Below the pieces are notes generated by a model. That model made no database searches. It worked only from the letters and a program-made list of their open reading frames with translations, and was not told the origin of the DNA. Below, piece after piece: positions 1 to 64,000 of a DNA stretch of 64,000 nucleotides. The DNA is taken from assembly GCF_009674685.1 (NCBI RefSeq), contig NZ_WKJI01000002.1, positions 558,001-622,000 on the forward strand, written 5' to 3'. Positions within the stretch are counted from its first letter, which is position 1, and each line of letters starts with the position of its first letter. A program made the translations under genes and the position numbers. This stretch comes from Pedobacter puniceum. Its GTDB lineage: Bacteria; Bacteroidota; Bacteroidia; Sphingobacteriales; Sphingobacteriaceae.

Positions 1-373
1 AAGCATGCTGAAAATCTGCTGTACTTACTATTACAGCATCTAAATCTTTCATAGCATACAATTCATCATTATTTCTACAGCCTTTTATATCGTGGTTAAA
101 TTTAGATTTTAAAAGCTCTACCCCTAAGTTTCTTCTATAGCTCCATAAATCAGAAACAGCTACCATATCAAAATTTAATTCTTGATGATGATTTAGAAAA
201 CATGGCAATAAAGTATCTCTAAAACGATCTGAAAAACCTACAGCACCAACACGTACCCTATCGTTAGCACCTAAAATTCTACCATAGCTTTTTGCACTGA
301 AGCCCATAGCTCCAAAATATGTTCCGGCTGCTGCAATAGCAGACTGTTTTATAAATTTTCTACGTGAGTTCAT
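1..373 (-). CDS. Gfo/Idh/MocA family oxidoreductase, N-terminal part (cut by window edge)
   Basis: The open frame starts at an ATG at 373 and runs off the left edge with no stop, giving about 124 residues. The start MNSRRKFIKQ followed by an Ala-rich hydrophobic stretch looks like a twin-arginine (Tat) or related export signal. Next comes a Rossmann-type strand (RVRVGAVGFSDRFRDTLLP), then VAVSDLW and, near the edge, DLDAVIVSTADFQHA. This is the pattern of secreted or periplasmic NAD(P)-dependent sugar oxidoreductases of the Gfo/Idh/MocA family. It lies 22 nt upstream of the DUF1080 gene on the same strand, so the two are probably co-transcribed. The family is fairly sure; the substrate cannot be told. 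Confidence 0.8.
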   Translation of the reverse strand, partial: MNSRRKFIKQSAIAAAGTYFGAMGFSAKSYGRILGANDRVRVGAVGFSDRFRDTLLPCFLNHHQELNFDMVAVSDLWSYRRNLGVELLKSKFNHDIKGCRNNDELYAMKDLDAVIVSTADFQHA

Positions 374-395
374 TTTTATTTTGATGTCTTTAGGT

Positions 396-1748
396 TTATA
401 GTTGTTTAATTTTTAGGCTTCTAAATGCTACTGCATTTCCATGGTCTTGTAATAGAATCCTTCCTTTAGGTGCCATTCCAAAGTTTTTCCAATCTTTATA
501 CTTACTTTCTGATACCAATTTTAAGAACTCTGCCGAGCCTCTGGTATAATTAAGGATATTGTGGCCATTTAACCAATATTCTACTCTATTATCTGGGTAA
601 ACCCTGATAATACCTTTATTCCACTCGCCTATTGCCTTTTGTGCAGCTGGTATTTTCTTAGAAGTGATTAAATCATATAAAGAACCCAATGTACGGTTAC
701 CATCTTTACCTAATTTTGCATCAGGATGTGTAGCATCATCTAAAATCTGGTACTCAGGACCAATGGCTGAGCCTTTATTACCTTCGCTTTCTGTAACAAA
801 ATATTTTACACCACTGTTAGCACCTTTAGAAAGTTTAAAATCAAACTGAAACTCAAAAGCACTATATTCTTTTAAAGTAACTATATCACCACCGTTGGTA
901 GACTCGCTTCCATCAGCGTCTTTAACTCTTAATTCGCCATCAACAACTTCCCATCCTTTAGTTGGGAAAGTGGTTTTATAAGCGCCTCTCCATTGCGAAG
1001 TACTTTTACCATCAAATAACAAACTATAACCTTTAGCTTTTTCTTGAGGAGATAAATGATTTGGGATATAATTTGCGATAAAAATACCATCCGGCTTAGA
1101 AGGTTGTAAATTGGTAGTTTGTATTCTGATATTTCTCCATCTGATTTCTTTGCCCGGAGTCTCTTCTTTCCTGATAGAATGCACTTGCAGTGCAATAAAA
1201 CCTGATGCGGTTTCAGCATCTACAACATGAGCCGTAGGGATACCATTCACCCAAGTTCTTATCGTATTACCTATAGCTTCTATACGATATTTATTCCATT
1301 CGCCCGGTTTAAAAGCTTTCTTACCTTCTGGATTTAGTTCTAGGTTATATAACCAGCCTCGTCTACCTTCGTCATAAATACCACCACTCCAAGCTCTGCT
1401 GGATGGATCAATTTCCATTTGATAGCCATGAACTCTACCATCACGATAGTCTGCTTTACTTAAACTTCTAAATTGAACGCCAGAATTCATGCTATTATCA
1501 ACAAGAAGTTCTAATTCTAAAATAAAGTCGCCATAAGTTTTTTCGGTTGCCATAAAAGAGTTAGGTTCATTAGAAACTGTAGTCCCTACAATCTCGCCAT
1601 TTCTAACTTCATACTTAGCTTTACCGTTTAGTTGTTTCCAACCTTTAAAGTCTTTTCCATTAAATAAAGACTCCCATTTACTTTGGGCAATCGTTTGCCC
1701 AAATGCTGCAAACATGAATAGTAATAAAATACCTGTTTTAAGTTTCAT
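396..1748 (-). CDS. Two-domain DUF1080 (3-keto-disaccharide hydrolase family) secreted protein
   Basis: A 450-residue protein with a Sec signal peptide (MKLKTGILLLFMFAAFGQ, cleavage near AQS at 21-23). Two DUF1080 beta-sandwich modules follow: the first begins near residue 26 (WESLFNGKDFKGWKQLNG), the second near 240 (GYSLLFDGKSTSQWRG). Each carries the family pattern of a FNG/FDGK...W strand and an NSGV(Q/K)(F/Y)(R/F) strand (NSGVQFRS, NSGVKYFV). DUF1080 proteins are concanavalin-like; some characterised members act on 3-keto-glycosides. The neighbouring Gfo/Idh/MocA oxidoreductase fits a route in which a sugar is first oxidised and then cleaved, but that link is inference. Confidence 0.85.
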   Translation of the reverse strand: MKLKTGILLLFMFAAFGQTIAQSKWESLFNGKDFKGWKQLNGKAKYEVRNGEIVGTTVSNEPNSFMATEKTYGDFILELELLVDNSMNSGVQFRSLSKADYRDGRVHGYQMEIDPSSRAWSGGIYDEGRRGWLYNLELNPEGKKAFKPGEWNKYRIEAIGNTIRTWVNGIPTAHVVDAETASGFIALQVHSIRKEETPGKEIRWRNIRIQTTNLQPSKPDGIFIANYIPNHLSPQEKAKGYSLLFDGKSTSQWRGAYKTTFPTKGWEVVDGELRVKDADGSESTNGGDIVTLKEYSAFEFQFDFKLSKGANSGVKYFVTESEGNKGSAIGPEYQILDDATHPDAKLGKDGNRTLGSLYDLITSKKIPAAQKAIGEWNKGIIRVYPDNRVEYWLNGHNILNYTRGSAEFLKLVSESKYKDWKNFGMAPKGRILLQDHGNAVAFRSLKIKQL

Positions 1749-1925
1749 TTTGAAAGTGATAAATTGGTTAGCAAGCCCTAATCTAAAGAATTAAATCTAA
1801 ATATCTTTAACCGAGTAAAATTTTCTTAAAATTTGGTGAAAGAGTTTTGTAATTTTTTTGTTCTTGAAACACATAAGCAAAAATTTATTATTTTACTTAG
1901 CTAAAGTTTAAAAGAAATCAATCTC

Positions 1926-4352
1926 ATGAAACTTAGAAACCTGCTCTTATATTTTTTAGTGCTCCCTTATTTTACTTTTGCCCAAAATAATGCTTTACCC
2001 AATGCAGCAGAGCTTAAACTCGATCTAAAAAAATTAGATGTTTTGGGAAGTGTCTTATATATAGCCGCTCATCCTGATGATGAAAACACACGCTTATTAA
2101 GTTATTTAGCTAAAGAAAAGCTGGTAAGAACTGCTTATTTATCTTTAACCAGAGGAGATGGTGGTCAAAACCTTATCGGTAATGAGCAATCTGAAGAATT
2201 AGGATTGATAAGAACTCAGGAACTATTAGCTGCCCGCAGAACGGATGGTGCCATCCAATTTTTTACCAGAGCAAATGATTTTGGCTTTTCTAAAACTGCC
2301 GATGAAACTTTTAATATCTGGAATAAAAAAGAAATATTAGGTGATGTTGTATACATCATCAGAAAATTTAAACCAGATGTTATCATCACCCGTTTTCCTA
2401 ATGATGCTAGAGCAGGCCATGGCCACCATCAAGCATCATCTATTTTAGCTCAAGAGGCTTTTAAAGCTGCGGCAGACCCAAAGCAGTTTCCAGAACAGCT
2501 AAGGGAAGTAAGCGTATGGCAAACTAAAAGAATTCTTTGGAACACTTATAATTTTGGCTCGGCTAATACAACTGCCAATGACCAATTAAAAATAGATGTT
2601 GGCTTGTTTAACAATTTATTAGGAAAGGGCTATGGCGAAATTGCAGCCGAAAGTAGATCGATGCACAAAAGTCAAGGTTTTGGTTCTGCCAGACAAAGAG
2701 GCTCAAGCTTAGAATATTTTAGCAGTTGGCAAGGCGAGCTTCCTCAAAAAGATTTATTTGAAGGAATAGATTTAAGCTGGGGCAGACTTCAAATTAAAAC
2801 CGATATAGCTAAAGATATTACAAGCATTCAAGACAAATTTAATATAGAAAAGCCGGGGCTTATTGTTGAGGATTTAATAAAACTCCATCAAAAAATAGCT
2901 GCATTACCTGATAGCCATTACAAGGATATAAAACTTGAGGAAGTAAAAAAACTTATTCTGCATTGTAGTGGAACTTGGGTAGAAGCACAAGCTAAACAAG
3001 CCCTTAACGCACAAAATACTACGGTGGAGTTTAATTTAAATGCTGTTACGCAATATCCAAATGTAAAAATCACTGCATTTAACCAAAAAACAGATGATTT
3101 GAATATCAATCAGCTATATAGCGCTAGAAGTCAGACCCAAATCAGTAAAATTACCCAACCTTATTGGTTGGTTAACCAGCATCCTATAGGGCAATATGTT
3201 TTAAATAAACAAGCAGATATCTTACAACCTGATGGACCAAAAGCACATACTATACAAGTTAAACTTAGCTTTAATAATTACAGTTTAGACTACGAAATTC
3301 CTGTAATTTACAAATATACAGACCAAGTAAGGGGCGAGGTTTATCAACCTTTGGTGATAGCACCACCTGTAACCATTAATCCGGAGGATAAAGTATTGCT
3401 TTTCACTAATCAAGGTGAAAAAGAAATTCGCGTAAGGTTAAAAGCATTTAAAGAAAACCTCAATGGCGAATTAATTCCTGAATTACCTAAAAACTGGAAA
3501 ATAAGCCCGGAAAAGCAAAGTTTTAACTTCAAAAATATGGGAGAAGAGCTAAACCTTATATTTAAAGTAACTCCTTCAACAACAGATGAGCGTGTAACCC
3601 TAAAATTTACAGCTCAAATTGCTAATGAGGCTTATCAAAAAGCTTATCATGAAATTAAATATGAGCATATCCCTGCCATAAGTTATTTCTCTGAGGCCGA
3701 AGTAAAACTCACCAAGCTAGACATAAAAACAACTGGGAATAAACTCATAGGCTACATCAACGGAGCCGGAGATTTAATACCAGAATCGTTAAAGCAAATA
3801 GGTTATCAGGTAAATATCCTTACAGAAAAAGAAATGCTAACCGGAGATTTATCTGCATACGATGCTATTATAACCGGAGTAAGAGCATTTAATACCAATG
3901 AAAAATTACCATTTGCAAGACAAAACCTACTTAAATACATAGAAAATGGTGGTACTTTATTGGTACAATATAATGTTAACAGACCTTTGCTAACTACAGA
4001 AATCGGCCCTTATCCTTTTAACATCACAAGAGATAGGGTTACAGAGGAAAATGCCAAAGTATTTTTCTTAAAACCAAAAAGCAAAGTGCTAAATTACCCT
4101 AATAAATTATCTGCTAAAGATTTTGATGGCTGGATACAAGAAAGAGGTTTATACTTCGCAGATAATGCCGATAGCCGATATGAACAACCTTTAGGTATGA
4201 ATGATACTGGAGAGAAACAAACATCAGGTGCACTTTTAGTGACCTCTTATGGGAAAGGAAAATTTATTTATACCGGTTTATCATTCTTTAGAGAGTTACC
4301 TGCTGGCGTTGCAGGTGCTTACCGTTTATTTGTAAACCTGATAAGTAAATAA
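1926..4352 (+). CDS. Secreted PIG-L family deacetylase with C-terminal amidotransferase-like domain
   Basis: An 808-residue protein with a signal peptide ending near FAQ (18-20). The N-terminal part is a PIG-L (LmbE-like) zinc-dependent N-deacetylase: AAHPDDEN puts the metal-binding His49 and the Asp pair 51-52 in place, and RAGHGHHQA supplies the second His group (165-168). A beta-rich middle follows. From about residue 600 comes an alpha/beta domain (YDAIITGVRAFN, YIENGGTLLVQYN) resembling ThuA or glutamine-amidotransferase-like folds. PIG-L enzymes remove acetyl from N-acetyl sugars or related amides; the real substrate is unknown. Its TAA overlaps the ATG of the next small gene (TAATG), so translation is likely coupled to the membrane protein and symporter downstream. 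Confidence 0.87.
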   Translation: MKLRNLLLYFLVLPYFTFAQNNALPNAAELKLDLKKLDVLGSVLYIAAHPDDENTRLLSYLAKEKLVRTAYLSLTRGDGGQNLIGNEQSEELGLIRTQELLAARRTDGAIQFFTRANDFGFSKTADETFNIWNKKEILGDVVYIIRKFKPDVIITRFPNDARAGHGHHQASSILAQEAFKAAADPKQFPEQLREVSVWQTKRILWNTYNFGSANTTANDQLKIDVGLFNNLLGKGYGEIAAESRSMHKSQGFGSARQRGSSLEYFSSWQGELPQKDLFEGIDLSWGRLQIKTDIAKDITSIQDKFNIEKPGLIVEDLIKLHQKIAALPDSHYKDIKLEEVKKLILHCSGTWVEAQAKQALNAQNTTVEFNLNAVTQYPNVKITAFNQKTDDLNINQLYSARSQTQISKITQPYWLVNQHPIGQYVLNKQADILQPDGPKAHTIQVKLSFNNYSLDYEIPVIYKYTDQVRGEVYQPLVIAPPVTINPEDKVLLFTNQGEKEIRVRLKAFKENLNGELIPELPKNWKISPEKQSFNFKNMGEELNLIFKVTPSTTDERVTLKFTAQIANEAYQKAYHEIKYEHIPAISYFSEAEVKLTKLDIKTTGNKLIGYINGAGDLIPESLKQIGYQVNILTEKEMLTGDLSAYDAIITGVRAFNTNEKLPFARQNLLKYIENGGTLLVQYNVNRPLLTTEIGPYPFNITRDRVTEENAKVFFLKPKSKVLNYPNKLSAKDFDGWIQERGLYFADNADSRYEQPLGMNDTGEKQTSGALLVTSYGKGKFIYTGLSFFRELPAGVAGAYRLFVNLISK

Positions 4353-4483
4353 TGGATAAAAAAATTAAAGATACCGAACTACCTCCTTTTATAAAATCCT
4401 GGAGTCAATTTTATCGCTTACTGGTTTATTGGCTGGTTATCCTTATCCTCGTTTTTTACCTCATTACCATTCGCTTCTCATGA
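4352..4483 (+). CDS. 43-residue single-span membrane protein, coupled to symporter
   Basis: A small frame that begins with ATG inside the stop of the PIG-L gene (TAATG) and whose TGA overlaps the ATG of the symporter (ATGA). The protein starts MDKKIKDTELPPFIKSW and has one hydrophobic span (LLVYWLVILILVFYLI), ending in IRFS. I do not recognise a family. The double stop-start overlap is strong evidence that it is a real, translated gene. By analogy with YhdT before the PanF symporter, it may be a small partner of the transporter; that is inference. Confidence 0.7.
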   Translation: MDKKIKDTELPPFIKSWSQFYRLLVYWLVILILVFYLITIRFS

Positions 4484-6165
4484 GTTTAATAGATTGGTTT
4501 GTACTTGCCTTTACCATTATTTTTATTGTGGTTTATGGCATCTGGAAAAGTAAAGCAAGTAACCATATAGATGGTTATTTACTTGGCGATCGTTCTTTGC
4601 CTTGGTATCATGTGGGTTTATCGGTAATGGCTACACAAGCCAGCGCTATTACTTTTTTATCAGCCCCAGGTTTGGCTTACGCTGATGGAATGCGTTTTGT
4701 ACAATTTTATTTTGGTTTACCCCTAGCCATGATTGTACTTTGCATCACCTTCATCCCTATATTTCATAAACTAAAGGTTTATACTGCATATGAGTTTTTA
4801 GAGCAAAGGTTTGATGTAAAAACCAGAGTCTTAACAGCTTTTTTATTCCTGATACAAAGGGGGCTATCTACCGGTATCACCATTTATGCTCCGTCTATCA
4901 TCCTATCAACCATATTAAATGTAGACCCTACTTATACCACTTTAATTATAGGTTCTGTAGTGATATTATATACCTTTTACGGAGGCACAAAAGCTGTTTC
5001 TTATACCCAGCTTTTACAAATGAGCATCATCTTTTCGGGCTTGTTTTTAGCAGGATTTGTAGTGGTAGCACTTTTACCTGCTTCTGTAGGTTTTACCGAT
5101 GCCTTAGACATTGCAGGCAAAATGGGTAAAATGAATGTTATAGACTGGAAGTTTGATTTAAATAATAGATATACCGTTTGGACAGGATTAATAGGTGGCT
5201 TTTTCTTGCAGCTATCTTACTTTGGTACAGATCAATCACAAGTTGGCCGCTATTTAACCGGAAGCTCTGTAGGGCAAAGTAGAATGGGTTTGTTGATGAA
5301 TGGCTTACTAAAAGTGCCTATGCAATTTTTAATTTTATTGATAGGGATATTGGTCTTTTGCTTTTATCAATACCAAAAGCCACCTGTATTTTTTAATACT
5401 TATGAAATTAAAAAAATAGAAAAAAGCGCCTACGCGGATGAGTTTAAACAAAAGGAACTAGCTTTTGACGCTGCTTTTGAAGCTAAAAAACAAAAAGTAA
5501 TAGCTCTGGAAAACGCCATCAATCAGCAGCAGCAAGATATTAGTTCTTTAAAAGCAGATGTAGTACTGGCAAATAAGACCTTACAGGATAAAAGAGAAGA
5601 AGCATTAACGGTGATGAAAAAAAACGACCCTAATGCAGATACAGATGATACCAATTACGTTTTCCTGAGCTTTGTTACACAATACTTACCGCAAGGATTA
5701 ATTGGCTTATTGGTAGCCATAGTTTGTTTAGCCTCTATGGGTTCAACAGCTAGCGCCTTAAACTCATTGGCATCAACCACAAGTGTAGATATTTATAAAA
5801 GACTAATTAATAAAACAGGTAGCGATTTAAAATACCTCAACGTAAGTAAAGCCATAACCCTCTTTTGGGGTATTTTAAGCCTAGCAATGGCTTTGTTTGC
5901 AGGTAAGTTAGGTAATTTGTTAGAGGCCGTAAATATTTTAGGTTCCTTATTTTATGGAACCATTTTAGGGATTTTCTTGGTTGCTTTCTATTTTAAGAAG
6001 ATACGTGGTAAAGCTGTTTTTTTAGCCGCTTTAGTTACCGAGGTTTTTGTTTTTACAGCTTATTACTTTGATTTAATGGCTTATCTATGGCTTAATCTTT
6101 TTGGCTGTGTATTGGTGATTGTTTGGGGCTATGTATTTCAGTATTTACAGCCAAAACAATCATAA
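4480..6165 (+). CDS. Sodium:solute symporter (SSS family)
   Basis: An inner-membrane Na+-coupled transporter of the SSS family, 561 residues from the ATG at 4480. A longer frame from a TTG at 4429 is possible, but it would add a polar, proline-rich leader read out of frame through the small upstream gene; the ATGA overlap favours 4480. Typical features are the N-terminal span (SLIDWFVLAFTIIFIVVYG), GYLLGDRSLPWYHVGLSV, and ATQASAITFLSAPG. About 95 residues (298-392) form a charged, Gln- and Lys-rich, probably coiled-coil loop between two membrane spans. The solute is probably a sugar or uronate given the neighbours, but this is not shown by sequence. A strong hairpin terminator follows. Confidence 0.85.
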   Translation: MSLIDWFVLAFTIIFIVVYGIWKSKASNHIDGYLLGDRSLPWYHVGLSVMATQASAITFLSAPGLAYADGMRFVQFYFGLPLAMIVLCITFIPIFHKLKVYTAYEFLEQRFDVKTRVLTAFLFLIQRGLSTGITIYAPSIILSTILNVDPTYTTLIIGSVVILYTFYGGTKAVSYTQLLQMSIIFSGLFLAGFVVVALLPASVGFTDALDIAGKMGKMNVIDWKFDLNNRYTVWTGLIGGFFLQLSYFGTDQSQVGRYLTGSSVGQSRMGLLMNGLLKVPMQFLILLIGILVFCFYQYQKPPVFFNTYEIKKIEKSAYADEFKQKELAFDAAFEAKKQKVIALENAINQQQQDISSLKADVVLANKTLQDKREEALTVMKKNDPNADTDDTNYVFLSFVTQYLPQGLIGLLVAIVCLASMGSTASALNSLASTTSVDIYKRLINKTGSDLKYLNVSKAITLFWGILSLAMALFAGKLGNLLEAVNILGSLFYGTILGIFLVAFYFKKIRGKAVFLAALVTEVFVFTAYYFDLMAYLWLNLFGCVLVIVWGYVFQYLQPKQS

Positions 6166-6170
6166 AAAAA

Positions 6171-6200
6171 GCCTCTCCAAAAATCAGGAGAGGCTTTTTT
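6171..6200. terminator. Bidirectional terminator between symporter and gldJ
   Basis: An 8-bp perfect stem, GCCTCTCC (6171-6178) and GGAGAGGC (6187-6194), is flanked by A-run and T-run on either side, so it can end transcripts from both the symporter gene and the convergent gldJ. Confidence 0.9.
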
Positions 6201-6211
6201 AATTCTTTTTA

Positions 6212-7879
6212 TTATTTCTTAAATCCTACTCTAGACTTTGGCTGTCTAAACTGAGGAGTTGATTTAGGATTTATCTGTGGATCTCCTACGCTACTCATGG
6301 CGCATCTAAAACCTATTTCAGAGCTGGCTTCACCTTGATCTAAATATCTTCTAGTACCAGGGTTTAACCAATAAGCTCTATCATTCCATGAACCACCTTT
6401 ATATACTTTAGATCTATCACTAATAAGTGTTATCTTACCATATAAATCTAAGTTTTCATTATCAATATAACCTCTTTGGTCTGCGTTAAACGTAGGCACA
6501 GCAGAAGCCATCTTATCATCTTTAGGTTCTGGTGTACTTGGACTTGGCTCAGTAGCATTGCCATACTTACTTTTTTGTATCTCGTAAGGGTCTTTCTTAC
6601 CAGAAGTAGCTTTTACCTTTTTAGGTACATTAGTTTTACCTATAGTTTGTATTTGTCCTTTATCATCATAAGCATTATTTTCAAATACGTTACCACGATA
6701 AGGGTTAAAATCTTCTACTTCATCAAAAGATAACTGGCGGTAAGTATCGCTAGTCCACTCGCTTACGTTACCTGCCATATTAAACAATCCAAAATCATTA
6801 GGAATGTAAGCCTTAACCGGAGCTGTAATATCTGCTCCATCATTTAAGTAGCCTGCAACACCCATATTATCTCCACCACCTCTTTTAAAGTTGGCGTAAA
6901 TTAAACCTCTAGTGTCTTTATTCGGAGAACGTACCCCTATCCCATACCAAGGGTATACTTTACCGCTTTTAACTATGCTGTTACTTCCATCACTTTTTAA
7001 AGCTAATGCTGCATATTCCCATTCAGCTTCAGTTGGTAATCTGTATCTACCTGGCGTAAAAACACCATCTTCAATTTTTGCAATTCTACCAGTATTTGCT
7101 GCTCCTTTTTTACCTCCCGCTTGTGGTTGTGCTTGTGCTGTTACCACATTTGGTCTTGGTGCACCTTTACCTAAATCATTATATTGTCCGTTTAAATATA
7201 GGTCCAAATCAAAAGGTTCTGTATTTACTTTATTTCCGGTTGCCGCTGCTGCACCACCTTTTCCGCCTTTGGCTGTACCCATTTTAGCAGCAGAATAAGC
7301 GCCCCAGTCGTTCATAATTCTCTTGTTACGCAAGATATTTTCATTCACAACATTAGTTCTCCAATCGCAGTATGCATTTGCTTGTTCCCAAGTAACGCCA
7401 ACTACCGGATAATCTTGATAAGCCGGATGTCTTAGATAATTATTTACGTAAGGTTCATTGTAAGCCAGCGGACTTCTCCAAACTAAAGTATCTGGTAAAG
7501 CTTCATAATACCATCTGGTATCAGCAGCTACTTCTTTAATCCAGTTTAAATACTCTAACCAGTCTAGATTAGCCACTTCTGTTTCATCCATGTAAAATGT
7601 AGCTACGGAAACTCTTCTTTTTGGAGAAGCGTAATCATAACCAATATCATCTATGGTAGAGCCTCCTAAAACAAAAGTACCCCCTTCTATATGAACCAAT
7701 CCTGGCCCAGGAGTAGGTTTGGTTTTAGGCATTACTTGAAGAGAGCCTGGTCTTTTTTGATTGTATAAGGCTCCGGTTTTACCAGATATTTTTGACGGAC
7801 CAGCATTCTTTTGGCAAGAACTTAATATCATCATCAAACATATGCAGGCCGAAAGAAAAGTAATGGTATTTTTTCTCAT
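6212..7879 (-). CDS. gldJ: Gliding motility / type IX secretion lipoprotein GldJ
   Basis: A 555-residue lipoprotein: the signal peptide ends in a lipobox LSSC, with Cys22 the likely lipidated residue. The body is a formylglycine-generating-enzyme-like (SUMF1) fold: GGTFVLGG, MDETEVANLDWLEYL, YPVVGVTWEQANAYCDW, RLPTEAEWEYAA, NMAGNVSEWTSD, and KGGSWNDRAYW near the C-terminus. GldJ and GldK are the SUMF1-type lipoproteins of the gliding and secretion machinery; adjacency to porU and porV favours GldJ, as in flavobacteria. Two insertions interrupt the fold: an Ala/Gly/Lys-rich one (about 195-270) and a Lys/Pro/Ser-rich one (about 400-460). It is transcribed away from porU. It is probably not an enzyme. 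Confidence 0.85.
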   Translation of the reverse strand: MRKNTITFLSACICLMMILSSCQKNAGPSKISGKTGALYNQKRPGSLQVMPKTKPTPGPGLVHIEGGTFVLGGSTIDDIGYDYASPKRRVSVATFYMDETEVANLDWLEYLNWIKEVAADTRWYYEALPDTLVWRSPLAYNEPYVNNYLRHPAYQDYPVVGVTWEQANAYCDWRTNVVNENILRNKRIMNDWGAYSAAKMGTAKGGKGGAAAATGNKVNTEPFDLDLYLNGQYNDLGKGAPRPNVVTAQAQPQAGGKKGAANTGRIAKIEDGVFTPGRYRLPTEAEWEYAALALKSDGSNSIVKSGKVYPWYGIGVRSPNKDTRGLIYANFKRGGGDNMGVAGYLNDGADITAPVKAYIPNDFGLFNMAGNVSEWTSDTYRQLSFDEVEDFNPYRGNVFENNAYDDKGQIQTIGKTNVPKKVKATSGKKDPYEIQKSKYGNATEPSPSTPEPKDDKMASAVPTFNADQRGYIDNENLDLYGKITLISDRSKVYKGGSWNDRAYWLNPGTRRYLDQGEASSEIGFRCAMSSVGDPQINPKSTPQFRQPKSRVGFKK

Positions 7880-8039
7880 GCGATTTTATAAATTTTCAAC
7901 GCTTAAAAATAATAAATTATCTTAATCAAGATGATTAATTTTACTTACTATGAAGATTAAGCTGTAGTTTCCCTATTTTTAGCTATTAAAACGAAGTTTA
8001 AGTTTTAAAGTTACACAAATTACAAATATTTATTTAAGA

Positions 8040-11000
8040 TTGAAAATAACTAATAATCAACTTGTTAAGCTTATTATATTTTTGCTTCTTGTTCCTTATC
8101 AGCTCAAGGCACAAAATTATAGTATTAAAAAAGCAATTGATTGGAGTTTTTTCAAGCCTCAGGATAATGATTCAAAAACGTCTGTAAATTTAGAATTCCC
8201 AAGATATTTACCCGAAAAATTTGCCGATTTACCACTTATTCATTTAAAAATTCCAGTACAATCTTCCCAAATTTCTGTTAGCGTAAAACCGTTACAAACG
8301 CAAATAACAAATCAGTTTACAAACCAACAGACCTCTAAAATAGGACAAAATATTTGGTTTGATTATCAAGTAGTTGAAGAACAAAAGAAACTTTGGCTTG
8401 TGGTAAATATGCTTCCTGTTTTCAAAAGTTTAAACAATGTTTATCAACTTTTAGAATATGAGATAACTCTTAGCAATAAGGCTACTAATTTTCAAGCTCA
8501 AAAAACAAATAATTTCAAATTAAGCCAAGTGAGTAACTCTGTTTTAGCGAGCGGGAATTGGTATAAAATTGGACTTAAAAATGAAGGCCTTTACAAATTA
8601 GATTATAATTTTTTAAGGAATATAGGCATAGCGGTAGACCAATTAAATCCTCGTTTGATAAAAATTTTTGGTAATGGTGGCCGAGCTTTAGCGCAAGAGA
8701 ATACTGCTTTTAGACAAGATGATTTATTTGAGAATGCTATCAAAGTTATAGGCGAAGAAGATGGTAAATTTGACCCTCAAGATTACGTTTTATTTTATGC
8801 TGAGGGCAATATTTATTGGGAATTTAATACACAAACTCAAAAATTTACCCATCATAGAAATCATTATTCTGATTCTTCTTTTTACTTCATCAATACAGAA
8901 GGAAATAATGGAAGACGTGTAAATAAGCAATCTTATCTTAACCAAACCTCAAATTATACTACCTCTTCTTATACCGATGTTCAGCTTCATGAGCGGGAAA
9001 ATTATACCGCCATTATGGAAAATTTAAAATCGGGAAGAGAGTGGTACGGAGAAGATTTTGAATTTAACAATAACCAGAATTTCAGTTTTAACTTAGATGG
9101 AATAAAAATTACCGACTCTGTTTACATAAACGCAGATATGGCTATAAGAGCCAGTCAAAACTCGGCTGCAGAATTAAGAATTAATAACCAAACAAGGGCA
9201 ACTTTAAATGCTAATGCCGTTCCTTTAAGTTTTGATACTGATTATGCAGCACCAGCAAATCAATCCTTTTCTTTTTTACCTAATAACTCCAATTTTTCGG
9301 TAAGCATAAGCTATAATAAACCCAATTCTTTAGCTAATGCATGGTTAAATTATATTAGACTTAGCTGTACAAAAGATTTAAAAACAGCAAATTGGCTTAG
9401 GTTTAGAGATATTTCATCCATCGGACTAAACAGAATTACACAATTTAATTTTTCTGGAAATTTAACTGGAAAAGAAATTTGGGATATCACCAATCCCTTA
9501 GTACCAATAGCTATTGATTACTCGCCCAATTCTTTTATTTATCCTACACCTAACCTAAAAGAGTTTCTACTATTTGATGTACAAAGTGCACAAGAACCAA
9601 AATTTATTAAAAAGGTAGTAAACCAAAATTTACACGCTTTAAGCCCCGTTGATATGATTATCATATCACCATCAGAATTTTTGTCAGAAGCTAAAAGACT
9701 GGCAGATTTTAGACTAGCTGAACAAAATATCAGAAGCCATATTGTTACCCCAGAACAGATTTTTAACGAGTTTTCATCTGGCGCTAGAGACGCAACAGCT
9801 ATAAGAGATTTTGTAAGAATGCTTTATAAAAAAGCTAATACAACAAATTTACCTCAACACCTTTTATTGTTTGGTAGTGGCAGCTTTGATAATAGAAATA
9901 TCAAATTCAATAACAACAATTTAATTGTTACCTACCAATCTAGAAACTCATTATCACCAACGCAAAGCTATACTTCTGATGATTATTTTGCCTTATTAGA
10001 TGATGATGAAGGCAGTTTTCCGGAGAATTATACTGCCCCTGCTGGATTACTAGACATCAATGTGGGTAGAATACCCGTTACAACTTTAAAAGAAGCAAAA
10101 GACGTGGTAGATAAACTTATCTACTACACACAAAACACCCAATTAGGAAGCTGGCGTAATCAAATAGCTATTCTAGCAGATGATGAAGATGCCAATACCC
10201 ATCTTAACCAAGCAGAAGCTAATGCCAATATCCTTAACCAACAAAAGCCCAGTTTTAACCTTCATAAAATATATTTTGACGCTTACAAACAAGAAAGTAC
10301 TGCTTCGGGTAACCGCTATCCGGATGTAAAAAAAACCATTGATAATATTTTAAATAATGGTGTTATGCTCATCAATTATACAGGGCATGGTGGCGAGGGT
10401 GGTTTAGCTGCTGAAAGAGTTTTAACAATTGATGATATTAATAATTGGGATAATACCCATTTACCCATCATTTTTACAGCTACTTGTTCTTTTAGTAGAT
10501 GGGATGACCCCTTAGTACGCTCTGCCGGCGAGTTGCTACTAAAAAAAGAAAAGCATGGTGCTATCGCTCTATTTACAACAACAAGAATTGTTTTTGCTTC
10601 CTATAACTTTGATTTAAACCAAAGCTTCTTAATAGCTTTAAGCCAAGCAGCGGCACAAAACAGAAAGATTAGCTTTGGCGAGGTATTTAGATTGGCTAAG
10701 AATAATAATATTGGAGGCTTAAATATCAACTCCAGAAATTTTACCCTTTTAGGCGATCCTTCAACTTTATTTCCTATACCTTACAATATTGTTAATACTT
10801 TAAGCGTTAACGACAGAGCAATAAGTAACCTAGACACCTTAAAAGCCTTGCAAAAAGTTAAAATAACCGGACAAGTTGTTGCTCCAAACCAAACACTTTT
10901 AAACACTTTTAACGGCACTATATACCCAATCATTTACGACAAAGCATCAGCAATTAGCACCTTAGGACAAGACCCCGGCCTTTTCGGAAGCACCCCACAA

Positions 11001-11873
11001 ATATTTAAAACTCAAAACAATATTATTTATAAAGGCAAGGCAAGTGTAAAAAACGGACAATTTAGTTTCGAGTTTATTGTACCTAAAGATATCAACCTAC
11101 AGTTTGGAGAAGGCAAAATAAGCTATTATGCAGAAAATCAGCAAATAGACGCTAGCGGAAACCTTAGCAATATCATGATAGGCGGTTTGGCAAATGTACA
11201 AAGTAATGACAATATAGGCCCGCAAATAGACCTTTTCTTAAATGATGATAAATTTGTTTCAGGAGGTATAACCAATAGCTCTCCTTTTTTATTAGTTAAT
11301 TTAAACGATGAAAGCGGTATCAATACCACTGGTATTGGAATTGGACATGATATTGTTGCCACTTTAACTTATAATAATGAAAGCACCAGCATTATTTTAA
11401 ATGATTGGTATCAGGCAAAAACAGATTCTTATCAATCTGGCAGTATCAAATATCCTTTAGAAAATCTAAAGCCTGGGATGTATAGCTTAAAATTAAAAGC
11501 TTGGGATACTTTTAACAATTCATCAGAACAAACTATTGAGTTTGAAGTTAGAAACTCAGAAAAATTAGAAATAGCCCATGTATTAAACTATCCTAACCCT
11601 TTTACTACTAAAACTAGTTTCCAATTTGAGCATAATCATCCAAATGAAGATTTGGATGTGCAAGTAAATATTTATACTATTGCAGGGAAGCTAATTAAAA
11701 CAATAAATCAAACCTTAATAAGCTCAGGAAACCGTGTGGATAACATATTTTGGGATGCCAAAGATAATTTTGGAGACAAATTAGCAAGAGGCGTTTATAT
11801 ATATGAGATAAAAGTACGCTCTAATTTAACCGGAGAAACTGCGAAAAAAACAGAAAAATTAGTCATCCTTTAA
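8040..11873 (+). CDS. porU: Type IX secretion C-terminal signal peptidase PorU
   Basis: A 1277-residue gingipain-type (C25) cysteine protease that removes the C-terminal sorting signal of type IX cargo on the cell surface. The start is a TTG: from it the frame gives a good signal peptide (MKITNNQLVKLIIFLLLVPY, ending KAQ), and I see no better ATG. Catalytic His783 (NYTGHGGEG) and Cys816 (FTATCSFSRWD) are both present. The C-terminus (NYPNPFTTKT at about 1182, then VNIYTIAGKLIK and ARGVYIYEIKV) is a sorting-domain-like beta sandwich, as PorU itself carries. It is followed after 32 nt by porV, its membrane partner. Confidence 0.93.
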   Translation: MKITNNQLVKLIIFLLLVPYQLKAQNYSIKKAIDWSFFKPQDNDSKTSVNLEFPRYLPEKFADLPLIHLKIPVQSSQISVSVKPLQTQITNQFTNQQTSKIGQNIWFDYQVVEEQKKLWLVVNMLPVFKSLNNVYQLLEYEITLSNKATNFQAQKTNNFKLSQVSNSVLASGNWYKIGLKNEGLYKLDYNFLRNIGIAVDQLNPRLIKIFGNGGRALAQENTAFRQDDLFENAIKVIGEEDGKFDPQDYVLFYAEGNIYWEFNTQTQKFTHHRNHYSDSSFYFINTEGNNGRRVNKQSYLNQTSNYTTSSYTDVQLHERENYTAIMENLKSGREWYGEDFEFNNNQNFSFNLDGIKITDSVYINADMAIRASQNSAAELRINNQTRATLNANAVPLSFDTDYAAPANQSFSFLPNNSNFSVSISYNKPNSLANAWLNYIRLSCTKDLKTANWLRFRDISSIGLNRITQFNFSGNLTGKEIWDITNPLVPIAIDYSPNSFIYPTPNLKEFLLFDVQSAQEPKFIKKVVNQNLHALSPVDMIIISPSEFLSEAKRLADFRLAEQNIRSHIVTPEQIFNEFSSGARDATAIRDFVRMLYKKANTTNLPQHLLLFGSGSFDNRNIKFNNNNLIVTYQSRNSLSPTQSYTSDDYFALLDDDEGSFPENYTAPAGLLDINVGRIPVTTLKEAKDVVDKLIYYTQNTQLGSWRNQIAILADDEDANTHLNQAEANANILNQQKPSFNLHKIYFDAYKQESTASGNRYPDVKKTIDNILNNGVMLINYTGHGGEGGLAAERVLTIDDINNWDNTHLPIIFTATCSFSRWDDPLVRSAGELLLKKEKHGAIALFTTTRIVFASYNFDLNQSFLIALSQAAAQNRKISFGEVFRLAKNNNIGGLNINSRNFTLLGDPSTLFPIPYNIVNTLSVNDRAISNLDTLKALQKVKITGQVVAPNQTLLNTFNGTIYPIIYDKASAISTLGQDPGLFGSTPQIFKTQNNIIYKGKASVKNGQFSFEFIVPKDINLQFGEGKISYYAENQQIDASGNLSNIMIGGLANVQSNDNIGPQIDLFLNDDKFVSGGITNSSPFLLVNLNDESGINTTGIGIGHDIVATLTYNNESTSIILNDWYQAKTDSYQSGSIKYPLENLKPGMYSLKLKAWDTFNNSSEQTIEFEVRNSEKLEIAHVLNYPNPFTTKTSFQFEHNHPNEDLDVQVNIYTIAGKLIKTINQTLISSGNRVDNIFWDAKDNFGDKLARGVYIYEIKVRSNLTGETAKKTEKLVIL

Positions 11874-11905
11874 TTAATTTAAACAAGAAATTTTAGCTTT
11901 ATAAA

Positions 11906-13057
11906 ATGAAAATTAATAAATATCTATTTCTGATATTAAGCACTATTGTTGCGAAGTTTGGATACGCTCAGTCTGGAGGCACTACACCACCACCTGATGC
12001 AGTAGACGGTAGAATTGGAAACATCATCACCACTGCCGTTCCATTTTTATTAGTGTCTCCTGATGCCAGAGCCGGAGCAATGGGAGAAACCGGCGTAGCC
12101 ACCCTACCTGATGTAAACGCTACCCATTGGAACCCATCTAAACTTGCATTTTTAACAGATAAATATGGTTTCTCTGCATCTTACAGCCCTTGGCTACAAA
12201 ATATAGCTCCAGATATAAACATGGCTTATTTAAACGGCTATTTCCGTTTAGATGAAAGAAATGTTGTGGGTGGCTCTTTAAGATATTTCTCTTATGGAGA
12301 TATACAGCTTACAGATGCAACCGGCTCTAATATAGCACTATATAATCCTAACGAACTTGCTATTGATGCAAGTTTATCTCGTTCTTTTGGCGAAAACTTC
12401 TCTTTAGGTACAGCTTTAAGATTTGTATTCTCTAACATCTCTAACAATGGTATTGTAGATGGTAGCCAAAACAGAGCTGCTACAGGTTTAGCTGCTGATA
12501 TTTCTGCTTACTATAAAGGCAATAGAAAACCTATGTTTGGTAAAGAAGCAACGTTAGCAGCCGGACTTAATATTTCTAATATTGGTACAAAAATGAGTTA
12601 TTCTGATAATGCTCCTAGGATTTTTATGCCAACTAACTTACGTTTGGGTGGTGCATCAACCATACATCTAGATGAGTATAGCGATTTTACTGTTTCTCTA
12701 GATATTAATAAACTTTTAGTACCATCAGAACCTAATAGTACCAAATCTGTACCAGCAGGTATTTTTGGTTCTTTTAACGATGCCCCGGGAGGTTTCTCTG
12801 AAGAATTGCAAGAAATTATTTATTCAACAGGTTTAGAATATTGGTACAATAAACAATTTGCGCTTAGAGCCGGATACTTCTACGAAAATCCAAATAAAGG
12901 AAACAGAAGTTATCTTACTTTAGGAGCCGGTTTAAAATATAATATTGTAAATATTGATTTCTCTTATGTTTTAGCAAATCAACAAAGATCTCCTTTGGCT
13001 AACACACTCAGATTCTCATTATCATTAAATTTCGGAGAGGCGGGTACACCTAGATAA
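11906..13057 (+). CDS. porV: Type IX secretion outer-membrane protein PorV (LptO)
   Basis: A 383-residue FadL-like outer-membrane barrel protein with a signal peptide ending YAQ (about 20-22). The hallmark N-terminal part is VPFLLVSPDARAGAMGETGVA, followed by DVNATHWNPSKLAF, then alternating barrel strands ending in FSLSLNFG. PorV shuttles type IX cargo from the translocon to the attachment complex and holds PorU. Its TAA is followed directly by the ATG of ispF with no spacing, so the two are very probably translated from one message. Confidence 0.93.
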   Translation: MKINKYLFLILSTIVAKFGYAQSGGTTPPPDAVDGRIGNIITTAVPFLLVSPDARAGAMGETGVATLPDVNATHWNPSKLAFLTDKYGFSASYSPWLQNIAPDINMAYLNGYFRLDERNVVGGSLRYFSYGDIQLTDATGSNIALYNPNELAIDASLSRSFGENFSLGTALRFVFSNISNNGIVDGSQNRAATGLAADISAYYKGNRKPMFGKEATLAAGLNISNIGTKMSYSDNAPRIFMPTNLRLGGASTIHLDEYSDFTVSLDINKLLVPSEPNSTKSVPAGIFGSFNDAPGGFSEELQEIIYSTGLEYWYNKQFALRAGYFYENPNKGNRSYLTLGAGLKYNIVNIDFSYVLANQQRSPLANTLRFSLSLNFGEAGTPR

Positions 13058-13537
13058 ATGAAAATAAAAGTAGGTTTTGGTTTTGATGTTCATCAATTAA
13101 AAGATCAACATCCTTTTATATTGGGAGGCGTAAAGCTAGAACATCACAAAGGTGCCTTTGGCCATTCTGATGCTGATGTTTTAGTACATGCTATTTGTGA
13201 TGCCCTTTTAGGCGCAGCCAACTTGCGTGATATTGGTCATCATTTCAAAAATACCGATGAAAGGTGGAGAGGCATTAGCAGTTTAATCCTATTAACAGAA
13301 TGCGTAAGATTAATAGGTGAGAAAGGCTTTATCGTTGGTAATGTAGATGCTATGTTATGCTTAGAAGCTCCAAAAATAAACCCTCATGTGCCTGCTATGA
13401 AAAAAAATATCGCTCAGGCTATGGGTTGCGATGAAGACGATATTTCTATAAAAGCCACTACAAACGAAACTATGGGATTTATAGGAAGAGAAGAAGGTGT
13501 TGTAGCTTATGCTGTTTGTTTAATTGAGAAAAAGTAA
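13058..13537 (+). CDS. ispF: 2-C-methyl-D-erythritol 2,4-cyclodiphosphate synthase
   Basis: A 159-residue cytosolic enzyme of the MEP isoprenoid pathway, forming the cyclic diphosphate and releasing CMP. Metal ligands are in place: Asp10 and His12 (GFGFDVHQL) and His44 (VLVHAICDALLGA). The HSDAD motif (36-40) and the C-terminal ATTNETMGFIGREEG are typical. Length is normal. It starts directly after the porV stop; the pairing with a secretion gene is probably a matter of shared transcription, not function. Confidence 0.96.
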   Translation: MKIKVGFGFDVHQLKDQHPFILGGVKLEHHKGAFGHSDADVLVHAICDALLGAANLRDIGHHFKNTDERWRGISSLILLTECVRLIGEKGFIVGNVDAMLCLEAPKINPHVPAMKKNIAQAMGCDEDDISIKATTNETMGFIGREEGVVAYAVCLIEKK

Positions 13538-13595
13538 TCGGTTTTTTGTAACAAAAAGTCTCCTTTAGTGTCTCATCTATATAAAATTTAAAAAC

Positions 13596-13919
13596 ATGAT
13601 TGTAACAACAACATCACACATAGACGGAAAAAAAGTAGTTAAGTACATTGGTATAGTTAGTGGCGAAGCTATTATAGGAGCAAATATTGTGAAAGACTTT
13701 TTTGCAGGTATCAGAGATATCGTTGGCGGAAGATCTGGCTCTTATGAAGAAGGCCTTAGAGAAGCTAAGAACATTGCCTTAGCAGAAATGCAAGATTATG
13801 CAGCAAAACTTGGTGCAAATGCTATATTAGGTGTAGATTTAGACTACGAAACTATGGGTGCTTCTGGTAGTATGCTTATGGTTTCTGCTAGCGGCACAGC
13901 GGTAATTATAGAAGATTAA
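13596..13919 (+). CDS. YbjQ / UPF0145 family protein
   Basis: A 107-residue small protein of the YbjQ (UPF0145) family, which forms ring-shaped pentamers and is sometimes called a heavy-metal-binding domain. Seen features: [37 protein letters not shown] in two parts, and the helix [30 protein letters not shown] followed by a Gly/Ser/Met-rich strand. The biochemical role of the family is not settled. It is a single gene with its own terminator just downstream. Confidence 0.88.
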
Positions 13920-13941
13920 ATACTCTAAAACTTATTTCTCA

Positions 13942-13974
13942 AAAGCCGATGATAATAAATCATTGGCTTTTATT
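13942..13974 (+). terminator. Terminator of the YbjQ-family gene
   Basis: An 11-bp stem with one G-T pair (13942-13952 with 13960-13970) and a 7-nt loop is followed by TATTTT. The 3' arm overlaps the last codons of the convergent small gene. Confidence 0.75.
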
Positions 13975-14121
13975 TTCCACATCTATCTTAGAAAAATCAA
14001 CCCCACATTTACAGCTACTACCACAACTTGTTTTAGTATTAAAACTTCTGTAAACAAGCCTAACAACATAAATAACTGCAATTAAAAACAGGGCAAAAAC
14101 CAATATTGTCTGTATATCCAT
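13960..14121 (-). CDS. Small Cys-rich membrane protein (FeoB-associated type)
   Basis: A 53-residue frame on the minus strand starting MDIQTILVFALFLIAVIYVV, one membrane span, then a basic stretch and a short Cys cluster (TSCGSSCKCGVDFSKI). This arrangement matches the FeoB-associated Cys-rich membrane protein family, small proteins often found with the ferrous iron transporter FeoB. No feoB is in the window, so any role in iron handling rests on family likeness alone. Its stop codon lies within the terminator hairpin of the opposing gene. Confidence 0.68.
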   Translation of the reverse strand: MDIQTILVFALFLIAVIYVVRLVYRSFNTKTSCGSSCKCGVDFSKIDVENKSQ

Positions 14122-14209
14122 AACAAGCTCAAAGTTAAGGTTTTGTTAAGTTTTAATCGTCATCTAATTTTCACGATAGCTTAGTGCTTAAATTACCGAT
14201 TTAAAATCA

Positions 14210-14217
14210 TACCTTTG
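14210..14217 (+). promoter_or_regulatory. Promoter -7 box of typA
   Basis: TACCTTTG followed by CAA matches the Bacteroidota -7 consensus TAnnTTTG, 26 nt before the typA ATG. I see no clear TTTG at the expected -33 position. Confidence 0.5.
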
Positions 14218-14243
14218 CAAAAATTTTTTTAAGCATTTTTTGC

Positions 14244-16055
14244 ATGCAAAACATTAGAAATATAGCGATTATCGCTCACGTTGACCACGGAAAAACTACC
14301 TTGGTTGACAAAATTTTACATTCTTGTTCTATCTTTAGAGATAACGAATCAACCGGAGAATTAATTTTAGATAATAACGATTTAGAGCGTGAACGTGGTA
14401 TTACCATCGTTTCAAAAAACGTTTCTGTTAAGTATAAAGACGTTAAAATTAATATCATTGACACCCCTGGTCACGCGGATTTTGGCGGTGAAGTAGAGCG
14501 TGTACTTAAAATGGCCGATGGTGTATTATTACTTTGCGATGCTTTTGAAGGTGCTATGCCTCAAACTCGTTTCGTAACCCAAAAAGCTTTAGCATTAGGT
14601 TTAAAACCTATTGTAGTTGTAAATAAAGTTGATAAAGAAAATTGCCGCCCTGAAGAGGTTTACGAGCAAATTTTTGAATTATTCTTCAACCTTGAAGCTA
14701 CAGAAGAGCAATTAGACTTCCCTGTTATTTATGGTTCTTCTAAACAAGGTTGGATGAATACTGACTGGAAAGTACAAACAGATAATATTTTCCCTTTAAT
14801 GGATGCTATTTTGGAAAATATCCCTCCAGCACCCGTACAAGAAGGTACTTTACAAATGCAAATCACTTCTTTAGATTATTCTTCTTTCGTAGGTCGTATT
14901 GCAATTGGTAGAGTAGCCCGCGGTACCATTAAAGAAAACATGCCTGTGTCTTTAGTTAAACGCGATGGTAAAGTTGTAAAATCAAGAATTAAAGAATTAT
15001 ACACTTTTGAAGGCTTAGGAAAAGTTAAAGTTTCTTCTGTTTCTTCTGGTGATATATGCGCTGTTGTAGGTATTGATGGTTTTGATATTGGTGATACCAT
15101 TGCCGATTTCGAAAATCCAGAGCAATTAGAAGTAATCAGCATTGATGAGCCAACAATGAACATGTTGTTTACCATCAATAACTCACCTTTCTTTGGTAAA
15201 GAAGGTAAATTTGTTACTTCACAACGTTTAAGAGAGCGTTTACACAAAGAATTAGAGAAAAACTTAGCGCTACGTGTAGTAGAAACTGATTTACCAGACG
15301 CTTATCTAGTTTATGGTCGTGGTATTCTCCATTTATCAGTTTTGATAGAAACCATGCGTCGTGAAGGTTACGAATTACAAGTAGGCCAACCACAAGTTAT
15401 CGTTAAAGAAATTGATGGTGTTAAATGCGAGCCTATAGAGATTTTAATTGTAGATGTACCGGGTGATGTTGCAGGTAAAGTTATCGAGTTGGTTACACAA
15501 CGTAAAGGCGAGCTATTAATCATGGAGCCTAAAGGCGATTTACAACACTTAGAGTTTGAAATCCCTTCAAGAGGTATCATTGGTTTACGTAACAACGTTT
15601 TAACTGCAACTGCTGGTGAAGCTATTATGGCACACCGTTTTAAAGCTTACGAGCCTTGGAAAGGTCCAATCCCAGGACGTTCTAATGGTGTATTAATCTC
15701 TATGGATAAAGGTTTAACAACTGCTTACGCTATTGATAAATTACAAGATAGAGGTCGTTTCTTTGTTGATCCAGGTGTTGATATTTATGAAGGTCAGATT
15801 TTAGGTGAGCACATCCGTGACAACGATTTAGTTATCAATGTAACCAAAGGTAAGCAGTTAACAAATATGAGAGCCTCTGGAAGTGATGATAACGTAAGAA
15901 TTGCTCCTGCTATTAAATTCTCTTTAGAAGAGTGTATGGAGTATATCCAAGCGGATGAGTATATCGAAGTTACACCACAAAATATCCGTTTACGTAAAAT
16001 CTACTTAACAGAGAATGAGCGTAAAATAAATGCAAAGAAGTTTGTGAATCAATAA
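14244..16055 (+). CDS. typA: Ribosome-associated translational GTPase TypA/BipA
   Basis: A 603-residue translational GTPase of normal length. G1 is AHVDHGKT (about 11-18), G2 lies in RERGITI, G3 is DTPGHADFGGE and G4 is NKVD. The EF-G-like domains II, III and V follow, with the TypA-specific C-terminal segment (AGEAIMAHRF, then GRSNGVLISMDKG). TypA binds 70S ribosomes and helps 50S assembly and growth under stress such as cold. It is a single gene with its own promoter box and a strong terminator. Codon choice looks more selective than in its neighbours (for example repeated CGT for Arg), as expected for a well-expressed gene. Confidence 0.97.
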   Translation: MQNIRNIAIIAHVDHGKTTLVDKILHSCSIFRDNESTGELILDNNDLERERGITIVSKNVSVKYKDVKINIIDTPGHADFGGEVERVLKMADGVLLLCDAFEGAMPQTRFVTQKALALGLKPIVVVNKVDKENCRPEEVYEQIFELFFNLEATEEQLDFPVIYGSSKQGWMNTDWKVQTDNIFPLMDAILENIPPAPVQEGTLQMQITSLDYSSFVGRIAIGRVARGTIKENMPVSLVKRDGKVVKSRIKELYTFEGLGKVKVSSVSSGDICAVVGIDGFDIGDTIADFENPEQLEVISIDEPTMNMLFTINNSPFFGKEGKFVTSQRLRERLHKELEKNLALRVVETDLPDAYLVYGRGILHLSVLIETMRREGYELQVGQPQVIVKEIDGVKCEPIEILIVDVPGDVAGKVIELVTQRKGELLIMEPKGDLQHLEFEIPSRGIIGLRNNVLTATAGEAIMAHRFKAYEPWKGPIPGRSNGVLISMDKGLTTAYAIDKLQDRGRFFVDPGVDIYEGQILGEHIRDNDLVINVTKGKQLTNMRASGSDDNVRIAPAIKFSLEECMEYIQADEYIEVTPQNIRLRKIYLTENERKINAKKFVNQ

Positions 16056-16076
16056 TCTTCTTCCACTTATAAAAAA

Positions 16077-16107
16077 GGGTTATCTGTTAGTCAGATAACC
16101 CTTTTTT
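16077..16107 (+). terminator. Terminator of typA
   Basis: A perfect 10-bp stem, GGGTTATCTG (16077-16086) and CAGATAACCC (16092-16101), with loop TTAGT and a six-T run after it. Confidence 0.92.
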
Positions 16108-16167
16108 GCTTTATAAAGGTTTCTTTTATTAAAAATCAGTATCTTCAATTGAAACCACCAGAAAATT

Positions 16168-16845
16168 ATGAAACTAGCTTTTGCAATACAAAGGAAGATA
16201 CGTTTGGCTATAGCTCTGGCCATTATGATGTTTTTTAGTATCTTCCTAAGTTTAGTAGAATCTTATAACATTAATAAAATAGCTAAATCCTTTAATTCTA
16301 TTTATGAAGATAGACTTATACCTGCCGTTGATTTATATACTATAGCCAACCATATTCAAGATAAGAGGCAATATTTATTCAGTTTTCTATTTAGAGATAA
16401 CATTAGCCAACAAACTGCAATAAAGTATTTAAAAGCAACAGATGCTAAATTAGACACCTTAATTAACAAGTATGAAAACACTTTTCTGGTAAAAACAGAA
16501 ACTAATTATCTGGCTCACTTAAAGAAAAACTTAGAAGACTTTAGAAAAGAAGAGCAAGCTTTAATCATTACTTCTTTAACAGATAAAGAAAAGGCAAAAA
16601 GTATTTACTTAAACCGCACTATTTATGTTTATGATGAGCTCAATAAGGATTTAATGCAGCTTACACAAGTTCAAACACAAGTGGGTAAAGAGTTGATGGC
16701 CGAGTCTAAAAAAAGCCAAGCCAGTTCTTCATTCATCACCAAATTGCAACTCTTCATTGCCATCATTTTAGGCTTAATTATCATGATACTTGTTCTTACC
16801 GACAAGCAGGTACTATTAAAGAGAGAAAAGTTCAATCTTAATTGA
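16168..16845 (+). CDS. Membrane protein with four-helix-bundle MCP-type sensor domain
   Basis: A 225-residue protein with a basic N-terminus, a first span (about 11-32, IRLAIALAIMMFFSIFLSLV), a periplasmic helical region of about 150 residues and a second span near 190-212. The periplasmic part resembles the 4HB_MCP ligand-binding bundle of chemoreceptors. There is no HAMP linker and no signalling domain after the second span, only about 13 residues, so it cannot act as a chemoreceptor alone. It may pass a signal to a partner or simply be structural. No chemotaxis genes are nearby. Confidence 0.65.
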   Translation: MKLAFAIQRKIRLAIALAIMMFFSIFLSLVESYNINKIAKSFNSIYEDRLIPAVDLYTIANHIQDKRQYLFSFLFRDNISQQTAIKYLKATDAKLDTLINKYENTFLVKTETNYLAHLKKNLEDFRKEEQALIITSLTDKEKAKSIYLNRTIYVYDELNKDLMQLTQVQTQVGKELMAESKKSQASSSFITKLQLFIAIILGLIIMILVLTDKQVLLKREKFNLN

Positions 16846-16912
16846 CAATAACTAAATCATAAACTAACCTAATGGTACTAATTTTGTGAAACAAGCATCA
16901 ACAAACTAACTT

Positions 16913-18358
16913 ATGTCCATTGCTCAAAAAAAATCATTCTTACTTCCTTTAATTTGTATTTCTTTCTTTATCAACTCCTGCTCAGAAAACCCCGTTACAG
17001 GCAGAAAGCAACTTGTATTAATGTCTACAGAGCAAGAGATTGCTTTAGGTCAAGAAACAGATCCTCAAATTATTGCACAGTATGGTTTATATGAGGATAA
17101 AAATCTGCAAGAATTTATAACTAAAAAAGGCAATGAAATGGCGACTATTTCTCATCGTCCCGAGTTGAAATATGAGTTTAAAATTGTTGATTCTGACATC
17201 ATCAATGCTTTTGCTGTACCAGGTGGTTACGTTTATTTTACTAGAGGCATCATGGCTCATTTTAATAATGAAGCCGAATTTGCCGGAGTTTTAGGTCATG
17301 AGATAGGCCATATTGCCGCCCGCCACTCGGTAGAACAACAACGGAATGCTATATTGGGTCAGCTTGGTTTATTAGCCGGGATGATTATAGCTCCAGATTT
17401 AGCAAAATTTGGTCATGAAGCATCCCAAGGCTTAAGCTTGCTTTTTTTAAAATTTGGTAGAGATGCAGAACGTGAATCAGACGAGTTAGGTGTAGAATAT
17501 GCCTCAAAAATTGGCTATGATGCCAAAGAAATGGCTTCCTTTTTTAAAACTTTAGAAAGGATATCAGCTAAAGAAAATCAAATGTTACCCGATTTTTTAT
17601 CTACTCACCCAAACCCAGGAGATAGATATGTGGTTGTAGGTAAACTCGCTAAAGAATGGAAAGAAAAATTAGCTTCCAACCAGCTTAAAATCAACCGTAA
17701 TAGTTATCTCAAAAAAATTGATGGTTTAATTTATGGCCCAGACCCCCGACAAGGTTTTCAAGAAGCTAACATGTTTTACCATCCTGTTTTAAAGTTTCAA
17801 TTTCCAACACCTGCGAAATGGAATTTTCAAAATACCCCACAAATGGTACAAATGGCACCAGAAGATGGTGGTGCTTTGTTAAGCATGCAACTGGCAGAAG
17901 AGAAAGAATTACAAAATGCTGTAGATAATTTTATCGATAAAAATCAATTGAATATTGTAACAACTACTGAAACGAATATCAATAACTTACCTACCATAAC
18001 TGTATCTGGTAAGCAACAGCAAGAAAATCAGGATGAAATTCAGATATTGAGCTATTTTATCAAATATCAAAACCAAGTTTATGTCATTACTGGTATTGCG
18101 TCTGCTGCCAATTTCAACAATTATAAAAGTACTTTTATAAATACCATGACAGGTTTTAAACCTTTATCACAGCCCGATAAATTGAACAAGAAAGCAGAAC
18201 GCATTCGTATCAAAACGGTATCACAAAATGTAAGTTTACAACAAGCACTTAAAGCTTTTAAAGTAGCTGCTAACAGGTTAGAAGAACATGCTATTTTAAA
18301 CGGCATGGAATTAACTGATAAAGTTGAAAAAGGAAGGCTGATTAAAGTTATACAATAA
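16913..18358 (+). CDS. M48 family zinc metalloprotease lipoprotein
   Basis: A 481-residue protein with a lipobox ending in Cys23 (FFINSC), so probably anchored in a membrane facing the periplasm. The active site HEIGH has zinc ligands His129 and His133 with catalytic Glu130; Glu186 in the ExxxD motif (EREsD) is the likely third ligand. The N-terminal block NPVTGRKQLVLMSTEQEIALG is typical of the BepA/Oma1-like branch, which handles outer-membrane protein quality control. The C-terminal 200 residues include a PsbP/DUF-like domain and a LysM-like tail (RIRIKTVSQNVSLQQAL). It stands alone, 67 nt after the sensor gene, with a terminator downstream. Confidence 0.87.
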   Translation: MSIAQKKSFLLPLICISFFINSCSENPVTGRKQLVLMSTEQEIALGQETDPQIIAQYGLYEDKNLQEFITKKGNEMATISHRPELKYEFKIVDSDIINAFAVPGGYVYFTRGIMAHFNNEAEFAGVLGHEIGHIAARHSVEQQRNAILGQLGLLAGMIIAPDLAKFGHEASQGLSLLFLKFGRDAERESDELGVEYASKIGYDAKEMASFFKTLERISAKENQMLPDFLSTHPNPGDRYVVVGKLAKEWKEKLASNQLKINRNSYLKKIDGLIYGPDPRQGFQEANMFYHPVLKFQFPTPAKWNFQNTPQMVQMAPEDGGALLSMQLAEEKELQNAVDNFIDKNQLNIVTTTETNINNLPTITVSGKQQQENQDEIQILSYFIKYQNQVYVITGIASAANFNNYKSTFINTMTGFKPLSQPDKLNKKAERIRIKTVSQNVSLQQALKAFKVAANRLEEHAILNGMELTDKVEKGRLIKVIQ

Positions 18359-18383
18359 AATCACCAATAATATCTAAAAAAAA

Positions 18384-18413
18384 GCCCTGCAAATGATGAT
18401 TTGCAGGGCTTTT
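18384..18413. terminator. Bidirectional terminator between M48 protease and nrdJ
   Basis: A perfect 11-bp stem, GCCCTGCAAAT (18384-18394) and ATTTGCAGGGC (18399-18409), has a GATG loop, an A-run before it and TTTT after it. It can serve both convergent genes. Confidence 0.93.
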
Positions 18414-18433
18414 AAATTTATTCAATTTTTAAA

Positions 18434-21400
18434 TTAAGAACATCCCATAGAAGTTCCGCAATTTAAACATTTGTAACAAGTACCAGATCTAATGGTAGTA
18501 TGTCCACAGCTGCTGCAAGCAGGAGCATCAGACTGCGCTCCCATAGAAATATCTAATGATAAACCTTTTTTTGCTGTTGAAGCAACGGTTTCTTGAACTG
18601 GTGCTGGCGTATAAACGTTTGTAGCATCAGTATTTACATCTGTGTCTTCTAATTGTGGATTTCCTGTTATAGCTTTTTGCTCTGTAATAACATGAACTAA
18701 ATCTGTACGGTTTAAGTATTCATAACCTAACATTCTGAACATGTAATCAATAATTGATGTTGCAGATTTAATATTCTCATGGCCACTCACCATACCTGCA
18801 GGCTCAAATCTTGTGAAAGTAAATTTCTCTACATACTCTTCTAAAGGCACACCATATTGTAAACCTACTGATACTGCAATAGCAAAGCAGTTCATTAAAG
18901 AACGGAAAGTTGCACCCTCTTTGTGCATATCCACAAAGATTTCTCCTAAAGTACCATCAGCATATTCTCCTGTACGTACGAAAACGGTTTGACCATCGAT
19001 ACTAGCTTTTTGGGTAAAGCCTCTTCTTTTTGCAGGCATTACTTTTTTCTGTACCACCCTAGATAATTGTCTCATGAAACTAGTATCCTCAGAGCGTTGT
19101 AAGATGGCATTTGCCGCTTCTAATACTTGTTCTGGAGTTAAATCGCTTAATTTTAACTCAGCAGCTTTACCTAAAACTTCTTCTACAGTATCTAACTTAT
19201 CATCATCTTTAGCATCAGATTTAGTAGATAATGGCTGAGATAATTTACAACCATCGCGGTAAAGTGCATTTGCCTTTAAACCTAAAGCCCAAGATAACTC
19301 GTAGCAATCTTTAATCTCTTCTACTTGTGCTTCGTTTGGTAGGTTGATAGTTTTAGAAATCGCACCAGATAAGAAAGGTTGTGCAGCAGCCATCATTTTA
19401 ATATGACCATGTGCATGGATATATCTTACACCTTTAGCACCGTTTTTATTTGCGCAATCAAATACTGGGTAATGCTCTTCTTTTAAGTAAGGAGCTCCCT
19501 CAATCGTCATGGTACCACAAATGTATTCGTTAGCTTCTGCAATTTGTTGACGGCTAAAACCTAAAGCTCTTAACACATTAAAATCATGTGCATTATATTG
19601 CTCTGCTTTAAAGCCTAAACGTTGTAAACAATCCTCACCTAAAGTCCATACGTTAAACGCAAAACTAATTTCAAAAGCAGAAATAATTGCTTTATCTAAT
19701 TTCTCTAAATCAGCATCAGTAAATCCTTTTGCTTTTAAAGAGTCTGGATTGATATGTGGAGCACCTTTTATAGTTGCAGCACCTTTAGCGTAATTTACAA
19801 TAGCTTCAATCTCTGCTTCGTTATATTTTAAGTTTCTTAAAGCCGCTGGAACAGCCTGATTGATGATTTTGAAATAACCACCACCAGATAATTTTTTGAA
19901 TTTTACCAGTGCAAAATCAGGCTCAATACCAGTAGTATCGCAATCCATAACCAGACCAATAGTTCCGGTTGGTGCAATTACCGTAGTTTGTGCGTTACGG
20001 TAACCGTATTTTTCGCCCATTTCTACTGCTTTATCCCAAGCATTGCAAGCAGCTGATAATAAATAATCAGGACATACTTTTTGATCAATTCCTGGAGGCG
20101 CAATTTCTAAGCCTTCATAAGCATCTGTAGCATTATAAGCTGCATAACGGTGGTTACGCATAACTCTTAACATACTATCTCTATTTTCTTTGTATTTACT
20201 AAAAGTACCTAACTCTCTTGCCATCTCTGCAGATGTTGCATAAGCAGTACCCGTCATAATTGCTGTAATAGCACCGCCCATAGCTCTTGCTTTTTCGCTA
20301 TCATAAGGAATACCAGCTACCATCAACATTGAACCCAGGTTAGCATATCCTAAGCCTAAAGTTCTGTAATCATATGATAATTGAGCTACTTCTTTAGATG
20401 GGAACTGAGCCATCAATACAGATATTTCTAATACGGTTGTCCAAATACGACAAGCATGCTCAAAACCTTTTACATCAAAAACTAAAGTCTCTAAATCAAA
20501 GAAATGACGTAAGTTGATAGACGCTAAGTTACAAGCAGTATTGTCTAAGAACATGTACTCAGAACATGGGTTAGAAGCATTGATACGGCCACCAGCAGGA
20601 CAAGTATGCCATTCGTTAATGGTAGTATCATACTGTACACCAGGGTCTGCACAAGCCCAAGCTGCAAAAGCGATATCATCCCATAATTTCTTTGCGTCTA
20701 TGGTTTTCATCACTCTGCCATCAGAACGGGCAGTTAAATTCCAACCTGTACCGTTTTCTAACGCTCTAAAGAACTCGTTAGGAATACGAACCGAGTTGTT
20801 AGAGTTTTGTCCAGCAACAGTTCTATAAGCCTCTCCTTCGTAATCTGATGAATAACCAGCCGCTATTAAAGCAGCTACTTTTTTCTCTTCTTCTACTTTC
20901 CAGTTTACAAAGCTTTCAATTTCTGGGTGGTCTAGGTCCAAGCAAACCATTTTAGCAGCTCTTCTGGTTGTACCACCAGATTTGATTGCACCTGCTGCTC
21001 TATCACCTATTTTTAAGAAAGACATTAAGCCTGATGAGTAACCACCACCAGATAATTTTTCGTTCTCGCCTCTAATTCTTGAGAAGTTTGTACCTACACC
21101 AGAACCGTATTTGAAAATACGAGCTTCACGAACCCATAAATCCATGATACCACCTTCGTTTACCAAATCATCTTCTACAGATAAGATAAAACAAGCATGT
21201 GGTTGTGGGCGCTCGTAAGCTGATGTTGATTTTTCTAATTTTTCTGTTTTTGGATCTACATAATAGTGTCCTTGAGGACCACCGGTGATGCCATAAGAAC
21301 TGTGTAAACCCGTATTAAACCATTGTGGTGAGTTTGGTGCAGCTAATTGCCCTACAATGGTATAAACAATTTCATCATAAAATATCTGCGCATCTTTAGC

Positions 21401-21751
21401 AGAAGCGAAATAACCATAACGCTCTCCCCAAACTTTCCAGCAATTAGCCATACGATGTGCTACTTGCTTAATACTTTTTTCTGACCCCAAAGAGCCATCA
21501 GCTTGTGGTACACCTGCTTTTCTAAAATATTTTTGAGCTAAGATATCAGTTGCTACTTGAGACCAAGTATTTGGTACTTCAACATCATTCATTTCAAAAA
21601 CTGCGTCACCAGATGGATTTCTGATTACCGATGACCTTTTATCATATGTAAAAAGATCATAGACATCTTTTCCCTCGACTGTAAAGTAACGATCAAATTT
21701 CAACCCTTTTCCGGTAGGCGTAGCCGCCTTGTTTGATGATGATTTTCCCAT
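18434..21751 (-). CDS. nrdJ: Vitamin B12-dependent (class II) ribonucleotide reductase
   Basis: A 1105-residue enzyme reducing ribonucleotides with adenosylcobalamin as radical source, in the cytosol. The active-site motif NPCSE (about 393-397) supplies the Asn, thiyl-radical Cys and Glu, followed by [31 protein letters not shown] is the typical phosphate-binding loop region. The last 30 residues are a zinc-ribbon-like Cys cluster ([17 protein letters not shown], then CLNCG), usual for this long NrdJ type. It is a monocistronic gene with 331 nt of leader and terminator DNA before pyk. I see no B12 riboswitch in that leader; a pair of TTTTCCACA boxes is present instead. Confidence 0.96.
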
Positions 21752-21813
21752 AACTGATATTTTAATTTTTCTAATTCTGATTAATTGCTAAAAAAACTAC
21801 AGGAGTTTTTTAT

Positions 21814-21821
21814 CAAATTTA
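21814..21821 (-). promoter_or_regulatory. Candidate -7 box of nrdJ
   Basis: Read on the minus strand this is TAAATTTG, matching TAnnTTTG, about 63 nt before the nrdJ ATG. There is no clear TTTG upstream at the expected distance. Confidence 0.4.
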
Positions 21822-21849
21822 ATTTCTCCTAATAAATAATCGGTTTTGA

Positions 21850-21938
21850 GTTTTCCACAGCCAGATTTATAAATTTTACCTACGACTTTTTTTTGCAACA
21901 AAAACACTGATATCAAGATACTTAGCAGTGTGGAAAAC
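21850..21938. promoter_or_regulatory. Inverted pair of DnaA-box-like TTTTCCACA sites ahead of nrdJ
   Basis: GTTTTCCACA at 21850-21859 and its exact reverse complement TGTGGAAAAC at 21929-21938 are separated by 69 nt. Each differs by one base from the DnaA box TTATCCACA. They lie upstream of the candidate nrdJ promoter. The role as DnaA or other regulator sites is inference. Confidence 0.4.
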
Positions 21939-22034
21939 TAAAATTTTTCTTTTTTATATGACTTTTTCATAAAAATTGATTAGAGAAAAACATAAGTGTA
22001 CTTTATACATGATTCACGTCATATTTAAACAAAA

Positions 22035-22059
22035 AAACCCAGCTTTTTCGACTGGGTTT
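22035..22059 (-). terminator. Terminator of pyk
   Basis: An 8-bp stem, AAACCCAG (22035-22042) and CTGGGTTT (22052-22059), lies just past the pyk stop, with a T-run on the minus strand. Confidence 0.85.
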
Positions 22060-22082
22060 TTCTTTATATAAACTCTTATTTA

Positions 22083-23513
22083 TTAATCAATAACATTCAC
22101 TTTAATCATATTCGTTTTTCCTTTTTTCTCAATCGGGATAGATGCTGTGTTGATGATGATATCGCCAGACTCAATTAACTTCTCTGCTTTTAAGATTTTG
22201 TTAACCTCACTAATGGTGGTATCGGTACTATCAAACTTATCGTAATAGAAACCTCTTACTCCCCAAAGTAGACTTAGGGTGTTTAACAAATTACGGTTTG
22301 ACGTAAAAATATAAGTACCTGCTTTTGGTCTGTGACTAGAAATCTGGAAGGCAGTATAACCAGAAGATGTCATCGCAACAATACCTTCTGCATTGGTTTT
22401 ATCTGCTAAAAACACAGCAGAGCTACAAACTGCATCAGCCATATAAGTTGGGCAACTTTCGTCTAAATCTTTGTTTTTGTAATAAGGATAAGAAGTATTT
22501 TCAACATGGTTGATGATTTTACTCATCGTCTCGATAACGATTAATGGAAACTCGCCTACAGAGGTCTCACCACTCAACATTACTGCATCTGCACCATCTA
22601 AAACAGAGTTTGCAACATCATTCACCTCAGCTCTAGTTGGGCGAGGCGTAGTAATCATACTCTCTAACATCTGTGTAGCTACAATTACAGGTTTTGATGC
22701 TTTATTACATTTTTGAGCAATCATTTTCTGTAATACCGGAACTTCCTCCATAGGCATTTCAACACCTAAATCTCCACGAGCAACCATCACACCATCTGTA
22801 ACTTCAATAATAGCATCTATGTTATCAATAGCTTCTGGCTTCTCAATTTTAGCAATTACTCTAGAGCTTTTACCACTTCTACTAATAATACGCTTTAAAT
22901 CTATAATATCTTCTGCTTTTCTTACGAAAGATAAACCTATCCACTCTACATCATTTGCTAAAGCAAAATCAAGGTTTACCAAATCCTCTTCTGTTAAAGA
23001 AGGGATAGAAACTTTAGTGTTTGGAAGGTTTACACCTTTTCTGCTGGTTAGAATACCACCGTGTAAAACCTCACAAATAACAGTATCTTTTCTATTAGTT
23101 TCTACCACACGCATTTGCAGTTTACCATCATCTAATAAGATAATTTCTCCTGCTTTTACATCCTGAGGGAAGGTTTCATAAGTGATGTAAATTTGGTTAT
23201 CATCACCAATACACTCATTAGTAGTAATTTTTATTTGTGTACCGTTAATCAGGTTGATACCGCCATCTTTTACTAAGCCAATTCTAATTTTTGGACCTTG
23301 TAAATCTGCCAAGATACCAACATTGGTTTTGTATTTTTGATTGATTTCTCTGATGATATCAATCACTTTTTGGTGATCTTCTGCTTTACCATGAGAGAAA
23401 TTTAATCTACAAACATCAACACCGGCTTTAATTAATGATAATAAAACGTCTTTATTTGAAGTAGCCGGGCCTAAAGTTGCTACGATTTTGGTTCTTTTTT
23501 GAACAATTTTCAT
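22083..23513 (-). CDS. pyk: Pyruvate kinase
   Basis: A 476-residue glycolytic enzyme converting phosphoenolpyruvate and ADP to pyruvate and ATP. Seen: the N-terminal KRTKIVATLGPATSN, the substrate loop CRLNFSHG, the catalytic-site block VIAKIEKPEAIDNIDAI followed by VMVARGDLGVEMP, and KPVIVATQMLESM. The C-terminal regulatory domain is present. It follows the IPExxxVDY gene by 187 nt on the same strand and has its own well-formed promoter in that gap. Confidence 0.97.
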   Translation of the reverse strand: MKIVQKRTKIVATLGPATSNKDVLLSLIKAGVDVCRLNFSHGKAEDHQKVIDIIREINQKYKTNVGILADLQGPKIRIGLVKDGGINLINGTQIKITTNECIGDDNQIYITYETFPQDVKAGEIILLDDGKLQMRVVETNRKDTVICEVLHGGILTSRKGVNLPNTKVSIPSLTEEDLVNLDFALANDVEWIGLSFVRKAEDIIDLKRIISRSGKSSRVIAKIEKPEAIDNIDAIIEVTDGVMVARGDLGVEMPMEEVPVLQKMIAQKCNKASKPVIVATQMLESMITTPRPTRAEVNDVANSVLDGADAVMLSGETSVGEFPLIVIETMSKIINHVENTSYPYYKNKDLDESCPTYMADAVCSSAVFLADKTNAEGIVAMTSSGYTAFQISSHRPKAGTYIFTSNRNLLNTLSLLWGVRGFYYDKFDSTDTTISEVNKILKAEKLIESGDIIINTASIPIEKKGKTNMIKVNVID

Positions 23514-23660
23514 TTGCTTTTTTTAATTTTTATTAGTGATGAAGCATTCATGATTTAGATGATATCCCTAGAAATAATCAGCAAAATCATGATAGTTTCA
23601 TATATTTTATTCTGAGTTTTTGGTCTAATTATTTTATGAATCTACAAAAAGATTCCAATT

Positions 23661-23692
23661 CAAAAGTAGTGTATTTTTTACACGAACTCAAA
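23661..23692 (-). promoter_or_regulatory. Promoter of pyk (TTTG, 20 nt, TACTTTTG)
   Basis: On the minus strand TTTG (23692-23689) is followed by exactly 20 nt and then TACTTTTG (23668-23661), a full match to the Bacteroidota -33/-7 consensus. The predicted transcript would have a leader of roughly 140 nt. Confidence 0.65.
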
Positions 23693-23700
23693 TCCATCTG

Positions 23701-24117
23701 CTAAAAAATAAGATTTTCCTTAGATTTCAATTTCTTTGGATTTACTTCTACGGCAGCTTGAATGTCCTCAATTTTCTTTAATCCTTCAAGAAAAAAATCC
23801 AAATCTTCATCATCAATAAACTCTTTAATCAATACAAAATAGTCTGTTTCTTTAAGTTCTGGCACTAAATATCCACCTAAACCCTTGTTGGCAATCAAGT
23901 AGTATTCAGGTGTAACTTCTTCTATGTAATACAAGTAACGAGAATAATACTTTGTATCAGCGCCTGCATAAGTAATCTCTAAATCATCTATTTTTATAAA
24001 GTCGAATTGTAAGTTTTTATTGATATGATAGCAAAGTCTGTAGTCTTTTAACGGAGACGTAATGGAGATTAAGATGAAATCAAAATCAAGTTCTAGCTTT
24101 AAAAATTTCTTATTCAA
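23701..24117 (-). CDS. IPExxxVDY family protein
   Basis: A 138-residue protein whose signature block is VPELKETDY at 85-93, a close variant of the IPExxxVDY motif that names this Bacteroidota family. Preceding it are FDFILISITSPLKDYRLCYHIN and a run of Asp/Tyr-rich strands. The function is unknown. It lies between acpP (divergent) and pyk (same strand), a place where this family is often seen, so it may share regulation with central carbon or lipid metabolism; that is inference. Confidence 0.85.
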   Translation of the reverse strand: MNKKFLKLELDFDFILISITSPLKDYRLCYHINKNLQFDFIKIDDLEITYAGADTKYYSRYLYYIEEVTPEYYLIANKGLGGYLVPELKETDYFVLIKEFIDDEDLDFFLEGLKKIEDIQAAVEVNPKKLKSKENLIF

Positions 24118-24198
24118 TATAATAAAGTTTAATTTAGCCCTCAGAACCTTAAATAAACCGGCCTACTTTTTGTCAAAATTAGAGGAAAAACAAAAAGG

Positions 24199-24229
24199 TT
24201 TGATATTTAATAGAATTTATTTTTCTTTG
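24199..24229 (+). promoter_or_regulatory. Candidate promoter of acpP-fabF
   Basis: TTTG (24199-24202), 19 nt, then TTTCTTTG (24222-24229), one base off TAnnTTTG. The leader would be about 30 nt. Confidence 0.5.
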
Positions 24230-24262
24230 CACAGAATTAATTAACCATTAAAATAGAGTATT

Positions 24263-24499
24263 ATGTCTGATATCGCTTCAAGAGTAAAAGCAATCATCGT
24301 TGAAAAATTAGGTGTTGACGAGAATGAGGTAACACCAGAGGCATCTTTCACCAACGATCTTGGTGCTGACTCGTTAGACACTGTTGAACTAATCATGGAA
24401 TTTGAAAAAGAGTTTAACGTGGCTATCCCAGACGATCAGGCTGAAACCATCAGTACAGTTGGTCAGGCTATCGCTTACTTGGAAAAAAATGTAAAGTAA
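24263..24499 (+). CDS. acpP: Acyl carrier protein
   Basis: A 78-residue acidic carrier protein for fatty acid synthesis. Ser37 in the motif [10 protein letters not shown] is the site for the 4'-phosphopantetheine arm. Length and helix pattern are normal. It is 20 nt upstream of fabF, the condensing enzyme that uses it, and probably heads an operon acpP-fabF-rnc. Confidence 0.98.
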
Positions 24500-24519
24500 T
24501 TTAACTCTTAACCTAATAG

Positions 24520-25773
24520 ATGGAGCTAAAGAGAGTTGTTGTAACAGGACTAGGTGCGCTTACCCCGATTGGTAATACCGTTGAAGAATATTGGAACGGT
24601 TTAATCAACGGAGTAAGCGGTGCCGCTCCTATTACTCGTTTTGACACAGAGAAGTTCAAGACAAAATTTGCTTGTGAGCTGAAGAATTTTGTCGCTGAAA
24701 ATTATCTCGACAAGAAAGAAGCCCGCAAATTAGATCCGTTTGTGCAGTATGCATTAGTCTCTACTGACGAAGCTGTAAAAGACGCTGGATTAGATTTTGA
24801 AAAACTAAATACCAACAGAATTGGAGTAATCTGGGGTGCTGGTATTGGTGGTTTAAAAACTTTTTTAGACGAAATTACTGATTTTGCAAAAGGCGACGGA
24901 ACACCAAGATTAAATCCTTTTTTTATCCCTAAAATGATTATTGATATTGCCGCAGGGCATATCTCTATCAAATACGGTTTAAGAGGTCCTAACTTCGCAT
25001 GCGTTTCTGCATGTGCTTCTTCTACCAATGCTTTAATAGATGCTTTTAACTACATCAGGTTAAATAAAGCAGATATTATTGTTTCTGGTGGCTCTGAAGC
25101 TATCATTAATGAAGCTGGTATAGGCGGATTTAATGCCATGCATGCACTTTCTACCAGAAATGACGACCCACAAACTGCTTCTCGTCCGTTTGATTTAGAC
25201 AGAGAAGGTTTTGTTGCTGGTGAAGGTTCTGGAACTATCATTTTAGAAAGTTTAGAACATGCAAAAGCAAGAGGTGCCAAAATTTATGCTGAAATAGTTG
25301 GTGGCGGCATGAGCGCCGATGCAAACCACATTACTGCACCACACCCAGAAGGGCTTGGCGCAAAATTAGTAATGCAAGGTGCATTAGACGATGCTGGCTT
25401 AACCACTGCAGATATTGATTATATTAATGTTCACGGAACATCAACTCCACTAGGCGATATTAGCGAAACAAAAGCTATTGGAAGTCTTTTTGGTGAAGAT
25501 GCTTATAAACTGAATATTAGTTCAACAAAATCTATGACTGGCCACTTATTAGGTGCTGCTGGTGCGGTAGAGTCTATAGCTTCTATTTTAGCAATTAAGC
25601 ATGGCATAGTACCTCCAACAATCAATCATTTTACAGATGATCCTGCTTTTGATCCTAAGCTGAATTTTACCTTCAATAAAGCTCAGAAAAGAGAAGTAAG
25701 AGCTGCATTAAGTAATACTTTTGGCTTTGGTGGACATAACGCATCGGTAATCTTTAAAAAGTACGAGGATTAG
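24520..25773 (+). CDS. fabF: 3-oxoacyl-[acyl-carrier-protein] synthase II
   Basis: A 417-residue condensing enzyme that extends fatty acyl-ACP with malonyl-ACP. The catalytic triad is complete: Cys165 (VSACASS), His305 (VHGTSTPLGD) and His342 (STKSMTGHLLGAAGA), with Lys337 nearby. The N-terminal RVVVTGLGALTPIG and the C-terminal NTFGFGGHNASV are typical of FabF. It sits between acpP and rnc in the usual acpP-fabF-rnc order. Confidence 0.97.
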   Translation: MELKRVVVTGLGALTPIGNTVEEYWNGLINGVSGAAPITRFDTEKFKTKFACELKNFVAENYLDKKEARKLDPFVQYALVSTDEAVKDAGLDFEKLNTNRIGVIWGAGIGGLKTFLDEITDFAKGDGTPRLNPFFIPKMIIDIAAGHISIKYGLRGPNFACVSACASSTNALIDAFNYIRLNKADIIVSGGSEAIINEAGIGGFNAMHALSTRNDDPQTASRPFDLDREGFVAGEGSGTIILESLEHAKARGAKIYAEIVGGGMSADANHITAPHPEGLGAKLVMQGALDDAGLTTADIDYINVHGTSTPLGDISETKAIGSLFGEDAYKLNISSTKSMTGHLLGAAGAVESIASILAIKHGIVPPTINHFTDDPAFDPKLNFTFNKAQKREVRAALSNTFGFGGHNASVIFKKYED

Positions 25774-25837
25774 TTATTTAAAACTGTTGCGTTTCTGTAA
25801 ATCTATACATTCATGAATACGTACAGCGCTTAAATAA

Positions 25838-26566
25838 ATGCCCTTATCAAGAATCTATAAATTACACCTTTCTCCTGACCGTAAATACGTTAAGGCGCTA
25901 AAGAATTTATTAGGATTTGTGCCCGGAAACCTTTCTTTATACAAGATGGCTTTCAGGCACAGATCTATTGCTTTAGGCATTAAACGTGGCGGAAAAAACA
26001 GTAATGAAAGGTTAGAATTTTTAGGTGATGCCATTTTAGGAGCTGTTGTTGCCGAAGTGCTTTTTAAAATGTACCCTTATAAAGAAGAAGGCTTTCTTAC
26101 AGAAATGCGCTCTAAAATTGTAAGCAGGGTAAATTTAAACCAATTGGGTAAAAAATTAGGCTTTAACGAGCTGATAGAATTTGACCCTACTACCGTAAAC
26201 ATTACCTCAAAACAAAGTTCTTTATTGGGCGATGCCTTTGAAGCTTTAGTTGGAGCCGTTTATTTAGATAAAGGTTATAATTTCACCAAAGATTTTCTTA
26301 TCCAAAGGATTATCAAGCCTCATATTGATATACACACCTTAGAACAAACCGAAACTAATTTCAAAAGTAAATTGATAGAGTGGTGCCAAAGACACTCTAA
26401 GGATATTGTTTTTGAACTTATACCCAACCAAGAGGGAGATAATGCAAAACTTTTCTCTATACAAGTGCTTATTGATAACGAACCTATGGCTACTGGTATA
26501 GATTTTAATAAGAAAAGTGCCGAAAAATTAGCTGCCGAAAAAACTTGCGAACTATTAGCTATCTAA
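25838..26566 (+). CDS. rnc: Ribonuclease III
   Basis: A 242-residue double-strand-specific ribonuclease for rRNA and mRNA processing. The signature NERLEFLGDAILG (56-68) holds the catalytic acidic residues, and LLGDAFEALVGAVYLDKG (near 130-147) holds the second set. A double-stranded-RNA-binding domain follows at the C-terminus (about 170-240, ending SAEKLAAEKTCELL). It lies 64 nt after fabF. The N-terminus has a basic extension of about 30 residues before the nuclease domain. Confidence 0.96.
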   Translation: MPLSRIYKLHLSPDRKYVKALKNLLGFVPGNLSLYKMAFRHRSIALGIKRGGKNSNERLEFLGDAILGAVVAEVLFKMYPYKEEGFLTEMRSKIVSRVNLNQLGKKLGFNELIEFDPTTVNITSKQSSLLGDAFEALVGAVYLDKGYNFTKDFLIQRIIKPHIDIHTLEQTETNFKSKLIEWCQRHSKDIVFELIPNQEGDNAKLFSIQVLIDNEPMATGIDFNKKSAEKLAAEKTCELLAI

Positions 26567-26636
26567 GCTTCTTGTTATTTCATCTCTCTTTGATGTCATA
26601 AACTGTTTTAATTTTTAAGTTCCTGTTTAATCTTGC

Positions 26637-26644
26637 TATTTTTG
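26637..26644 (+). promoter_or_regulatory. Candidate -7 box of metA
   Basis: TATTTTTG matches TAnnTTTG and is 31 nt before the metA ATG. No clear -33 box. I see no SAM riboswitch in the 109-nt gap. Confidence 0.42.
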
Positions 26645-26675
26645 GCGCTCAATAAGCAGAAAAGCTAAATAGTAT

Positions 26676-27620
26676 ATGCCCGTAAAGATTCCAAATAATC
26701 TGCCAGCAATAGAAATCCTGAAAAAGGAAAATATATTTGTGATTAATGATTTAAGAGCCAATACACAGGATATCCGTCCTATGCGTGTACTCATTCTTAA
26801 CTTAATGCCTATAAAAATTACTGCTGAAACAGATTTTGTTAGGTTACTTTCTAACAATGCCTTACAAGTAGAAGTAACTTTCTTAAGGCTAGATTCGCAT
26901 AAATCTAAAAATACATCAGAACAACATCTTGAAATGTTTTATAAAGTTTTTACCGATATCAAGGAAAATTTTTATGATGGGATGATCATTACAGGTGCGC
27001 CAGTAGAGATGCTTAAATTTGAAGAAGTAACCTATTGGAAAGAAATTACCACCATATTTGATTGGGCCAGAAAACACGTAACCTCAACTTTATATATCTG
27101 TTGGGCATCTCAAGCGGCACTCTACCATTTTTACGGAGTAGAGAAAATTGCATTAGATAAAAAGCTATTTGGTGTTTATAAACATAGCGCTACAGAAAAA
27201 ACCAACCCTTTGTTTAGAGGTTTTGACGATGAATTTTTTATCCCTCACAGTCGCCATACCACCATGCGAAAAGAGGATATTGCCAATAAAGAAGGGGTTA
27301 GCATCCTATCTGAATCTGCAGATGCTGGTGTAGCTATCATTTCTTCCAGAGGCGGACGCGAGTTTTACCTCACCGGCCATTCTGAATATGCGCCTTTAAC
27401 CTTGCATGAAGAATATAAAAGAGATGTTAAAAAAGGTTTGGATATAGCCATGCCAGAAAATTATTATGTGGCCAATAACCCTAAAAACCCACCTTTAGTA
27501 TGCTGGACCAGCCATGCCAATTTGCTTTTCAATAATTGGTTAAACTATTTTGTATACCAAGAAACACCTTATGATTTAAAAGATGTAGAACATTTGGGTG
27601 ATATTAAAGTGAATAGTTAG
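26676..27620 (+). CDS. metA: Homoserine O-acetyltransferase (MetA type)
   Basis: A 314-residue enzyme activating homoserine for methionine synthesis. The catalytic residues are Cys142 (YICWASQ), His235 and Glu237 (LTGHSEYAP). Position 111 (TGAPVE) is Glu. In this family Glu111 goes with acetyl-CoA use and Gly111 (as in E. coli) with succinyl-CoA, so I call it acetyltransferase although older annotation would say succinyltransferase. It appears to be a single gene. Confidence 0.92.
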   Translation: MPVKIPNNLPAIEILKKENIFVINDLRANTQDIRPMRVLILNLMPIKITAETDFVRLLSNNALQVEVTFLRLDSHKSKNTSEQHLEMFYKVFTDIKENFYDGMIITGAPVEMLKFEEVTYWKEITTIFDWARKHVTSTLYICWASQAALYHFYGVEKIALDKKLFGVYKHSATEKTNPLFRGFDDEFFIPHSRHTTMRKEDIANKEGVSILSESADAGVAIISSRGGREFYLTGHSEYAPLTLHEEYKRDVKKGLDIAMPENYYVANNPKNPPLVCWTSHANLLFNNWLNYFVYQETPYDLKDVEHLGDIKVNS

Positions 27621-27657
27621 TAGCTAAACTTAGCTTTATGGATTTCTTTTAAAAAAA

Positions 27658-28353
27658 CTACTTTTTATACTCCTTAAGATATTTTTGATAAGAATCCTTA
27701 ATATACTTAATCACATCATAATCATTCCAATAGGTTACTTGATTGGGTTTCGGTCGGTATAAGAACATGAACTCTGCTACATCTTCATCCTTAATAGGAA
27801 TATGTTTCATAATTAGCCATTTATTAAACTTCCTATCTACAGCACTTTCGGCATTTTCTCTGCTGATATAATTGACAAACCTTTGTGCGTTATTAGCATC
27901 TTTACTTAAAAGCTCGTGTATGGCTGTTAAAGGATGAAAAATAGAAAACAACAAAGGCGGACTACCATTAAAATAAACGCCTTTGCTTCTAAAATCATCT
28001 AAAACCTCTTTTTGGTCGGCTTTTTTTGAAGGCTGTGTTACCACCACTTCTTCTAACTTAATAACACCTTTTAAATACACTACCAAATTTTGCTTGGCGC
28101 TGATGTTTTTACTAAACTCCTGAAAACCTTCTTTCTGGATCAAAATAGTATCGCCTATTTGTGCCGGGATGGCAAAAACACCCCATTCATCACTTTTTAT
28201 ATTGACTTGCGTTCTTTGGTTGATGATATTTACATAAGGTAATCTTTGCTTGTTTAAATCGCTAAAAACAACACCTTTAAGAACAAACTGCTCTTGCCCA
28301 TAAGACCTAGGCAGAAGCGTAAAGCATAAGTAGAAAAATAGCAGATACCTCAT
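27658..28353 (-). CDS. Secreted protein with carboxypeptidase-like regulatory domain
   Basis: A 231-residue protein with a signal peptide (MRYLLFFYLCFTLLPRSYG, cleavage before QEQ). Residues 22-95 form a carboxypeptidase regulatory-like beta sandwich (LKGVVFSDLNKQRLPYVNI, WGVFAIPAQIGDTI, LVVYLKGVIKLEEVVV), the type found at the front of TonB receptors, here on its own. The rest is helical and charged, with no known motif. The end EFMFLYRPKPNQVTYWNDYDVIKYIK is a conserved-looking block. Function unknown; such proteins are common in Bacteroidota periplasm or outer membrane. Confidence 0.72.
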   Translation of the reverse strand: MRYLLFFYLCFTLLPRSYGQEQFVLKGVVFSDLNKQRLPYVNIINQRTQVNIKSDEWGVFAIPAQIGDTILIQKEGFQEFSKNISAKQNLVVYLKGVIKLEEVVVTQPSKKADQKEVLDDFRSKGVYFNGSPPLLFSIFHPLTAIHELLSKDANNAQRFVNYISRENAESAVDRKFNKWLIMKHIPIKDEDVAEFMFLYRPKPNQVTYWNDYDVIKYIKDSYQKYLKEYKK

Positions 28354-28455
28354 AGACCTTAAATTTAAGATTAACTTCTTTAAGCACCCTATATTTTAGC
28401 TTTTTTAACATTTGTAGGATATAGAAAAGCCACATCCATTTAATAGATTAATTTT

Positions 28456-28463
28456 TATCTTTG
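28456..28463 (+). promoter_or_regulatory. -7 box of yicC, almost touching the start codon
   Basis: TATCTTTG followed by CAA ends only 3 nt before the ATG at 28467. If this is the promoter, the message would be leaderless or nearly so. Confidence 0.5.
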
Positions 28464-28466
28464 CAA

Positions 28467-29342
28467 ATGTTAAAATCAATGACTGGTTACGGATCGGCAA
28501 CTAAAGATCTGGACAGCGGAAAATACACCGTAGAAATTAAGTCTCTTAATAGTAAGTTTCTAGAGCTTAACCTGAAACTCCCTAAAGCCTATTCTGAAAA
28601 AGAATTTTTCCTAAGAAACGAGTGCAATAAGCAGATAGAAAGAGGTAAAGTGATGCTTTCTATCAATATAGAAAGTAATAATGCTGGTGCTAAAGCAGCC
28701 ACCATCAACCAAGATTTATTGAAATATTATTATCAAGAGCTTAAAAATACCGCTTTAGAACTAGGTGAAAATACCAACAACTTGTTAAGCCTGGCTATCA
28801 ACCTACCCGAAGTGGTAAAATATGATGAGAATGCTGTTTCTGAAGAAGAATGGAACCAGGTTTTAGCAACTTTTCAGACTGCTTTAGAGAATTTTAAAAA
28901 ATTTAGAGCAGACGAAGGTGAAGTTTTAGAAAAAGATTTGATTTTACGTATCGAAAATATTCTCACGCTTTTGCAAAAAGTTGAGGTGGATGAACCTAAC
29001 CGCGTACCAGTTTTTAAAGAAAGATTAAATACTTATTTAGCCGATGCTGTTGGTAAAGAAAACATCGATAACAACAGGTTAGAGCAAGAAATCATCTATT
29101 ATATAGATAAGTTTGACATCACAGAAGAAAAAGTAAGGCTGAGAAGCCACTGCGATTATTTTATCAAAACTTTAAAAGATAAAGATGCTAATGGTAAAAA
29201 GTTAGGTTTTATCTCGCAAGAAATAGGCAGAGAAATTAATACCATGGGCTCTAAAGCTAATGATGCTAATATCCAAAGAAACGTGGTGAGCATGAAAGAA
29301 GAATTAGAGAAAATTAAAGAACAACTGTTAAACGTATTATAA
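28467..29342 (+). CDS. yicC: YicC/YloC family endoribonuclease
   Basis: A 291-residue protein of the YicC/YloC family, recently linked to endoribonuclease activity in RNA decay. The N-terminus MLKSMTGYGSA and the C-terminus FISQEIGREINTMGSKANDANIQ are the family hallmarks. I place the start at the ATG at 28467; an in-frame TTG two codons earlier lies inside the promoter box. It is first in the run yicC-gmk-nadD-miaE, the same yicC-gmk pairing seen in many bacteria. A 66-nt repeat lies between it and gmk. Confidence 0.94.
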   Translation: MLKSMTGYGSATKDLDSGKYTVEIKSLNSKFLELNLKLPKAYSEKEFFLRNECNKQIERGKVMLSINIESNNAGAKAATINQDLLKYYYQELKNTALELGENTNNLLSLAINLPEVVKYDENAVSEEEWNQVLATFQTALENFKKFRADEGEVLEKDLILRIENILTLLQKVEVDEPNRVPVFKERLNTYLADAVGKENIDNNRLEQEIIYYIDKFDITEEKVRLRSHCDYFIKTLKDKDANGKKLGFISQEIGREINTMGSKANDANIQRNVVSMKEELEKIKEQLLNVL

Positions 29343-29408
29343 GGCACAAAGCTTTAAGCTTAAGGCACAAAGCTTTAAGCATTTAGCTTTAAGCATTTAG
29401 CTTAAAAA
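29341..29408. repeat. Compound tandem repeat between yicC and gmk
   Basis: AAGGCACAAAGCTTTAAGC occurs twice with a 21-nt period (29341-29359 and 29362-29380). AGCTTTAAGCATTT then occurs twice with a 14-nt period (29371-29384 and 29385-29398), followed by a partial unit AGCTTAAAAA running up to the gmk start. Confidence 0.9.
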
Positions 29409-29981
29409 ATGAAACAAGGCAAACTCATTATATTTTCGGCACCATCTGGAGCAGGCAAAACCACTATCGTTCATCATTTGCTGAATAAATTTCCTGATAA
29501 AATTTCCTTTTCTATATCGGCAACTACCAGGCAATTAAGAGGCGATGAGGTAAATAACAGAGATTATTATTTCATCAGTAATGAAGAGTTTTTACACCGT
29601 GTGGCTAAGCATGAGTTTGTAGAGTTTGAGGAGGTTTATATCGGAACTTTTTATGGCACTTTAAAAAGCGAAATCCAAAGAATTTGGGATGAGGATAAGC
29701 ATGTAATTTTTGATATTGATGTTGAAGGTGGTTTAAGATTAAAGAAAAAGTTTGGTGATGATGCTTTAGCTATTTTTGTACAGCCACCATCTTTAGATGT
29801 TTTAATAGAAAGGTTAACCGGCAGAGGCACAGACTCTGAAGAAAAACTTGCAGAACGCATAAAAAAAGCAGAAAAAGAGCTTGACTACGCTTCTAAATTT
29901 GATGTGATCCTAAAAAATCACGATTTAGATACTGCTTGTAAAGAAGCAGAAGAGTTGATTGCTAACTTTATAAACAGTTAA
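29409..29981 (+). CDS. gmk: Guanylate kinase
   Basis: A 190-residue enzyme phosphorylating GMP to GDP. The P-loop is APSGAGKTT (11-19), followed by the GMP-binding block SISATTRQLRGDEVNNRDYYF and YIGTFYGTLKS. DIDVEGGLRLKKKF and RLTGRGTDSEEKLAERI are typical. Length is normal. The start directly abuts a tandem repeat. It is followed after 9 nt by nadD. Confidence 0.97.
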   Translation: MKQGKLIIFSAPSGAGKTTIVHHLLNKFPDKISFSISATTRQLRGDEVNNRDYYFISNEEFLHRVAKHEFVEFEEVYIGTFYGTLKSEIQRIWDEDKHVIFDIDVEGGLRLKKKFGDDALAIFVQPPSLDVLIERLTGRGTDSEEKLAERIKKAEKELDYASKFDVILKNHDLDTACKEAEELIANFINS

Positions 29982-29990
29982 ATTAAAACA

Positions 29991-30563
29991 ATGAAAATTG
30001 GTTTATTTTTTGGCTCTTATAACCCTATCCATACTGGGCATTTAGTTATTGCCAATTATATGGCCAACCATACTTCTTTAGATAAAGTTTGGCTAGTAGT
30101 TTCTCCTCATAATCCTTTAAAAGATAAAAAAGACCTTATTCAGGTTTATGATAGGCTAGAAATGGCTAAAATAGCTACCGAGAAGAGCGAGAATATCAGC
30201 GTAAGCGATATTGAACTTAAACTACCGCAGCCATCTTATACCATAGATACACTTACGCACTTAAAAGACCTTTATCCAGAACATGATTTTGTGTTGATTA
30301 TGGGTGCAGATAATCTGAAAAGTCTCAAGAAATGGAAAAATTATGAGCTTATTTTAAGAGATTATCACATTTATGTTTATCCAAGACCAGGTTATCTTGA
30401 TGAAGAACTTAGCCATCATCCATCAGTAACCATTACCCAAACTCCTTTAATGGAAATCTCCTCTACTTTTATTAGAAAAGCCATTAAAGAACATAAAAAT
30501 GTACAGTATTTCTTACCAGAAGAAGTATTAGAGTTTATAGAGAGTAAAAGTTTATATAAATAG
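29991..30563 (+). CDS. nadD: Nicotinate-nucleotide adenylyltransferase
   Basis: A 190-residue enzyme of NAD synthesis, joining AMP to nicotinate mononucleotide. The nucleotidyltransferase motif is GSYNPIHTGH with His14 and His17, and the second ATP motif is ISSTFIRKAIKE near the C-terminus. DFVLIMGADNLKSLKKWKNYE is typical of NadD. It follows gmk by 9 nt and precedes miaE by 14 nt, so the four genes are likely one operon. Confidence 0.96.
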   Translation: MKIGLFFGSYNPIHTGHLVIANYMANHTSLDKVWLVVSPHNPLKDKKDLIQVYDRLEMAKIATEKSENISVSDIELKLPQPSYTIDTLTHLKDLYPEHDFVLIMGADNLKSLKKWKNYELILRDYHIYVYPRPGYLDEELSHHPSVTITQTPLMEISSTFIRKAIKEHKNVQYFLPEEVLEFIESKSLYK

Positions 30564-30577
30564 CTTAATTTTCTGCT

Positions 30578-31186
30578 ATGAGCGATAAAACCATGTTTAA
30601 ATTACAATTACCAACAGACCCATTTTGGGTAAAAAATGTGGTAGAAAGTAATATCGAAGAAATTCTAACAGACCACGCCTACTGCGAACAAAAGGCAGCT
30701 ACCAATGCTATTACCCTCATTATCCAAAACCCTAATGTGCCGGAATTGGTACAAGAAATGGCAGAATTGGTGAAAGAAGAAATGGACCATTTTAAGCGTG
30801 TGCATGATATCATCATTAAAAGAGGTTATACTTTTGGCAAAGAGCGTAAAGACAATTACGTTAACGAGCTTATGAAATTCTTGAAAAAAGGCGGAGGCGA
30901 AAATCAAAGAACAGAAAATATGGTTGACCGTCTTTTGCTTGCCGCGATGATAGAAGCCAGAAGTTGCGAGCGTTTTAAAGTACTCTCAGAACATGTTACA
31001 GATAAAGAACTAGCTGCTTTTTACCATGAATTGATGATTTCTGAGGCTACACATTATACGCTTTTCATCGGCTTAGCCAGAAAATACGGAAAAGGTATTG
31101 ATGTAGATAAACGTTGGCAAGAATGGTTAGATTATGAGGGCGTCATCATCAAAAGCTACGGAAAAAGCGAAACTATACATGGATAA
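30578..31186 (+). CDS. miaE: tRNA-(ms2io6A37)-hydroxylase (MiaE-like)
   Basis: A 202-residue ferritin-like non-haem di-iron protein. The ligands fit the pattern E...EQKAA, EEMDHFKRVH, EARSCERF and SEATHYTLF. MiaE hydroxylates the isopentenyl group of the modified adenosine at position 37 of tRNA. An internal Met at residue 6 (MFKLQLPTDPFW) could also be the start; the first ATG is used here. It closes the yicC-gmk-nadD run. Confidence 0.88.
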   Translation: MSDKTMFKLQLPTDPFWVKNVVESNIEEILTDHAYCEQKAATNAITLIIQNPNVPELVQEMAELVKEEMDHFKRVHDIIIKRGYTFGKERKDNYVNELMKFLKKGGGENQRTENMVDRLLLAAMIEARSCERFKVLSEHVTDKELAAFYHELMISEATHYTLFIGLARKYGKGIDVDKRWQEWLDYEGVIIKSYGKSETIHG

Positions 31187-31203
31187 ACCTAAAGAAAAAC
31201 AAA

Positions 31204-32205
31204 ATGACACAAAAAGTTAGATGGGGCATTTTAAGCACTGCAAAAATTGCTACCGATAGGGTTTTACCTGCTCTTAAAGACTGTAACTTCACTCAGGTTG
31301 ATGCTATTTGTTCTAGAAATTTAGCTCAGGCACAAAAAGCAGCCACACTTTTAGGTATTGAAAAAGCTTATGGCACTTATGAAGAACTGTTAAATGATGC
31401 TGATATAGATGCCATTTACATCCCATTACCCAACCATTTGCATGTAGAATGGAGCATAAAATGCTTAGAAGCAGGCAAACATGTTTTGTGTGAAAAACCT
31501 ATCGGATTATCGAGTAAAGAAGCCCAAATTCTTTTAGAAGCTGCTAAAAAATATCCTCATCTAAAAGTCATGGAAGGCTTTATGTATAGGTTTCACCCGC
31601 AATGGATACATGCAAAAGAGTTGGTAAACCAAAAGTGGATAGGCGATTTGAAAGTTATCCAATCTTTTTTCTCTTATTATAATGTAGACCCACAGAACAT
31701 TCGCAATCAAGCAGAAATTGGTGGTGGCGGATTGATGGATATTGGTTGCTATTGCATTTCGCTTTCGCGATTTTTATTTGATGCAGAGCCTTTAAACGTG
31801 GTTTCTAATATTGATTATGACCTAGTAATGAAAACCGACATCATATCATCAGGAATGATGCAGTTTGCCAATGGCGTATCAAGCTTCACCTGTTCTACCC
31901 AATTGGTACCTTACCAAAGGGTAAATATTATTGGAGATTTAGGTCGCATAGAAATAGAAATACCTTTTAATGCCAAACCTTTAGAGCCTGCTAAAATAAG
32001 CCTTTTCAAGGCTGATGAACAAAAAGACGTTTTCTTTGACATCACCAACCAATATACTTTACAGTTTGATGCTTTTTCTAAAGCTATTTTAGACAATACA
32101 AATGTACCTACACCTTTAGAAGATGCTGTAAACAATATGAAGGTTATAGAAGCTATGTTTGCTAGTGATAAAGAGAAATGTTGGAAAAACATAAATGAAG
32201 CGTAA
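31204..32205 (+). CDS. Gfo/Idh/MocA family oxidoreductase
   Basis: A 333-residue cytosolic NAD(P)-dependent oxidoreductase. The Rossmann start is VRWGILSTAKIATDRVLPAL, the EKP motif is CEKPIGLS with Lys98, and the second domain holds GGGGLMDIGCYCIS, which carries the usual Asp and Tyr/His-type substrate residues. The family acts on sugars, inositols or dihydrodiols; the substrate is not clear. It lies 17 nt after miaE and may be transcribed with it. No signal peptide, unlike the family member at the left edge of the window. Confidence 0.87.
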   Translation: MTQKVRWGILSTAKIATDRVLPALKDCNFTQVDAICSRNLAQAQKAATLLGIEKAYGTYEELLNDADIDAIYIPLPNHLHVEWSIKCLEAGKHVLCEKPIGLSSKEAQILLEAAKKYPHLKVMEGFMYRFHPQWIHAKELVNQKWIGDLKVIQSFFSYYNVDPQNIRNQAEIGGGGLMDIGCYCISLSRFLFDAEPLNVVSNIDYDLVMKTDIISSGMMQFANGVSSFTCSTQLVPYQRVNIIGDLGRIEIEIPFNAKPLEPAKISLFKADEQKDVFFDITNQYTLQFDAFSKAILDNTNVPTPLEDAVNNMKVIEAMFASDKEKCWKNINEA

Positions 32206-32247
32206 GAACTAACATCCTGTTTACCATCATAAATCAAATATAAGTTT

Positions 32248-32280
32248 AACGTAAGAGTAACGTAGGATAAACGTAAGAGT
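32248..32280. repeat. Three 11-bp tandem repeats
   Basis: Three units of 11 bp: AACGTAAGAGT (32248-32258), AACGTAGGATA (32259-32269) and AACGTAAGAGT (32270-32280). They lie between two convergent genes. The purpose is unknown. Confidence 0.85.
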
Positions 32281-32314
32281 AGACTCAGGTAATGTATGTT
32301 CTACCACTTAGTAA

Positions 32315-33352
32315 CTATAAAATTGAAGCATCAGATGCATCTCTTTTTTCCTGGTTAACTTTCATCCCTAAAACGTTTTTAAGGTAATTATCTATCACCT
32401 CAATATCAATGGTGTCATGAATAAGGCCTAAATACAAATCTGGTCTTACAATAAAGGTCCGTTTCGTATCGGGTTTTATGCCCATAAATTCAAATATGGG
32501 CTCGTTTCTCTCGCTAGGTGGTAAATAATAAAGTTTTACCGGATAGTTTAACTGCATCCAGCGGGAAACAGTAAACAAATTTGGCTGTGATAAATAACCA
32601 AAAAGTATAACCGAAAAATACTGGTAATTTGTCCATTGATGTAATTGGATATCTACCTGAGCTTTTTCATCATAAAATTTAAAATCAGGGAGAAGTTCTC
32701 CGGCTTCTAAACTTCTGTCCTGACTTAAATGGAGGTTTATTTTAGCATCAATTAATTGATAAACTTTTGCCTTAGGCTGATGAATTTTAGCCAACAGCCT
32801 TTTAAAAGCCGACTGTTTAAATACCTTTTGCTCCCATTGTTCTTGCAATAATGTTTTTTCTAATTCAGCTGTTAAAAGTGTCTTTTGATTTAGCGTACCA
32901 TTTATCAAACCACTCATTCGCCAGCCTAACAATAAGATATTTCTAAAGCTTAAATCAAGGTTATTATTTAAAAGTAAAGCCTCTGCTTTATACACTAAAG
33001 GATTAATTTTGGATGTTTTTTGAAGGGTTAATGTTGCAGTAAGATACTCTTCTCTTTCCTTCTCGGATGATTTCCAAACTACTGGACAAACCCTCCCTGC
33101 CAATAATTTTAAGCTCTGTTCGAAAAAGCCTGAAACAGTAATGATACCTGCATTATCTTTTATCTGATATCCAAACTGCTTTAAAAAATGTCCAATATAA
33201 TTATCAAAAATTAACTCCTCCGGAAAATCATCTGGCTTGTCTTGCTCTGCCCATATAAAAACCGATACACCATTATAACTCAAGGCAACAGCCAAAAACA
33301 AAGCAGGTATATTGATGCCGTAAATGCTTACATCTGTATCGGGTTTAAACAT
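32315..33352 (-). CDS. Degenerate flavin-monooxygenase-like protein
   Basis: A 345-residue protein that looks like a shortened, inactive relative of aromatic-ring FAD monooxygenases. The N-terminus DVSIYGINIPALFLAVALSY takes the place of the Rossmann dinucleotide motif, but GxGxxG is lost (GINIPA at 12-17). FRNILLLGWRMSGLINGTLN (137-156) matches the NLAWKL...LRG helix of the family, and AGELLPDF (217-224) with FIVRPDLYLGLI (300-311) matches its thioredoxin-like C-terminal domain. The middle FAD-binding region, including the GDAAH-type motif, is missing. Its ATG overlaps the stop of the RsmI-like gene (TAATG). The function is unknown; catalysis by FAD seems unlikely. Confidence 0.6.
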   Translation of the reverse strand: MFKPDTDVSIYGINIPALFLAVALSYNGVSVFIWAEQDKPDDFPEELIFDNYIGHFLKQFGYQIKDNAGIITVSGFFEQSLKLLAGRVCPVVWKSSEKEREEYLTATLTLQKTSKINPLVYKAEALLLNNNLDLSFRNILLLGWRMSGLINGTLNQKTLLTAELEKTLLQEQWEQKVFKQSAFKRLLAKIHQPKAKVYQLIDAKINLHLSQDRSLEAGELLPDFKFYDEKAQVDIQLHQWTNYQYFSVILFGYLSQPNLFTVSRWMQLNYPVKLYYLPPSERNEPIFEFMGIKPDTKRTFIVRPDLYLGLIHDTIDIEVIDNYLKNVLGMKVNQEKRDASDASIL

Positions 33353-34065
33353 TATTTTGTTCTGTATAATAAGAATATGGTAGGCTTTTTATGCAAATCA
33401 GGTGCCTCTTTCCGCCAATCGCCAATAGATTTTGTCTTTACAAACTCATCTTCAGCAGTTAAATTACTTGCTATACATAACAAAGTATCTGGCCTACATG
33501 TTCTTAAAATCTCTTCTAACATAGGGTTATTTCTAAAAGGCGTTTCAATAAAAAGCTGTGTTTGTTTAAAACGCTCTGCAAAGCCTTCCAAATCTTTAAT
33601 CTTTTTAGCTCTGGCCATTTTATCAATAGGTAAATATCCTTGGAAAGCAAAACTTTGTCCGTTAAAGCCCGATGCCATCAGGGCTAATAATAAAGAGCTT
33701 GGGCCTACCAAGGGTACAACGTTTATATTTCTTTTATGCGCTTCGGCAATAATTTCTGCCCCAGGGTCTGCAATACCTGGGCAACCAGCTTCACTCATTA
33801 AACCTACATTTTTACCTTGTTCTAAACCTTTGAAATAAGGTTTTAAGCTGCCTTCACGGTTATGTTTTCCGTAATCATGAATAATTAAATCACTCTGTGG
33901 CGTTTTCAAGCCCGCTTCTTTTAAACACCTTCTGGCTGTTTTCTCGTTTTCTACAATGTATTCATCTATAGCATTTATGGTATCAACCAAGAAAGGAGTT
34001 AAAGACTTTGCAACAGCATTTTCTGCCATAACAACCGGGATAAGATATAATGTGCCTTTTGTCAT
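33352..34065 (-). CDS. SAM-dependent methyltransferase, RsmI-like (tetrapyrrole methylase family)
   Basis: A 237-residue methyltransferase related to RsmI, which methylates the 2'-OH of C1402 in 16S rRNA. Seen: GTLYLIPVVMAENA in place of the usual LYLVPTPIGN, GLMSEAGCPGIADPG (88-102), LVGPSSLLLALMASG and FAFQGYLP (139-146). Bacteroidota commonly have this second, shorter form beside a true RsmI, so the target may be different. It is the first gene of a two-gene unit and overlaps the next start by one base. Confidence 0.82.
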   Translation of the reverse strand: MTKGTLYLIPVVMAENAVAKSLTPFLVDTINAIDEYIVENEKTARRCLKEAGLKTPQSDLIIHDYGKHNREGSLKPYFKGLEQGKNVGLMSEAGCPGIADPGAEIIAEAHKRNINVVPLVGPSSLLLALMASGFNGQSFAFQGYLPIDKMARAKKIKDLEGFAERFKQTQLFIETPFRNNPMLEEILRTCRPDTLLCIASNLTAEDEFVKTKSIGDWRKEAPDLHKKPTIFLLYRTK

Positions 34066-34264
34066 ACCGCAAAGTACGTGATTTTAACAAAGGAAATAGG
34101 CAAATAAAAAATCTAATTTTTCTTGACACCTTTTTATCTCTTATGCGTCTTACTATTATAAACGGTAGTATAGTAACCGTTAAATTATTTGACGCTTGTA
34201 TAAAAAGCTTTCTTGATAACGTTTTATAAATAATTCCGTAAAAAAATGGAAAGGAAAATGTACC
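34066..34264. other. Upstream region of DUF6600 gene
   Basis: A 199-nt AT-rich region with no open frame. It contains the inverted repeat AACGGT (34161-34166) and ACCGTT (34176-34181). I see no full consensus promoter. Confidence 0.5.
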
Positions 34265-35605
34265 ATGAACAGATTAAAAAAATCTTTATCAGTTTTGGGG
34301 ATAAGCATCTTATTCCTAATCGTAAATGCTAACACCAGCCAAGCACAAGGTAGAAGTGTTAGTTTACAAACCTTTTATGATGAGCTTTCTTATCATGGAG
34401 ATTGGATAAATAACCAAGAATACGGCTACGTTTGGCGACCAAATGTTGGAAGAGATTTTAGACCTTATTATACCAATGGACGATGGGTAATGACAGAATA
34501 TGGCAATACTTGGGTTTCTGATTATGAATGGGGTTGGGCTCCTTTCCATTACGGACGCTGGTTTTACGACAGCTATGATGGATGGATATGGTTACCCGAT
34601 ACAGAATGGGGACCAGCTTGGGTAGAATGGAGAACTGGTGGTGGCTATTATGGATGGGCGCCTTTGGGACCAAGAATATCTGTAAATATCAATATAGGAA
34701 GAAGATATTATCCAGACCATTATTGGGTTTTTATCCCTCAAAGATGTATCTATTACCCTTCTTACTATAGATATTGGGAGCCAAGAAGAAATGTTGTGAT
34801 TATCAGAAATACCACTATTATAAACAATGTTTATGTTGTAAACAGGAATGTTAGGTACAATAGTGGCCCTAGAGTTGAAGATGTAAGAAGGGCCACCAGA
34901 CAAAATGTAACGGTATATAAAGTTAACGATACAAATAGACCAAGTTCTGCTAGGGTAGAAAGAGGAACTGTAAATGTTTACCGCCCACAAGTAGAAGTAA
35001 GAAAAGATGCAGCACCAAGAGCTATTGCAAATAATTCTTCTAGGCCATCAAGAACAGAAGCTGGCACAAGACCTTCTTCTAATGATAATAGAGTTGTAGA
35101 TAGAAATGAAAGCAACGCCAGACCAGAACGTAGTAGCGGTAGTACTGGAAGAGAAGAAATAAACAGAAACGTAGAAGAAAGAGGTTCTAATTCTAATAAC
35201 AGTAGCAGACCAGAGCGTGTTGAGAGAAGCAATGCGCCATCTAGACCTGATGTTAACAATGCTCCATCTAGACCAGATTATAATGGCAGACCAGAGCGTA
35301 TGGAAAGACCTAGCACTTCTGATAGACCAGAAACAGCACCATCTAGACCAGATTATAACAACAGGCCAGAGCGTGTAGAAAGAGAAAGACCATCTTCTAC
35401 ACCAACAGAGAACAGAAGTTACCCTTCAGGAGATAATAGTAGAAGATCTTCTGGCTCAGAAAGAGCTCCGTCTGCTCCTCAAAGAGTAGAAAGACCTTCT
35501 GCACCAAGTCCTTCTCCTTCAAGATCATCAAGTGGAAGTAGTGAGAGAGGAAGTAGCAGAGGTAACTCAGAAAATAGCTCTAGATCTGGAAGACCAAGCA
35601 GATAA
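34265..35605 (+). CDS. DUF6600-type Trp-rich secreted protein with basic low-complexity tail
   Basis: A 446-residue protein with a signal peptide ending in SQAQG (about 25-29). Residues 36-150 form a Trp/Tyr/Gly-rich repeat region (YGYVWRPNV, GRWVMTEYGNTWVSDYEWGW, GRWFYDSYDGWIWLPDTEWG, YGWAPLGPR), as in DUF6600 proteins. After a Tyr- and Asn-rich linker the last 230 residues are an Arg/Ser/Pro/Asn-rich tail with short repeats around SRPDYNNRPERVER. The tail is very basic and probably disordered, perhaps binding polysaccharide or the cell envelope. Function unknown. A strong terminator follows. Confidence 0.75.
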   Translation: MNRLKKSLSVLGISILFLIVNANTSQAQGRSVSLQTFYDELSYHGDWINNQEYGYVWRPNVGRDFRPYYTNGRWVMTEYGNTWVSDYEWGWAPFHYGRWFYDSYDGWIWLPDTEWGPAWVEWRTGGGYYGWAPLGPRISVNINIGRRYYPDHYWVFIPQRCIYYPSYYRYWEPRRNVVIIRNTTIINNVYVVNRNVRYNSGPRVEDVRRATRQNVTVYKVNDTNRPSSARVERGTVNVYRPQVEVRKDAAPRAIANNSSRPSRTEAGTRPSSNDNRVVDRNESNARPERSSGSTGREEINRNVEERGSNSNNSSRPERVERSNAPSRPDVNNAPSRPDYNGRPERMERPSTSDRPETAPSRPDYNNRPERVERERPSSTPTENRSYPSGDNSRRSSGSERAPSAPQRVERPSAPSPSPSRSSSGSSERGSSRGNSENSSRSGRPSR

Positions 35606-35621
35606 TAAATATGATTTAGTG

Positions 35622-35658
35622 AAATGGCTGTCTTTTTTTAAAAAGGCAGCCATTTTTT
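35622..35658 (+). terminator. Terminator of DUF6600 gene
   Basis: A 16-bp stem with one G-T pair, AAATGGCTGTCTTTTT with AAAAAGGCAGCCATTT, and a very short loop, followed by T residues. Confidence 0.85.
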
Positions 35659-35694
35659 TATGGCTTAATTATAGTATTTATTATCTTTCGGCAT

Positions 35695-36510
35695 ATGACC
35701 GATTTCCTGCATCTATATCAACCTTTAAACTTAGCTCTAATAGACTTTCTTAAACAGTTGAATGAAAAAGATTGGCAAAGAGCTACCGTTTGTAAAGGTT
35801 GGACAGTGAAAGACATTGCGGCTCACCTATTAGACACTAGCATCAGAAGGTTATCTCTTGGGAGAGATGAATACCAATATTTACAACACGAATTCGCCAC
35901 TTATGAAGAGCTAATAGCTCATATCAATAACCTAAATAAAGAATGGGTTACAGCATCAAGAAGACTAAGTCCTAATATTTTAATAGAACTCATAAGTAAA
36001 TATCAAGATGATTTGCTGGCTTATTTTGAAACTTTAGATCCCTTTGATATGGCCCTGTTTCCTGTTACTTGGGCAGGGAAATCACATTCAGAAAATTGGT
36101 TTGATATTGCCCGAGAATATTCTGAAAGATGGTTACATCAGCAACAAATACGCTTTGCTTTTAATAATCAAGAGCTCTTAGATCCAAAATTCTACTCCCC
36201 ATATCTAGAAATTATCATGGAAGCTTTACCTTATACTTATCAAAAAATAAATGCAGAAATTGGTAAAAGTGTAGCTGTGGAAATTGTAGGCCCTGCTGGC
36301 AAGCGTTGGACCATTAAAAAAGATAAGAGGTTTTGGGCTTTTGATAAAAATAACCAACAAGCGGATGCACTTATTTATATAGACCAACAAATAGCTTGGT
36401 TATTATTCTCTAAAGGTATTCAGCCAGAGGAAGCAGGACAATTTTATCAAATCCATGGTGAGCGCCCTTTAGCTCTTCCAGTATTGAATATGCTTACTGT
36501 TATGGCATAA
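35695..36510 (+). CDS. Maleylpyruvate isomerase N-terminal (DinB-like) domain protein
   Basis: A 271-residue protein with an N-terminal DinB-like four-helix bundle of the mycothiol-dependent maleylpyruvate isomerase type: LIDFLKQLNEKDWQRATVCKGWTVKDIAAHLLD has the conserved W..kDi..Hl pattern, with His54-type metal ligand. Further His residues lie near SERWLHQQQ. The C-terminal 80 residues are alpha/beta (VEIVGPAGKRWTI, DALIYIDQQIAWLLF), like the SCP2-like domain. Bacteroidota do not make mycothiol, so any thiol partner must be different. Substrate unknown. Confidence 0.72.
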   Translation: MTDFLHLYQPLNLALIDFLKQLNEKDWQRATVCKGWTVKDIAAHLLDTSIRRLSLGRDEYQYLQHEFATYEELIAHINNLNKEWVTASRRLSPNILIELISKYQDDLLAYFETLDPFDMALFPVTWAGKSHSENWFDIAREYSERWLHQQQIRFAFNNQELLDPKFYSPYLEIIMEALPYTYQKINAEIGKSVAVEIVGPAGKRWTIKKDKRFWAFDKNNQQADALIYIDQQIAWLLFSKGIQPEEAGQFYQIHGERPLALPVLNMLTVMA

Positions 36511-36513
36511 AAA

Positions 36514-36538
36514 AAGCACCTGCTTAAGGCAAGTGCTT
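36514..36538. terminator. Hairpin between convergent DinB-like and OmpA genes
   Basis: AAGCAC (36514-36519) pairs with GTGCTT (36533-36538), with an inner TGC/GCA stem and one mismatch. The flanking A-run serves minus-strand termination of the OmpA-type gene better than the plus strand. Confidence 0.6.
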
Positions 36539-36562
36539 CTCTCTATAACGAATAAAAATTTA

Positions 36563-37249
36563 TTAATTATTGGTAGTTGCTTTAGCTTCTGCTTTCATAG
36601 CTTCGTTGGCAACAATAACAATTTCTACACGTCTGTTTTGTGATCTTCCTTCTTCTGTTTCGTTAGAAGCAATAGGCTCATTTTTACCTTTACCACTAGA
36701 TTTTAAACGACCTGTGCTTACACCTTTAGAAACTGCATAAGATCTAACTGCATTTGCTCTTTCTAAAGATAATCTATCGTTTACTGCATCAGAACCAATA
36801 GCGTCTGTATGGCCAATAATCATAATATCTGTATCAGGATATTTGTTTAAAGAAGCTGCTAAATTATCTATGTTTTGTTTAGCTGCAGTAGATAAAGTTG
36901 ATTTACCAAATTCAAATAATAAACCAGAATCAAATTTAACGATAATACCCTCACCTGCTGGTATAACCTCAGCTCCAGGGATAGATTGCTCTAATTCTTT
37001 TGCTTGTCTATCCATTTTTCTACCAATAAAAGCTCCTGCTGTACCACCTAATGCACCACCAATAATAGCACCAACAGCTGTATTACCAGCTTTGTTACCA
37101 ATTAAAGCACCAATAGTACCACCAGCAGCTGCACCAATACCAGCACCTTTTTGTGTATTAGTTAAAGAATCACATCCAGGTAAAATAGTAGTTGCACCAA
37201 TAGCAAAAGCCAATCCTAAAACAGATATTTTTAATCTTGAAGTTTTCAT
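36563..37249 (-). CDS. OmpA-family lipoprotein with glycine-zipper domain
   Basis: I take the ATG at 37249 (MKTSRLKISVLGLAFAIG), which gives a normal lipoprotein signal with lipobox LPGC; the longer frame from 37297 would add 16 residues before a second hydrophobic start. The 228-residue protein has a glycine-zipper region (KGAGIGAAAGGTIGALIGNK and AVGAIIGGALGGTAGAFIG, about 32-76) that can insert into membranes, then an OmpA C-terminal domain (about 105-215) with LLFEFGKSTLS, GHTDAIGSD and SQNRRVEIVI, which binds peptidoglycan. It likely ties the outer membrane to the cell wall. Confidence 0.9.
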   Translation of the reverse strand: MKTSRLKISVLGLAFAIGATTILPGCDSLTNTQKGAGIGAAAGGTIGALIGNKAGNTAVGAIIGGALGGTAGAFIGRKMDRQAKELEQSIPGAEVIPAGEGIIVKFDSGLLFEFGKSTLSTAAKQNIDNLAASLNKYPDTDIMIIGHTDAIGSDAVNDRLSLERANAVRSYAVSKGVSTGRLKSSGKGKNEPIASNETEEGRSQNRRVEIVIVANEAMKAEAKATTNN

Positions 37250-37315
37250 ATTATTTATTTTGATATTTATAGTGATGTTTGTCAAAGCGAATGCCAAAAA
37301 TAAAAAATTAATTTG

Positions 37316-38134
37316 ATGATAAGTATTTTAGGTTGCGGATGGTTAGGTATGCCTTTGGGTAAAGCCCTTGTCGGTTCAGGTAAATTAGTAAAAGGTTCTA
37401 CTACTAAGCCAGATAAACTTGAAGAAATTAGCAGACAATCTATTGTATCATTTTTGATACAATTGGATGACTTGTCTAATGAAACAGAGTTGATGGAATT
37501 TTTAGATAATGAGATACTCATAATTAACGTCCCGCCAGGCAGAAATCATATCAATGCGGATGATTATCCACATAAATTAGCTAGATTGAATACTTACATC
37601 AACCAAAGCAATATCCAAAAAGTAATTTTTGTTTCCTCAACTTCTGTTTATGAAGAAAATAATAATGTAGTATTTGAGGACAGTTCTCTCAGCAAAAATC
37701 CATCGTCACAACGACTGTTTCTGGCAGAAGAAATTTTCAGAAATAATCACAAAATCAAAACCACTGTAGTAAGAATGGCCGGCTTAATTGGGCCTAACCG
37801 TCATCCTGGAAGATTTTTTGGTGGTAAAACTCAAATCCCTGACGGTTTAATACCTGTTAATCTGATTCATTTAGATGATTGTATCGGTATTATTGAAGAA
37901 GTTATCAAGCAAGATTATTGGGGGCAAACTATACACGCTGCGGCTCCAAGTCATCCAACAAAAAAAGAGTTCTACAGTTTAGCCTCAACTATTTACAATA
38001 ACACCAAAGCAGACTTTGTAGAAGAGAAAGGAAAGTTTAAAATCATTAACCCAGATAAATTGGTCAAGGATTTAAAATATCAATTTAAACATCCTGATTT
38101 AATGGCGTGGCTTCTTCAAAGTCATCAAAATTAA
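37316..38134 (+). CDS. NAD(P)-dependent epimerase/dehydratase-like protein (YeeZ type)
   Basis: A 272-residue Rossmann-fold protein of the extended short-chain dehydrogenase kind. The N-terminus MISILGCGWLGMPLGKALV is a GxGxxG-like motif as in the YeeZ branch; IFVSSTSVYEEN holds the Ser/Tyr region, although the full YxxxK motif is not clear, and HLDDCIGII is a typical later block. The ATG at 37316 is preferred to a TTG one codon earlier. The substrate is unknown. Its last 50 nt overlap the convergent DUF2452 gene. Confidence 0.78.
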   Translation: MISILGCGWLGMPLGKALVGSGKLVKGSTTKPDKLEEISRQSIVSFLIQLDDLSNETELMEFLDNEILIINVPPGRNHINADDYPHKLARLNTYINQSNIQKVIFVSSTSVYEENNNVVFEDSSLSKNPSSQRLFLAEEIFRNNHKIKTTVVRMAGLIGPNRHPGRFFGGKTQIPDGLIPVNLIHLDDCIGIIEEVIKQDYWGQTIHAAAPSHPTKKEFYSLASTIYNNTKADFVEEKGKFKIINPDKLVKDLKYQFKHPDLMAWLLQSHQN

Positions 38135-38579
38135 GAGATGATTTATCCAAAACCTCCCAAGTATGGTCAGCTAAAAGCTTAACAGTAGAAACAAACTTCT
38201 TAAAGGTTTTAGATCTGCCCCATTCTGCTGGCGCTATCATGCTCACCAAAAAGGTATTATCCTCTTTCTGATAAAGATGGTATAATTGCCCAATAACAGG
38301 CTTAAACTTCATTTCGGCAGTGTAAATTAATTCAGATATTTTTAGACGTTCCTCAATATCTTTAACTTGCTGCATAATCAATTCTGCCTGTTTGCGCAAC
38401 ATGGTAATTTGCTGATTGGCCTGCATATGCATAGACTCAACAGCATTTGCTCTTAACTTATTTTTATCAATAGGTTTAATTACCGGAGAGCTAACCGTTA
38501 AAGGCACCGGAGAAAATTTGGCTTCACCCGTATAATAAAGAGATTTTTCCTTGCTTTGTGAAGTGTTATCCTGCTCCAT
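38085..38579 (-). CDS. DUF2452 domain-containing protein
   Basis: A 164-residue cytosolic protein of the DUF2452 family. Seen: NKLRANAVESMHMQANQQITMLRKQAELIMQQ in one long helix (about 58-90), then LIYTAEMKFKPVIGQLYHLYQK and FLVSMIAPAEWG, the most conserved part. The family has no known function. The 3' end runs 50 nt into the convergent epimerase gene, so the two messages are antisense at their ends. Confidence 0.82.
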   Translation of the reverse strand: MEQDNTSQSKEKSLYYTGEAKFSPVPLTVSSPVIKPIDKNKLRANAVESMHMQANQQITMLRKQAELIMQQVKDIEERLKISELIYTAEMKFKPVIGQLYHLYQKEDNTFLVSMIAPAEWGRSKTFKKFVSTVKLLADHTWEVLDKSSLNFDDFEEATPLNQDV

Positions 38580-38625
38580 TTTATCTAATACTTGCTAGCA
38601 ATAACTTATCTCTGCAAAAAAAGTT

Positions 38626-39813
38626 TTAATAAACTCTGCAAAATAAGCCTTTCAAATATTCGCCTTCGCTAAAAGAAATCCTTACGGGATGATCTTCTGG
38701 TTGGCAAAACTGATGAATAATTTGAACCTCTTTGCCCGCATCTAGCGCTGCCCAAGCAATTACTTGCTTAAAAGTCTCAATATCCATAGCTCCAGAGCAG
38801 CTGAAAGTAGCTAATAAACCGCCTTTTTTCAGAACCTGCATCCCTAAGCGATTTAAATCTTTATAAGCTCTGGCTGCCCTATCTAAAGAAGAGCGAGAAG
38901 GTGCGTATTTAGGTGGGTCTAGCACAACAATATCAAAAATTTGTCCTTCTTCTTTTAATATCCTCAGGTATTTATTTACATCAGACTGTACAGCAATAGC
39001 TTTACTTTCATCAAACTGGTTAAGTTGGATATTCTTTTTTAAAGTTTCTACAGCCAAACCCGAACTATCTACCGAAGTAACAGCAGCCGCCTCATTTAAT
39101 AAAGCATTTAAGGTAAAACCTCCGCTATAGCTAAAACAATCTAAAACATTTTTACCTGCGGCATAAGAAGCTACTATTCTCCTATTATCGCGTTGGTCGC
39201 AATAAAAACCAGATTTTTGTCCTTCTAAAATATTAATAAGGTATTTAACGCCATTCTCCTTTACTTCCACAAATTCTGGTGGCAAAGCTCCCCAAAGCAG
39301 AGTACCGTGTTGGGTTTGTAGGCCATCATGTGCTCGGGCAGAAGCATCACTTTTATCAATAATTCCCTTAACATTTAATAAAGTTGATAAAGTATTGACG
39401 ATGGTTTCTTTTACTTTCTCTATGCCACTGGTAAGAATTTGTAAAGCCAGATAATCTCCAAACCTATCTACAATTAAACCAGGCAAATAATCAGCTTCAC
39501 TAAAAATTAACCTACATGTGGTGGTATCATTATTTTGTAGATGTTCACGAGCTTTTATTGCGGCTTCAATTTTGGCTTTCCACCACTGCTCATCTATGGT
39601 AGCGTTTTCATCCCAATCTAATAATCTTACTGCAACTCTAGATTGGTCGTTATAATATCCATAAGCTAAAAAATCAGCATCGGCATCTAAAACCTTAACC
39701 ACATCACCATTTTGTGGTTTACCTTTAACCTGTGCCAATGCACCAGAAAACACCCAAGGATGTCTTTGTAAAACAGCTTTTTCTTTAGTCTTTTTTAGAA
39801 TAATATCTACCAT
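38626..39813 (-). CDS. Class I SAM-dependent rRNA methyltransferase (RlmI-like)
   Basis: A 395-residue enzyme from the ATG at 39813; a TTG three codons upstream falls inside the promoter box and is less likely. A PUA domain comes first (KAVLQRHPWVFSGALAQVKG and GDVVKVLD), then the EEHEA-like linker, then the methyltransferase domain with NVLDCFSYSGGFTLNAL, VDSSGLAVETLKKN and the catalytic block VVLDPPKYAPSRSSL. Cys in TFSCSGAMD matches the RlmI family, which methylates C5 of a 23S rRNA cytidine. The precise position modified cannot be told. Confidence 0.9.
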   Translation of the reverse strand: MVDIILKKTKEKAVLQRHPWVFSGALAQVKGKPQNGDVVKVLDADADFLAYGYYNDQSRVAVRLLDWDENATIDEQWWKAKIEAAIKAREHLQNNDTTTCRLIFSEADYLPGLIVDRFGDYLALQILTSGIEKVKETIVNTLSTLLNVKGIIDKSDASARAHDGLQTQHGTLLWGALPPEFVEVKENGVKYLINILEGQKSGFYCDQRDNRRIVASYAAGKNVLDCFSYSGGFTLNALLNEAAAVTSVDSSGLAVETLKKNIQLNQFDESKAIAVQSDVNKYLRILKEEGQIFDIVVLDPPKYAPSRSSLDRAARAYKDLNRLGMQVLKKGGLLATFSCSGAMDIETFKQVIAWAALDAGKEVQIIHQFCQPEDHPVRISFSEGEYLKGLFCRVY

Positions 39814-39819
39814 AGTTTG

Positions 39820-39827
39820 CAAAAATA
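39820..39827 (-). promoter_or_regulatory. -7 box of the RlmI-like gene
   Basis: Read on the minus strand: TATTTTTG followed by CAA, ending 6 nt before the ATG at 39813. This would give an almost leaderless message. Confidence 0.5.
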
Positions 39828-39937
39828 CTTAAAGAGATTGATAATGCTTTAAATTAGGGAACATTACATTTTAAAGATAAAACAGAACTTATGAGGAACT
39901 ACTTTTGTTAGAGAAGAGCGTAATAAATTGATAAGAG

Positions 39938-41098
39938 ATGTTAAATTTTGAGTTTAAAAACCCTACCAAAATACTTTTTGGTAAAGGGCAAATTGCTAAT
40001 CTAAGCAAAGAAATACCTGCAGATGCTAGAATTTTAATGGTTTATGGCGGTGGAAGTATCAAAAGCAATGGGGTATATGAACAAGTTACCCAAGCTTTAA
40101 AGGGTTTTGAAGTGATAGAGTTTGGTGGTATACCAGCAAACCCCGAATATGCCATATTGCTAGAAGCTTTAGCTGTTATTAAAAAAGAAAACATAAATTT
40201 TATTTTAGCCGTTGGCGGAGGTTCTGTAATAGATGGTGTGAAATTTCTTGCTTCAGCCGCTTTATACGAAGGCGATGAACCTTGGGATATTCTAGCCAAG
40301 GGTATCAGAACAGAAGTTGCTTTACCATTTGGTACAGTTTTAACATTACCTGCTACAGGTTCAGAGATGAATTCTGGTTCGGTTATATCAAGAGCAGAAA
40401 CTAAAGAAAAACTAGCTATGGGAGGACCAGGCTTGTTTCCTGCTTTTTCTATTTTAGACCCGGAGGTTATTAAATCTATCCCGCAAAGGCAAATTGCAAA
40501 CGGTATAACCGATGCTTATACACACGTTTTAGAGCAATACATGACTTACCCTATTGGCGCTTGCTTACAAGACAGATTTGCTGAAAGCATTATGCAAACT
40601 TTAATAGAAGTTGCTCCAAAAGTAATGGCAGACCCTGCTGACTATACCGCTGCAGCAGATTTTATGTGGTGTTGTACTATGGCCTTAAATGGTTTAATAC
40701 AAAAAGGTGTACCAACAGACTGGGCAGTACATGCCATAGGACATGAACTTACCGCCTTATACGGAATAGACCACGCCAGAACTTTAGCTATTATTGCTCC
40801 TAGCCACTACCGCTACCATTTAGCACAGAAAAAAGAGAAATTAGCCCAATATGCAGAACGTGTTTGGAACATCAAAGATGGTTCTACAGAAGAAAAAGCT
40901 ACACAGGCTATTGTTAAAACTGAAGAATTTTTCCATTCGTTAGGAATAAAAACTAAATTATCAGAGTATACTGAAGCCTATGAAGGAACTGCAGAAAGCA
41001 TTGAGGAGAGATTTAATACAAGAGGCTGGAAAGCCCTAGGCGAACATAAAGCTATTACGCCGGCAGATGTTGCTAAGATTGTAAGCATGAGTTATTAA
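39938..41098 (+). CDS. Iron-containing alcohol dehydrogenase (YqhD/BDH type)
   Basis: A 386-residue group III alcohol or aldehyde reductase. NADP-binding: FILAVGGGSVIDGVKFLA. The metal-binding residues are in NGITDAYTHVLEQYM (Asp and His) and DWAVHAIGHELTALYGIDHARTLAI (two His). The close match to the YqhD/BdhA branch suggests broad-range, NADPH-linked aldehyde reduction. It is followed by anmK with one base between stop and ATG, so the two genes are co-translated, although no metabolic link is known to me. Confidence 0.9.
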   Translation: MLNFEFKNPTKILFGKGQIANLSKEIPADARILMVYGGGSIKSNGVYEQVTQALKGFEVIEFGGIPANPEYAILLEALAVIKKENINFILAVGGGSVIDGVKFLASAALYEGDEPWDILAKGIRTEVALPFGTVLTLPATGSEMNSGSVISRAETKEKLAMGGPGLFPAFSILDPEVIKSIPQRQIANGITDAYTHVLEQYMTYPIGACLQDRFAESIMQTLIEVAPKVMADPADYTAAADFMWCCTMALNGLIQKGVPTDWAVHAIGHELTALYGIDHARTLAIIAPSHYRYHLAQKKEKLAQYAERVWNIKDGSTEEKATQAIVKTEEFFHSLGIKTKLSEYTEAYEGTAESIEERFNTRGWKALGEHKAITPADVAKIVSMSY

Positions 41099-41099
41099 G

Positions 41100-42305
41100 A
41101 TGAATAAAAATTTAGAGAAGCTTTTTAAAATTGCTCAAAAAGAAGAGAGAATTATTCTCGGCCTCATGTCTGGAACGTCTTTAGACGGCTTAGACATGGC
41201 TTTATGTAAATTTAAAGGTGCTGGTTTAAGTACCTCAGTAGAAATCTTGCATTTTGAAACTTGCCCTTATGAAAACTCTTTCAAAGAAGCTATTAAACAA
41301 GTTTTCTCTAAAAAAACGGTCGACTTAGAATTACTATGCTTGTTAAATGCGCAAATAGCTAAGCAACATGCTGAAATTATAAACCAAACTTTAAAAAAAT
41401 GGGGTTATACTTCAAATGATGTAGATGCTATTGCCAGTCATGGTCAAACGGTTTACCACGCACCAAAAATTAAGCATCAGCTTAACAATTATCCTGATGC
41501 TACTTTACAAATAGGCGATGGAGACCATATTGCACATTTAACAGGTATTATCACGCTAAGTGATTTCAGACAAAAAAGTATTGCAGCTGGTGGAGAGGGC
41601 GCTCCGCTTGCCGTTTATGGCGATTATTTACTTTTTGCACATCAGGAAATAGATAGGATTTTATTGAATATTGGCGGTATAGCTAATTTTACTTATCTAC
41701 CGGCGAAAAGAAAGGCAGAAAATATTTTCTCTACGGATGTTGGTCCTGGAAATACAATTTTAGACCATTTTATGATGCAAAAATTTAATTTGTATTTTGA
41801 TGAGGATGCTAAATACGCTAAAAAAGGTAGCTTAAATCATGATTTATTAGAGGCTTTATTGGCTGATAATTTTTTTACCAAACCAGTTCCAAAAAGTACC
41901 GGACCAGAACATTTTAATTTGGCATATTTAAATGATGCGCAACAAAAAAGTAATACCAGCCATTTAAAAGAAGAAGATGTTTTGGCAACTTTATGTGAAT
42001 TTACTGCTTTAGGTATTGCTAAAGCTATTCAAGAAAACATCAGCGTAAGCGGAGAAATAGAAATTTTGATAAGTGGCGGTGGTATGCATAACCCACTTTT
42101 GGTAGAACGCTTAATACACCATTTACCCGGTCTTACTTTTATAAATATGCAAGAGGTTTTGGGTATTAACCCCGATGCTAAAGAAGCTTTATTATTTGCC
42201 TTGTTGGCTAATGAAACTTTATGCGGCCAGCCTGATGGATATAACTTCCAAAATCAAGAAAAATTACCCAAAATTAGTATGGGAAAGCTGAGTTTTCCAG
42301 AATAG
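41100..42305 (+). CDS. anmK: Anhydro-N-acetylmuramic acid kinase
   Basis: A 401-residue kinase that opens and phosphorylates 1,6-anhydro-MurNAc during cell-wall recycling. The N-terminal phosphate loop is GLMSGTSLDGLDMALCKF; ASHGQTVYH, GDGDHIAHLTGI, TDVGPGNTILDHFM and LISGGGMHNPLL are all typical. Length is normal for the Bacteroidota form. It lies one base after the alcohol dehydrogenase stop and ends at a strong terminator. Confidence 0.95.
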   Translation: MNKNLEKLFKIAQKEERIILGLMSGTSLDGLDMALCKFKGAGLSTSVEILHFETCPYENSFKEAIKQVFSKKTVDLELLCLLNAQIAKQHAEIINQTLKKWGYTSNDVDAIASHGQTVYHAPKIKHQLNNYPDATLQIGDGDHIAHLTGIITLSDFRQKSIAAGGEGAPLAVYGDYLLFAHQEIDRILLNIGGIANFTYLPAKRKAENIFSTDVGPGNTILDHFMMQKFNLYFDEDAKYAKKGSLNHDLLEALLADNFFTKPVPKSTGPEHFNLAYLNDAQQKSNTSHLKEEDVLATLCEFTALGIAKAIQENISVSGEIEILISGGGMHNPLLVERLIHHLPGLTFINMQEVLGINPDAKEALLFALLANETLCGQPDGYNFQNQEKLPKISMGKLSFPE

Positions 42306-42306
42306 A

Positions 42307-42338
42307 AAAAGCCGATTTTGATTACAAAATCGGCTTTT
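42307..42338. terminator. Bidirectional terminator between anmK and porin gene
   Basis: A 14-bp perfect stem, AAAAGCCGATTTTG (42307-42320) and CAAAATCGGCTTTT (42325-42338), with loop ATTA and a T-run. Confidence 0.92.
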
Positions 42339-42359
42339 TTAAATCCTATTTATATATGC

Positions 42360-42947
42360 TTAAAAAATCTTGAATCCTAAGCTTAGGTGTAATAAACTTT
42401 GGCTTAGTCCATCATTTTTATTGATGTCTTGCAAGCTGGTTTCGTATCTTAAATCAACAGACATATTGCCAATATCAACTCCAGCACCGGCTTGTAAGTT
42501 GGTTACAAAATCTCGGTACTTATAAAAATCTGGATTAACCGCCTGTGAAAAAGCATCATCATCGGTATCTAAATTAAACTGAAAAGCTGGCCCGGCCATC
42601 AACCTAAAGTTGAGTTTATCGCCACCTATTTTAGCGCCTAATAATAAAGGAACATCTAAAGTTGTAAATCTGGCTTCGCCACTTTGTACCACAGTGCTTC
42701 CTACGGTCTGAAATTTAAAATCGGCACCTTTAGAACCAATATAAAGCTCTGGTTGTAAGTAAAAATTACCGCCAATTCTAGACCATAAACCTAATTGATA
42801 ACCTAAAATGCCAGACTCATCAAATTGTTGATCTTCTGCTTTAATCGTGGAGTAATTTAAGCCTCCTTTTATCCCTAAATTAAATTGAGCGAATGAACTA
42901 CTTGCACATAACAGGGCAAATAAGCTCAAGAATAGTATTTTTTTCAT
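42360..42947 (-). CDS. Porin-family outer-membrane beta-barrel protein
   Basis: A 195-residue protein with signal peptide (MKKILFLSLFALLCASSSFAQ) and a small outer-membrane barrel of the OMP_b-brl_2 kind. Seen: FNLGIKGGLNYSTIK at the mature N-terminus, YLQPELYIGSKGADF, LDVPLLLGAKIG, LMAGPAFQFNL and a final strand LLHLSLGFKIF with terminal Phe. Such proteins are common in Bacteroidota with mostly unknown roles. Single gene. Confidence 0.87.
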   Translation of the reverse strand: MKKILFLSLFALLCASSSFAQFNLGIKGGLNYSTIKAEDQQFDESGILGYQLGLWSRIGGNFYLQPELYIGSKGADFKFQTVGSTVVQSGEARFTTLDVPLLLGAKIGGDKLNFRLMAGPAFQFNLDTDDDAFSQAVNPDFYKYRDFVTNLQAGAGVDIGNMSVDLRYETSLQDINKNDGLSQSLLHLSLGFKIF

Positions 42948-43053
42948 ATTCGTTTTTTAATTTGTTCTAAGCACTAACACAAATTAGACCAAATTATTGT
43001 TTGCAATTATAAATAATGATAAGGAAATCACTTTACAATTAAGTACATTATTC

Positions 43054-43061
43054 TATTTTTG
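43054..43061 (+). promoter_or_regulatory. -7 box of the CsbD-like gene
   Basis: TATTTTTG, 16 nt before the ATG at 43078, supports that start over an upstream one at 42997. Confidence 0.5.
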
Positions 43062-43077
43062 TATCAAATATAAAACC

Positions 43078-43293
43078 ATGGCAGAGATTACAATAGCTAT
43101 AAAAGATTGGGATAGGCTAAAAATAAAGCTGAAAAGAAAATACAATCATTTAACAGATGAAGACCTTGTTTTTGCACCTAGTAAAGAGGATGACCTCATC
43201 AATCATCTGCAAGAAAGACTACATAGAAACAGAGAATATGTGGTTTTTACGCTTAAAAAAGGTTTAATCAATGTAGATAACAATAGACTTTAA
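43078..43293 (+). CDS. CsbD-like small protein
   Basis: A 71-residue hydrophilic protein beginning MAEITIAIKDWDRLKIKLKR. The pattern W...K.KLK.KY..LTDEDL.(F/Y)..(G/S)KED.L...LQ.RL...RE.V matches the CsbD-like family of Bacteroidota, small helical stress-type proteins. I chose the ATG at 43078 because the promoter box sits between it and the longer start at 42997. The role is not known. It ends at a strong terminator. Confidence 0.72.
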   Translation: MAEITIAIKDWDRLKIKLKRKYNHLTDEDLVFAPSKEDDLINHLQERLHRNREYVVFTLKKGLINVDNNRL

Positions 43294-43294
43294 C

Positions 43295-43331
43295 AAAAAA
43301 AGGTCTGATTTAAAAAATCAGACCTTTTTTT
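43295..43331. terminator. Bidirectional terminator after the CsbD-like gene
   Basis: A long AT-rich stem around GGTCTGATTT and AAATCAGACC, with A-run and T-run on its two sides. It also fits termination of the convergent barrel gene whose stop is at 43333. Confidence 0.9.
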
Positions 43332-43332
43332 G

Positions 43333-46116
43333 TTAGAAACTACCTTCTGGTCTTCCGCCACCGCCACCTCTCCACCTTCTTTGCCCTTCTCCCATTTCAG
43401 GTTCTAAATTATTTTTTCCTGCAAACTTGTTGATACGCATGGTAAACGTAAGCATAAAATATTGTGCTAAACGGTTGCTTTCTCTTTCTACTCTAATATT
43501 AGAGTTTACAGTATTACTAACGCCAACATTTTCATCTAATAAGTCAAATGCTGATAATCTTAAAGCTCCTGTTTTACCTTTAAAAAATTGCTTCTCTAAA
43601 TAGGCATTGATAATAAATGGATTTACGCTTACACTATTAAAACCACTATTTAGATTTTTATCAGCCTGCGTACCAATTAAAAAAGTTTTGGTAAAATATA
43701 TTTTGCTATCAAAACTAAAGCTCCAAGTATTAACTTTTGCATTTGCTCTTTCGTTCAATGTATTATCGTTAACATTATAGCTAAAACTAGCTGCTGGTAC
43801 AATCTCTAACCAATCTTTTGGTTGTATTTGTAATTGTAAACGCTGACTTAAAACGGTGTTTCTTGCAATATTTTTTTGGTTGCTAATAAAAGAAACCTGA
43901 TTATTATAGTTTGCCGACCCTCTAAAACCTAAGGTGTATTTTTTATCATTAAATGCTTTAGAGAAGAAATAAAAACCATTTACCGCATAAAAACCATTGG
44001 TATTTAAATATTGAGTTTCTTGTAAAGCCCCTATAGCAGAATTTTGTATCCTGATGGTGTTGGTTACAATTTTATCTTGAGTAAAATTGTAGGAGATATT
44101 AGTAAAGAATGTTCTGCCAGACTCTGCATTAAAATTATTATACCTTACATTAAAAGTATTGTTAAACTCGGCCTCCAAATTTGGATTACCTGTTACCGGA
44201 AACTGAGGGTTTGAATTATCTGTTACTGGTTGTAATTGATTATAACTAGGCTGGTTACTTCTGCCACTGTAATTTAACGTTAACTCTTTAGTTCTAGAAA
44301 ATTTATAATTGAATCTACCTGAAGGGAAAATATTAACCACTTTTGTTCTTGTTGTGGTGCCTAAAGTAATAGCATTACCTGTTAAAACTGATGGTTGTAC
44401 ACCCATACCAACAGAATAATTGTATTTAGCTTCTCTTACCCGATAATTTAACCCAAACCTATTGGTAACAAACTGAAATTCATATTCGTTACTTAAATCT
44501 TCATCAACTACAGGTGTTGTATTTTGATTTTGGGTAGATAATACCGTTCTATTATTCTTTATGTTGTTGTAATTGTATTCATAATTGAACTCTAAACCAG
44601 CTGTTTTAGATAAAGGCTCATTATAAGAGAAACCCAATCTTAGGTTATCATTTCCATTATCATTTTCTATTAGCTGTCGCTGATATTCTTCATTATTAGG
44701 ATTAGAAGCTAGTGAGTTAAAATTCTCTGTTTCTTGATTTCTAAGGCTCGAGTTGGTACTAATGTCTGCGGTTATAGCTAAATTTCTTTGTGCCTTTCTA
44801 AACCTATGGTTAAATAAAATAGCAGTGCTAAAATTAGGTGATCTAGAATCGCTAAAATCATTAATACGGCCACTAGAAAAAGGAGTATTATCATTATTGA
44901 TAGAAAATGTAGATATATCTACCGCATCTCCTGTAGCATAACTAAACCTTGGCGTAATCTTCAAATAGTTTAGAGAGTCTATTTTATACTCGATATTAAA
45001 ATCAAACCTATGGCTTAAGTTACCATTATCTGCATTACTAAAATCAAGGTTTTGTACTACAGTATTGGCATTAAGTATCTCTTGAAAAGACCTATTAAAA
45101 GTATTGTTATCTCTTGAAGCTATACTATAACTACCGTAAGCAGTTACTTTCTTACTCCACTCATCACGAAAGTTTAAGCCTAATGACCTGATGTTGGTTA
45201 AACCATCGGCATTACCACCGCCAAAACCACCACGACCGCCTCTACCACCGCCACCACCAGTACCTTGCGTTAAACTGAAAATATTGGCATTAGTGTTATT
45301 TAAATTTGCTAGCGCTGATATTTGTCTGGCATTATTAAAATTAGCAGCGAAAACTGATGCTTGGTAGCGCTCTAAATTACCTGCTCCTACAGTTCCTCTG
45401 GTGATATAACCTTTATTTCTATCAGGTCTTATCGTGAAATTCAAGATTCTTTCTGGCTCGCCATCTCTTACACCCGTAATATTGGCTCTATCTCCATAAT
45501 CATCTATAATTTGTACGTTTTCTAATAAATCTGCCGGAATTTGTTGTGTTGCCGTTTTAACATCGCCACCAAAAAAATCTTTTCCGTTTACACGTACTCT
45601 AGTAATAGATTTACCTTGTGCGGTTACATTACCTTCTCTATCAACCTCTACACCCGGTAATTTTTTTAATAAATCTTCTGCTAAAGCATTCTCTTTTAGC
45701 TTATACCTATCGGCCTTGTATTGTAAGGTATCTTCTTTAACCAATACATCAGGTGTACCATCAACCACTATCTCGCCCAGCTGTCTGCTATCGGTTGCTA
45801 ATATGATATTACCTAGTGTTAATACCTGTTGCCCTCTTTGGCGTTCTAAAGTAAAACTCTTGGTAATAGCTTTATATCCTAAAGCTGAGATAGAAAGCGT
45901 AAAAACCGAAGATTTGATGTTTCTGAAAGTGAAATTTCCGTTTAAGTCTGATGTAGTTAAAACCGTATCTAAAGTTGATACCAATTTAACGGAAGCGCCA
46001 ATTACAGTAACTCCTGTCGAATCTTTTAACTGACCCGAGACCGTTAATGGCTGTCTTTGTGCTAAGGCTTGTAAGCAAATTAAGGCAAATACAATACTGA
46101 TGAAAAATTTTTTCAT
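43333..46116 (-). CDS. TonB-receptor-like outer-membrane protein (carboxypeptidase-like domain plus barrel)
   Basis: A 927-residue outer-membrane protein with a signal peptide ending ALAQ (about 16-19). A carboxypeptidase regulatory-like domain follows (about 24-100, VSGQLKDSTGVTVIGASVKL), then a plug-like domain (KENALAEDLLKKLPGVEVDREGNVTAQG, RVNGKDFFGGDVKTATQ), then a large beta barrel of the OMP_b-brl_3 kind. A Gly/Arg loop (GTGGGGGRGGRGGFGGGN, about 283-300) and a tail GEGQRRWRGGGGGRP are unusual low-complexity parts. No TonB box is clear to me and no SusD partner is adjacent, so it may not be a sugar receptor. Confidence 0.82.
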   Translation of the reverse strand: MKKFFISIVFALICLQALAQRQPLTVSGQLKDSTGVTVIGASVKLVSTLDTVLTTSDLNGNFTFRNIKSSVFTLSISALGYKAITKSFTLERQRGQQVLTLGNIILATDSRQLGEIVVDGTPDVLVKEDTLQYKADRYKLKENALAEDLLKKLPGVEVDREGNVTAQGKSITRVRVNGKDFFGGDVKTATQQIPADLLENVQIIDDYGDRANITGVRDGEPERILNFTIRPDRNKGYITRGTVGAGNLERYQASVFAANFNNARQISALANLNNTNANIFSLTQGTGGGGGRGGRGGFGGGNADGLTNIRSLGLNFRDEWSKKVTAYGSYSIASRDNNTFNRSFQEILNANTVVQNLDFSNADNGNLSHRFDFNIEYKIDSLNYLKITPRFSYATGDAVDISTFSINNDNTPFSSGRINDFSDSRSPNFSTAILFNHRFRKAQRNLAITADISTNSSLRNQETENFNSLASNPNNEEYQRQLIENDNGNDNLRLGFSYNEPLSKTAGLEFNYEYNYNNIKNNRTVLSTQNQNTTPVVDEDLSNEYEFQFVTNRFGLNYRVREAKYNYSVGMGVQPSVLTGNAITLGTTTRTKVVNIFPSGRFNYKFSRTKELTLNYSGRSNQPSYNQLQPVTDNSNPQFPVTGNPNLEAEFNNTFNVRYNNFNAESGRTFFTNISYNFTQDKIVTNTIRIQNSAIGALQETQYLNTNGFYAVNGFYFFSKAFNDKKYTLGFRGSANYNNQVSFISNQKNIARNTVLSQRLQLQIQPKDWLEIVPAASFSYNVNDNTLNERANAKVNTWSFSFDSKIYFTKTFLIGTQADKNLNSGFNSVSVNPFIINAYLEKQFFKGKTGALRLSAFDLLDENVGVSNTVNSNIRVERESNRLAQYFMLTFTMRINKFAGKNNLEPEMGEGQRRWRGGGGGRPEGSF

Positions 46117-46275
46117 TTATAAGTTTAGGTGAGTTTGTGCAAAATAAGGACTATTTTTTTTGATTTAAGTTTAAATCCTCTTAAATAATAGCTGTAACTT
46201 TTACGCTACAAATAAATGTCAGTTAAACGTTTCTAAATATTACTAGTAAATGAGATAATAGACATGAATCAATTC

Positions 46276-46283
46276 TATATTTG
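46276..46283 (+). promoter_or_regulatory. -7 box of the ABC exporter gene
   Basis: TATATTTG, 20 nt before the ATG at 46304. The GTG alternative start at 46283 is the last base of this box, which argues against it. Confidence 0.5.
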
Positions 46284-46303
46284 TGAGGTATAGTAGCATT
46301 GTC

Positions 46304-48067
46304 ATGAAAATTCTTATTCAGTATTTAAGAGGATATAAAGGTTTAATAGGTTTAGCACTATTATTTGCTGCTATTAACCAATGTTTTTCTTTAATAGACC
46401 CACATATTACTGGTAAAATTGTAGATAATTTCATCAACAAAAAAGATGAATTAACAGAGTCTGAATTTACTTTAGGCGTGTTAAAACTGGTAGGTTTGGC
46501 TGTTGGTGCGGCTATGGTATCTCGGATTGCTAAAAACTTTCAGGATTATTTTGCTAATATTATTACCCAAAAATTAGGTGCTAAAATGTATGCTGATGGA
46601 TTATCTCACTCATTGCAATTACCTTATCAAACCTTTGAAGACCAACGTAGTGGCGAAACCTTAGGCATCTTACAGAAAGTGAGAACAGATTCTGAAAAGT
46701 TTATCATCGCTTTTATCAATATCTTATTTACAAGTTTGGTAGGGATGGTTTTCGTCATCATCTATTCTTTAACAGTAAGCTATAAAGTTACGCTAGTTTA
46801 TTTTGCTTCTATACCTTTAATATTTGTAGTGAGTTGGTTTTTGAGCAAGAAAATAAAAACTATCCAAAAGAAAATTGTGGGTGCTACTACCTCTTTGGCT
46901 GGCGCTACAACAGAATCTTTAAGAAATATAGAACTGGTAAAAAGCTTAGGTTTAGCTAACCAAGAGATTAACAGATTAAACAATACCACTTATAAAATTC
47001 TAGACCTAGAGCTTAAAAAAGTAAAATATGTACGTAGTATGAGCTTTTTACAAGGCACAACAGTAAACCTTGTTAGAAGCACCATGGTGGTAATTTTACT
47101 CTTGCTTATTTTTAAAAATGATATATCTGCAGGACAGTATTTTACATTCTTGTTTTACTCATTCTTCTTATTTGGTCCACTACAAGAGTTTGGTAATATC
47201 ATTTTAACCTATAGGGAGGCAGAAGCATCCTTAAATAATTTCCAAAAAACCTTAAACACTCCAAAAGAGGTTAAACCTTTACACCCGAAACATACTGGAC
47301 CAATTCATGAGTTAGAGCTTAAAAATCTAAGCTTTCAGCATTTAACCGCCTTAGCTCCGGCTTTGCATAACATCAGCTTTAGCGTAAAAAAGGGAGAAAC
47401 AATTGCTTTTGTTGGCCCCTCTGGCTCTGGTAAAACTACTTTGGTAAAATTACTGGTTGGGCTATACCAGCCTCAAGAAGGCGAAGTAAATTATAACGGC
47501 ATCCATAGCAATGAAATAGATTTAGATGAGCTACGAGAGCGAATTGGTTTTGTAACTCAAGATACTCAACTTTTTTCTGGTACCATAAGAGAAAATTTAC
47601 TATTCGTGAGCCCAAATGCAAGTGATGAGGCTTGTATGCAGGTTTTACAAAAAGCTGCTTGCCAGTCTTTATTGGCTAGGGCCGATGCTGGTTTAAATAC
47701 CGTAATTGGCGAAGGGGGCGTTAAAGTTTCTGGTGGCGAGAAGCAAAGATTATCTATCGCTAGAGCACTTTTAAGACAGCCAGATATTTTAGTTTTTGAT
47801 GAGGCAACATCAGCATTAGACTCTATCACTGAAGAGGAAATTACAGAAACTATCAGAGATGTATCTGGAGGAAAAGAAAGAATAACCATTTTAATTGCTC
47901 ACCGTTTATCAACCATTATGCATGCCGATAGGATTTTTGTTTTAGAGCGTGGCCACATTGTTGAGGTTGGTAAACATGAAGATTTATTAGCAGAAAAAGG
48001 CTTATACTACGCCATGTGGAGACAACAAATTGGCGAGAAAAGGCTAAACGATAAAGCTTTTGTTTAA
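46304..48067 (+). CDS. ABC transporter half-exporter (membrane and ATPase domains fused)
   Basis: A 587-residue type IV exporter subunit from the ATG at 46304. Six membrane helices span residues about 15-300. The ATPase domain has Walker A GPSGSGKTT, signature VSGGEKQR, Walker B ILVFDEATSALDS and the H-loop IAHRLST. It probably works as a homodimer in the inner membrane, moving lipids, peptides or drugs outward; the load is unknown. It is followed after 34 nt by a small membrane protein. Confidence 0.92.
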   Translation: MKILIQYLRGYKGLIGLALLFAAINQCFSLIDPHITGKIVDNFINKKDELTESEFTLGVLKLVGLAVGAAMVSRIAKNFQDYFANIITQKLGAKMYADGLSHSLQLPYQTFEDQRSGETLGILQKVRTDSEKFIIAFINILFTSLVGMVFVIIYSLTVSYKVTLVYFASIPLIFVVSWFLSKKIKTIQKKIVGATTSLAGATTESLRNIELVKSLGLANQEINRLNNTTYKILDLELKKVKYVRSMSFLQGTTVNLVRSTMVVILLLLIFKNDISAGQYFTFLFYSFFLFGPLQEFGNIILTYREAEASLNNFQKTLNTPKEVKPLHPKHTGPIHELELKNLSFQHLTALAPALHNISFSVKKGETIAFVGPSGSGKTTLVKLLVGLYQPQEGEVNYNGIHSNEIDLDELRERIGFVTQDTQLFSGTIRENLLFVSPNASDEACMQVLQKAACQSLLARADAGLNTVIGEGGVKVSGGEKQRLSIARALLRQPDILVFDEATSALDSITEEEITETIRDVSGGKERITILIAHRLSTIMHADRIFVLERGHIVEVGKHEDLLAEKGLYYAMWRQQIGEKRLNDKAFV

Positions 48068-48101
48068 TTTTAAAGTATTAATGATTAAAATATAGTTCAA
48101 G

Positions 48102-48335
48102 ATGCTATCGGTATTATTACAACTATCACAAACTGGTTATTTTATGTTGCTGGCTGGTTTGTTCTTTTTCCCGCTATTGGTGGCTTTGGTAACCGCTAAA
48201 GATATTTTTTTTAACGAAAACTTATCTGCCAACCTCAAACTGGTTTGGTTATTAATTGTGATTCTGATACCGCTTCTTGGCGCTATCATTTATTTCTTCT
48301 GGGGTAAACCAATGGCTAGTCGTAAGAAATTTTAA
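48102..48335 (+). CDS. PLD-nuclease N-terminal-type small membrane protein
   Basis: A 77-residue protein with two membrane spans (about 10-32 and 46-67) in the pattern of the PLDc_N domain: FFPLLVALVTAKDIFF, then LKLVWLLIVILIPLLGAIIYFFWGK. This domain normally precedes cardiolipin synthase; here it stands alone, as is common in Bacteroidota. It is probably transcribed with the ABC exporter. Its last 4 nt overlap the end of the convergent MFS gene. Confidence 0.82.
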   Translation: MLSVLLQLSQTGYFMLLAGLFFFPLLVALVTAKDIFFNENLSANLKLVWLLIVILIPLLGAIIYFFWGKPMASRKKF

Positions 48336-49591
48336 GATTGTTTACTAATATCACTTAAAGTTTTAGGGATAAGCTTTTGAGTTTTCATCCAAGTAATGGC
48401 GGCTACTACTAAAGTCATACTCCCACCAAATAAAACGGCTGGTACAGTACCCATTAATTTTGCTGTTAAACCAGACTCAAACTGACCAATCTCATTTGAA
48501 GAACCTATAAACATGGCATTAACAGCTGATACTCTGCCCCGCATTTCATCAGGCGTAAGCAATTGTAAAATGGTAGAGCGAATAATCACACTTACACTAT
48601 CAAAAGCACCTTCTAAAAACAAAAAGAAAAGGGTGAGATATAAATTTCTTGATAAGCCATAACCTATAATAGATATTCCAAAACCAGCCACAGCAAACAA
48701 AAGATTACGCCAAGGTTTACCCATTGGCGAGAAACGAGTCATTACTAACATAGTTAAAACAGCACCTAAAGCAGGTGCAGCCCTCATCATACCAAACTCT
48801 TGAGCGCCTACTTTTAAAACTTCGCTTGCAATTACCGGAATTAAGGCCACAGCACCGCCAAAAAACACCGAAAATAAATCTAAACTTAAGGCGCCAACAA
48901 GCATCTTGGTTTTAAAAACAAACTTTAAACCTTCTGATAAACTTTCGTAAATGCTAGTTTTACGTACGTAAGTAGGAGGTACGCTTTTGAAGAAAAACGT
49001 TCCTAGAAAAGAAATAGAAATACTTGCAACAATAACTAATAAGGTAGCATGTACACCTATAAAACCATATAATAAACCTCCTAAAGCAGGGCCTACAATA
49101 GCTGCAATTTGCCAAATAGAGCTATTCCAGGTAGAAGAGTTTGGGTAATGCTCTCGCGGAATAATTTGCGCCATTAAAGAAAAAGCTGCAGGTGAGAAGA
49201 AACCTCTTGCAATACCAACTATAAAAATAATGCTATAAATTGCAGCAATAACTTTAGTGGTTCCTATTAGTGCGACAATGCTTGGTGTGGTTACAATATA
49301 TAAAGCAAAAGATGCTAAAACCATTAAGCCAACCACCCATTTTATTAAAACCGCTTTGTCTGATTTATCTGCCACATAACCACCATATAAAGCAATACCA
49401 ATAGAAGGAATTGCTTCTGCTAAACCTATTAAACCTAATGAAAGTGGGTCTTTGGTAATATTGTAAACATACCAGCCCAATACTACGGCTTGTATTTGAT
49501 AACCTATGGTAAAGAAAAATCGCATCCCTAAGAAATACCTAAATTCTGGAAATTTTAGTGCTATATAGGGGTCTGTAGAAGTAGCTGCCAA
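48332..49591 (-). CDS. MFS transporter
   Basis: A 419-residue inner-membrane transporter with 12 predicted helices, of the enterobactin exporter-like (MFS_3) kind. Seen: FPEFRYFLGMRFFFTIGYQIQAVVLGW at the start and GYVADKSDKAVLIKWV in the loop between helices 2 and 3, a variant of the MFS motif A. RGRVSAVNAMFIGSSNEIGQFESG late in the protein is typical of this branch. The substrate is unknown. It follows recG by 18 nt on the same strand, so it is likely the last gene of that run. Confidence 0.87.
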   Translation of the reverse strand: MAATSTDPYIALKFPEFRYFLGMRFFFTIGYQIQAVVLGWYVYNITKDPLSLGLIGLAEAIPSIGIALYGGYVADKSDKAVLIKWVVGLMVLASFALYIVTTPSIVALIGTTKVIAAIYSIIFIVGIARGFFSPAAFSLMAQIIPREHYPNSSTWNSSIWQIAAIVGPALGGLLYGFIGVHATLLVIVASISISFLGTFFFKSVPPTYVRKTSIYESLSEGLKFVFKTKMLVGALSLDLFSVFFGGAVALIPVIASEVLKVGAQEFGMMRAAPALGAVLTMLVMTRFSPMGKPWRNLLFAVAGFGISIIGYGLSRNLYLTLFFLFLEGAFDSVSVIIRSTILQLLTPDEMRGRVSAVNAMFIGSSNEIGQFESGLTAKLMGTVPAVLFGGSMTLVVAAITWMKTQKLIPKTLSDISKQS

Positions 49592-49609
49592 TGTTGTTTA
49601 TTTATAATT

Positions 49610-51715
49610 TTAAGATATTTTATCTAATGAGATTCCGTTTTTCTTTACAGAGAAGAACTTTTTTAAAGTATGATGTTTTTCTAAATTTAAGTCGGGGTCT
49701 TCCTCAAAAATTTCTATCACTGTTTTTCTGGCTTCCTGCAATATTTGTTGGTCTTGCGAAATATCAGCCAATTTAAGGTCTAAAATACCGCTTTGTTGGG
49801 TTCCTTCTATATCCCCAGGACCACGTAATTGTAAATCAATTTCTGATATTTCGAAACCATCATTGGTTCTTACCATGGTTTCTAATCTTATTTTTGCTTC
49901 TTTACTGAGTTTTACCCCAGACATCAATATACAGTAAGATTGTTCTGCCCCTCTTCCTACTCTTCCTCTTAATTGGTGTAATTGTGATAATCCAAAGCGC
50001 TCTGCATTTTCAATAATCATAACAGAAGCATTAGGAACATTTACCCCAACTTCAATAACCGTAGTGGCAACCATAATTTGGGTTTCTCCCTTTACAAAGC
50101 GCTGCATTTCATATTCTTTATCTTTTGCAGCCAATTGCCCATGCACTACACTAAATTTATATTGTGGTAAAGGAAACTCTCTGGCCATTACCTCTAAACC
50201 ATCCATCAAGTTTTTTAAATCTAGTTTGGCACTTTCCTGAATAAGCGGATAAACCATATACACCTGCCTGCCCAGGGTAATTTCTCGTTTCATCAAACCA
50301 AACATCCTCAAGCGTTGTGTTTCATAGAGATGAATGGTTTCAATAGGTTTTCTACCAGCAGGCAACTCATTAATCATGGATACATCTAAATCCCCATACA
50401 AGGTCATGGCAAGGGTACGTGGAATTGGCGTGGCTGTCATTACCAAAACATGTGGCGGTATCACATTTTTACGCCATAGTTTAGCTCTTTGCTCTACACC
50501 AAAACGATGTTGCTCATCTATCACTACCAAGCCTAAATTTTTAAACTGTACCGTATCTTCTATGAGTGCATGCGTACCAATTAAAATTCCTAACTCTCCG
50601 TTGGCTAACTTTTCAAAAAGAACATTACGTTCTTTCTTTTTTGTTGAGCCCGTTAATAAAGCTATTTCAACGAAGCCATCTTTTAGCAAAGCTTTTAAAG
50701 AATGATAGTGCTGTGTTGCCAAAATTTCTGTTGGTGCCATTAAACAAGCTTGAAAGCCGTTATCAATAGCTAAAAGCATACTCATTAAAGCAACCACGGT
50801 TTTACCAGAGCCAACATCGCCTTGCACCAATCTGTTCATCTGTATGCCTTTTTGGGTATCAGATCTTATCTCTTTAATTACCCTCTTTTGGGCATTGGTT
50901 AAAGAAAACGGTAATAAATGCTCGTAAAAATAATTGAACTTATCGCCAACCTGTGCAAACACATTACCTTTAAATTTATAAGTTCTTAATAGCTTGCTCC
51001 TCAACATTTTGAGCTGAATAAAAAATAGCTCTTCAAACTTTAAGGTTGTTTGCGCTCTTTTTAGAGATTTACTATCCGTAGGAAAATGAATTTGTAGTAA
51101 AGCCTCTTTGTGCGAGTTTAATTTGTATTTCTGTAGGATATAATCTGGTAAAACATCCTCTATTTTATCGGCAATTAATTCTAATAAATTAGCCGTAAGC
51201 TTTTGTATACCTTTGGTGTCTAAAGAAAACTGTTTTAATTTCTCTGTTGATGAGTATACAGGCTGTAAACTTAAATTACCTTTAATTACATTTTCCTTAG
51301 AAAAAAGCTCCATTTCTGGATGTGCCATTTGCGCTTTACCATTGAAATAGTTGAGCTTCCCGAAAATGATATAAACCTGATTTAACTTCAGGTTTTTCTC
51401 TACCCATCTTATCCCCTGAAACCATACCAGTTCTATCTCGGCACTATCATCATAAGCTTTGGCAATTAATCTTTTACTTTGCTTTTCGCCGATGATTTCG
51501 AAAGACTTTAGCCTAACTAATATTTGTACATGTGCTAAATCTGGTGGTGCTTCTGCTACTTTATAGAATTGTGTTCTATCAATATATCTAAAAGGATAAT
51601 AGCATAGTAAATCTTCATAAGTGAAAATTCCAGCCTCTTTTTTTAAAACTTCTGCCCTTTGCGGACCAACACCTTTTAGATACTCTATAGGAGTTTTAAA
51701 TAATGAATCATTCAA
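49610..51715 (-). CDS. recG: ATP-dependent DNA helicase RecG
   Basis: A 701-residue helicase that reverses stalled replication forks and branch-migrates junctions. N-terminal wedge domain, then Walker A GDVGSGKTVVA, DEQHRFG in place of DEAH, and TATPIPRTLAMTLYGDLD (motif III). The motif VI region is QLRGRVGRGAEQSYC. The start is a TTG at 51715, giving MNDSLFKTPIEYLKGVGPQRA, the expected N-terminus, and no better ATG exists. It overlaps the end of the EamA gene by 8 nt. Confidence 0.96.
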   Translation of the reverse strand: MNDSLFKTPIEYLKGVGPQRAEVLKKEAGIFTYEDLLCYYPFRYIDRTQFYKVAEAPPDLAHVQILVRLKSFEIIGEKQSKRLIAKAYDDSAEIELVWFQGIRWVEKNLKLNQVYIIFGKLNYFNGKAQMAHPEMELFSKENVIKGNLSLQPVYSSTEKLKQFSLDTKGIQKLTANLLELIADKIEDVLPDYILQKYKLNSHKEALLQIHFPTDSKSLKRAQTTLKFEELFFIQLKMLRSKLLRTYKFKGNVFAQVGDKFNYFYEHLLPFSLTNAQKRVIKEIRSDTQKGIQMNRLVQGDVGSGKTVVALMSMLLAIDNGFQACLMAPTEILATQHYHSLKALLKDGFVEIALLTGSTKKKERNVLFEKLANGELGILIGTHALIEDTVQFKNLGLVVIDEQHRFGVEQRAKLWRKNVIPPHVLVMTATPIPRTLAMTLYGDLDVSMINELPAGRKPIETIHLYETQRLRMFGLMKREITLGRQVYMVYPLIQESAKLDLKNLMDGLEVMAREFPLPQYKFSVVHGQLAAKDKEYEMQRFVKGETQIMVATTVIEVGVNVPNASVMIIENAERFGLSQLHQLRGRVGRGAEQSYCILMSGVKLSKEAKIRLETMVRTNDGFEISEIDLQLRGPGDIEGTQQSGILDLKLADISQDQQILQEARKTVIEIFEEDPDLNLEKHHTLKKFFSVKKNGISLDKIS

Positions 51716-52631
51716 AATCTGTAGCTTCTCTTGATGCTAATTTACGTATTGTGCCTGATAATATTTTCCAATTAAAAATGATAACAGCGAATACCAATAA
51801 TAAATATGCTAAAGCTTGAATAATGGTAATGCCCTCTTGGAAATACAAATATGCTACACCAAATGCAATTACTGGATTAATATATATAATAATCCCAACT
51901 GTAGAAGAAGGTAAACCTTCTAACGCATATAAACTTAAAAATAAGGGCACCAATGTAAACAAAACTGCTATAACAATAATATCAAACCAAAAATCTAAGC
52001 TAGAAGGAATACTTAAACCTAAATTTAGATACAGAGGCAATATCAAAGTAAAGGCAATAATTAGTTGTAAGCCCAGCATATTAATCTTATTAAAGGCTTT
52101 AATAACTCTTTGTACAATTAAATAAAAAGCATAAAAACTAGCGGTAATGATAGACCATAAAACTTCATTTAAGGAGCCTGTTGCAAGAATAAGTACACTT
52201 ATAAGCGCAATAATAATTCCTACAATTTTTTGATTATTGATATCCTCTTTCAAGATAATAAAGCCAGACAAAGCCGTTATCAAAGGGCAAATCATGTAAG
52301 CAAAAGCCGCCGAATTAAGACTTACATTGTTGATAACATAAATAAAAGCATACCAATTAAATGTGATTAAAATACCAGAAGTAAGCAATAATAGAAGAAG
52401 GTTTTTTCTTTCTGATTTTGGTGTAAATATTAAGGTATTGATATCAATACGTAATTGCTTTCTTTGAAAACTGATAATGAATACCCAGCAAATAATTAAG
52501 GATGCTAATATCCTGCTAAACAGAATTTGCTCTGCCTGATAGTTCTGAACAAACCTAATTGGTACGGCCACAAAACCCCAGATGATATTAGCAGATAATG
52601 CTGCTAAAAAACACTTTAACTTTAAGCTCAT
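51708..52631 (-). CDS. EamA-family (DMT) transporter
   Basis: A 307-residue inner-membrane protein with about ten helices in two EamA repeats. Typical blocks are NIIWGFVAVPIRFV in the first repeat and LEGLPSSTVGIIIYINPVIAFGVAYLYFQE in the last. Related to RarD-like permeases. The substrate is unknown. Its ATG overlaps the ridA stop by one base and its stop overlaps the recG start, so ridA-eamA-recG are translationally linked. Confidence 0.87.
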   Translation of the reverse strand: MSLKLKCFLAALSANIIWGFVAVPIRFVQNYQAEQILFSRILASLIICWVFIISFQRKQLRIDINTLIFTPKSERKNLLLLLLTSGILITFNWYAFIYVINNVSLNSAAFAYMICPLITALSGFIILKEDINNQKIVGIIIALISVLILATGSLNEVLWSIITASFYAFYLIVQRVIKAFNKINMLGLQLIIAFTLILPLYLNLGLSIPSSLDFWFDIIVIAVLFTLVPLFLSLYALEGLPSSTVGIIIYINPVIAFGVAYLYFQEGITIIQALAYLLLVFAVIIFNWKILSGTIRKLASREATDFE

Positions 52632-53011
52632 TAAGCTTTAACAGCAATAACAGATATTTCTACATTAACATTTTTAGGTAATGTTTTAACCGCTACAGTT
52701 TCTCTTGCTGGATAATCTCCTGTAAAATACTGCCCATATATTTCATTTACTTGAGCAAAGTAAGACATATCACTTAAGAAAATAGAGGTTTTTACTACAT
52801 GGCTAAAATTCATCTCAGCCGCTTCTAAAACTGCTTGCAGATTAGACATTACTTGCTTGGTTTCTAACTCTAAAGTACTATCTATAATTTGACCACTTTC
52901 TGGATTTAAGGCTATCTGACCAGAAACATATAAAGTATTGCCAGCCAATACTGCCTGGCTATAAGGACCTATTGGCGCTGGTGCCAAAGGTGTATGGATG
53001 ATTTTTTTCAT
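52631..53011 (-). CDS. ridA: RidA family enamine/imine deaminase
   Basis: A 126-residue protein that hydrolyses reactive enamines and imines made by PLP enzymes. Seen: PIGPYSQAVLAGNTLYVSGQI at 13-33, NLQAVLEAAEMNFSHVVKTSIFL, and Arg103 (YPARETVAV) with Glu119 (VNVEISVIA), the residues that mark active RidA. It is 25 nt downstream of the small DUF6728-like gene and overlaps the eamA start. Confidence 0.93.
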   Translation of the reverse strand: MKKIIHTPLAPAPIGPYSQAVLAGNTLYVSGQIALNPESGQIIDSTLELETKQVMSNLQAVLEAAEMNFSHVVKTSIFLSDMSYFAQVNEIYGQYFTGDYPARETVAVKTLPKNVNVEISVIAVKA

Positions 53012-53036
53012 TATCTAAATTTTAAATGGTTGTCTA

Positions 53037-53180
53037 TTAATGTAAGACAAACCAATCTAACAGTTTCCAAATTAAGCCAAGTAAAAAAACAATGATAGCT
53101 GTTTTGTTAATCCAATGCATTACTCGCAGATTAAAATTATCAGGCCTATTAGGATCTTTCTTTCTAAAGAAATATAACAT
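53037..53180 (-). CDS. 47-residue single-span membrane protein (DUF6728-like)
   Basis: A small frame starting MLYFFRKKDPNRPDNFNLRV, then MHWINKTAIIVFLLGLIWKLLDWFVLH in two parts forming one membrane span. This matches my memory of the DUF6728 family, small Bacteroidota proteins of unknown function, though I cannot check it here. It lies 25 nt upstream of ridA on the same strand, just after the terminator of the OmpA gene, and so may start the ridA-eamA-recG-MFS transcript. Confidence 0.68.
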   Translation of the reverse strand: MLYFFRKKDPNRPDNFNLRVMHWINKTAIIVFLLGLIWKLLDWFVLH

Positions 53181-53200
53181 ATCGCAAATTTATAAAATAA

Positions 53201-53232
53201 AAAAGGGAGTCTTTTTTCAAAAACTCCCTTTT
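53201..53232 (-). terminator. Terminator of the major OmpA gene
   Basis: A 10-bp stem, AAAAGGGAGT (53201-53210) and ACTCCCTTTT (53223-53232), with a T-run on the minus strand. Confidence 0.85.
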
Positions 53233-53249
53233 CTTATAATTTGTTTTAA

Positions 53250-54701
53250 TTATTTCTGTCTGAATTCAACACGACGGTTTTTAACACGTCCTTCTTCAGT
53301 TGCGTTAGATGCAATAGGGCGGCTTTCACCGTAACCTTTTGTAGAAATTCTTTTTGCGTCTACACCAGAGTTAACTAAATAAGTTTTTACTGCATTAGCT
53401 CTATCAACAGATAATTGCATGTTGTAAGCATCAGTACCTTCTTCAGAAGCGTGGCCATCTAATTGAAGACCTTGAGCTTTATTAGCTCTCATCATAGATG
53501 AAATTTTATCTAAAGTAGGGTAAGCAGAAGTTCTTAAAACTGAAGAGTTATATTCGAACTGAATGTTATCAACACCAGACATAGTAGCTGAACCCATTTC
53601 AGGACAACCGTTTAATTCTGCAGTACCTTTTTCAGTAGGGCAATCATCTTTCCAATCTGGCACACCATCACCGTCAGTATCTAACTCGCAACCAGCACCA
53701 TCAACTTTAGCACCAGCAGGTGTATTAGGGCATTTATCTAAGTGATCAGCAACACCATCACCATCAGAATCTTTTTTAAGATCTTGAACAGATTGCTCAA
53801 CATTAGTAACGCGACCTTTTAATGCTTCAACTTCTTGACGTAATGTAGGATCTTTTAATTCATCATACATCATAGCAATTGGGTTAACCCAGTTTAAATC
53901 TGGTTTCGCTTTAGAACCTAAAGAGAATTCTAAACCACCACGTACAACAGAGAATTTATCTTTTGAAGTACCACCAGCGTAAACACCGTCAAAGTTATCA
54001 CCATCAATAAATTTGGTATCATAACCAAAATCTAAAGCAACACGGTCTGATAATTTAAATTTAACACCAGCACCTACAGGGATGTAAGCTTGTCTGATAT
54101 AGTCATTAGAACCTTCATCACCATATAAACCTTTGTTGTTTACTGCAGGAGTACCATCGCCACCAGCATAGGTAGTATATAACATTGGGTTAAAAGCAAT
54201 TAAACCATAACCAGCAGAAACATAGAAATTAACTGCATTTTCTCTTCTTAAGAAGTCTACAGTTGCTACGTTAACAACACCACTTAAGTTAATGTCATAT
54301 TGTACTTCTGTTTTTGCAGTACTAAATGGTCTTGCATCACCTGGTCTGAAAGTACCAACACCTTTATTATAAGCAATAACATTACCTCTGCTTAAGTTAC
54401 CTTGTAAGCCGAAAGAATGTGCTAATTGTTTTCTTAATGAGATACCGTAGTAAAAGCCCATTGTATGCTCGCCAAATTCAACGTTTTTACCGAAATCATT
54501 AGTACCACCAATGATACTTAAAGGTAAAGAACCACCAGCGTTAACGCCAAAAGTCCAAGTTCTGTACTGGCCTCTCCCTCCGAAAATCTTTGCAGACGAC
54601 GACGTCGTAGCAGGAGTTTCCTGCGCATGTGCCGCTACAGCGAAAGCAGTAGCTAATGATAAAGCGACCGTTTTCTTCAATGTAGAATAATTCATAATCA
54701 T
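53250..54701 (-). CDS. Major OmpA-family outer-membrane protein with TSP3-type repeats
   Basis: A 483-residue protein; the start may be the ATG at 54701 or the one at 54695 (MNYSTLKKT), two codons apart. A signal peptide ends near AHAQ. An outer-membrane barrel fills about residues 40-275. Then come a short coiled-coil segment (LRQEVEALKGRVTNVEQSV), calcium-binding thrombospondin-3-type repeats (DSDGDGVADHLDKCP and DTDGDGVPDWKDDCP, about 310-350) and the OmpA peptidoglycan-binding domain (LDGHASEEGTDAYN, then GRVKNRRVEFRQ). The preferred codons and strong terminator suggest an abundant protein that joins outer membrane and wall. Confidence 0.93.
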   Translation of the reverse strand: MIMNYSTLKKTVALSLATAFAVAAHAQETPATTSSSAKIFGGRGQYRTWTFGVNAGGSLPLSIIGGTNDFGKNVEFGEHTMGFYYGISLRKQLAHSFGLQGNLSRGNVIAYNKGVGTFRPGDARPFSTAKTEVQYDINLSGVVNVATVDFLRRENAVNFYVSAGYGLIAFNPMLYTTYAGGDGTPAVNNKGLYGDEGSNDYIRQAYIPVGAGVKFKLSDRVALDFGYDTKFIDGDNFDGVYAGGTSKDKFSVVRGGLEFSLGSKAKPDLNWVNPIAMMYDELKDPTLRQEVEALKGRVTNVEQSVQDLKKDSDGDGVADHLDKCPNTPAGAKVDGAGCELDTDGDGVPDWKDDCPTEKGTAELNGCPEMGSATMSGVDNIQFEYNSSVLRTSAYPTLDKISSMMRANKAQGLQLDGHASEEGTDAYNMQLSVDRANAVKTYLVNSGVDAKRISTKGYGESRPIASNATEEGRVKNRRVEFRQK

Positions 54702-54853
54702 TTTTTTAAAGGTTAAACAATTTTAATTGTAATTTGTCGTAAAAATAAATTTTAAGTTTGACATCAGCAACTCATCAAACTTCATTCCAAAATATTTTTA
54801 ATATCTAAAGTTTATACGAATGATTTTAAAATAGGGTTTCTTAAATTAGTTTC

Positions 54854-56143
54854 ATGAAATATACTACTGAAAATGCAGATTTATTCGTTCTAAATCGCAA
54901 TAATTTCTCTAAGCACCTAAAAAAAAGCAGCTTAGCCATTTTTAATTCAAACGATGAATATACCAGAAGCGGAGATCAATTATATAAATTTAAGCAGAAT
55001 CCGGATTTATATTACCTATCCGGAATAGACCAAGAACAAACCATTTTATTACTTTTCCCCGATTGTCCTAATCCTTTGTACAAAGAAGTCCTATTTTTAA
55101 GACAAACCAATGAGCATATAGCTATTTGGGAAGGGCACAAGTATACAAAGGAAGAAGCTCAACGTGTTTCGGGAATTAAAAATATCTATTGGTTAGATGA
55201 TTTCTGGAATATTTTATCTGCTGTAATTCATTATGCAGAAAATATTTATCTCAATACTAATGAGAATGACCGTTATGCAAATCATGTTCCTTATAGGGAT
55301 TTGAGATTTATTGAGGACTTAAAATCTAAATATCCTTTACATCACTACCAACGTGTTGCGCCTATTATGCGGAATTTAAGGATGGTGAAATCTGAAATAG
55401 AAGTTGCTATTACGCAAAAGGCATGTAATATTACCGGAGACGCTTTTAACAGGGTATTAAAATTTGTTAAGCCTGGCGTGATGGAGTATGAAATTGAGGC
55501 AGAAATTATTCACGAGTTTATTAGACAAGGTGCCACAGGCCATGCTTACGAACCTATTATAGCTTCAGGCAAAAACGCTTGCGTACTGCATTATAATGAT
55601 AATAATCAGCCATGTAAAGATGGCGATGTTATATTATTTGACTTTGCAGCAGAGTATGCAAACTATAATGCAGATTTAAGCAGATCTATCCCGGTGAACG
55701 GCCGCTTTACTAAACGCCAGAAAGATGTTTATAATGCTGTTTTACATGTTTTTAAAGAAGCAAAGAAGATGTTGGTACCAGGCACTATTTGGAACGAATA
55801 CCATGATGAAGTAGGAAAAATTATGACAAGCGAATTGATAAAGCTTGGTTTATTAGACAAACATGATGTTGCTAAACAAAATCCGGCAGTACCTGCATAT
55901 AAAAAATATTTCATGCATGGCACATCGCATCATTTAGGTTTAGATGTACATGATATTTCTGATAGGTACAAGCCATTTGAAGCTGGTAACATTTTAACCT
56001 GCGAGCCAGGAATTTATATTTTGGAAGAAAATTTAGGTATCAGGCTAGAGAACGATATTCTAGTAACTGCAAATGATCCGGTAGATTTAATGGCACATAT
56101 CCCCATAGAAGCAGAGGAAATAGAAGCTATCATGAACGCATAA
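54854..56143 (+). CDS. Aminopeptidase P family protein (M24B, Xaa-Pro aminopeptidase)
   Basis: A 429-residue metalloenzyme that removes N-terminal residues ahead of proline. The N-terminal creatinase-like domain includes YYLSGIDQEQTILLLFP. The catalytic pita-bread domain holds the metal ligands: FDFAAEYANYNADLSRSIP (two Asp), HGTSHHLGLDVHD (His), LTCEPGIYI (Glu) and GIRLENDILVT (Glu). No signal peptide, so cytosolic. The 3' end overlaps the convergent meaB gene by 14 nt. Confidence 0.92.
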   Translation: MKYTTENADLFVLNRNNFSKHLKKSSLAIFNSNDEYTRSGDQLYKFKQNPDLYYLSGIDQEQTILLLFPDCPNPLYKEVLFLRQTNEHIAIWEGHKYTKEEAQRVSGIKNIYWLDDFWNILSAVIHYAENIYLNTNENDRYANHVPYRDLRFIEDLKSKYPLHHYQRVAPIMRNLRMVKSEIEVAITQKACNITGDAFNRVLKFVKPGVMEYEIEAEIIHEFIRQGATGHAYEPIIASGKNACVLHYNDNNQPCKDGDVILFDFAAEYANYNADLSRSIPVNGRFTKRQKDVYNAVLHVFKEAKKMLVPGTIWNEYHDEVGKIMTSELIKLGLLDKHDVAKQNPAVPAYKKYFMHGTSHHLGLDVHDISDRYKPFEAGNILTCEPGIYILEENLGIRLENDILVTANDPVDLMAHIPIEAEEIEAIMNA

Positions 56144-57023
56144 AAGTTTCTATAAACTGATAAATATTAAAATGAGGATGATAAGCTTCGGTAATTTTTT
56201 GCTGAAGCTTATTTTTTTTTATATCTCTCATCCTATAATTCTGGATTAGCTGCCAAGCTTTTTGGGTAAGCAATTCTATTTTCTTAAGCCCATCATGAGG
56301 TTTAAAAGCCAAAATTTCATTGGCAAGTTCAATAACGCCGATTCCCTTATCGGCGATGGTATTAAAAACTTTTATTTGTTGATGCTTTTCTCTAATTAAT
56401 TTTTGAAGACTAATGGTAAATAATTGAGCGTCTGGCCTATCTGATTTGTTTACAATAAAAACATCAGCAATTTCCATTAAGCCCGATTTAATATGCTGTA
56501 TTTCATCACCAGATTCTGGAACTAGAACTACCATGGTTAAATCTGCCAAGCCAGCAATTTCAACCTCAGACTGCCCAACACCAACAGTTTCTACAAAAAT
56601 AAAATCGAAATGAGCGGCTTTTAAAACATCCGTCATTTCTATGGTTTTGCTAGATAAGCCACCTAAAGCACCTCTGGTTGCTAAAGAACGAATAAAAACA
56701 TTTGGGTGATTGAATTGATCTTTCATCCGAATACGGTCTCCCAACAAAGAACCAAAACTAAAAGGCGATGTTGGGTCTACTGCTAAAATTGCTATCCTTT
56801 TTCCTTTTTGAGCTAAATTCCCAATTAAACTATTTAATAAAGTGCTTTTCCCAGCCCCAGGCGGACCAGTAACTCCAATAACAGGAGTTTGGTGTGGATG
56901 TAAAGATTTTAAAATAGCATCAGCCCCAGCTAAATCATTTTCTACAATTGTTAAAGCCCTGGCAAGAGATTTAACATCTCCAGAACTAATACTTACTAAT
57001 AGTTTTTTTGCCTTGTCTAACAT
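56130..57023 (-). CDS. meaB: Methylmalonyl-CoA mutase-associated GTPase MeaB
   Basis: A 297-residue G3E-type GTPase that protects and loads the B12-dependent methylmalonyl-CoA mutase. Walker A is GPPGAGKST (53-61), DPTSPFSFGSLLGDRIRM is the switch region, FVETVGVGQSEVEI the family hallmark and NKSD the base-binding motif. The mutase genes are not in the window. With nrdJ it is the second sign that this organism uses cobalamin. Confidence 0.95.
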   Translation of the reverse strand: MLDKAKKLLVSISSGDVKSLARALTIVENDLAGADAILKSLHPHQTPVIGVTGPPGAGKSTLLNSLIGNLAQKGKRIAILAVDPTSPFSFGSLLGDRIRMKDQFNHPNVFIRSLATRGALGGLSSKTIEMTDVLKAAHFDFIFVETVGVGQSEVEIAGLADLTMVVLVPESGDEIQHIKSGLMEIADVFIVNKSDRPDAQLFTISLQKLIREKHQQIKVFNTIADKGIGVIELANEILAFKPHDGLKKIELLTQKAWQLIQNYRMRDIKKNKLQQKITEAYHPHFNIYQFIETFMRS

Positions 57024-57067
57024 TAATTTAACTTTGGTTATGTTTCAAGTAAAAATATCAATTTAAA

Positions 57068-58306
57068 ATGAGCAAGATGGCTAAAGCCGGCATTTATTCT
57101 TTATTAAAAGAACATGCTTTAGAAGCAACTTGTTTTTTACTCATCTTTGGATTGTTTTTTTCTAGAGCAATTTTATCCATTTCTCTTCCTATAATGCTTT
57201 TAATAGCTATAAATAGCTTTTATCATCATCAAAAAATCAATCCTATAAAGCTAAAGCACTATTTTTTTATAGGGCTATACATTCTTATATGTTTAAGTAT
57301 TTGGAATACTACAGATAAAGTTACATGGCTAAATATCCTATTTAAAAATAGCTTTTTATGGGTATTACCTTTGGTTTTTATATTCGCTAAAAAACCTGGT
57401 GAGGCTACAATTCAACGTTTAGTTTCATTTTTTGGATTTTGCGGAGTTCTTTGTATCAGTATAGATTTGGTATGGATATTATCTCATCAGCAAATATATA
57501 AAGAGATTATTGCTAAAAGCGGCAGCATAACTTCGGTTTTAGGGCCTTACCATACAGAACTTGGCCTGCTTTACAGCATTGCTTTTACAGCTTTATGGAT
57601 GTCACTTTTAAATCAAAAAGAGCCAATTAAAAAAAGAATTATTATAGCCTTATTGATTCTATTTCTGATGGGTTTAATCATAATAGCGCAACGTTTCACC
57701 CTAATTTCCTTATTACTTTCAGGATTATTTTTTATAGGTAGAGAGCTTATCATCACCAAAAATTATAAATACTTAGGTTATGCTCTTCTATTATTTTTAG
57801 CTGCTATTATTGTTTATCAAAAAGTGCCCGCTATTAAGCAAAAAGTTATTTATACTAAAAATGACATCATCAGTTTAGTAGAAAACCAAAATCCTAATTA
57901 TTTGTCCATAAGCCAGCGTTGGGCAGCAAATAAATGTGCAATAGAAGTTATTAAAAACAATGTTTTTATAGGTGTGGCTCCTGCAGATTTAAAACATGAA
58001 ATGGATGAACAATATGCCCTAAACTCCTATTGGCTCATCCCTCAAAACAGAGTTTTTATCCATAATCAATACTTATATTTTTTAGCCTCATATGGCGTAA
58101 TTCTTAGTGTTTTTATTTTTATAGGTGGGTTAATCATCCTATTTAAAGAAATAACGCATAACATCAAATTTTTAGCTTTTATTATCCCAATTATCCTCCA
58201 CATGTTTACAGATAATACCATGGAAAGACAGATAAGCGGTATTAGTGTAGTATTTTTGTTACTTTTATTCACGAATTTTAAAATCAAAACTTTATCAGAA
58301 AGATGA
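57068..58306 (+). CDS. O-antigen ligase / polymerase family membrane protein
   Basis: A 412-residue inner-membrane protein with about ten helices and the Wzy_C-like pattern: a large periplasmic loop (about 255-345) with ISQRWAANKCAIEVIKNNVFIGVAPADL followed by HNQYLYFLASYGVI. The HNxxL motif is the hallmark of O-antigen ligases and polymerases. It opens the polysaccharide locus. Its stop overlaps the ATG of the next glycosyltransferase (ATGA). Whether it ligates or polymerises cannot be told. Confidence 0.85.
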   Translation: MSKMAKAGIYSLLKEHALEATCFLLIFGLFFSRAILSISLPIMLLIAINSFYHHQKINPIKLKHYFFIGLYILICLSIWNTTDKVTWLNILFKNSFLWVLPLVFIFAKKPGEATIQRLVSFFGFCGVLCISIDLVWILSHQQIYKEIIAKSGSITSVLGPYHTELGLLYSIAFTALWMSLLNQKEPIKKRIIIALLILFLMGLIIIAQRFTLISLLLSGLFFIGRELIITKNYKYLGYALLLFLAAIIVYQKVPAIKQKVIYTKNDIISLVENQNPNYLSISQRWAANKCAIEVIKNNVFIGVAPADLKHEMDEQYALNSYWLIPQNRVFIHNQYLYFLASYGVILSVFIFIGGLIILFKEITHNIKFLAFIIPIILHMFTDNTMERQISGISVVFLLLLFTNFKIKTLSER

Positions 58307-59181
58307 AAGTAGCTGGCTTTACCTTTATTAGAAACGCTGTAGTTAATGATTATCCCATAGTAGAGGCAATTACATCCATCTTACCCCTATGCGATGAATT
58401 TATTATCGCTCATGGAAATTCTACTGATAATACTTTACAATTATTACAGGCTATAAATTCTCCAAAAATCAGAATTATTGATACTGTTTGGGATGATAGC
58501 GTTAGAGAAGGCGGTAAAACTTTTGCGTTAGAAACAGACAAAGCATTTAAAGCTATATCATCAGATGCAGATTGGGCGTTCTATATCCAAGGCGATGAGG
58601 TTGTGCATGAAAAATATCATGAAACCATTAAAAAAGAAATGCAGCTATGTTTAGAAGATAAAAACATAGAAGGCTTATTGTTTAAGTATCTACATTTTTA
58701 TGGTTCTTATGATTATATCGCTACTTCTAGACGTTGGTATAGAAAAGAAATAAGAATCATCAAAAATTTAAAAGGCATGCATTCTTACAGAGATGCGCAA
58801 GGATTTAGATTTGAGGATAGAAAAATAAAGGTTAAAGAAATTGATGCTTATATTTATCATTATGGATGGGTTAAACCACCACATGGGCTAAACCATAAGG
58901 TGAGAAATTTCAATAAGTTTTATCGTGATGATGAATGGATTGAAACCAACATCCCAAAAGCAGAAAGCTTTGATTATGGCAATGCAGACGAGTTGGTGAA
59001 ATTTAATTCTAGTCACCCTGTAGCGATTCAGCAACGAATTACGAATACTAATTGGGAGTTCGCTTTTGACCCTACAGCAGTAAAGAAAAAACTAAATTTT
59101 AGAAGGCGCCTATTAAAATGGATAGAAGAGCGAACAGGATATAGGCCTTTTGAGTACAAGAATTATAATAAAGTAAAGTAA
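58303..59181 (+). CDS. Family 2 glycosyltransferase
   Basis: A 292-residue GT-A fold glycosyltransferase, cytosolic face of the membrane. Seen: GFTFIRNAVVNDYPIVEAI at the start, DEFIIAHGNSTDNTLQLL, and the metal-binding motif WAFYIQGDEVVHEKY, with GDE in place of DxD. This pattern is near the WaaE/KdtX-like group. The sugar is unknown. It overlaps the O-antigen ligase gene by 4 nt and is followed after 2 nt by a second GT2 gene. Confidence 0.87.
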   Translation: MKVAGFTFIRNAVVNDYPIVEAITSILPLCDEFIIAHGNSTDNTLQLLQAINSPKIRIIDTVWDDSVREGGKTFALETDKAFKAISSDADWAFYIQGDEVVHEKYHETIKKEMQLCLEDKNIEGLLFKYLHFYGSYDYIATSRRWYRKEIRIIKNLKGMHSYRDAQGFRFEDRKIKVKEIDAYIYHYGWVKPPHGLNHKVRNFNKFYRDDEWIETNIPKAESFDYGNADELVKFNSSHPVAIQQRITNTNWEFAFDPTAVKKKLNFRRRLLKWIEERTGYRPFEYKNYNKVK

Positions 59182-59183
59182 AG

Positions 59184-60173
59184 ATGATGCGAAGTATCTC
59201 TGTAATCATCCCCAATTATAATGGGAAACATTTATTTGAAAAGTATTTTGAGCATAATTTTAATGTGATTAAAAATAGCATTAATGATGTAGAGATAATT
59301 GTTGTAGACGACGCTTCTCTAGATGATTCCGTTTGCTTTTTAAAAGAAAAATATAATAATCAAATAACTATAATAGAGAAAGATAAAAATACAGGGTTTT
59401 CTGATACTTGTAATAAAGGGATTGAGATAGCCTCCAAAGAACTTATATTTCTTTTAAATACTGATGTGTATCTCACAAGCTCTTACTTCGATAAATTGTT
59501 TTGTTATTTTGAAAAAGCAGATACTTTTGGAGTAATGGGTAGAATAATTGGAATGAATGATGATTTCATTCAAGATGCTGCCAGAATGCCAGAGTTACAT
59601 GGAAAAAAAATAAGAATTAAAAATTCTTATTACGTAGAAGATGACAATTTTTTCACACCAACGATATTTTTAGCAGGTTCAGCAGTATTAGTAAACACAA
59701 AAAAAATTAAACTTATTGGTGGATTCAATAATTTATTCAGTCCCTTTTATGGAGAAGATTTTGAACTATGTTTGAGGGCATGGAGAATGGGCTGGAAGTG
59801 CTATTATGAGCATGAAGCTGTTTGTAGACATGAAATATCTGGTACGACAAAAGATTACAAAAAAAGAAATTGGGTAAAGTTTATATATTTTAGAAATAGA
59901 TACTTTGCTCATTTTTTACATTTAGACGGTTTAGACTTGTTAAAATGGAATATTCAAATTTTCATTTTTGACTTTCTACTATCTGTTTTAATGCTCAAAT
60001 TTTATAAAGTTAAGGCTTATATAAGCTATTTATCCAATTTAAGTCTCCTTATTCAAAGTAAAAAGCATTTTACTTTCCTAATGGAAAAACAATCTGGTAA
60101 AAGTATAAATCTTGGACTCGTCATTAATAACATAGAAAAAATGACAAAAAATAAGAAAATCATAAAAGTTTAA
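59184..60173 (+). CDS. Family 2 glycosyltransferase (rhamnosyltransferase-like)
   Basis: A 329-residue GT-A enzyme of the WbbL-like kind. The core is SISVIIPNYNGK, IIVVDDASLDDS, LIFLLNTDVYLT (the DxD-like motif), FGVMGRIIG, FLAGSAVLVNTKKIKLIGGFNNLF and GEDFELCLRAWRMGWKCYYEHEAVCRHE, all as in the family. The two ATGs at the start are both possible. It ends in a Lys-rich tail with two hydrophobic stretches that may associate with the membrane. It is the last gene of the ligase-GT2-GT2 unit. Confidence 0.88.
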   Translation: MMRSISVIIPNYNGKHLFEKYFEHNFNVIKNSINDVEIIVVDDASLDDSVCFLKEKYNNQITIIEKDKNTGFSDTCNKGIEIASKELIFLLNTDVYLTSSYFDKLFCYFEKADTFGVMGRIIGMNDDFIQDAARMPELHGKKIRIKNSYYVEDDNFFTPTIFLAGSAVLVNTKKIKLIGGFNNLFSPFYGEDFELCLRAWRMGWKCYYEHEAVCRHEISGTTKDYKKRNWVKFIYFRNRYFAHFLHLDGLDLLKWNIQIFIFDFLLSVLMLKFYKVKAYISYLSNLSLLIQSKKHFTFLMEKQSGKSINLGLVINNIEKMTKNKKIIKV

Positions 60174-60184
60174 TTTGATACTAA

Positions 60185-60220
60185 ATTTAGTAGCTATAGC
60201 TACCTCTATAGCTACTAAAT
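60185..60220. terminator. 15-bp perfect inverted repeat between GT2 and lectin genes
   Basis: ATTTAGTAGCTATAG (60185-60199) and its exact complement (60206-60220) with a 6-nt loop. The position between convergent gene ends suggests transcription termination, but the T-run is missing on both strands. Confidence 0.6.
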
Positions 60221-60238
60221 CATATATGTGATTATATC

Positions 60239-61006
60239 CTAGTAGGTATAAGTATAACCTCTAGGTGATCTGAACTTGCCGTTATGAGAACTTCTTTTAC
60301 CTCCTGCTGTTCCTGTGCTCGCAATAATATAAGAAGTACCTAAATTACTTAAGTTGGTATTATCAGGATAGTAAAATACCAAATTACCATCGTCTTGTAA
60401 GATTAAGAGTGCTTGTTGAGGTTGTCCCGGAAATAAGCCAGTTGGATTGGTACTTGCATTCCATATAGGGGTACCAGGAGAATATACTGAAATCGGATTT
60501 TTATAAATTACTAAGTTTCCATCTGATTGGCACCTAAAAGAATAATTGCCGGCACCACTAACCGAACCCGATCTCCAAATAGCACTATTGGCAGAATTAT
60601 ATAAAACTAAATTTCCATCCCCTTGCATGACTAAACGATAAACACCGTTTGGTGAGTATAAAGTTTCATTAGTGTTAAGTTCGGTTCGGATATTATAACC
60701 ATTGTTAAAACTAGATCCTGCAAACCTAAGAATAGAATTACTACAAGTTGAATAATGACTAGGTGCTGAAACAGGTCCAGTCCCATAATAATTCCATTCG
60801 CCAGGAATAGAACCAGTATAGTAGTCATAAAAACAAAAAACAGAGTTTAATGTCGACGCAGTTTCTTGTAATGACGACTTTTCGCCTAATCGACTACTAG
60901 AATGTTTTTCATTTGATGTGGTTTTAGTAACTTCAACATCTTCTTTGCTACAAGCTGTTAAGGTAGATACAGCAATTGCTACAATAAATAAAAATTTAAT
61001 TTTCAT
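60239..61006 (-). CDS. B-lectin (bulb-type mannose-binding lectin) lipoprotein
   Basis: A 255-residue lipoprotein with lipobox LTAC (Cys19), so anchored to a membrane and likely surface-exposed. After a Ser/Lys-rich linker, residues about 100-230 form a bulb-type lectin fold with three intact QxDxNxVxY mannose-binding motifs: QGDGNLVLY (128-136), QSDGNLVIY (160-168) and QDDGNLVFY (204-212). The last 25 residues are basic (KRSSHNGKFRSPRG). Such domains occur in plant lectins and in lectin-like bacteriocins. It lies in a glycan locus, so binding of the cell's own or a rival's glycan is possible. It has a hairpin right at its start codon. Confidence 0.82.
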   Translation of the reverse strand: MKIKFLFIVAIAVSTLTACSKEDVEVTKTTSNEKHSSSRLGEKSSLQETASTLNSVFCFYDYYTGSIPGEWNYYGTGPVSAPSHYSTCSNSILRFAGSSFNNGYNIRTELNTNETLYSPNGVYRLVMQGDGNLVLYNSANSAIWRSGSVSGAGNYSFRCQSDGNLVIYKNPISVYSPGTPIWNASTNPTGLFPGQPQQALLILQDDGNLVFYYPDNTNLSNLGTSYIIASTGTAGGKRSSHNGKFRSPRGYTYTY

Positions 61007-61008
61007 GA

Positions 61009-61036
61009 TAAAATGTATTTGATGAACTACATTTTA
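61009..61036 (-). promoter_or_regulatory. Hairpin just before the lectin start codon
   Basis: TAAAATGTA and TACATTTTA form a 9-bp inverted repeat ending 2 nt before the lectin ATG (61006). It could mask the ribosome site or end the FkbM transcript; it is AT-rich and so weak. Confidence 0.4.
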
Positions 61037-61066
61037 CGACTTTGAAAATTTAATGTTGCAAAAAAT

Positions 61067-61798
61067 TTAAAATTTCTCGAAGATAAAATTATTACAATAC
61101 GGTTTATTATTAAAATTTTGATGCTTTTCAAAAGAAAAATCTACAAGAGGTAAAAACTCTGTATCCTTAATAAAAAAACCTTTATAACCTAAATCTTGTA
61201 AAAAATTAAACACCTGTTTTACCTTTTCCTGACCAACATGTCTTTCTTCAGATTCAATAATTAGTTTTGGGGAATATTTCTTTAATGTTTCAATCCCTCC
61301 TAAAAGAACTTCCAACTCATTACCTTCAACATCAATTTTTAACAACTTAGGTGATATATGATTGGTTTGGCAGTATTCATCTAAAGTAAGCGTCTGAATT
61401 TTTTGCTCTAAGACCTCTTGTTCTTTGTTGAAAATATCTATTAAGCTAGCTCCCGGTGAACTTTTTTTACTTCCTTTTATAGGTATTCTTAATGTAAGTA
61501 TATCTTTTGTATTTGACAGTGCAACATTATTGATAAAAACGTTATTCCATCCCAAATAGGCTTTAAGTTTAACCAAATAATTAAAAAGAGAAATTTGAGG
61601 TTCAAAAGCATATACCTTACCTTTTTCTCCTATTTGCTTCTTAATAAAATATAAATATCCGCCTTTATGAGCTCCAATATCTAGAACTGTATCTCCAACT
61701 TTTACATTTTCTAGAATATATTTAATTCCTCCTTTATCAGTTTTATTTTGATAACGAAACGCTCTAAATTTTAAGTTTAGTTGATGTAGAAAGTTCAT
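61067..61798 (-). CDS. FkbM family methyltransferase
   Basis: A 243-residue SAM-dependent methyltransferase. Motif I is VLDIGAHKGGYLYFI (about 36-50), the next acidic strand is KVYAFEPQ, and LLKIDVEGNELEVLLGG is the FkbM hallmark (about 163-179). FkbM proteins often methylate hydroxyl groups of sugars, and the neighbours are polysaccharide genes, so sugar O-methylation is the likely role. It is 60 nt upstream of the lectin gene on the same strand. Confidence 0.88.
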   Translation of the reverse strand: MNFLHQLNLKFRAFRYQNKTDKGGIKYILENVKVGDTVLDIGAHKGGYLYFIKKQIGEKGKVYAFEPQISLFNYLVKLKAYLGWNNVFINNVALSNTKDILTLRIPIKGSKKSSPGASLIDIFNKEQEVLEQKIQTLTLDEYCQTNHISPKLLKIDVEGNELEVLLGGIETLKKYSPKLIIESEERHVGQEKVKQVFNFLQDLGYKGFFIKDTEFLPLVDFSFEKHQNFNNKPYCNNFIFEKF

Positions 61799-61919
61799 AT
61801 TTTTTTTGCCGAATATAGTAACATAATCTTATATTATCTATCTGTACAATCCATTTCTATCTTTTTATAAACAATAATATTTTCTTTTAATATCAAGACA
61901 GTAAACATGACATGAAAAA

Positions 61920-61951
61920 TTGAACATCAACCTAAAAATTTTATACCTTTG
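61920..61951 (+). promoter_or_regulatory. Promoter of the MsbA-like exporter gene
   Basis: TTG (61920-61922), 21 nt, then TACCTTTG (61944-61951), 11 nt before the ATG. A good match to the Bacteroidota consensus. Confidence 0.6.
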
Positions 61952-61962
61952 AAATTTAAAGA

Positions 61963-63795
61963 ATGAAAACATACTTCAGATTATTATCCTTTGCAAAACC
62001 TATAGAAAAATTCGCAATTCCTTATGTAATCTGTACATTGTTTGCAGTTGTTTTTGGTACACTCAATTTTGGTTTAATCATCCCATTATTAAACACTTTA
62101 TTTTTAGATACTAAAGAACAAGTAATAGCACCTAGTTTTCCTGAAGCCAGCTTCTCTTTTAGTTACCTTATAGATTTATTCAATTACTATTTCAAAACAA
62201 CCATTATTACAGAAGGGAAAATAGGAGCTTTAAAGTTTGTTTGTGTAGTGATTATCTGCTCTAACCTACTAGCAAACTTATTCCGTTACCTATCTCAAAG
62301 GATAATGGAAGATTTACGCATTCATACTTTATTAAATCTTCGCAAAACGGTTTTTAACAACGTAATGAATTTGCATGTTGGTTACTTTAGTAATGAAAGA
62401 AAAGGAGATATTATATCTAAAATTGCTTCTGATGTGCAAGTAGTTCAGTTCTCTGTTACAGGCACCTTACAAGTTGTTTTTAAAGAGCCTTTACAGCTTA
62501 TTGCCTATATTATTGCGCTTTTACTTATATCTGTGAAACTTACCTTATTCTCTCTATTGGTTATCCCTGTTTCTGGTTTAATTATAGCAAGAATTGTAAA
62601 ATCGCTAAAAAGACAAGCTACAGAATCACAAGAGACCTATGGCTTGATGATTTCTTATTTGGATGAAGCCTTATCAAGCATTAAAGTGATTAAAGCTTTT
62701 AATGCTATATTTTTTGTTACCGATAGGTTTGATAAACAAAATCTAAAATACTCAAAAATTACCCGCTCCATGACCAGAAGACAGCAATTATCTTCGCCTG
62801 TTTCTGAGTTTTTGGGAATATGTACCGTTTCCGGGATTTTATTATACGGTGGTAATTTGATTTTTGGAAATGCCTCAACCCTGGCTCCAGAAGCTTTTGT
62901 AACTTATATTGCTATATTCTCACAAGTAATGCGTCCAGCAAAAGCTTTAACAGATGCCTTTAGTAATATCCACTCTGGTATAGCTGCCGGAGAGCGTGTT
63001 TTAAATCTTATCGATAAAAAGCCAGAAGTTACAAACAAAGCAAATGCTGTTGTGGCACAACCTTTTTCTGATAGCATCAGATTTGAAGATGTTTCTTTTG
63101 GTTATACCGATAAAAAAGTCCTCGATAAACTAAATTTCACCATTAAAAAAGGGCAAACAGTGGCTCTGGTAGGTCCTTCTGGAGGTGGAAAAAGTACTAT
63201 TTCTGATTTGATTCCGAGATTTTATGATGTAAATGAAGGAGCTATTTTATTTGATGGGAAAGACATCCGTGATTTAAAAATAGAATCTTTAAGAGCACAG
63301 ATGGGCATGGTAAGTCAAGAGTCTATTTTGTTTAACGATACCATTTTTAATAATATCTCTTTTGGTATAGATGAAGTTAGTCAAGAAGAAGTAGAAGCAG
63401 CTGCAAAAATTGCTAATGCTCATAACTTTATTTTGGCTACAGAAAATGGTTATCATACCAATATTGGGGATAGAGGGATGAAGCTTTCTGGCGGCCAAAA
63501 ACAACGTCTAAACATTGCTAGAGCAGTTTTACGTAATCCATCCATTCTAATTCTAGATGAGGCAACATCTGCATTAGATACAGAATCAGAAAAATTAGTT
63601 CAAGAAGCTATCAATAATTTAATGAAAAATCGTACTTCTTTGGTTATTGCACACCGTTTAAGCACCATCCAAAATGCCGATTTAATATTAGTTTTAGAAG
63701 CCGGTCAGGTAGTTGAGCAAGGTACTCATCAAGAGTTAATTCAGCACCAAGGGCTTTATAAGAAATTAATTGACATGCAGACTTTTGAAAATTAA
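61963..63795 (+). CDS. MsbA-like lipid / glycolipid ABC exporter
   Basis: A 610-residue homodimeric-type exporter with six helices (about 1-330) and an ATPase domain. Walker A is GPSGGGKST, signature LSGGQKQRL, Walker B ILILDEATSALDT and H-loop IAHRLST. The N-terminal part FAIPYVICTLFAVVFGTLNFGLIIPLL resembles Bacteroidota MsbA-type lipid flippases. In this polysaccharide locus it may move lipid A or a lipid-linked sugar chain across the inner membrane; the load is inference. It has its own promoter. Confidence 0.9.
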   Translation: MKTYFRLLSFAKPIEKFAIPYVICTLFAVVFGTLNFGLIIPLLNTLFLDTKEQVIAPSFPEASFSFSYLIDLFNYYFKTTIITEGKIGALKFVCVVIICSNLLANLFRYLSQRIMEDLRIHTLLNLRKTVFNNVMNLHVGYFSNERKGDIISKIASDVQVVQFSVTGTLQVVFKEPLQLIAYIIALLLISVKLTLFSLLVIPVSGLIIARIVKSLKRQATESQETYGLMISYLDEALSSIKVIKAFNAIFFVTDRFDKQNLKYSKITRSMTRRQQLSSPVSEFLGICTVSGILLYGGNLIFGNASTLAPEAFVTYIAIFSQVMRPAKALTDAFSNIHSGIAAGERVLNLIDKKPEVTNKANAVVAQPFSDSIRFEDVSFGYTDKKVLDKLNFTIKKGQTVALVGPSGGGKSTISDLIPRFYDVNEGAILFDGKDIRDLKIESLRAQMGMVSQESILFNDTIFNNISFGIDEVSQEEVEAAAKIANAHNFILATENGYHTNIGDRGMKLSGGQKQRLNIARAVLRNPSILILDEATSALDTESEKLVQEAINNLMKNRTSLVIAHRLSTIQNADLILVLEAGQVVEQGTHQELIQHQGLYKKLIDMQTFEN

Positions 63796-63805
63796 TATGG
63801 ATATA

Positions 63806-64000
63806 CTAGATATGTAAAAGATATTCATTTAATAATTTAGATTGAGTATGTAAATTCACTTTTCTTGCATGCTCCTTGATAAAATCTGAGTTGAAATTAT
63901 TGTAATTTACTTCAACTTCATGCATTTTAAAAGCTAATTCATCGTAATTCAAGGAATCTATGATGTAACCTATTCCCTCCTGTACAAATTCCTTAATGCC
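63806..64000 (-). CDS. Glycosyltransferase (GT4-like), C-terminal end only
   Basis: The last 64 codons of a frame that enters from the right edge and stops at a TAG (63808-63806). The piece GIKEFVQEGIGYIIDSLNYD followed by ELAFKMHEVEVNYN matches the donor-site end of GT1/GT4 glycosyltransferases (GxxExxxxGxxGxL...D...LA), and the tail ends LLNEYLLHI. It belongs to the polysaccharide locus and converges on the exporter gene, with only 10 nt between their stops. Confidence 0.7.
   Translation of the reverse strand, partial: GIKEFVQEGIGYIIDSLNYDELAFKMHEVEVNYNNFNSDFIKEHARKVNLHTQSKLLNEYLLHI

Follow-up and report, generated by a model that had tools for sequence, protein, structure and literature searches.

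Control of ribonucleotide reductase (RNR) by the replication initiator is best described for Escherichia coli, where DnaA activates or represses the nrdAB operon depending on its level and nucleotide state, according to the available part of a review on DnaA (PMC8203912). As in the element described here, DnaA-box 9-mers lie upstream of the RNR promoter, with TTATCCACA at -162 from the nrdA start. The two differ in that nrdAB is of class Ia and carries two direct-repeat boxes 3 bp apart, while nrdJ is of class II and carries single boxes that are inverted and 69 nt apart. According to the available part of PMC11317965, E. coli DnaA prefers boxes in direct repeat separated by 2-3 bp, and a double box of this type is not what is found at nrdJ. 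DnaA has also been proposed for RNR genes in Caulobacter and Bacillus subtilis, and in Caulobacter for ftsZ as well; these species belong to other phyla, and in the available part of the review no helically phased pair is described, nor are the words helical, spacing or looping used (PMC8203912).

The second system to be compared is the NrdR regulon, in which each RNR promoter likewise has two sites and sites occur at several RNR classes (available parts of PMC4009431 and PMC12176259). NrdR is encoded by nearly all known bacteria, as the available part of one review states (PMC4009431). A search with TIGR00244 found nrdR in 0/7 genomes of the family to which the nrdJ element belongs, with the control search positive in 9/14 named genomes, and an NrdR regulon was rejected on this basis. 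The nrdJ box also differs from the NrdR-box consensus. In literature on nrdJ and RNR, DnaA boxes, NrdR and Bacteroidetes, no such element appears in the titles or abstracts among the matches listed, a set that takes in few subscription papers.

The box pair and the nrdJ promoter

The first-pass annotation of the window (the whole 64,000-nt stretch of Pedobacter puniceum DNA analysed here) had pointed to a DnaA-box-like sequence and its exact complement upstream of nrdJ, and we confirm both sites, which read GTTTTCCACA and TGTGGAAAAC on the plus strand, together with the intervening 69 nt (Table 1). In the direction of nrdJ transcription the order is pyk, a terminator-like repeat, box 1, 69 nt, box 2, TAAATTTG and nrdJ. 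The pair had been placed in an AT-rich leader near a candidate promoter. Its position, probably 5' of the start of transcription, makes it a promoter element and not a piece of the leader.

Table 1. Features of the nrdJ control region, with positions in the window
Feature	Position	Strand	Remarks
nrdJ, class II (vitamin-B12-dependent) ribonucleotide reductase, 1105 aa	18434..21751	-	Pfam PF08471 and PF02867; start at 21751
Entire predicted control element (126 bp), from box 1 across the spacer and box 2 to TAAATTTG	21814..21939	-	
TAAATTTG, match to the TAnnTTTG -7 consensus	21814..21821	-	Equivalent position in relatives
Box 2, promoter-proximal, inverted	21850..21859	+	GTTTTCCACA on the plus strand, TGTGGAAAAC in nrdJ sense; with flank in nrdJ sense TGTGGAAAACTC (21859-21848)
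AT-rich spacer, 69 nt	21860..21928	.	Length constant and sequence diverging within the genus
Box 1, promoter-distal	21929..21938	-	GTTTTCCACA; DnaA-box-like (TTWTCCACA); conserved in relatives; with flank in nrdJ sense AGTTTTCCACA (from 21939)
Terminator-like inverted repeat with T run	22031..22061	-	3' of pyk, between pyk and the element; found by eye
pyk, pyruvate kinase, upstream neighbour	22083..23513	-	Pfam; other genes there in some relatives

In Bacteroidota promoters the -7 element reads TAnnTTTG. Box 2 has a fixed place 38-40 nt before it (38 nt from the first base of box 2, in nrdJ sense, to TAAATTTG in the window), which would bring the box close to the 5' side of the -33 position. 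Of 21 promoters examined, seven have a TTG 14-16 nt downstream of the start of box 2, and the nrdJ promoter of the window has none at the usual -33 place. Since most of these promoters have no TTG at -33, we propose that the protein bound at the adjoining site helps the polymerase; a weak -33 next to such a site suggests assistance of this kind.

Single boxes are not unusual in the window. There are three TTTTCCACA sites against 0.99 expected (at least three in 8/100 shuffles), and TTWTNCACA occurs at chance level, with 11 sites against 9.4 expected; the excess over chance lies in the inverted pair with its fixed spacing, not in the single 9-mers. Both window boxes read TTTTCCACA and thus match TTWTNCACA, the criterion for DnaA boxes. 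The boxes of relatives include TTATCCACA, and also TTTTCAACA or TTATCAACA, which are one position off TTWTNCACA. The genome-wide count of the 9-mer, which the first-pass annotation had named as a check, shows it to be rare, with 37 sites in 3.9 Mb compared to 141 for the reversed string.

Conservation in the genus and family

Conservation upstream of nrdJ in related genomes, the other check named there, is borne out, as the boxes are kept. The pattern TTTTCCACA-N45..75-TGTGGAAAA occurs at 11 places in 8/18 genomes of the genus, and its reversed control at none. At 10 of the 11 places the spacer is exactly 69 nt; the eleventh (62 nt, in G113) lies inside an open frame. Spacers of 76-106 nt between exact boxes are found in 0/18 genomes of the genus. 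A scan of 39 genomes for PF02867, of which the first 20 had been chosen as free of the pattern (true for 19, with one pattern match in G054), found a long NrdJ frame in four (G000, G108, G113 and G014), and the pair is present in all four; in G014 box 1 has a single mismatch and the spacer measures 68 nt. The nearest named nrdJ relatives among the matches listed belong to Mucilaginibacter and Pedobacter, at 87-88% identity.

Across the family, a looser box-pair pattern matches 159/201 genomes, compared to 34 for the reversed control, and many of these matches are not the nrdJ element. Among 30 family loci (L151-L180), 22 have the pair before nrdJ with a spacer of 68-69 nt and the start of TAnnTTTG 38-40 nt from the first base of box 2, and the remaining eight are non-nrdJ loci; as all 30 were fetched by the box pattern, they demonstrate the fixed geometry and not its frequency. 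From a DNA search with the whole leader, with 199/201 matches at E <= 1, the strong rows alone were used. Pairs at other spacings occur in the genera g20, g14, g5, g6 and g17. In g20 (L153-L157), a pair with a 53-54 nt spacer stands before a gene encoding MEEDFEFEF..., with a small gene on the other side. Two g21 loci among the 22 (L169 2003-2089 and L176 2849-2936) have a second pair further upstream of nrdJ, with spacers of 69 and 70 nt, resembling a tandem copy, and these second pairs have no exact TAnnTTTG.

The copies away from nrdJ raise the question whether the pair could be the remnant of a mobile element, or a site that titrates DnaA with no effect on nrdJ transcription. Copies of the same layout do stand upstream of a 225-aa orphan gene and of a 262-aa gene. 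On the other hand, the genes upstream of the element vary among relatives while the site before nrdJ stays, and the more distant copies have dissimilar spacer sequences. Furthermore, all four non-nrdJ copies examined in the genus are followed, at 38-39 nt, by a -7-like sequence, which reads TAAATTTG in three and GTCATTTG in one. A search against phage DNA gave no match. We regard a remnant or an inert titration site as highly improbable.

The 225-aa orphan family is preceded by element copies at G000:C1:853376 (L039), G108:C1:1032014 (L040) and G113:C3:156726 (L056); L039 has a degenerate second box, and that of L040 departs at one position. Of two such orphan proteins searched with Pfam, one gave a sub-cut-off match to HTH_11. 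The copy at G108:C1:899027-899113 (L041, L047) is an exact pair with a 69-nt spacer and TAAATTTG at 38 nt; it lies 3' of a long frame resembling the restriction protein HsdR and precedes the gene for a 262-aa protein that has no match in Pfam.

Spacing of the boxes and the nature of the site

The best 80 nrdJ loci of GTDB genomes, which were not selected by boxes, allow the spacing to be compared beyond the family. In 23 of them box 2 is anchored before TAnnTTTG, and 22 of these 23 have a box 1 at 15-102 nt, where 3.4 would be expected from Markov-resampled sequence. Going by their names and ranks, we counted 15 of the 80 loci with the family (L071-L083, L140 and L089); 14 of these are anchored, with spacers of 67-69 nt and, at one locus, a second candidate at 22 nt. 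The nine anchored loci outside the family have spacers of 36, 37, 37, 37, 37, 47, 48 and 49 nt, one being devoid of box 1 and one having a second candidate at 73 nt. Dropping the -7 anchor adds two loci at 58 nt, which make up the whole 58 class, and others at 59, 48 and 26 nt, as well as at 29, 31, 66, 83, 90, 108 and 120 nt. Phylum-wide, the strict pattern with spacers of 30-60 nt is found in 1/395 genomes (locus L304).

The layout recurs before a different RNR class. In the genus g17, eight genomes scanned have one PF02867 match each and none has a long NrdJ, and all eight have TTWTC(C/A)ACA - 79 nt - TGTGGAAAA before the class Ib operon nrdHIEF. The strict TAnnTTTG is absent there in 8/8; all eight have a relaxed nAnnTTTG (GATATTTG or GATCTTTG) at 39-40 nt downstream of box 2. 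Between them, two of the g17 genomes give Pfam support for NrdI, for the RNR large chain and, at the first gene, for a glutaredoxin-like protein. The large chains of class II and class Ib both match PF02867 and are distant relatives, and joint inheritance of their promoters is not expected. Other operons depart from this layout: five class Ib operons of g4 (L256-L260) have boxes upstream of nrdI/nrdE in another geometry, at 19 and/or 106 nt, and four of g16 have one or two boxes arranged otherwise, although the upstream sequence available is short at three of these. Upstream of class Ia nrdBA, the pair is found in 0/17 regions and a single box in eight.

Fitting a period to the spacer classes 37, 48, 58, 68.5 and 79, five values chosen by us with 79 taken from the class Ib operons, gives 10.45 bp with residuals up to 0.35. 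Measured against uniform spacing, with the phase set by the family, the non-family loci (73 included) give p ~4e-4, some of these loci being related to each other. For the non-family loci alone the Rayleigh R is 0.91 at a period of 11.5, higher than the 0.72 at 10.5, and the period of about 10.5 therefore rests on the class series. As the distances of box 1 step by about one helical turn, both boxes would face the same side of the DNA.

Could the boxes instead pair with each other as a 10-bp RNA stem in the 5' leader of nrdJ, as part of a riboswitch or attenuator? A 101-nt piece does fold with the box stem at z -2.3, matched by 4/200 shuffles, yet the fold of the 209-nt leader reaches only z -0.3, with 72/200 shuffles equal or better, and Rfam returned no match at the gathering score, only sub-threshold ones. 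At least one non-pair is present in 15/22 box pairs; seven are perfectly complementary, and four double changes preserve pairing. In addition, the -7 element lies downstream of both boxes. A structured RNA leader, a cobalamin riboswitch included, is thus disfavoured by the folds, Rfam and the pairing counts, and we consider an RNA element extremely improbable. The 10.45-bp series, together with the 15/22 pairs that are unable to pair fully, points to protein-bound sites in DNA. Comparison of these sequences suggests a conserved protein-bound switch that would tie replication to the supply of DNA precursors, and whose spacing appears to change by whole turns of the helix.

DnaA as the candidate binder

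We hypothesize that the two boxes serve as operators, recognised in double-stranded DNA immediately 5' of the nrdJ promoter, and that they are most likely DnaA boxes. DnaA, in its ATP or ADP form, would occupy both of them, with the short DNA in between either looped or covered by a DnaA oligomer, and DnaA at box 2 would adjoin the -33 contact of RNA polymerase. The bound protein may help the polymerase, and at high levels of ATP-DnaA it may act as a repressor, as described for E. coli nrdAB. The supply of dNTPs would then follow the state of the initiator, in a lineage in which the search for NrdR gave no match.

The first-pass annotation had raised control of nucleotide supply by DnaA as a possibility, and this is supported in part: conserved boxes, a rare 9-mer, boxes at replication genes and NrdR in 0/7 genomes speak for it, and the lack of a clear origin cluster and of boxes before dnaA in six genus genomes does not. 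The helix-turn-helix end of the DnaA of the window genome aligns with chain 8btg_A, and the protein matches chain 1j1v_A (E 6.9e-16), which we take to be domain IV of E. coli DnaA. The window genome has 79 exact TTWTCCACA sites, 52 coding and 27 intergenic by a simple open-frame rule. Intergenic sites precede gyrA, gyrB, ftsZ, pyrG and nrdJ, and also the genes for ribosomal protein L19, the glycine cleavage P-protein, a translation GTPase and an oxygenase, as well as unknown genes; grouping gyrA, gyrB, ftsZ and pyrG as replication-linked was done after the list had been seen. The sites of these four genes are kept in the close relative G108. In sister genera, pairs stand before dnaA itself in four g17 genomes (spacer 62-63 nt) and four g14 genomes (75 nt, plus further boxes), with DnaA confirmed by Pfam in three of the eight, and three boxes lie before dnaB in G168, where Pfam confirms DnaB; all these genomes were chosen because the box pattern matched them. 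The spacers of the pairs before dnaA do not fit the phase of the RNR series.

The first-pass annotation had also proposed a count of the boxes at the origin. Sampling of the GC skew in G108 places the switch between 3.0 and 3.2 Mb, and no clear cluster appears in 298 kb around it (2.90-3.198 Mb, counted at an approximate origin place and without shuffles); the densest spot, 300 bp at 3070919-3071215, contains a single exact box and three with one mismatch each. TTWTC(A/C)ACA is not found in the 500 bp upstream of dnaA in six of eight genus genomes; the other two, the complete genomes G108 and G103, have 0 and 105 bases of this region in view because their records start at dnaA. In G108 (L064, L212-L245) dnaA opens the record, away from the sampled skew switch, so that dnaA is probably not located at the origin in this genus.

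Several of these points would fit a different Bacteroidota transcription factor, so far unrecognised, that reads the DnaA-box-like 9-mer and controls RNR, gyrase and dnaA genes with the same geometry and looping: the wide, inverted and phased arrangement departs from the tight direct pairs that E. coli DnaA favours, the spacers upstream of dnaA are out of phase, and an origin cluster is not clear. Opposed to this, the motif resembles E. coli DnaA boxes as described in the available part of PMC11317965, also in the A/T variation at its third position and in the AG on its 5' side, each half-site is asymmetric, and the linked genes include dnaA, dnaB, gyrA, gyrB, ftsZ and pyrG. NrdR, the sole alternative factor looked for, was not found in the seven genomes searched. 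Such a factor appears unlikely to us, yet deserves serious consideration.

Weighing the lack of a clear origin cluster, the boxless dnaA upstream regions of the genus, the out-of-phase dnaA pairs and the tight direct pairs of E. coli, we assign DnaA a probable role and not a certain one. A putative, helically phased DnaA operator pair controlling the nrdJ promoter is accordingly what we favour with reasonable confidence from sequence comparison. More tentatively, and with the case nearly balanced but falling slightly short, such a pair might be the main RNR control in Bacteroidota devoid of NrdR, a module shared by class II and class Ib genes with a fixed place at the promoter and a loop that varies by whole turns. 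If true, this would put a name to the control of RNR genes where NrdR was not found. The finding predicts an easily tested coupling of dNTP supply to the replication initiator in Bacteroidota, and the natural spacer series of 37, 48, 58, 69 and 79 offers a test of how a putative DnaA complex depends on the face of the DNA.

Further arrangements of boxes were noted in the window genome. The ftsA-ftsZ gap (G000:C3:337636-337696; L202 1637-1696) contains four DnaA-like boxes, TTTTCAACA, TTTTCCACA, TTATCCACA and TATTCCACA, the first three of which are kept in G108 (L367). Upstream of pyrG, which encodes CTP synthase, two direct TTATCCACA boxes lie 125 bp apart (G000:C1:1089623 and 1089748; L363), and likewise in G108 (L366). 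Finally, an everted box pair (G000:C3:425957 and 426021; L203) occupies the divergent gap between the genes for a 230-aa protein and a 2OG-Fe(II) oxygenase.
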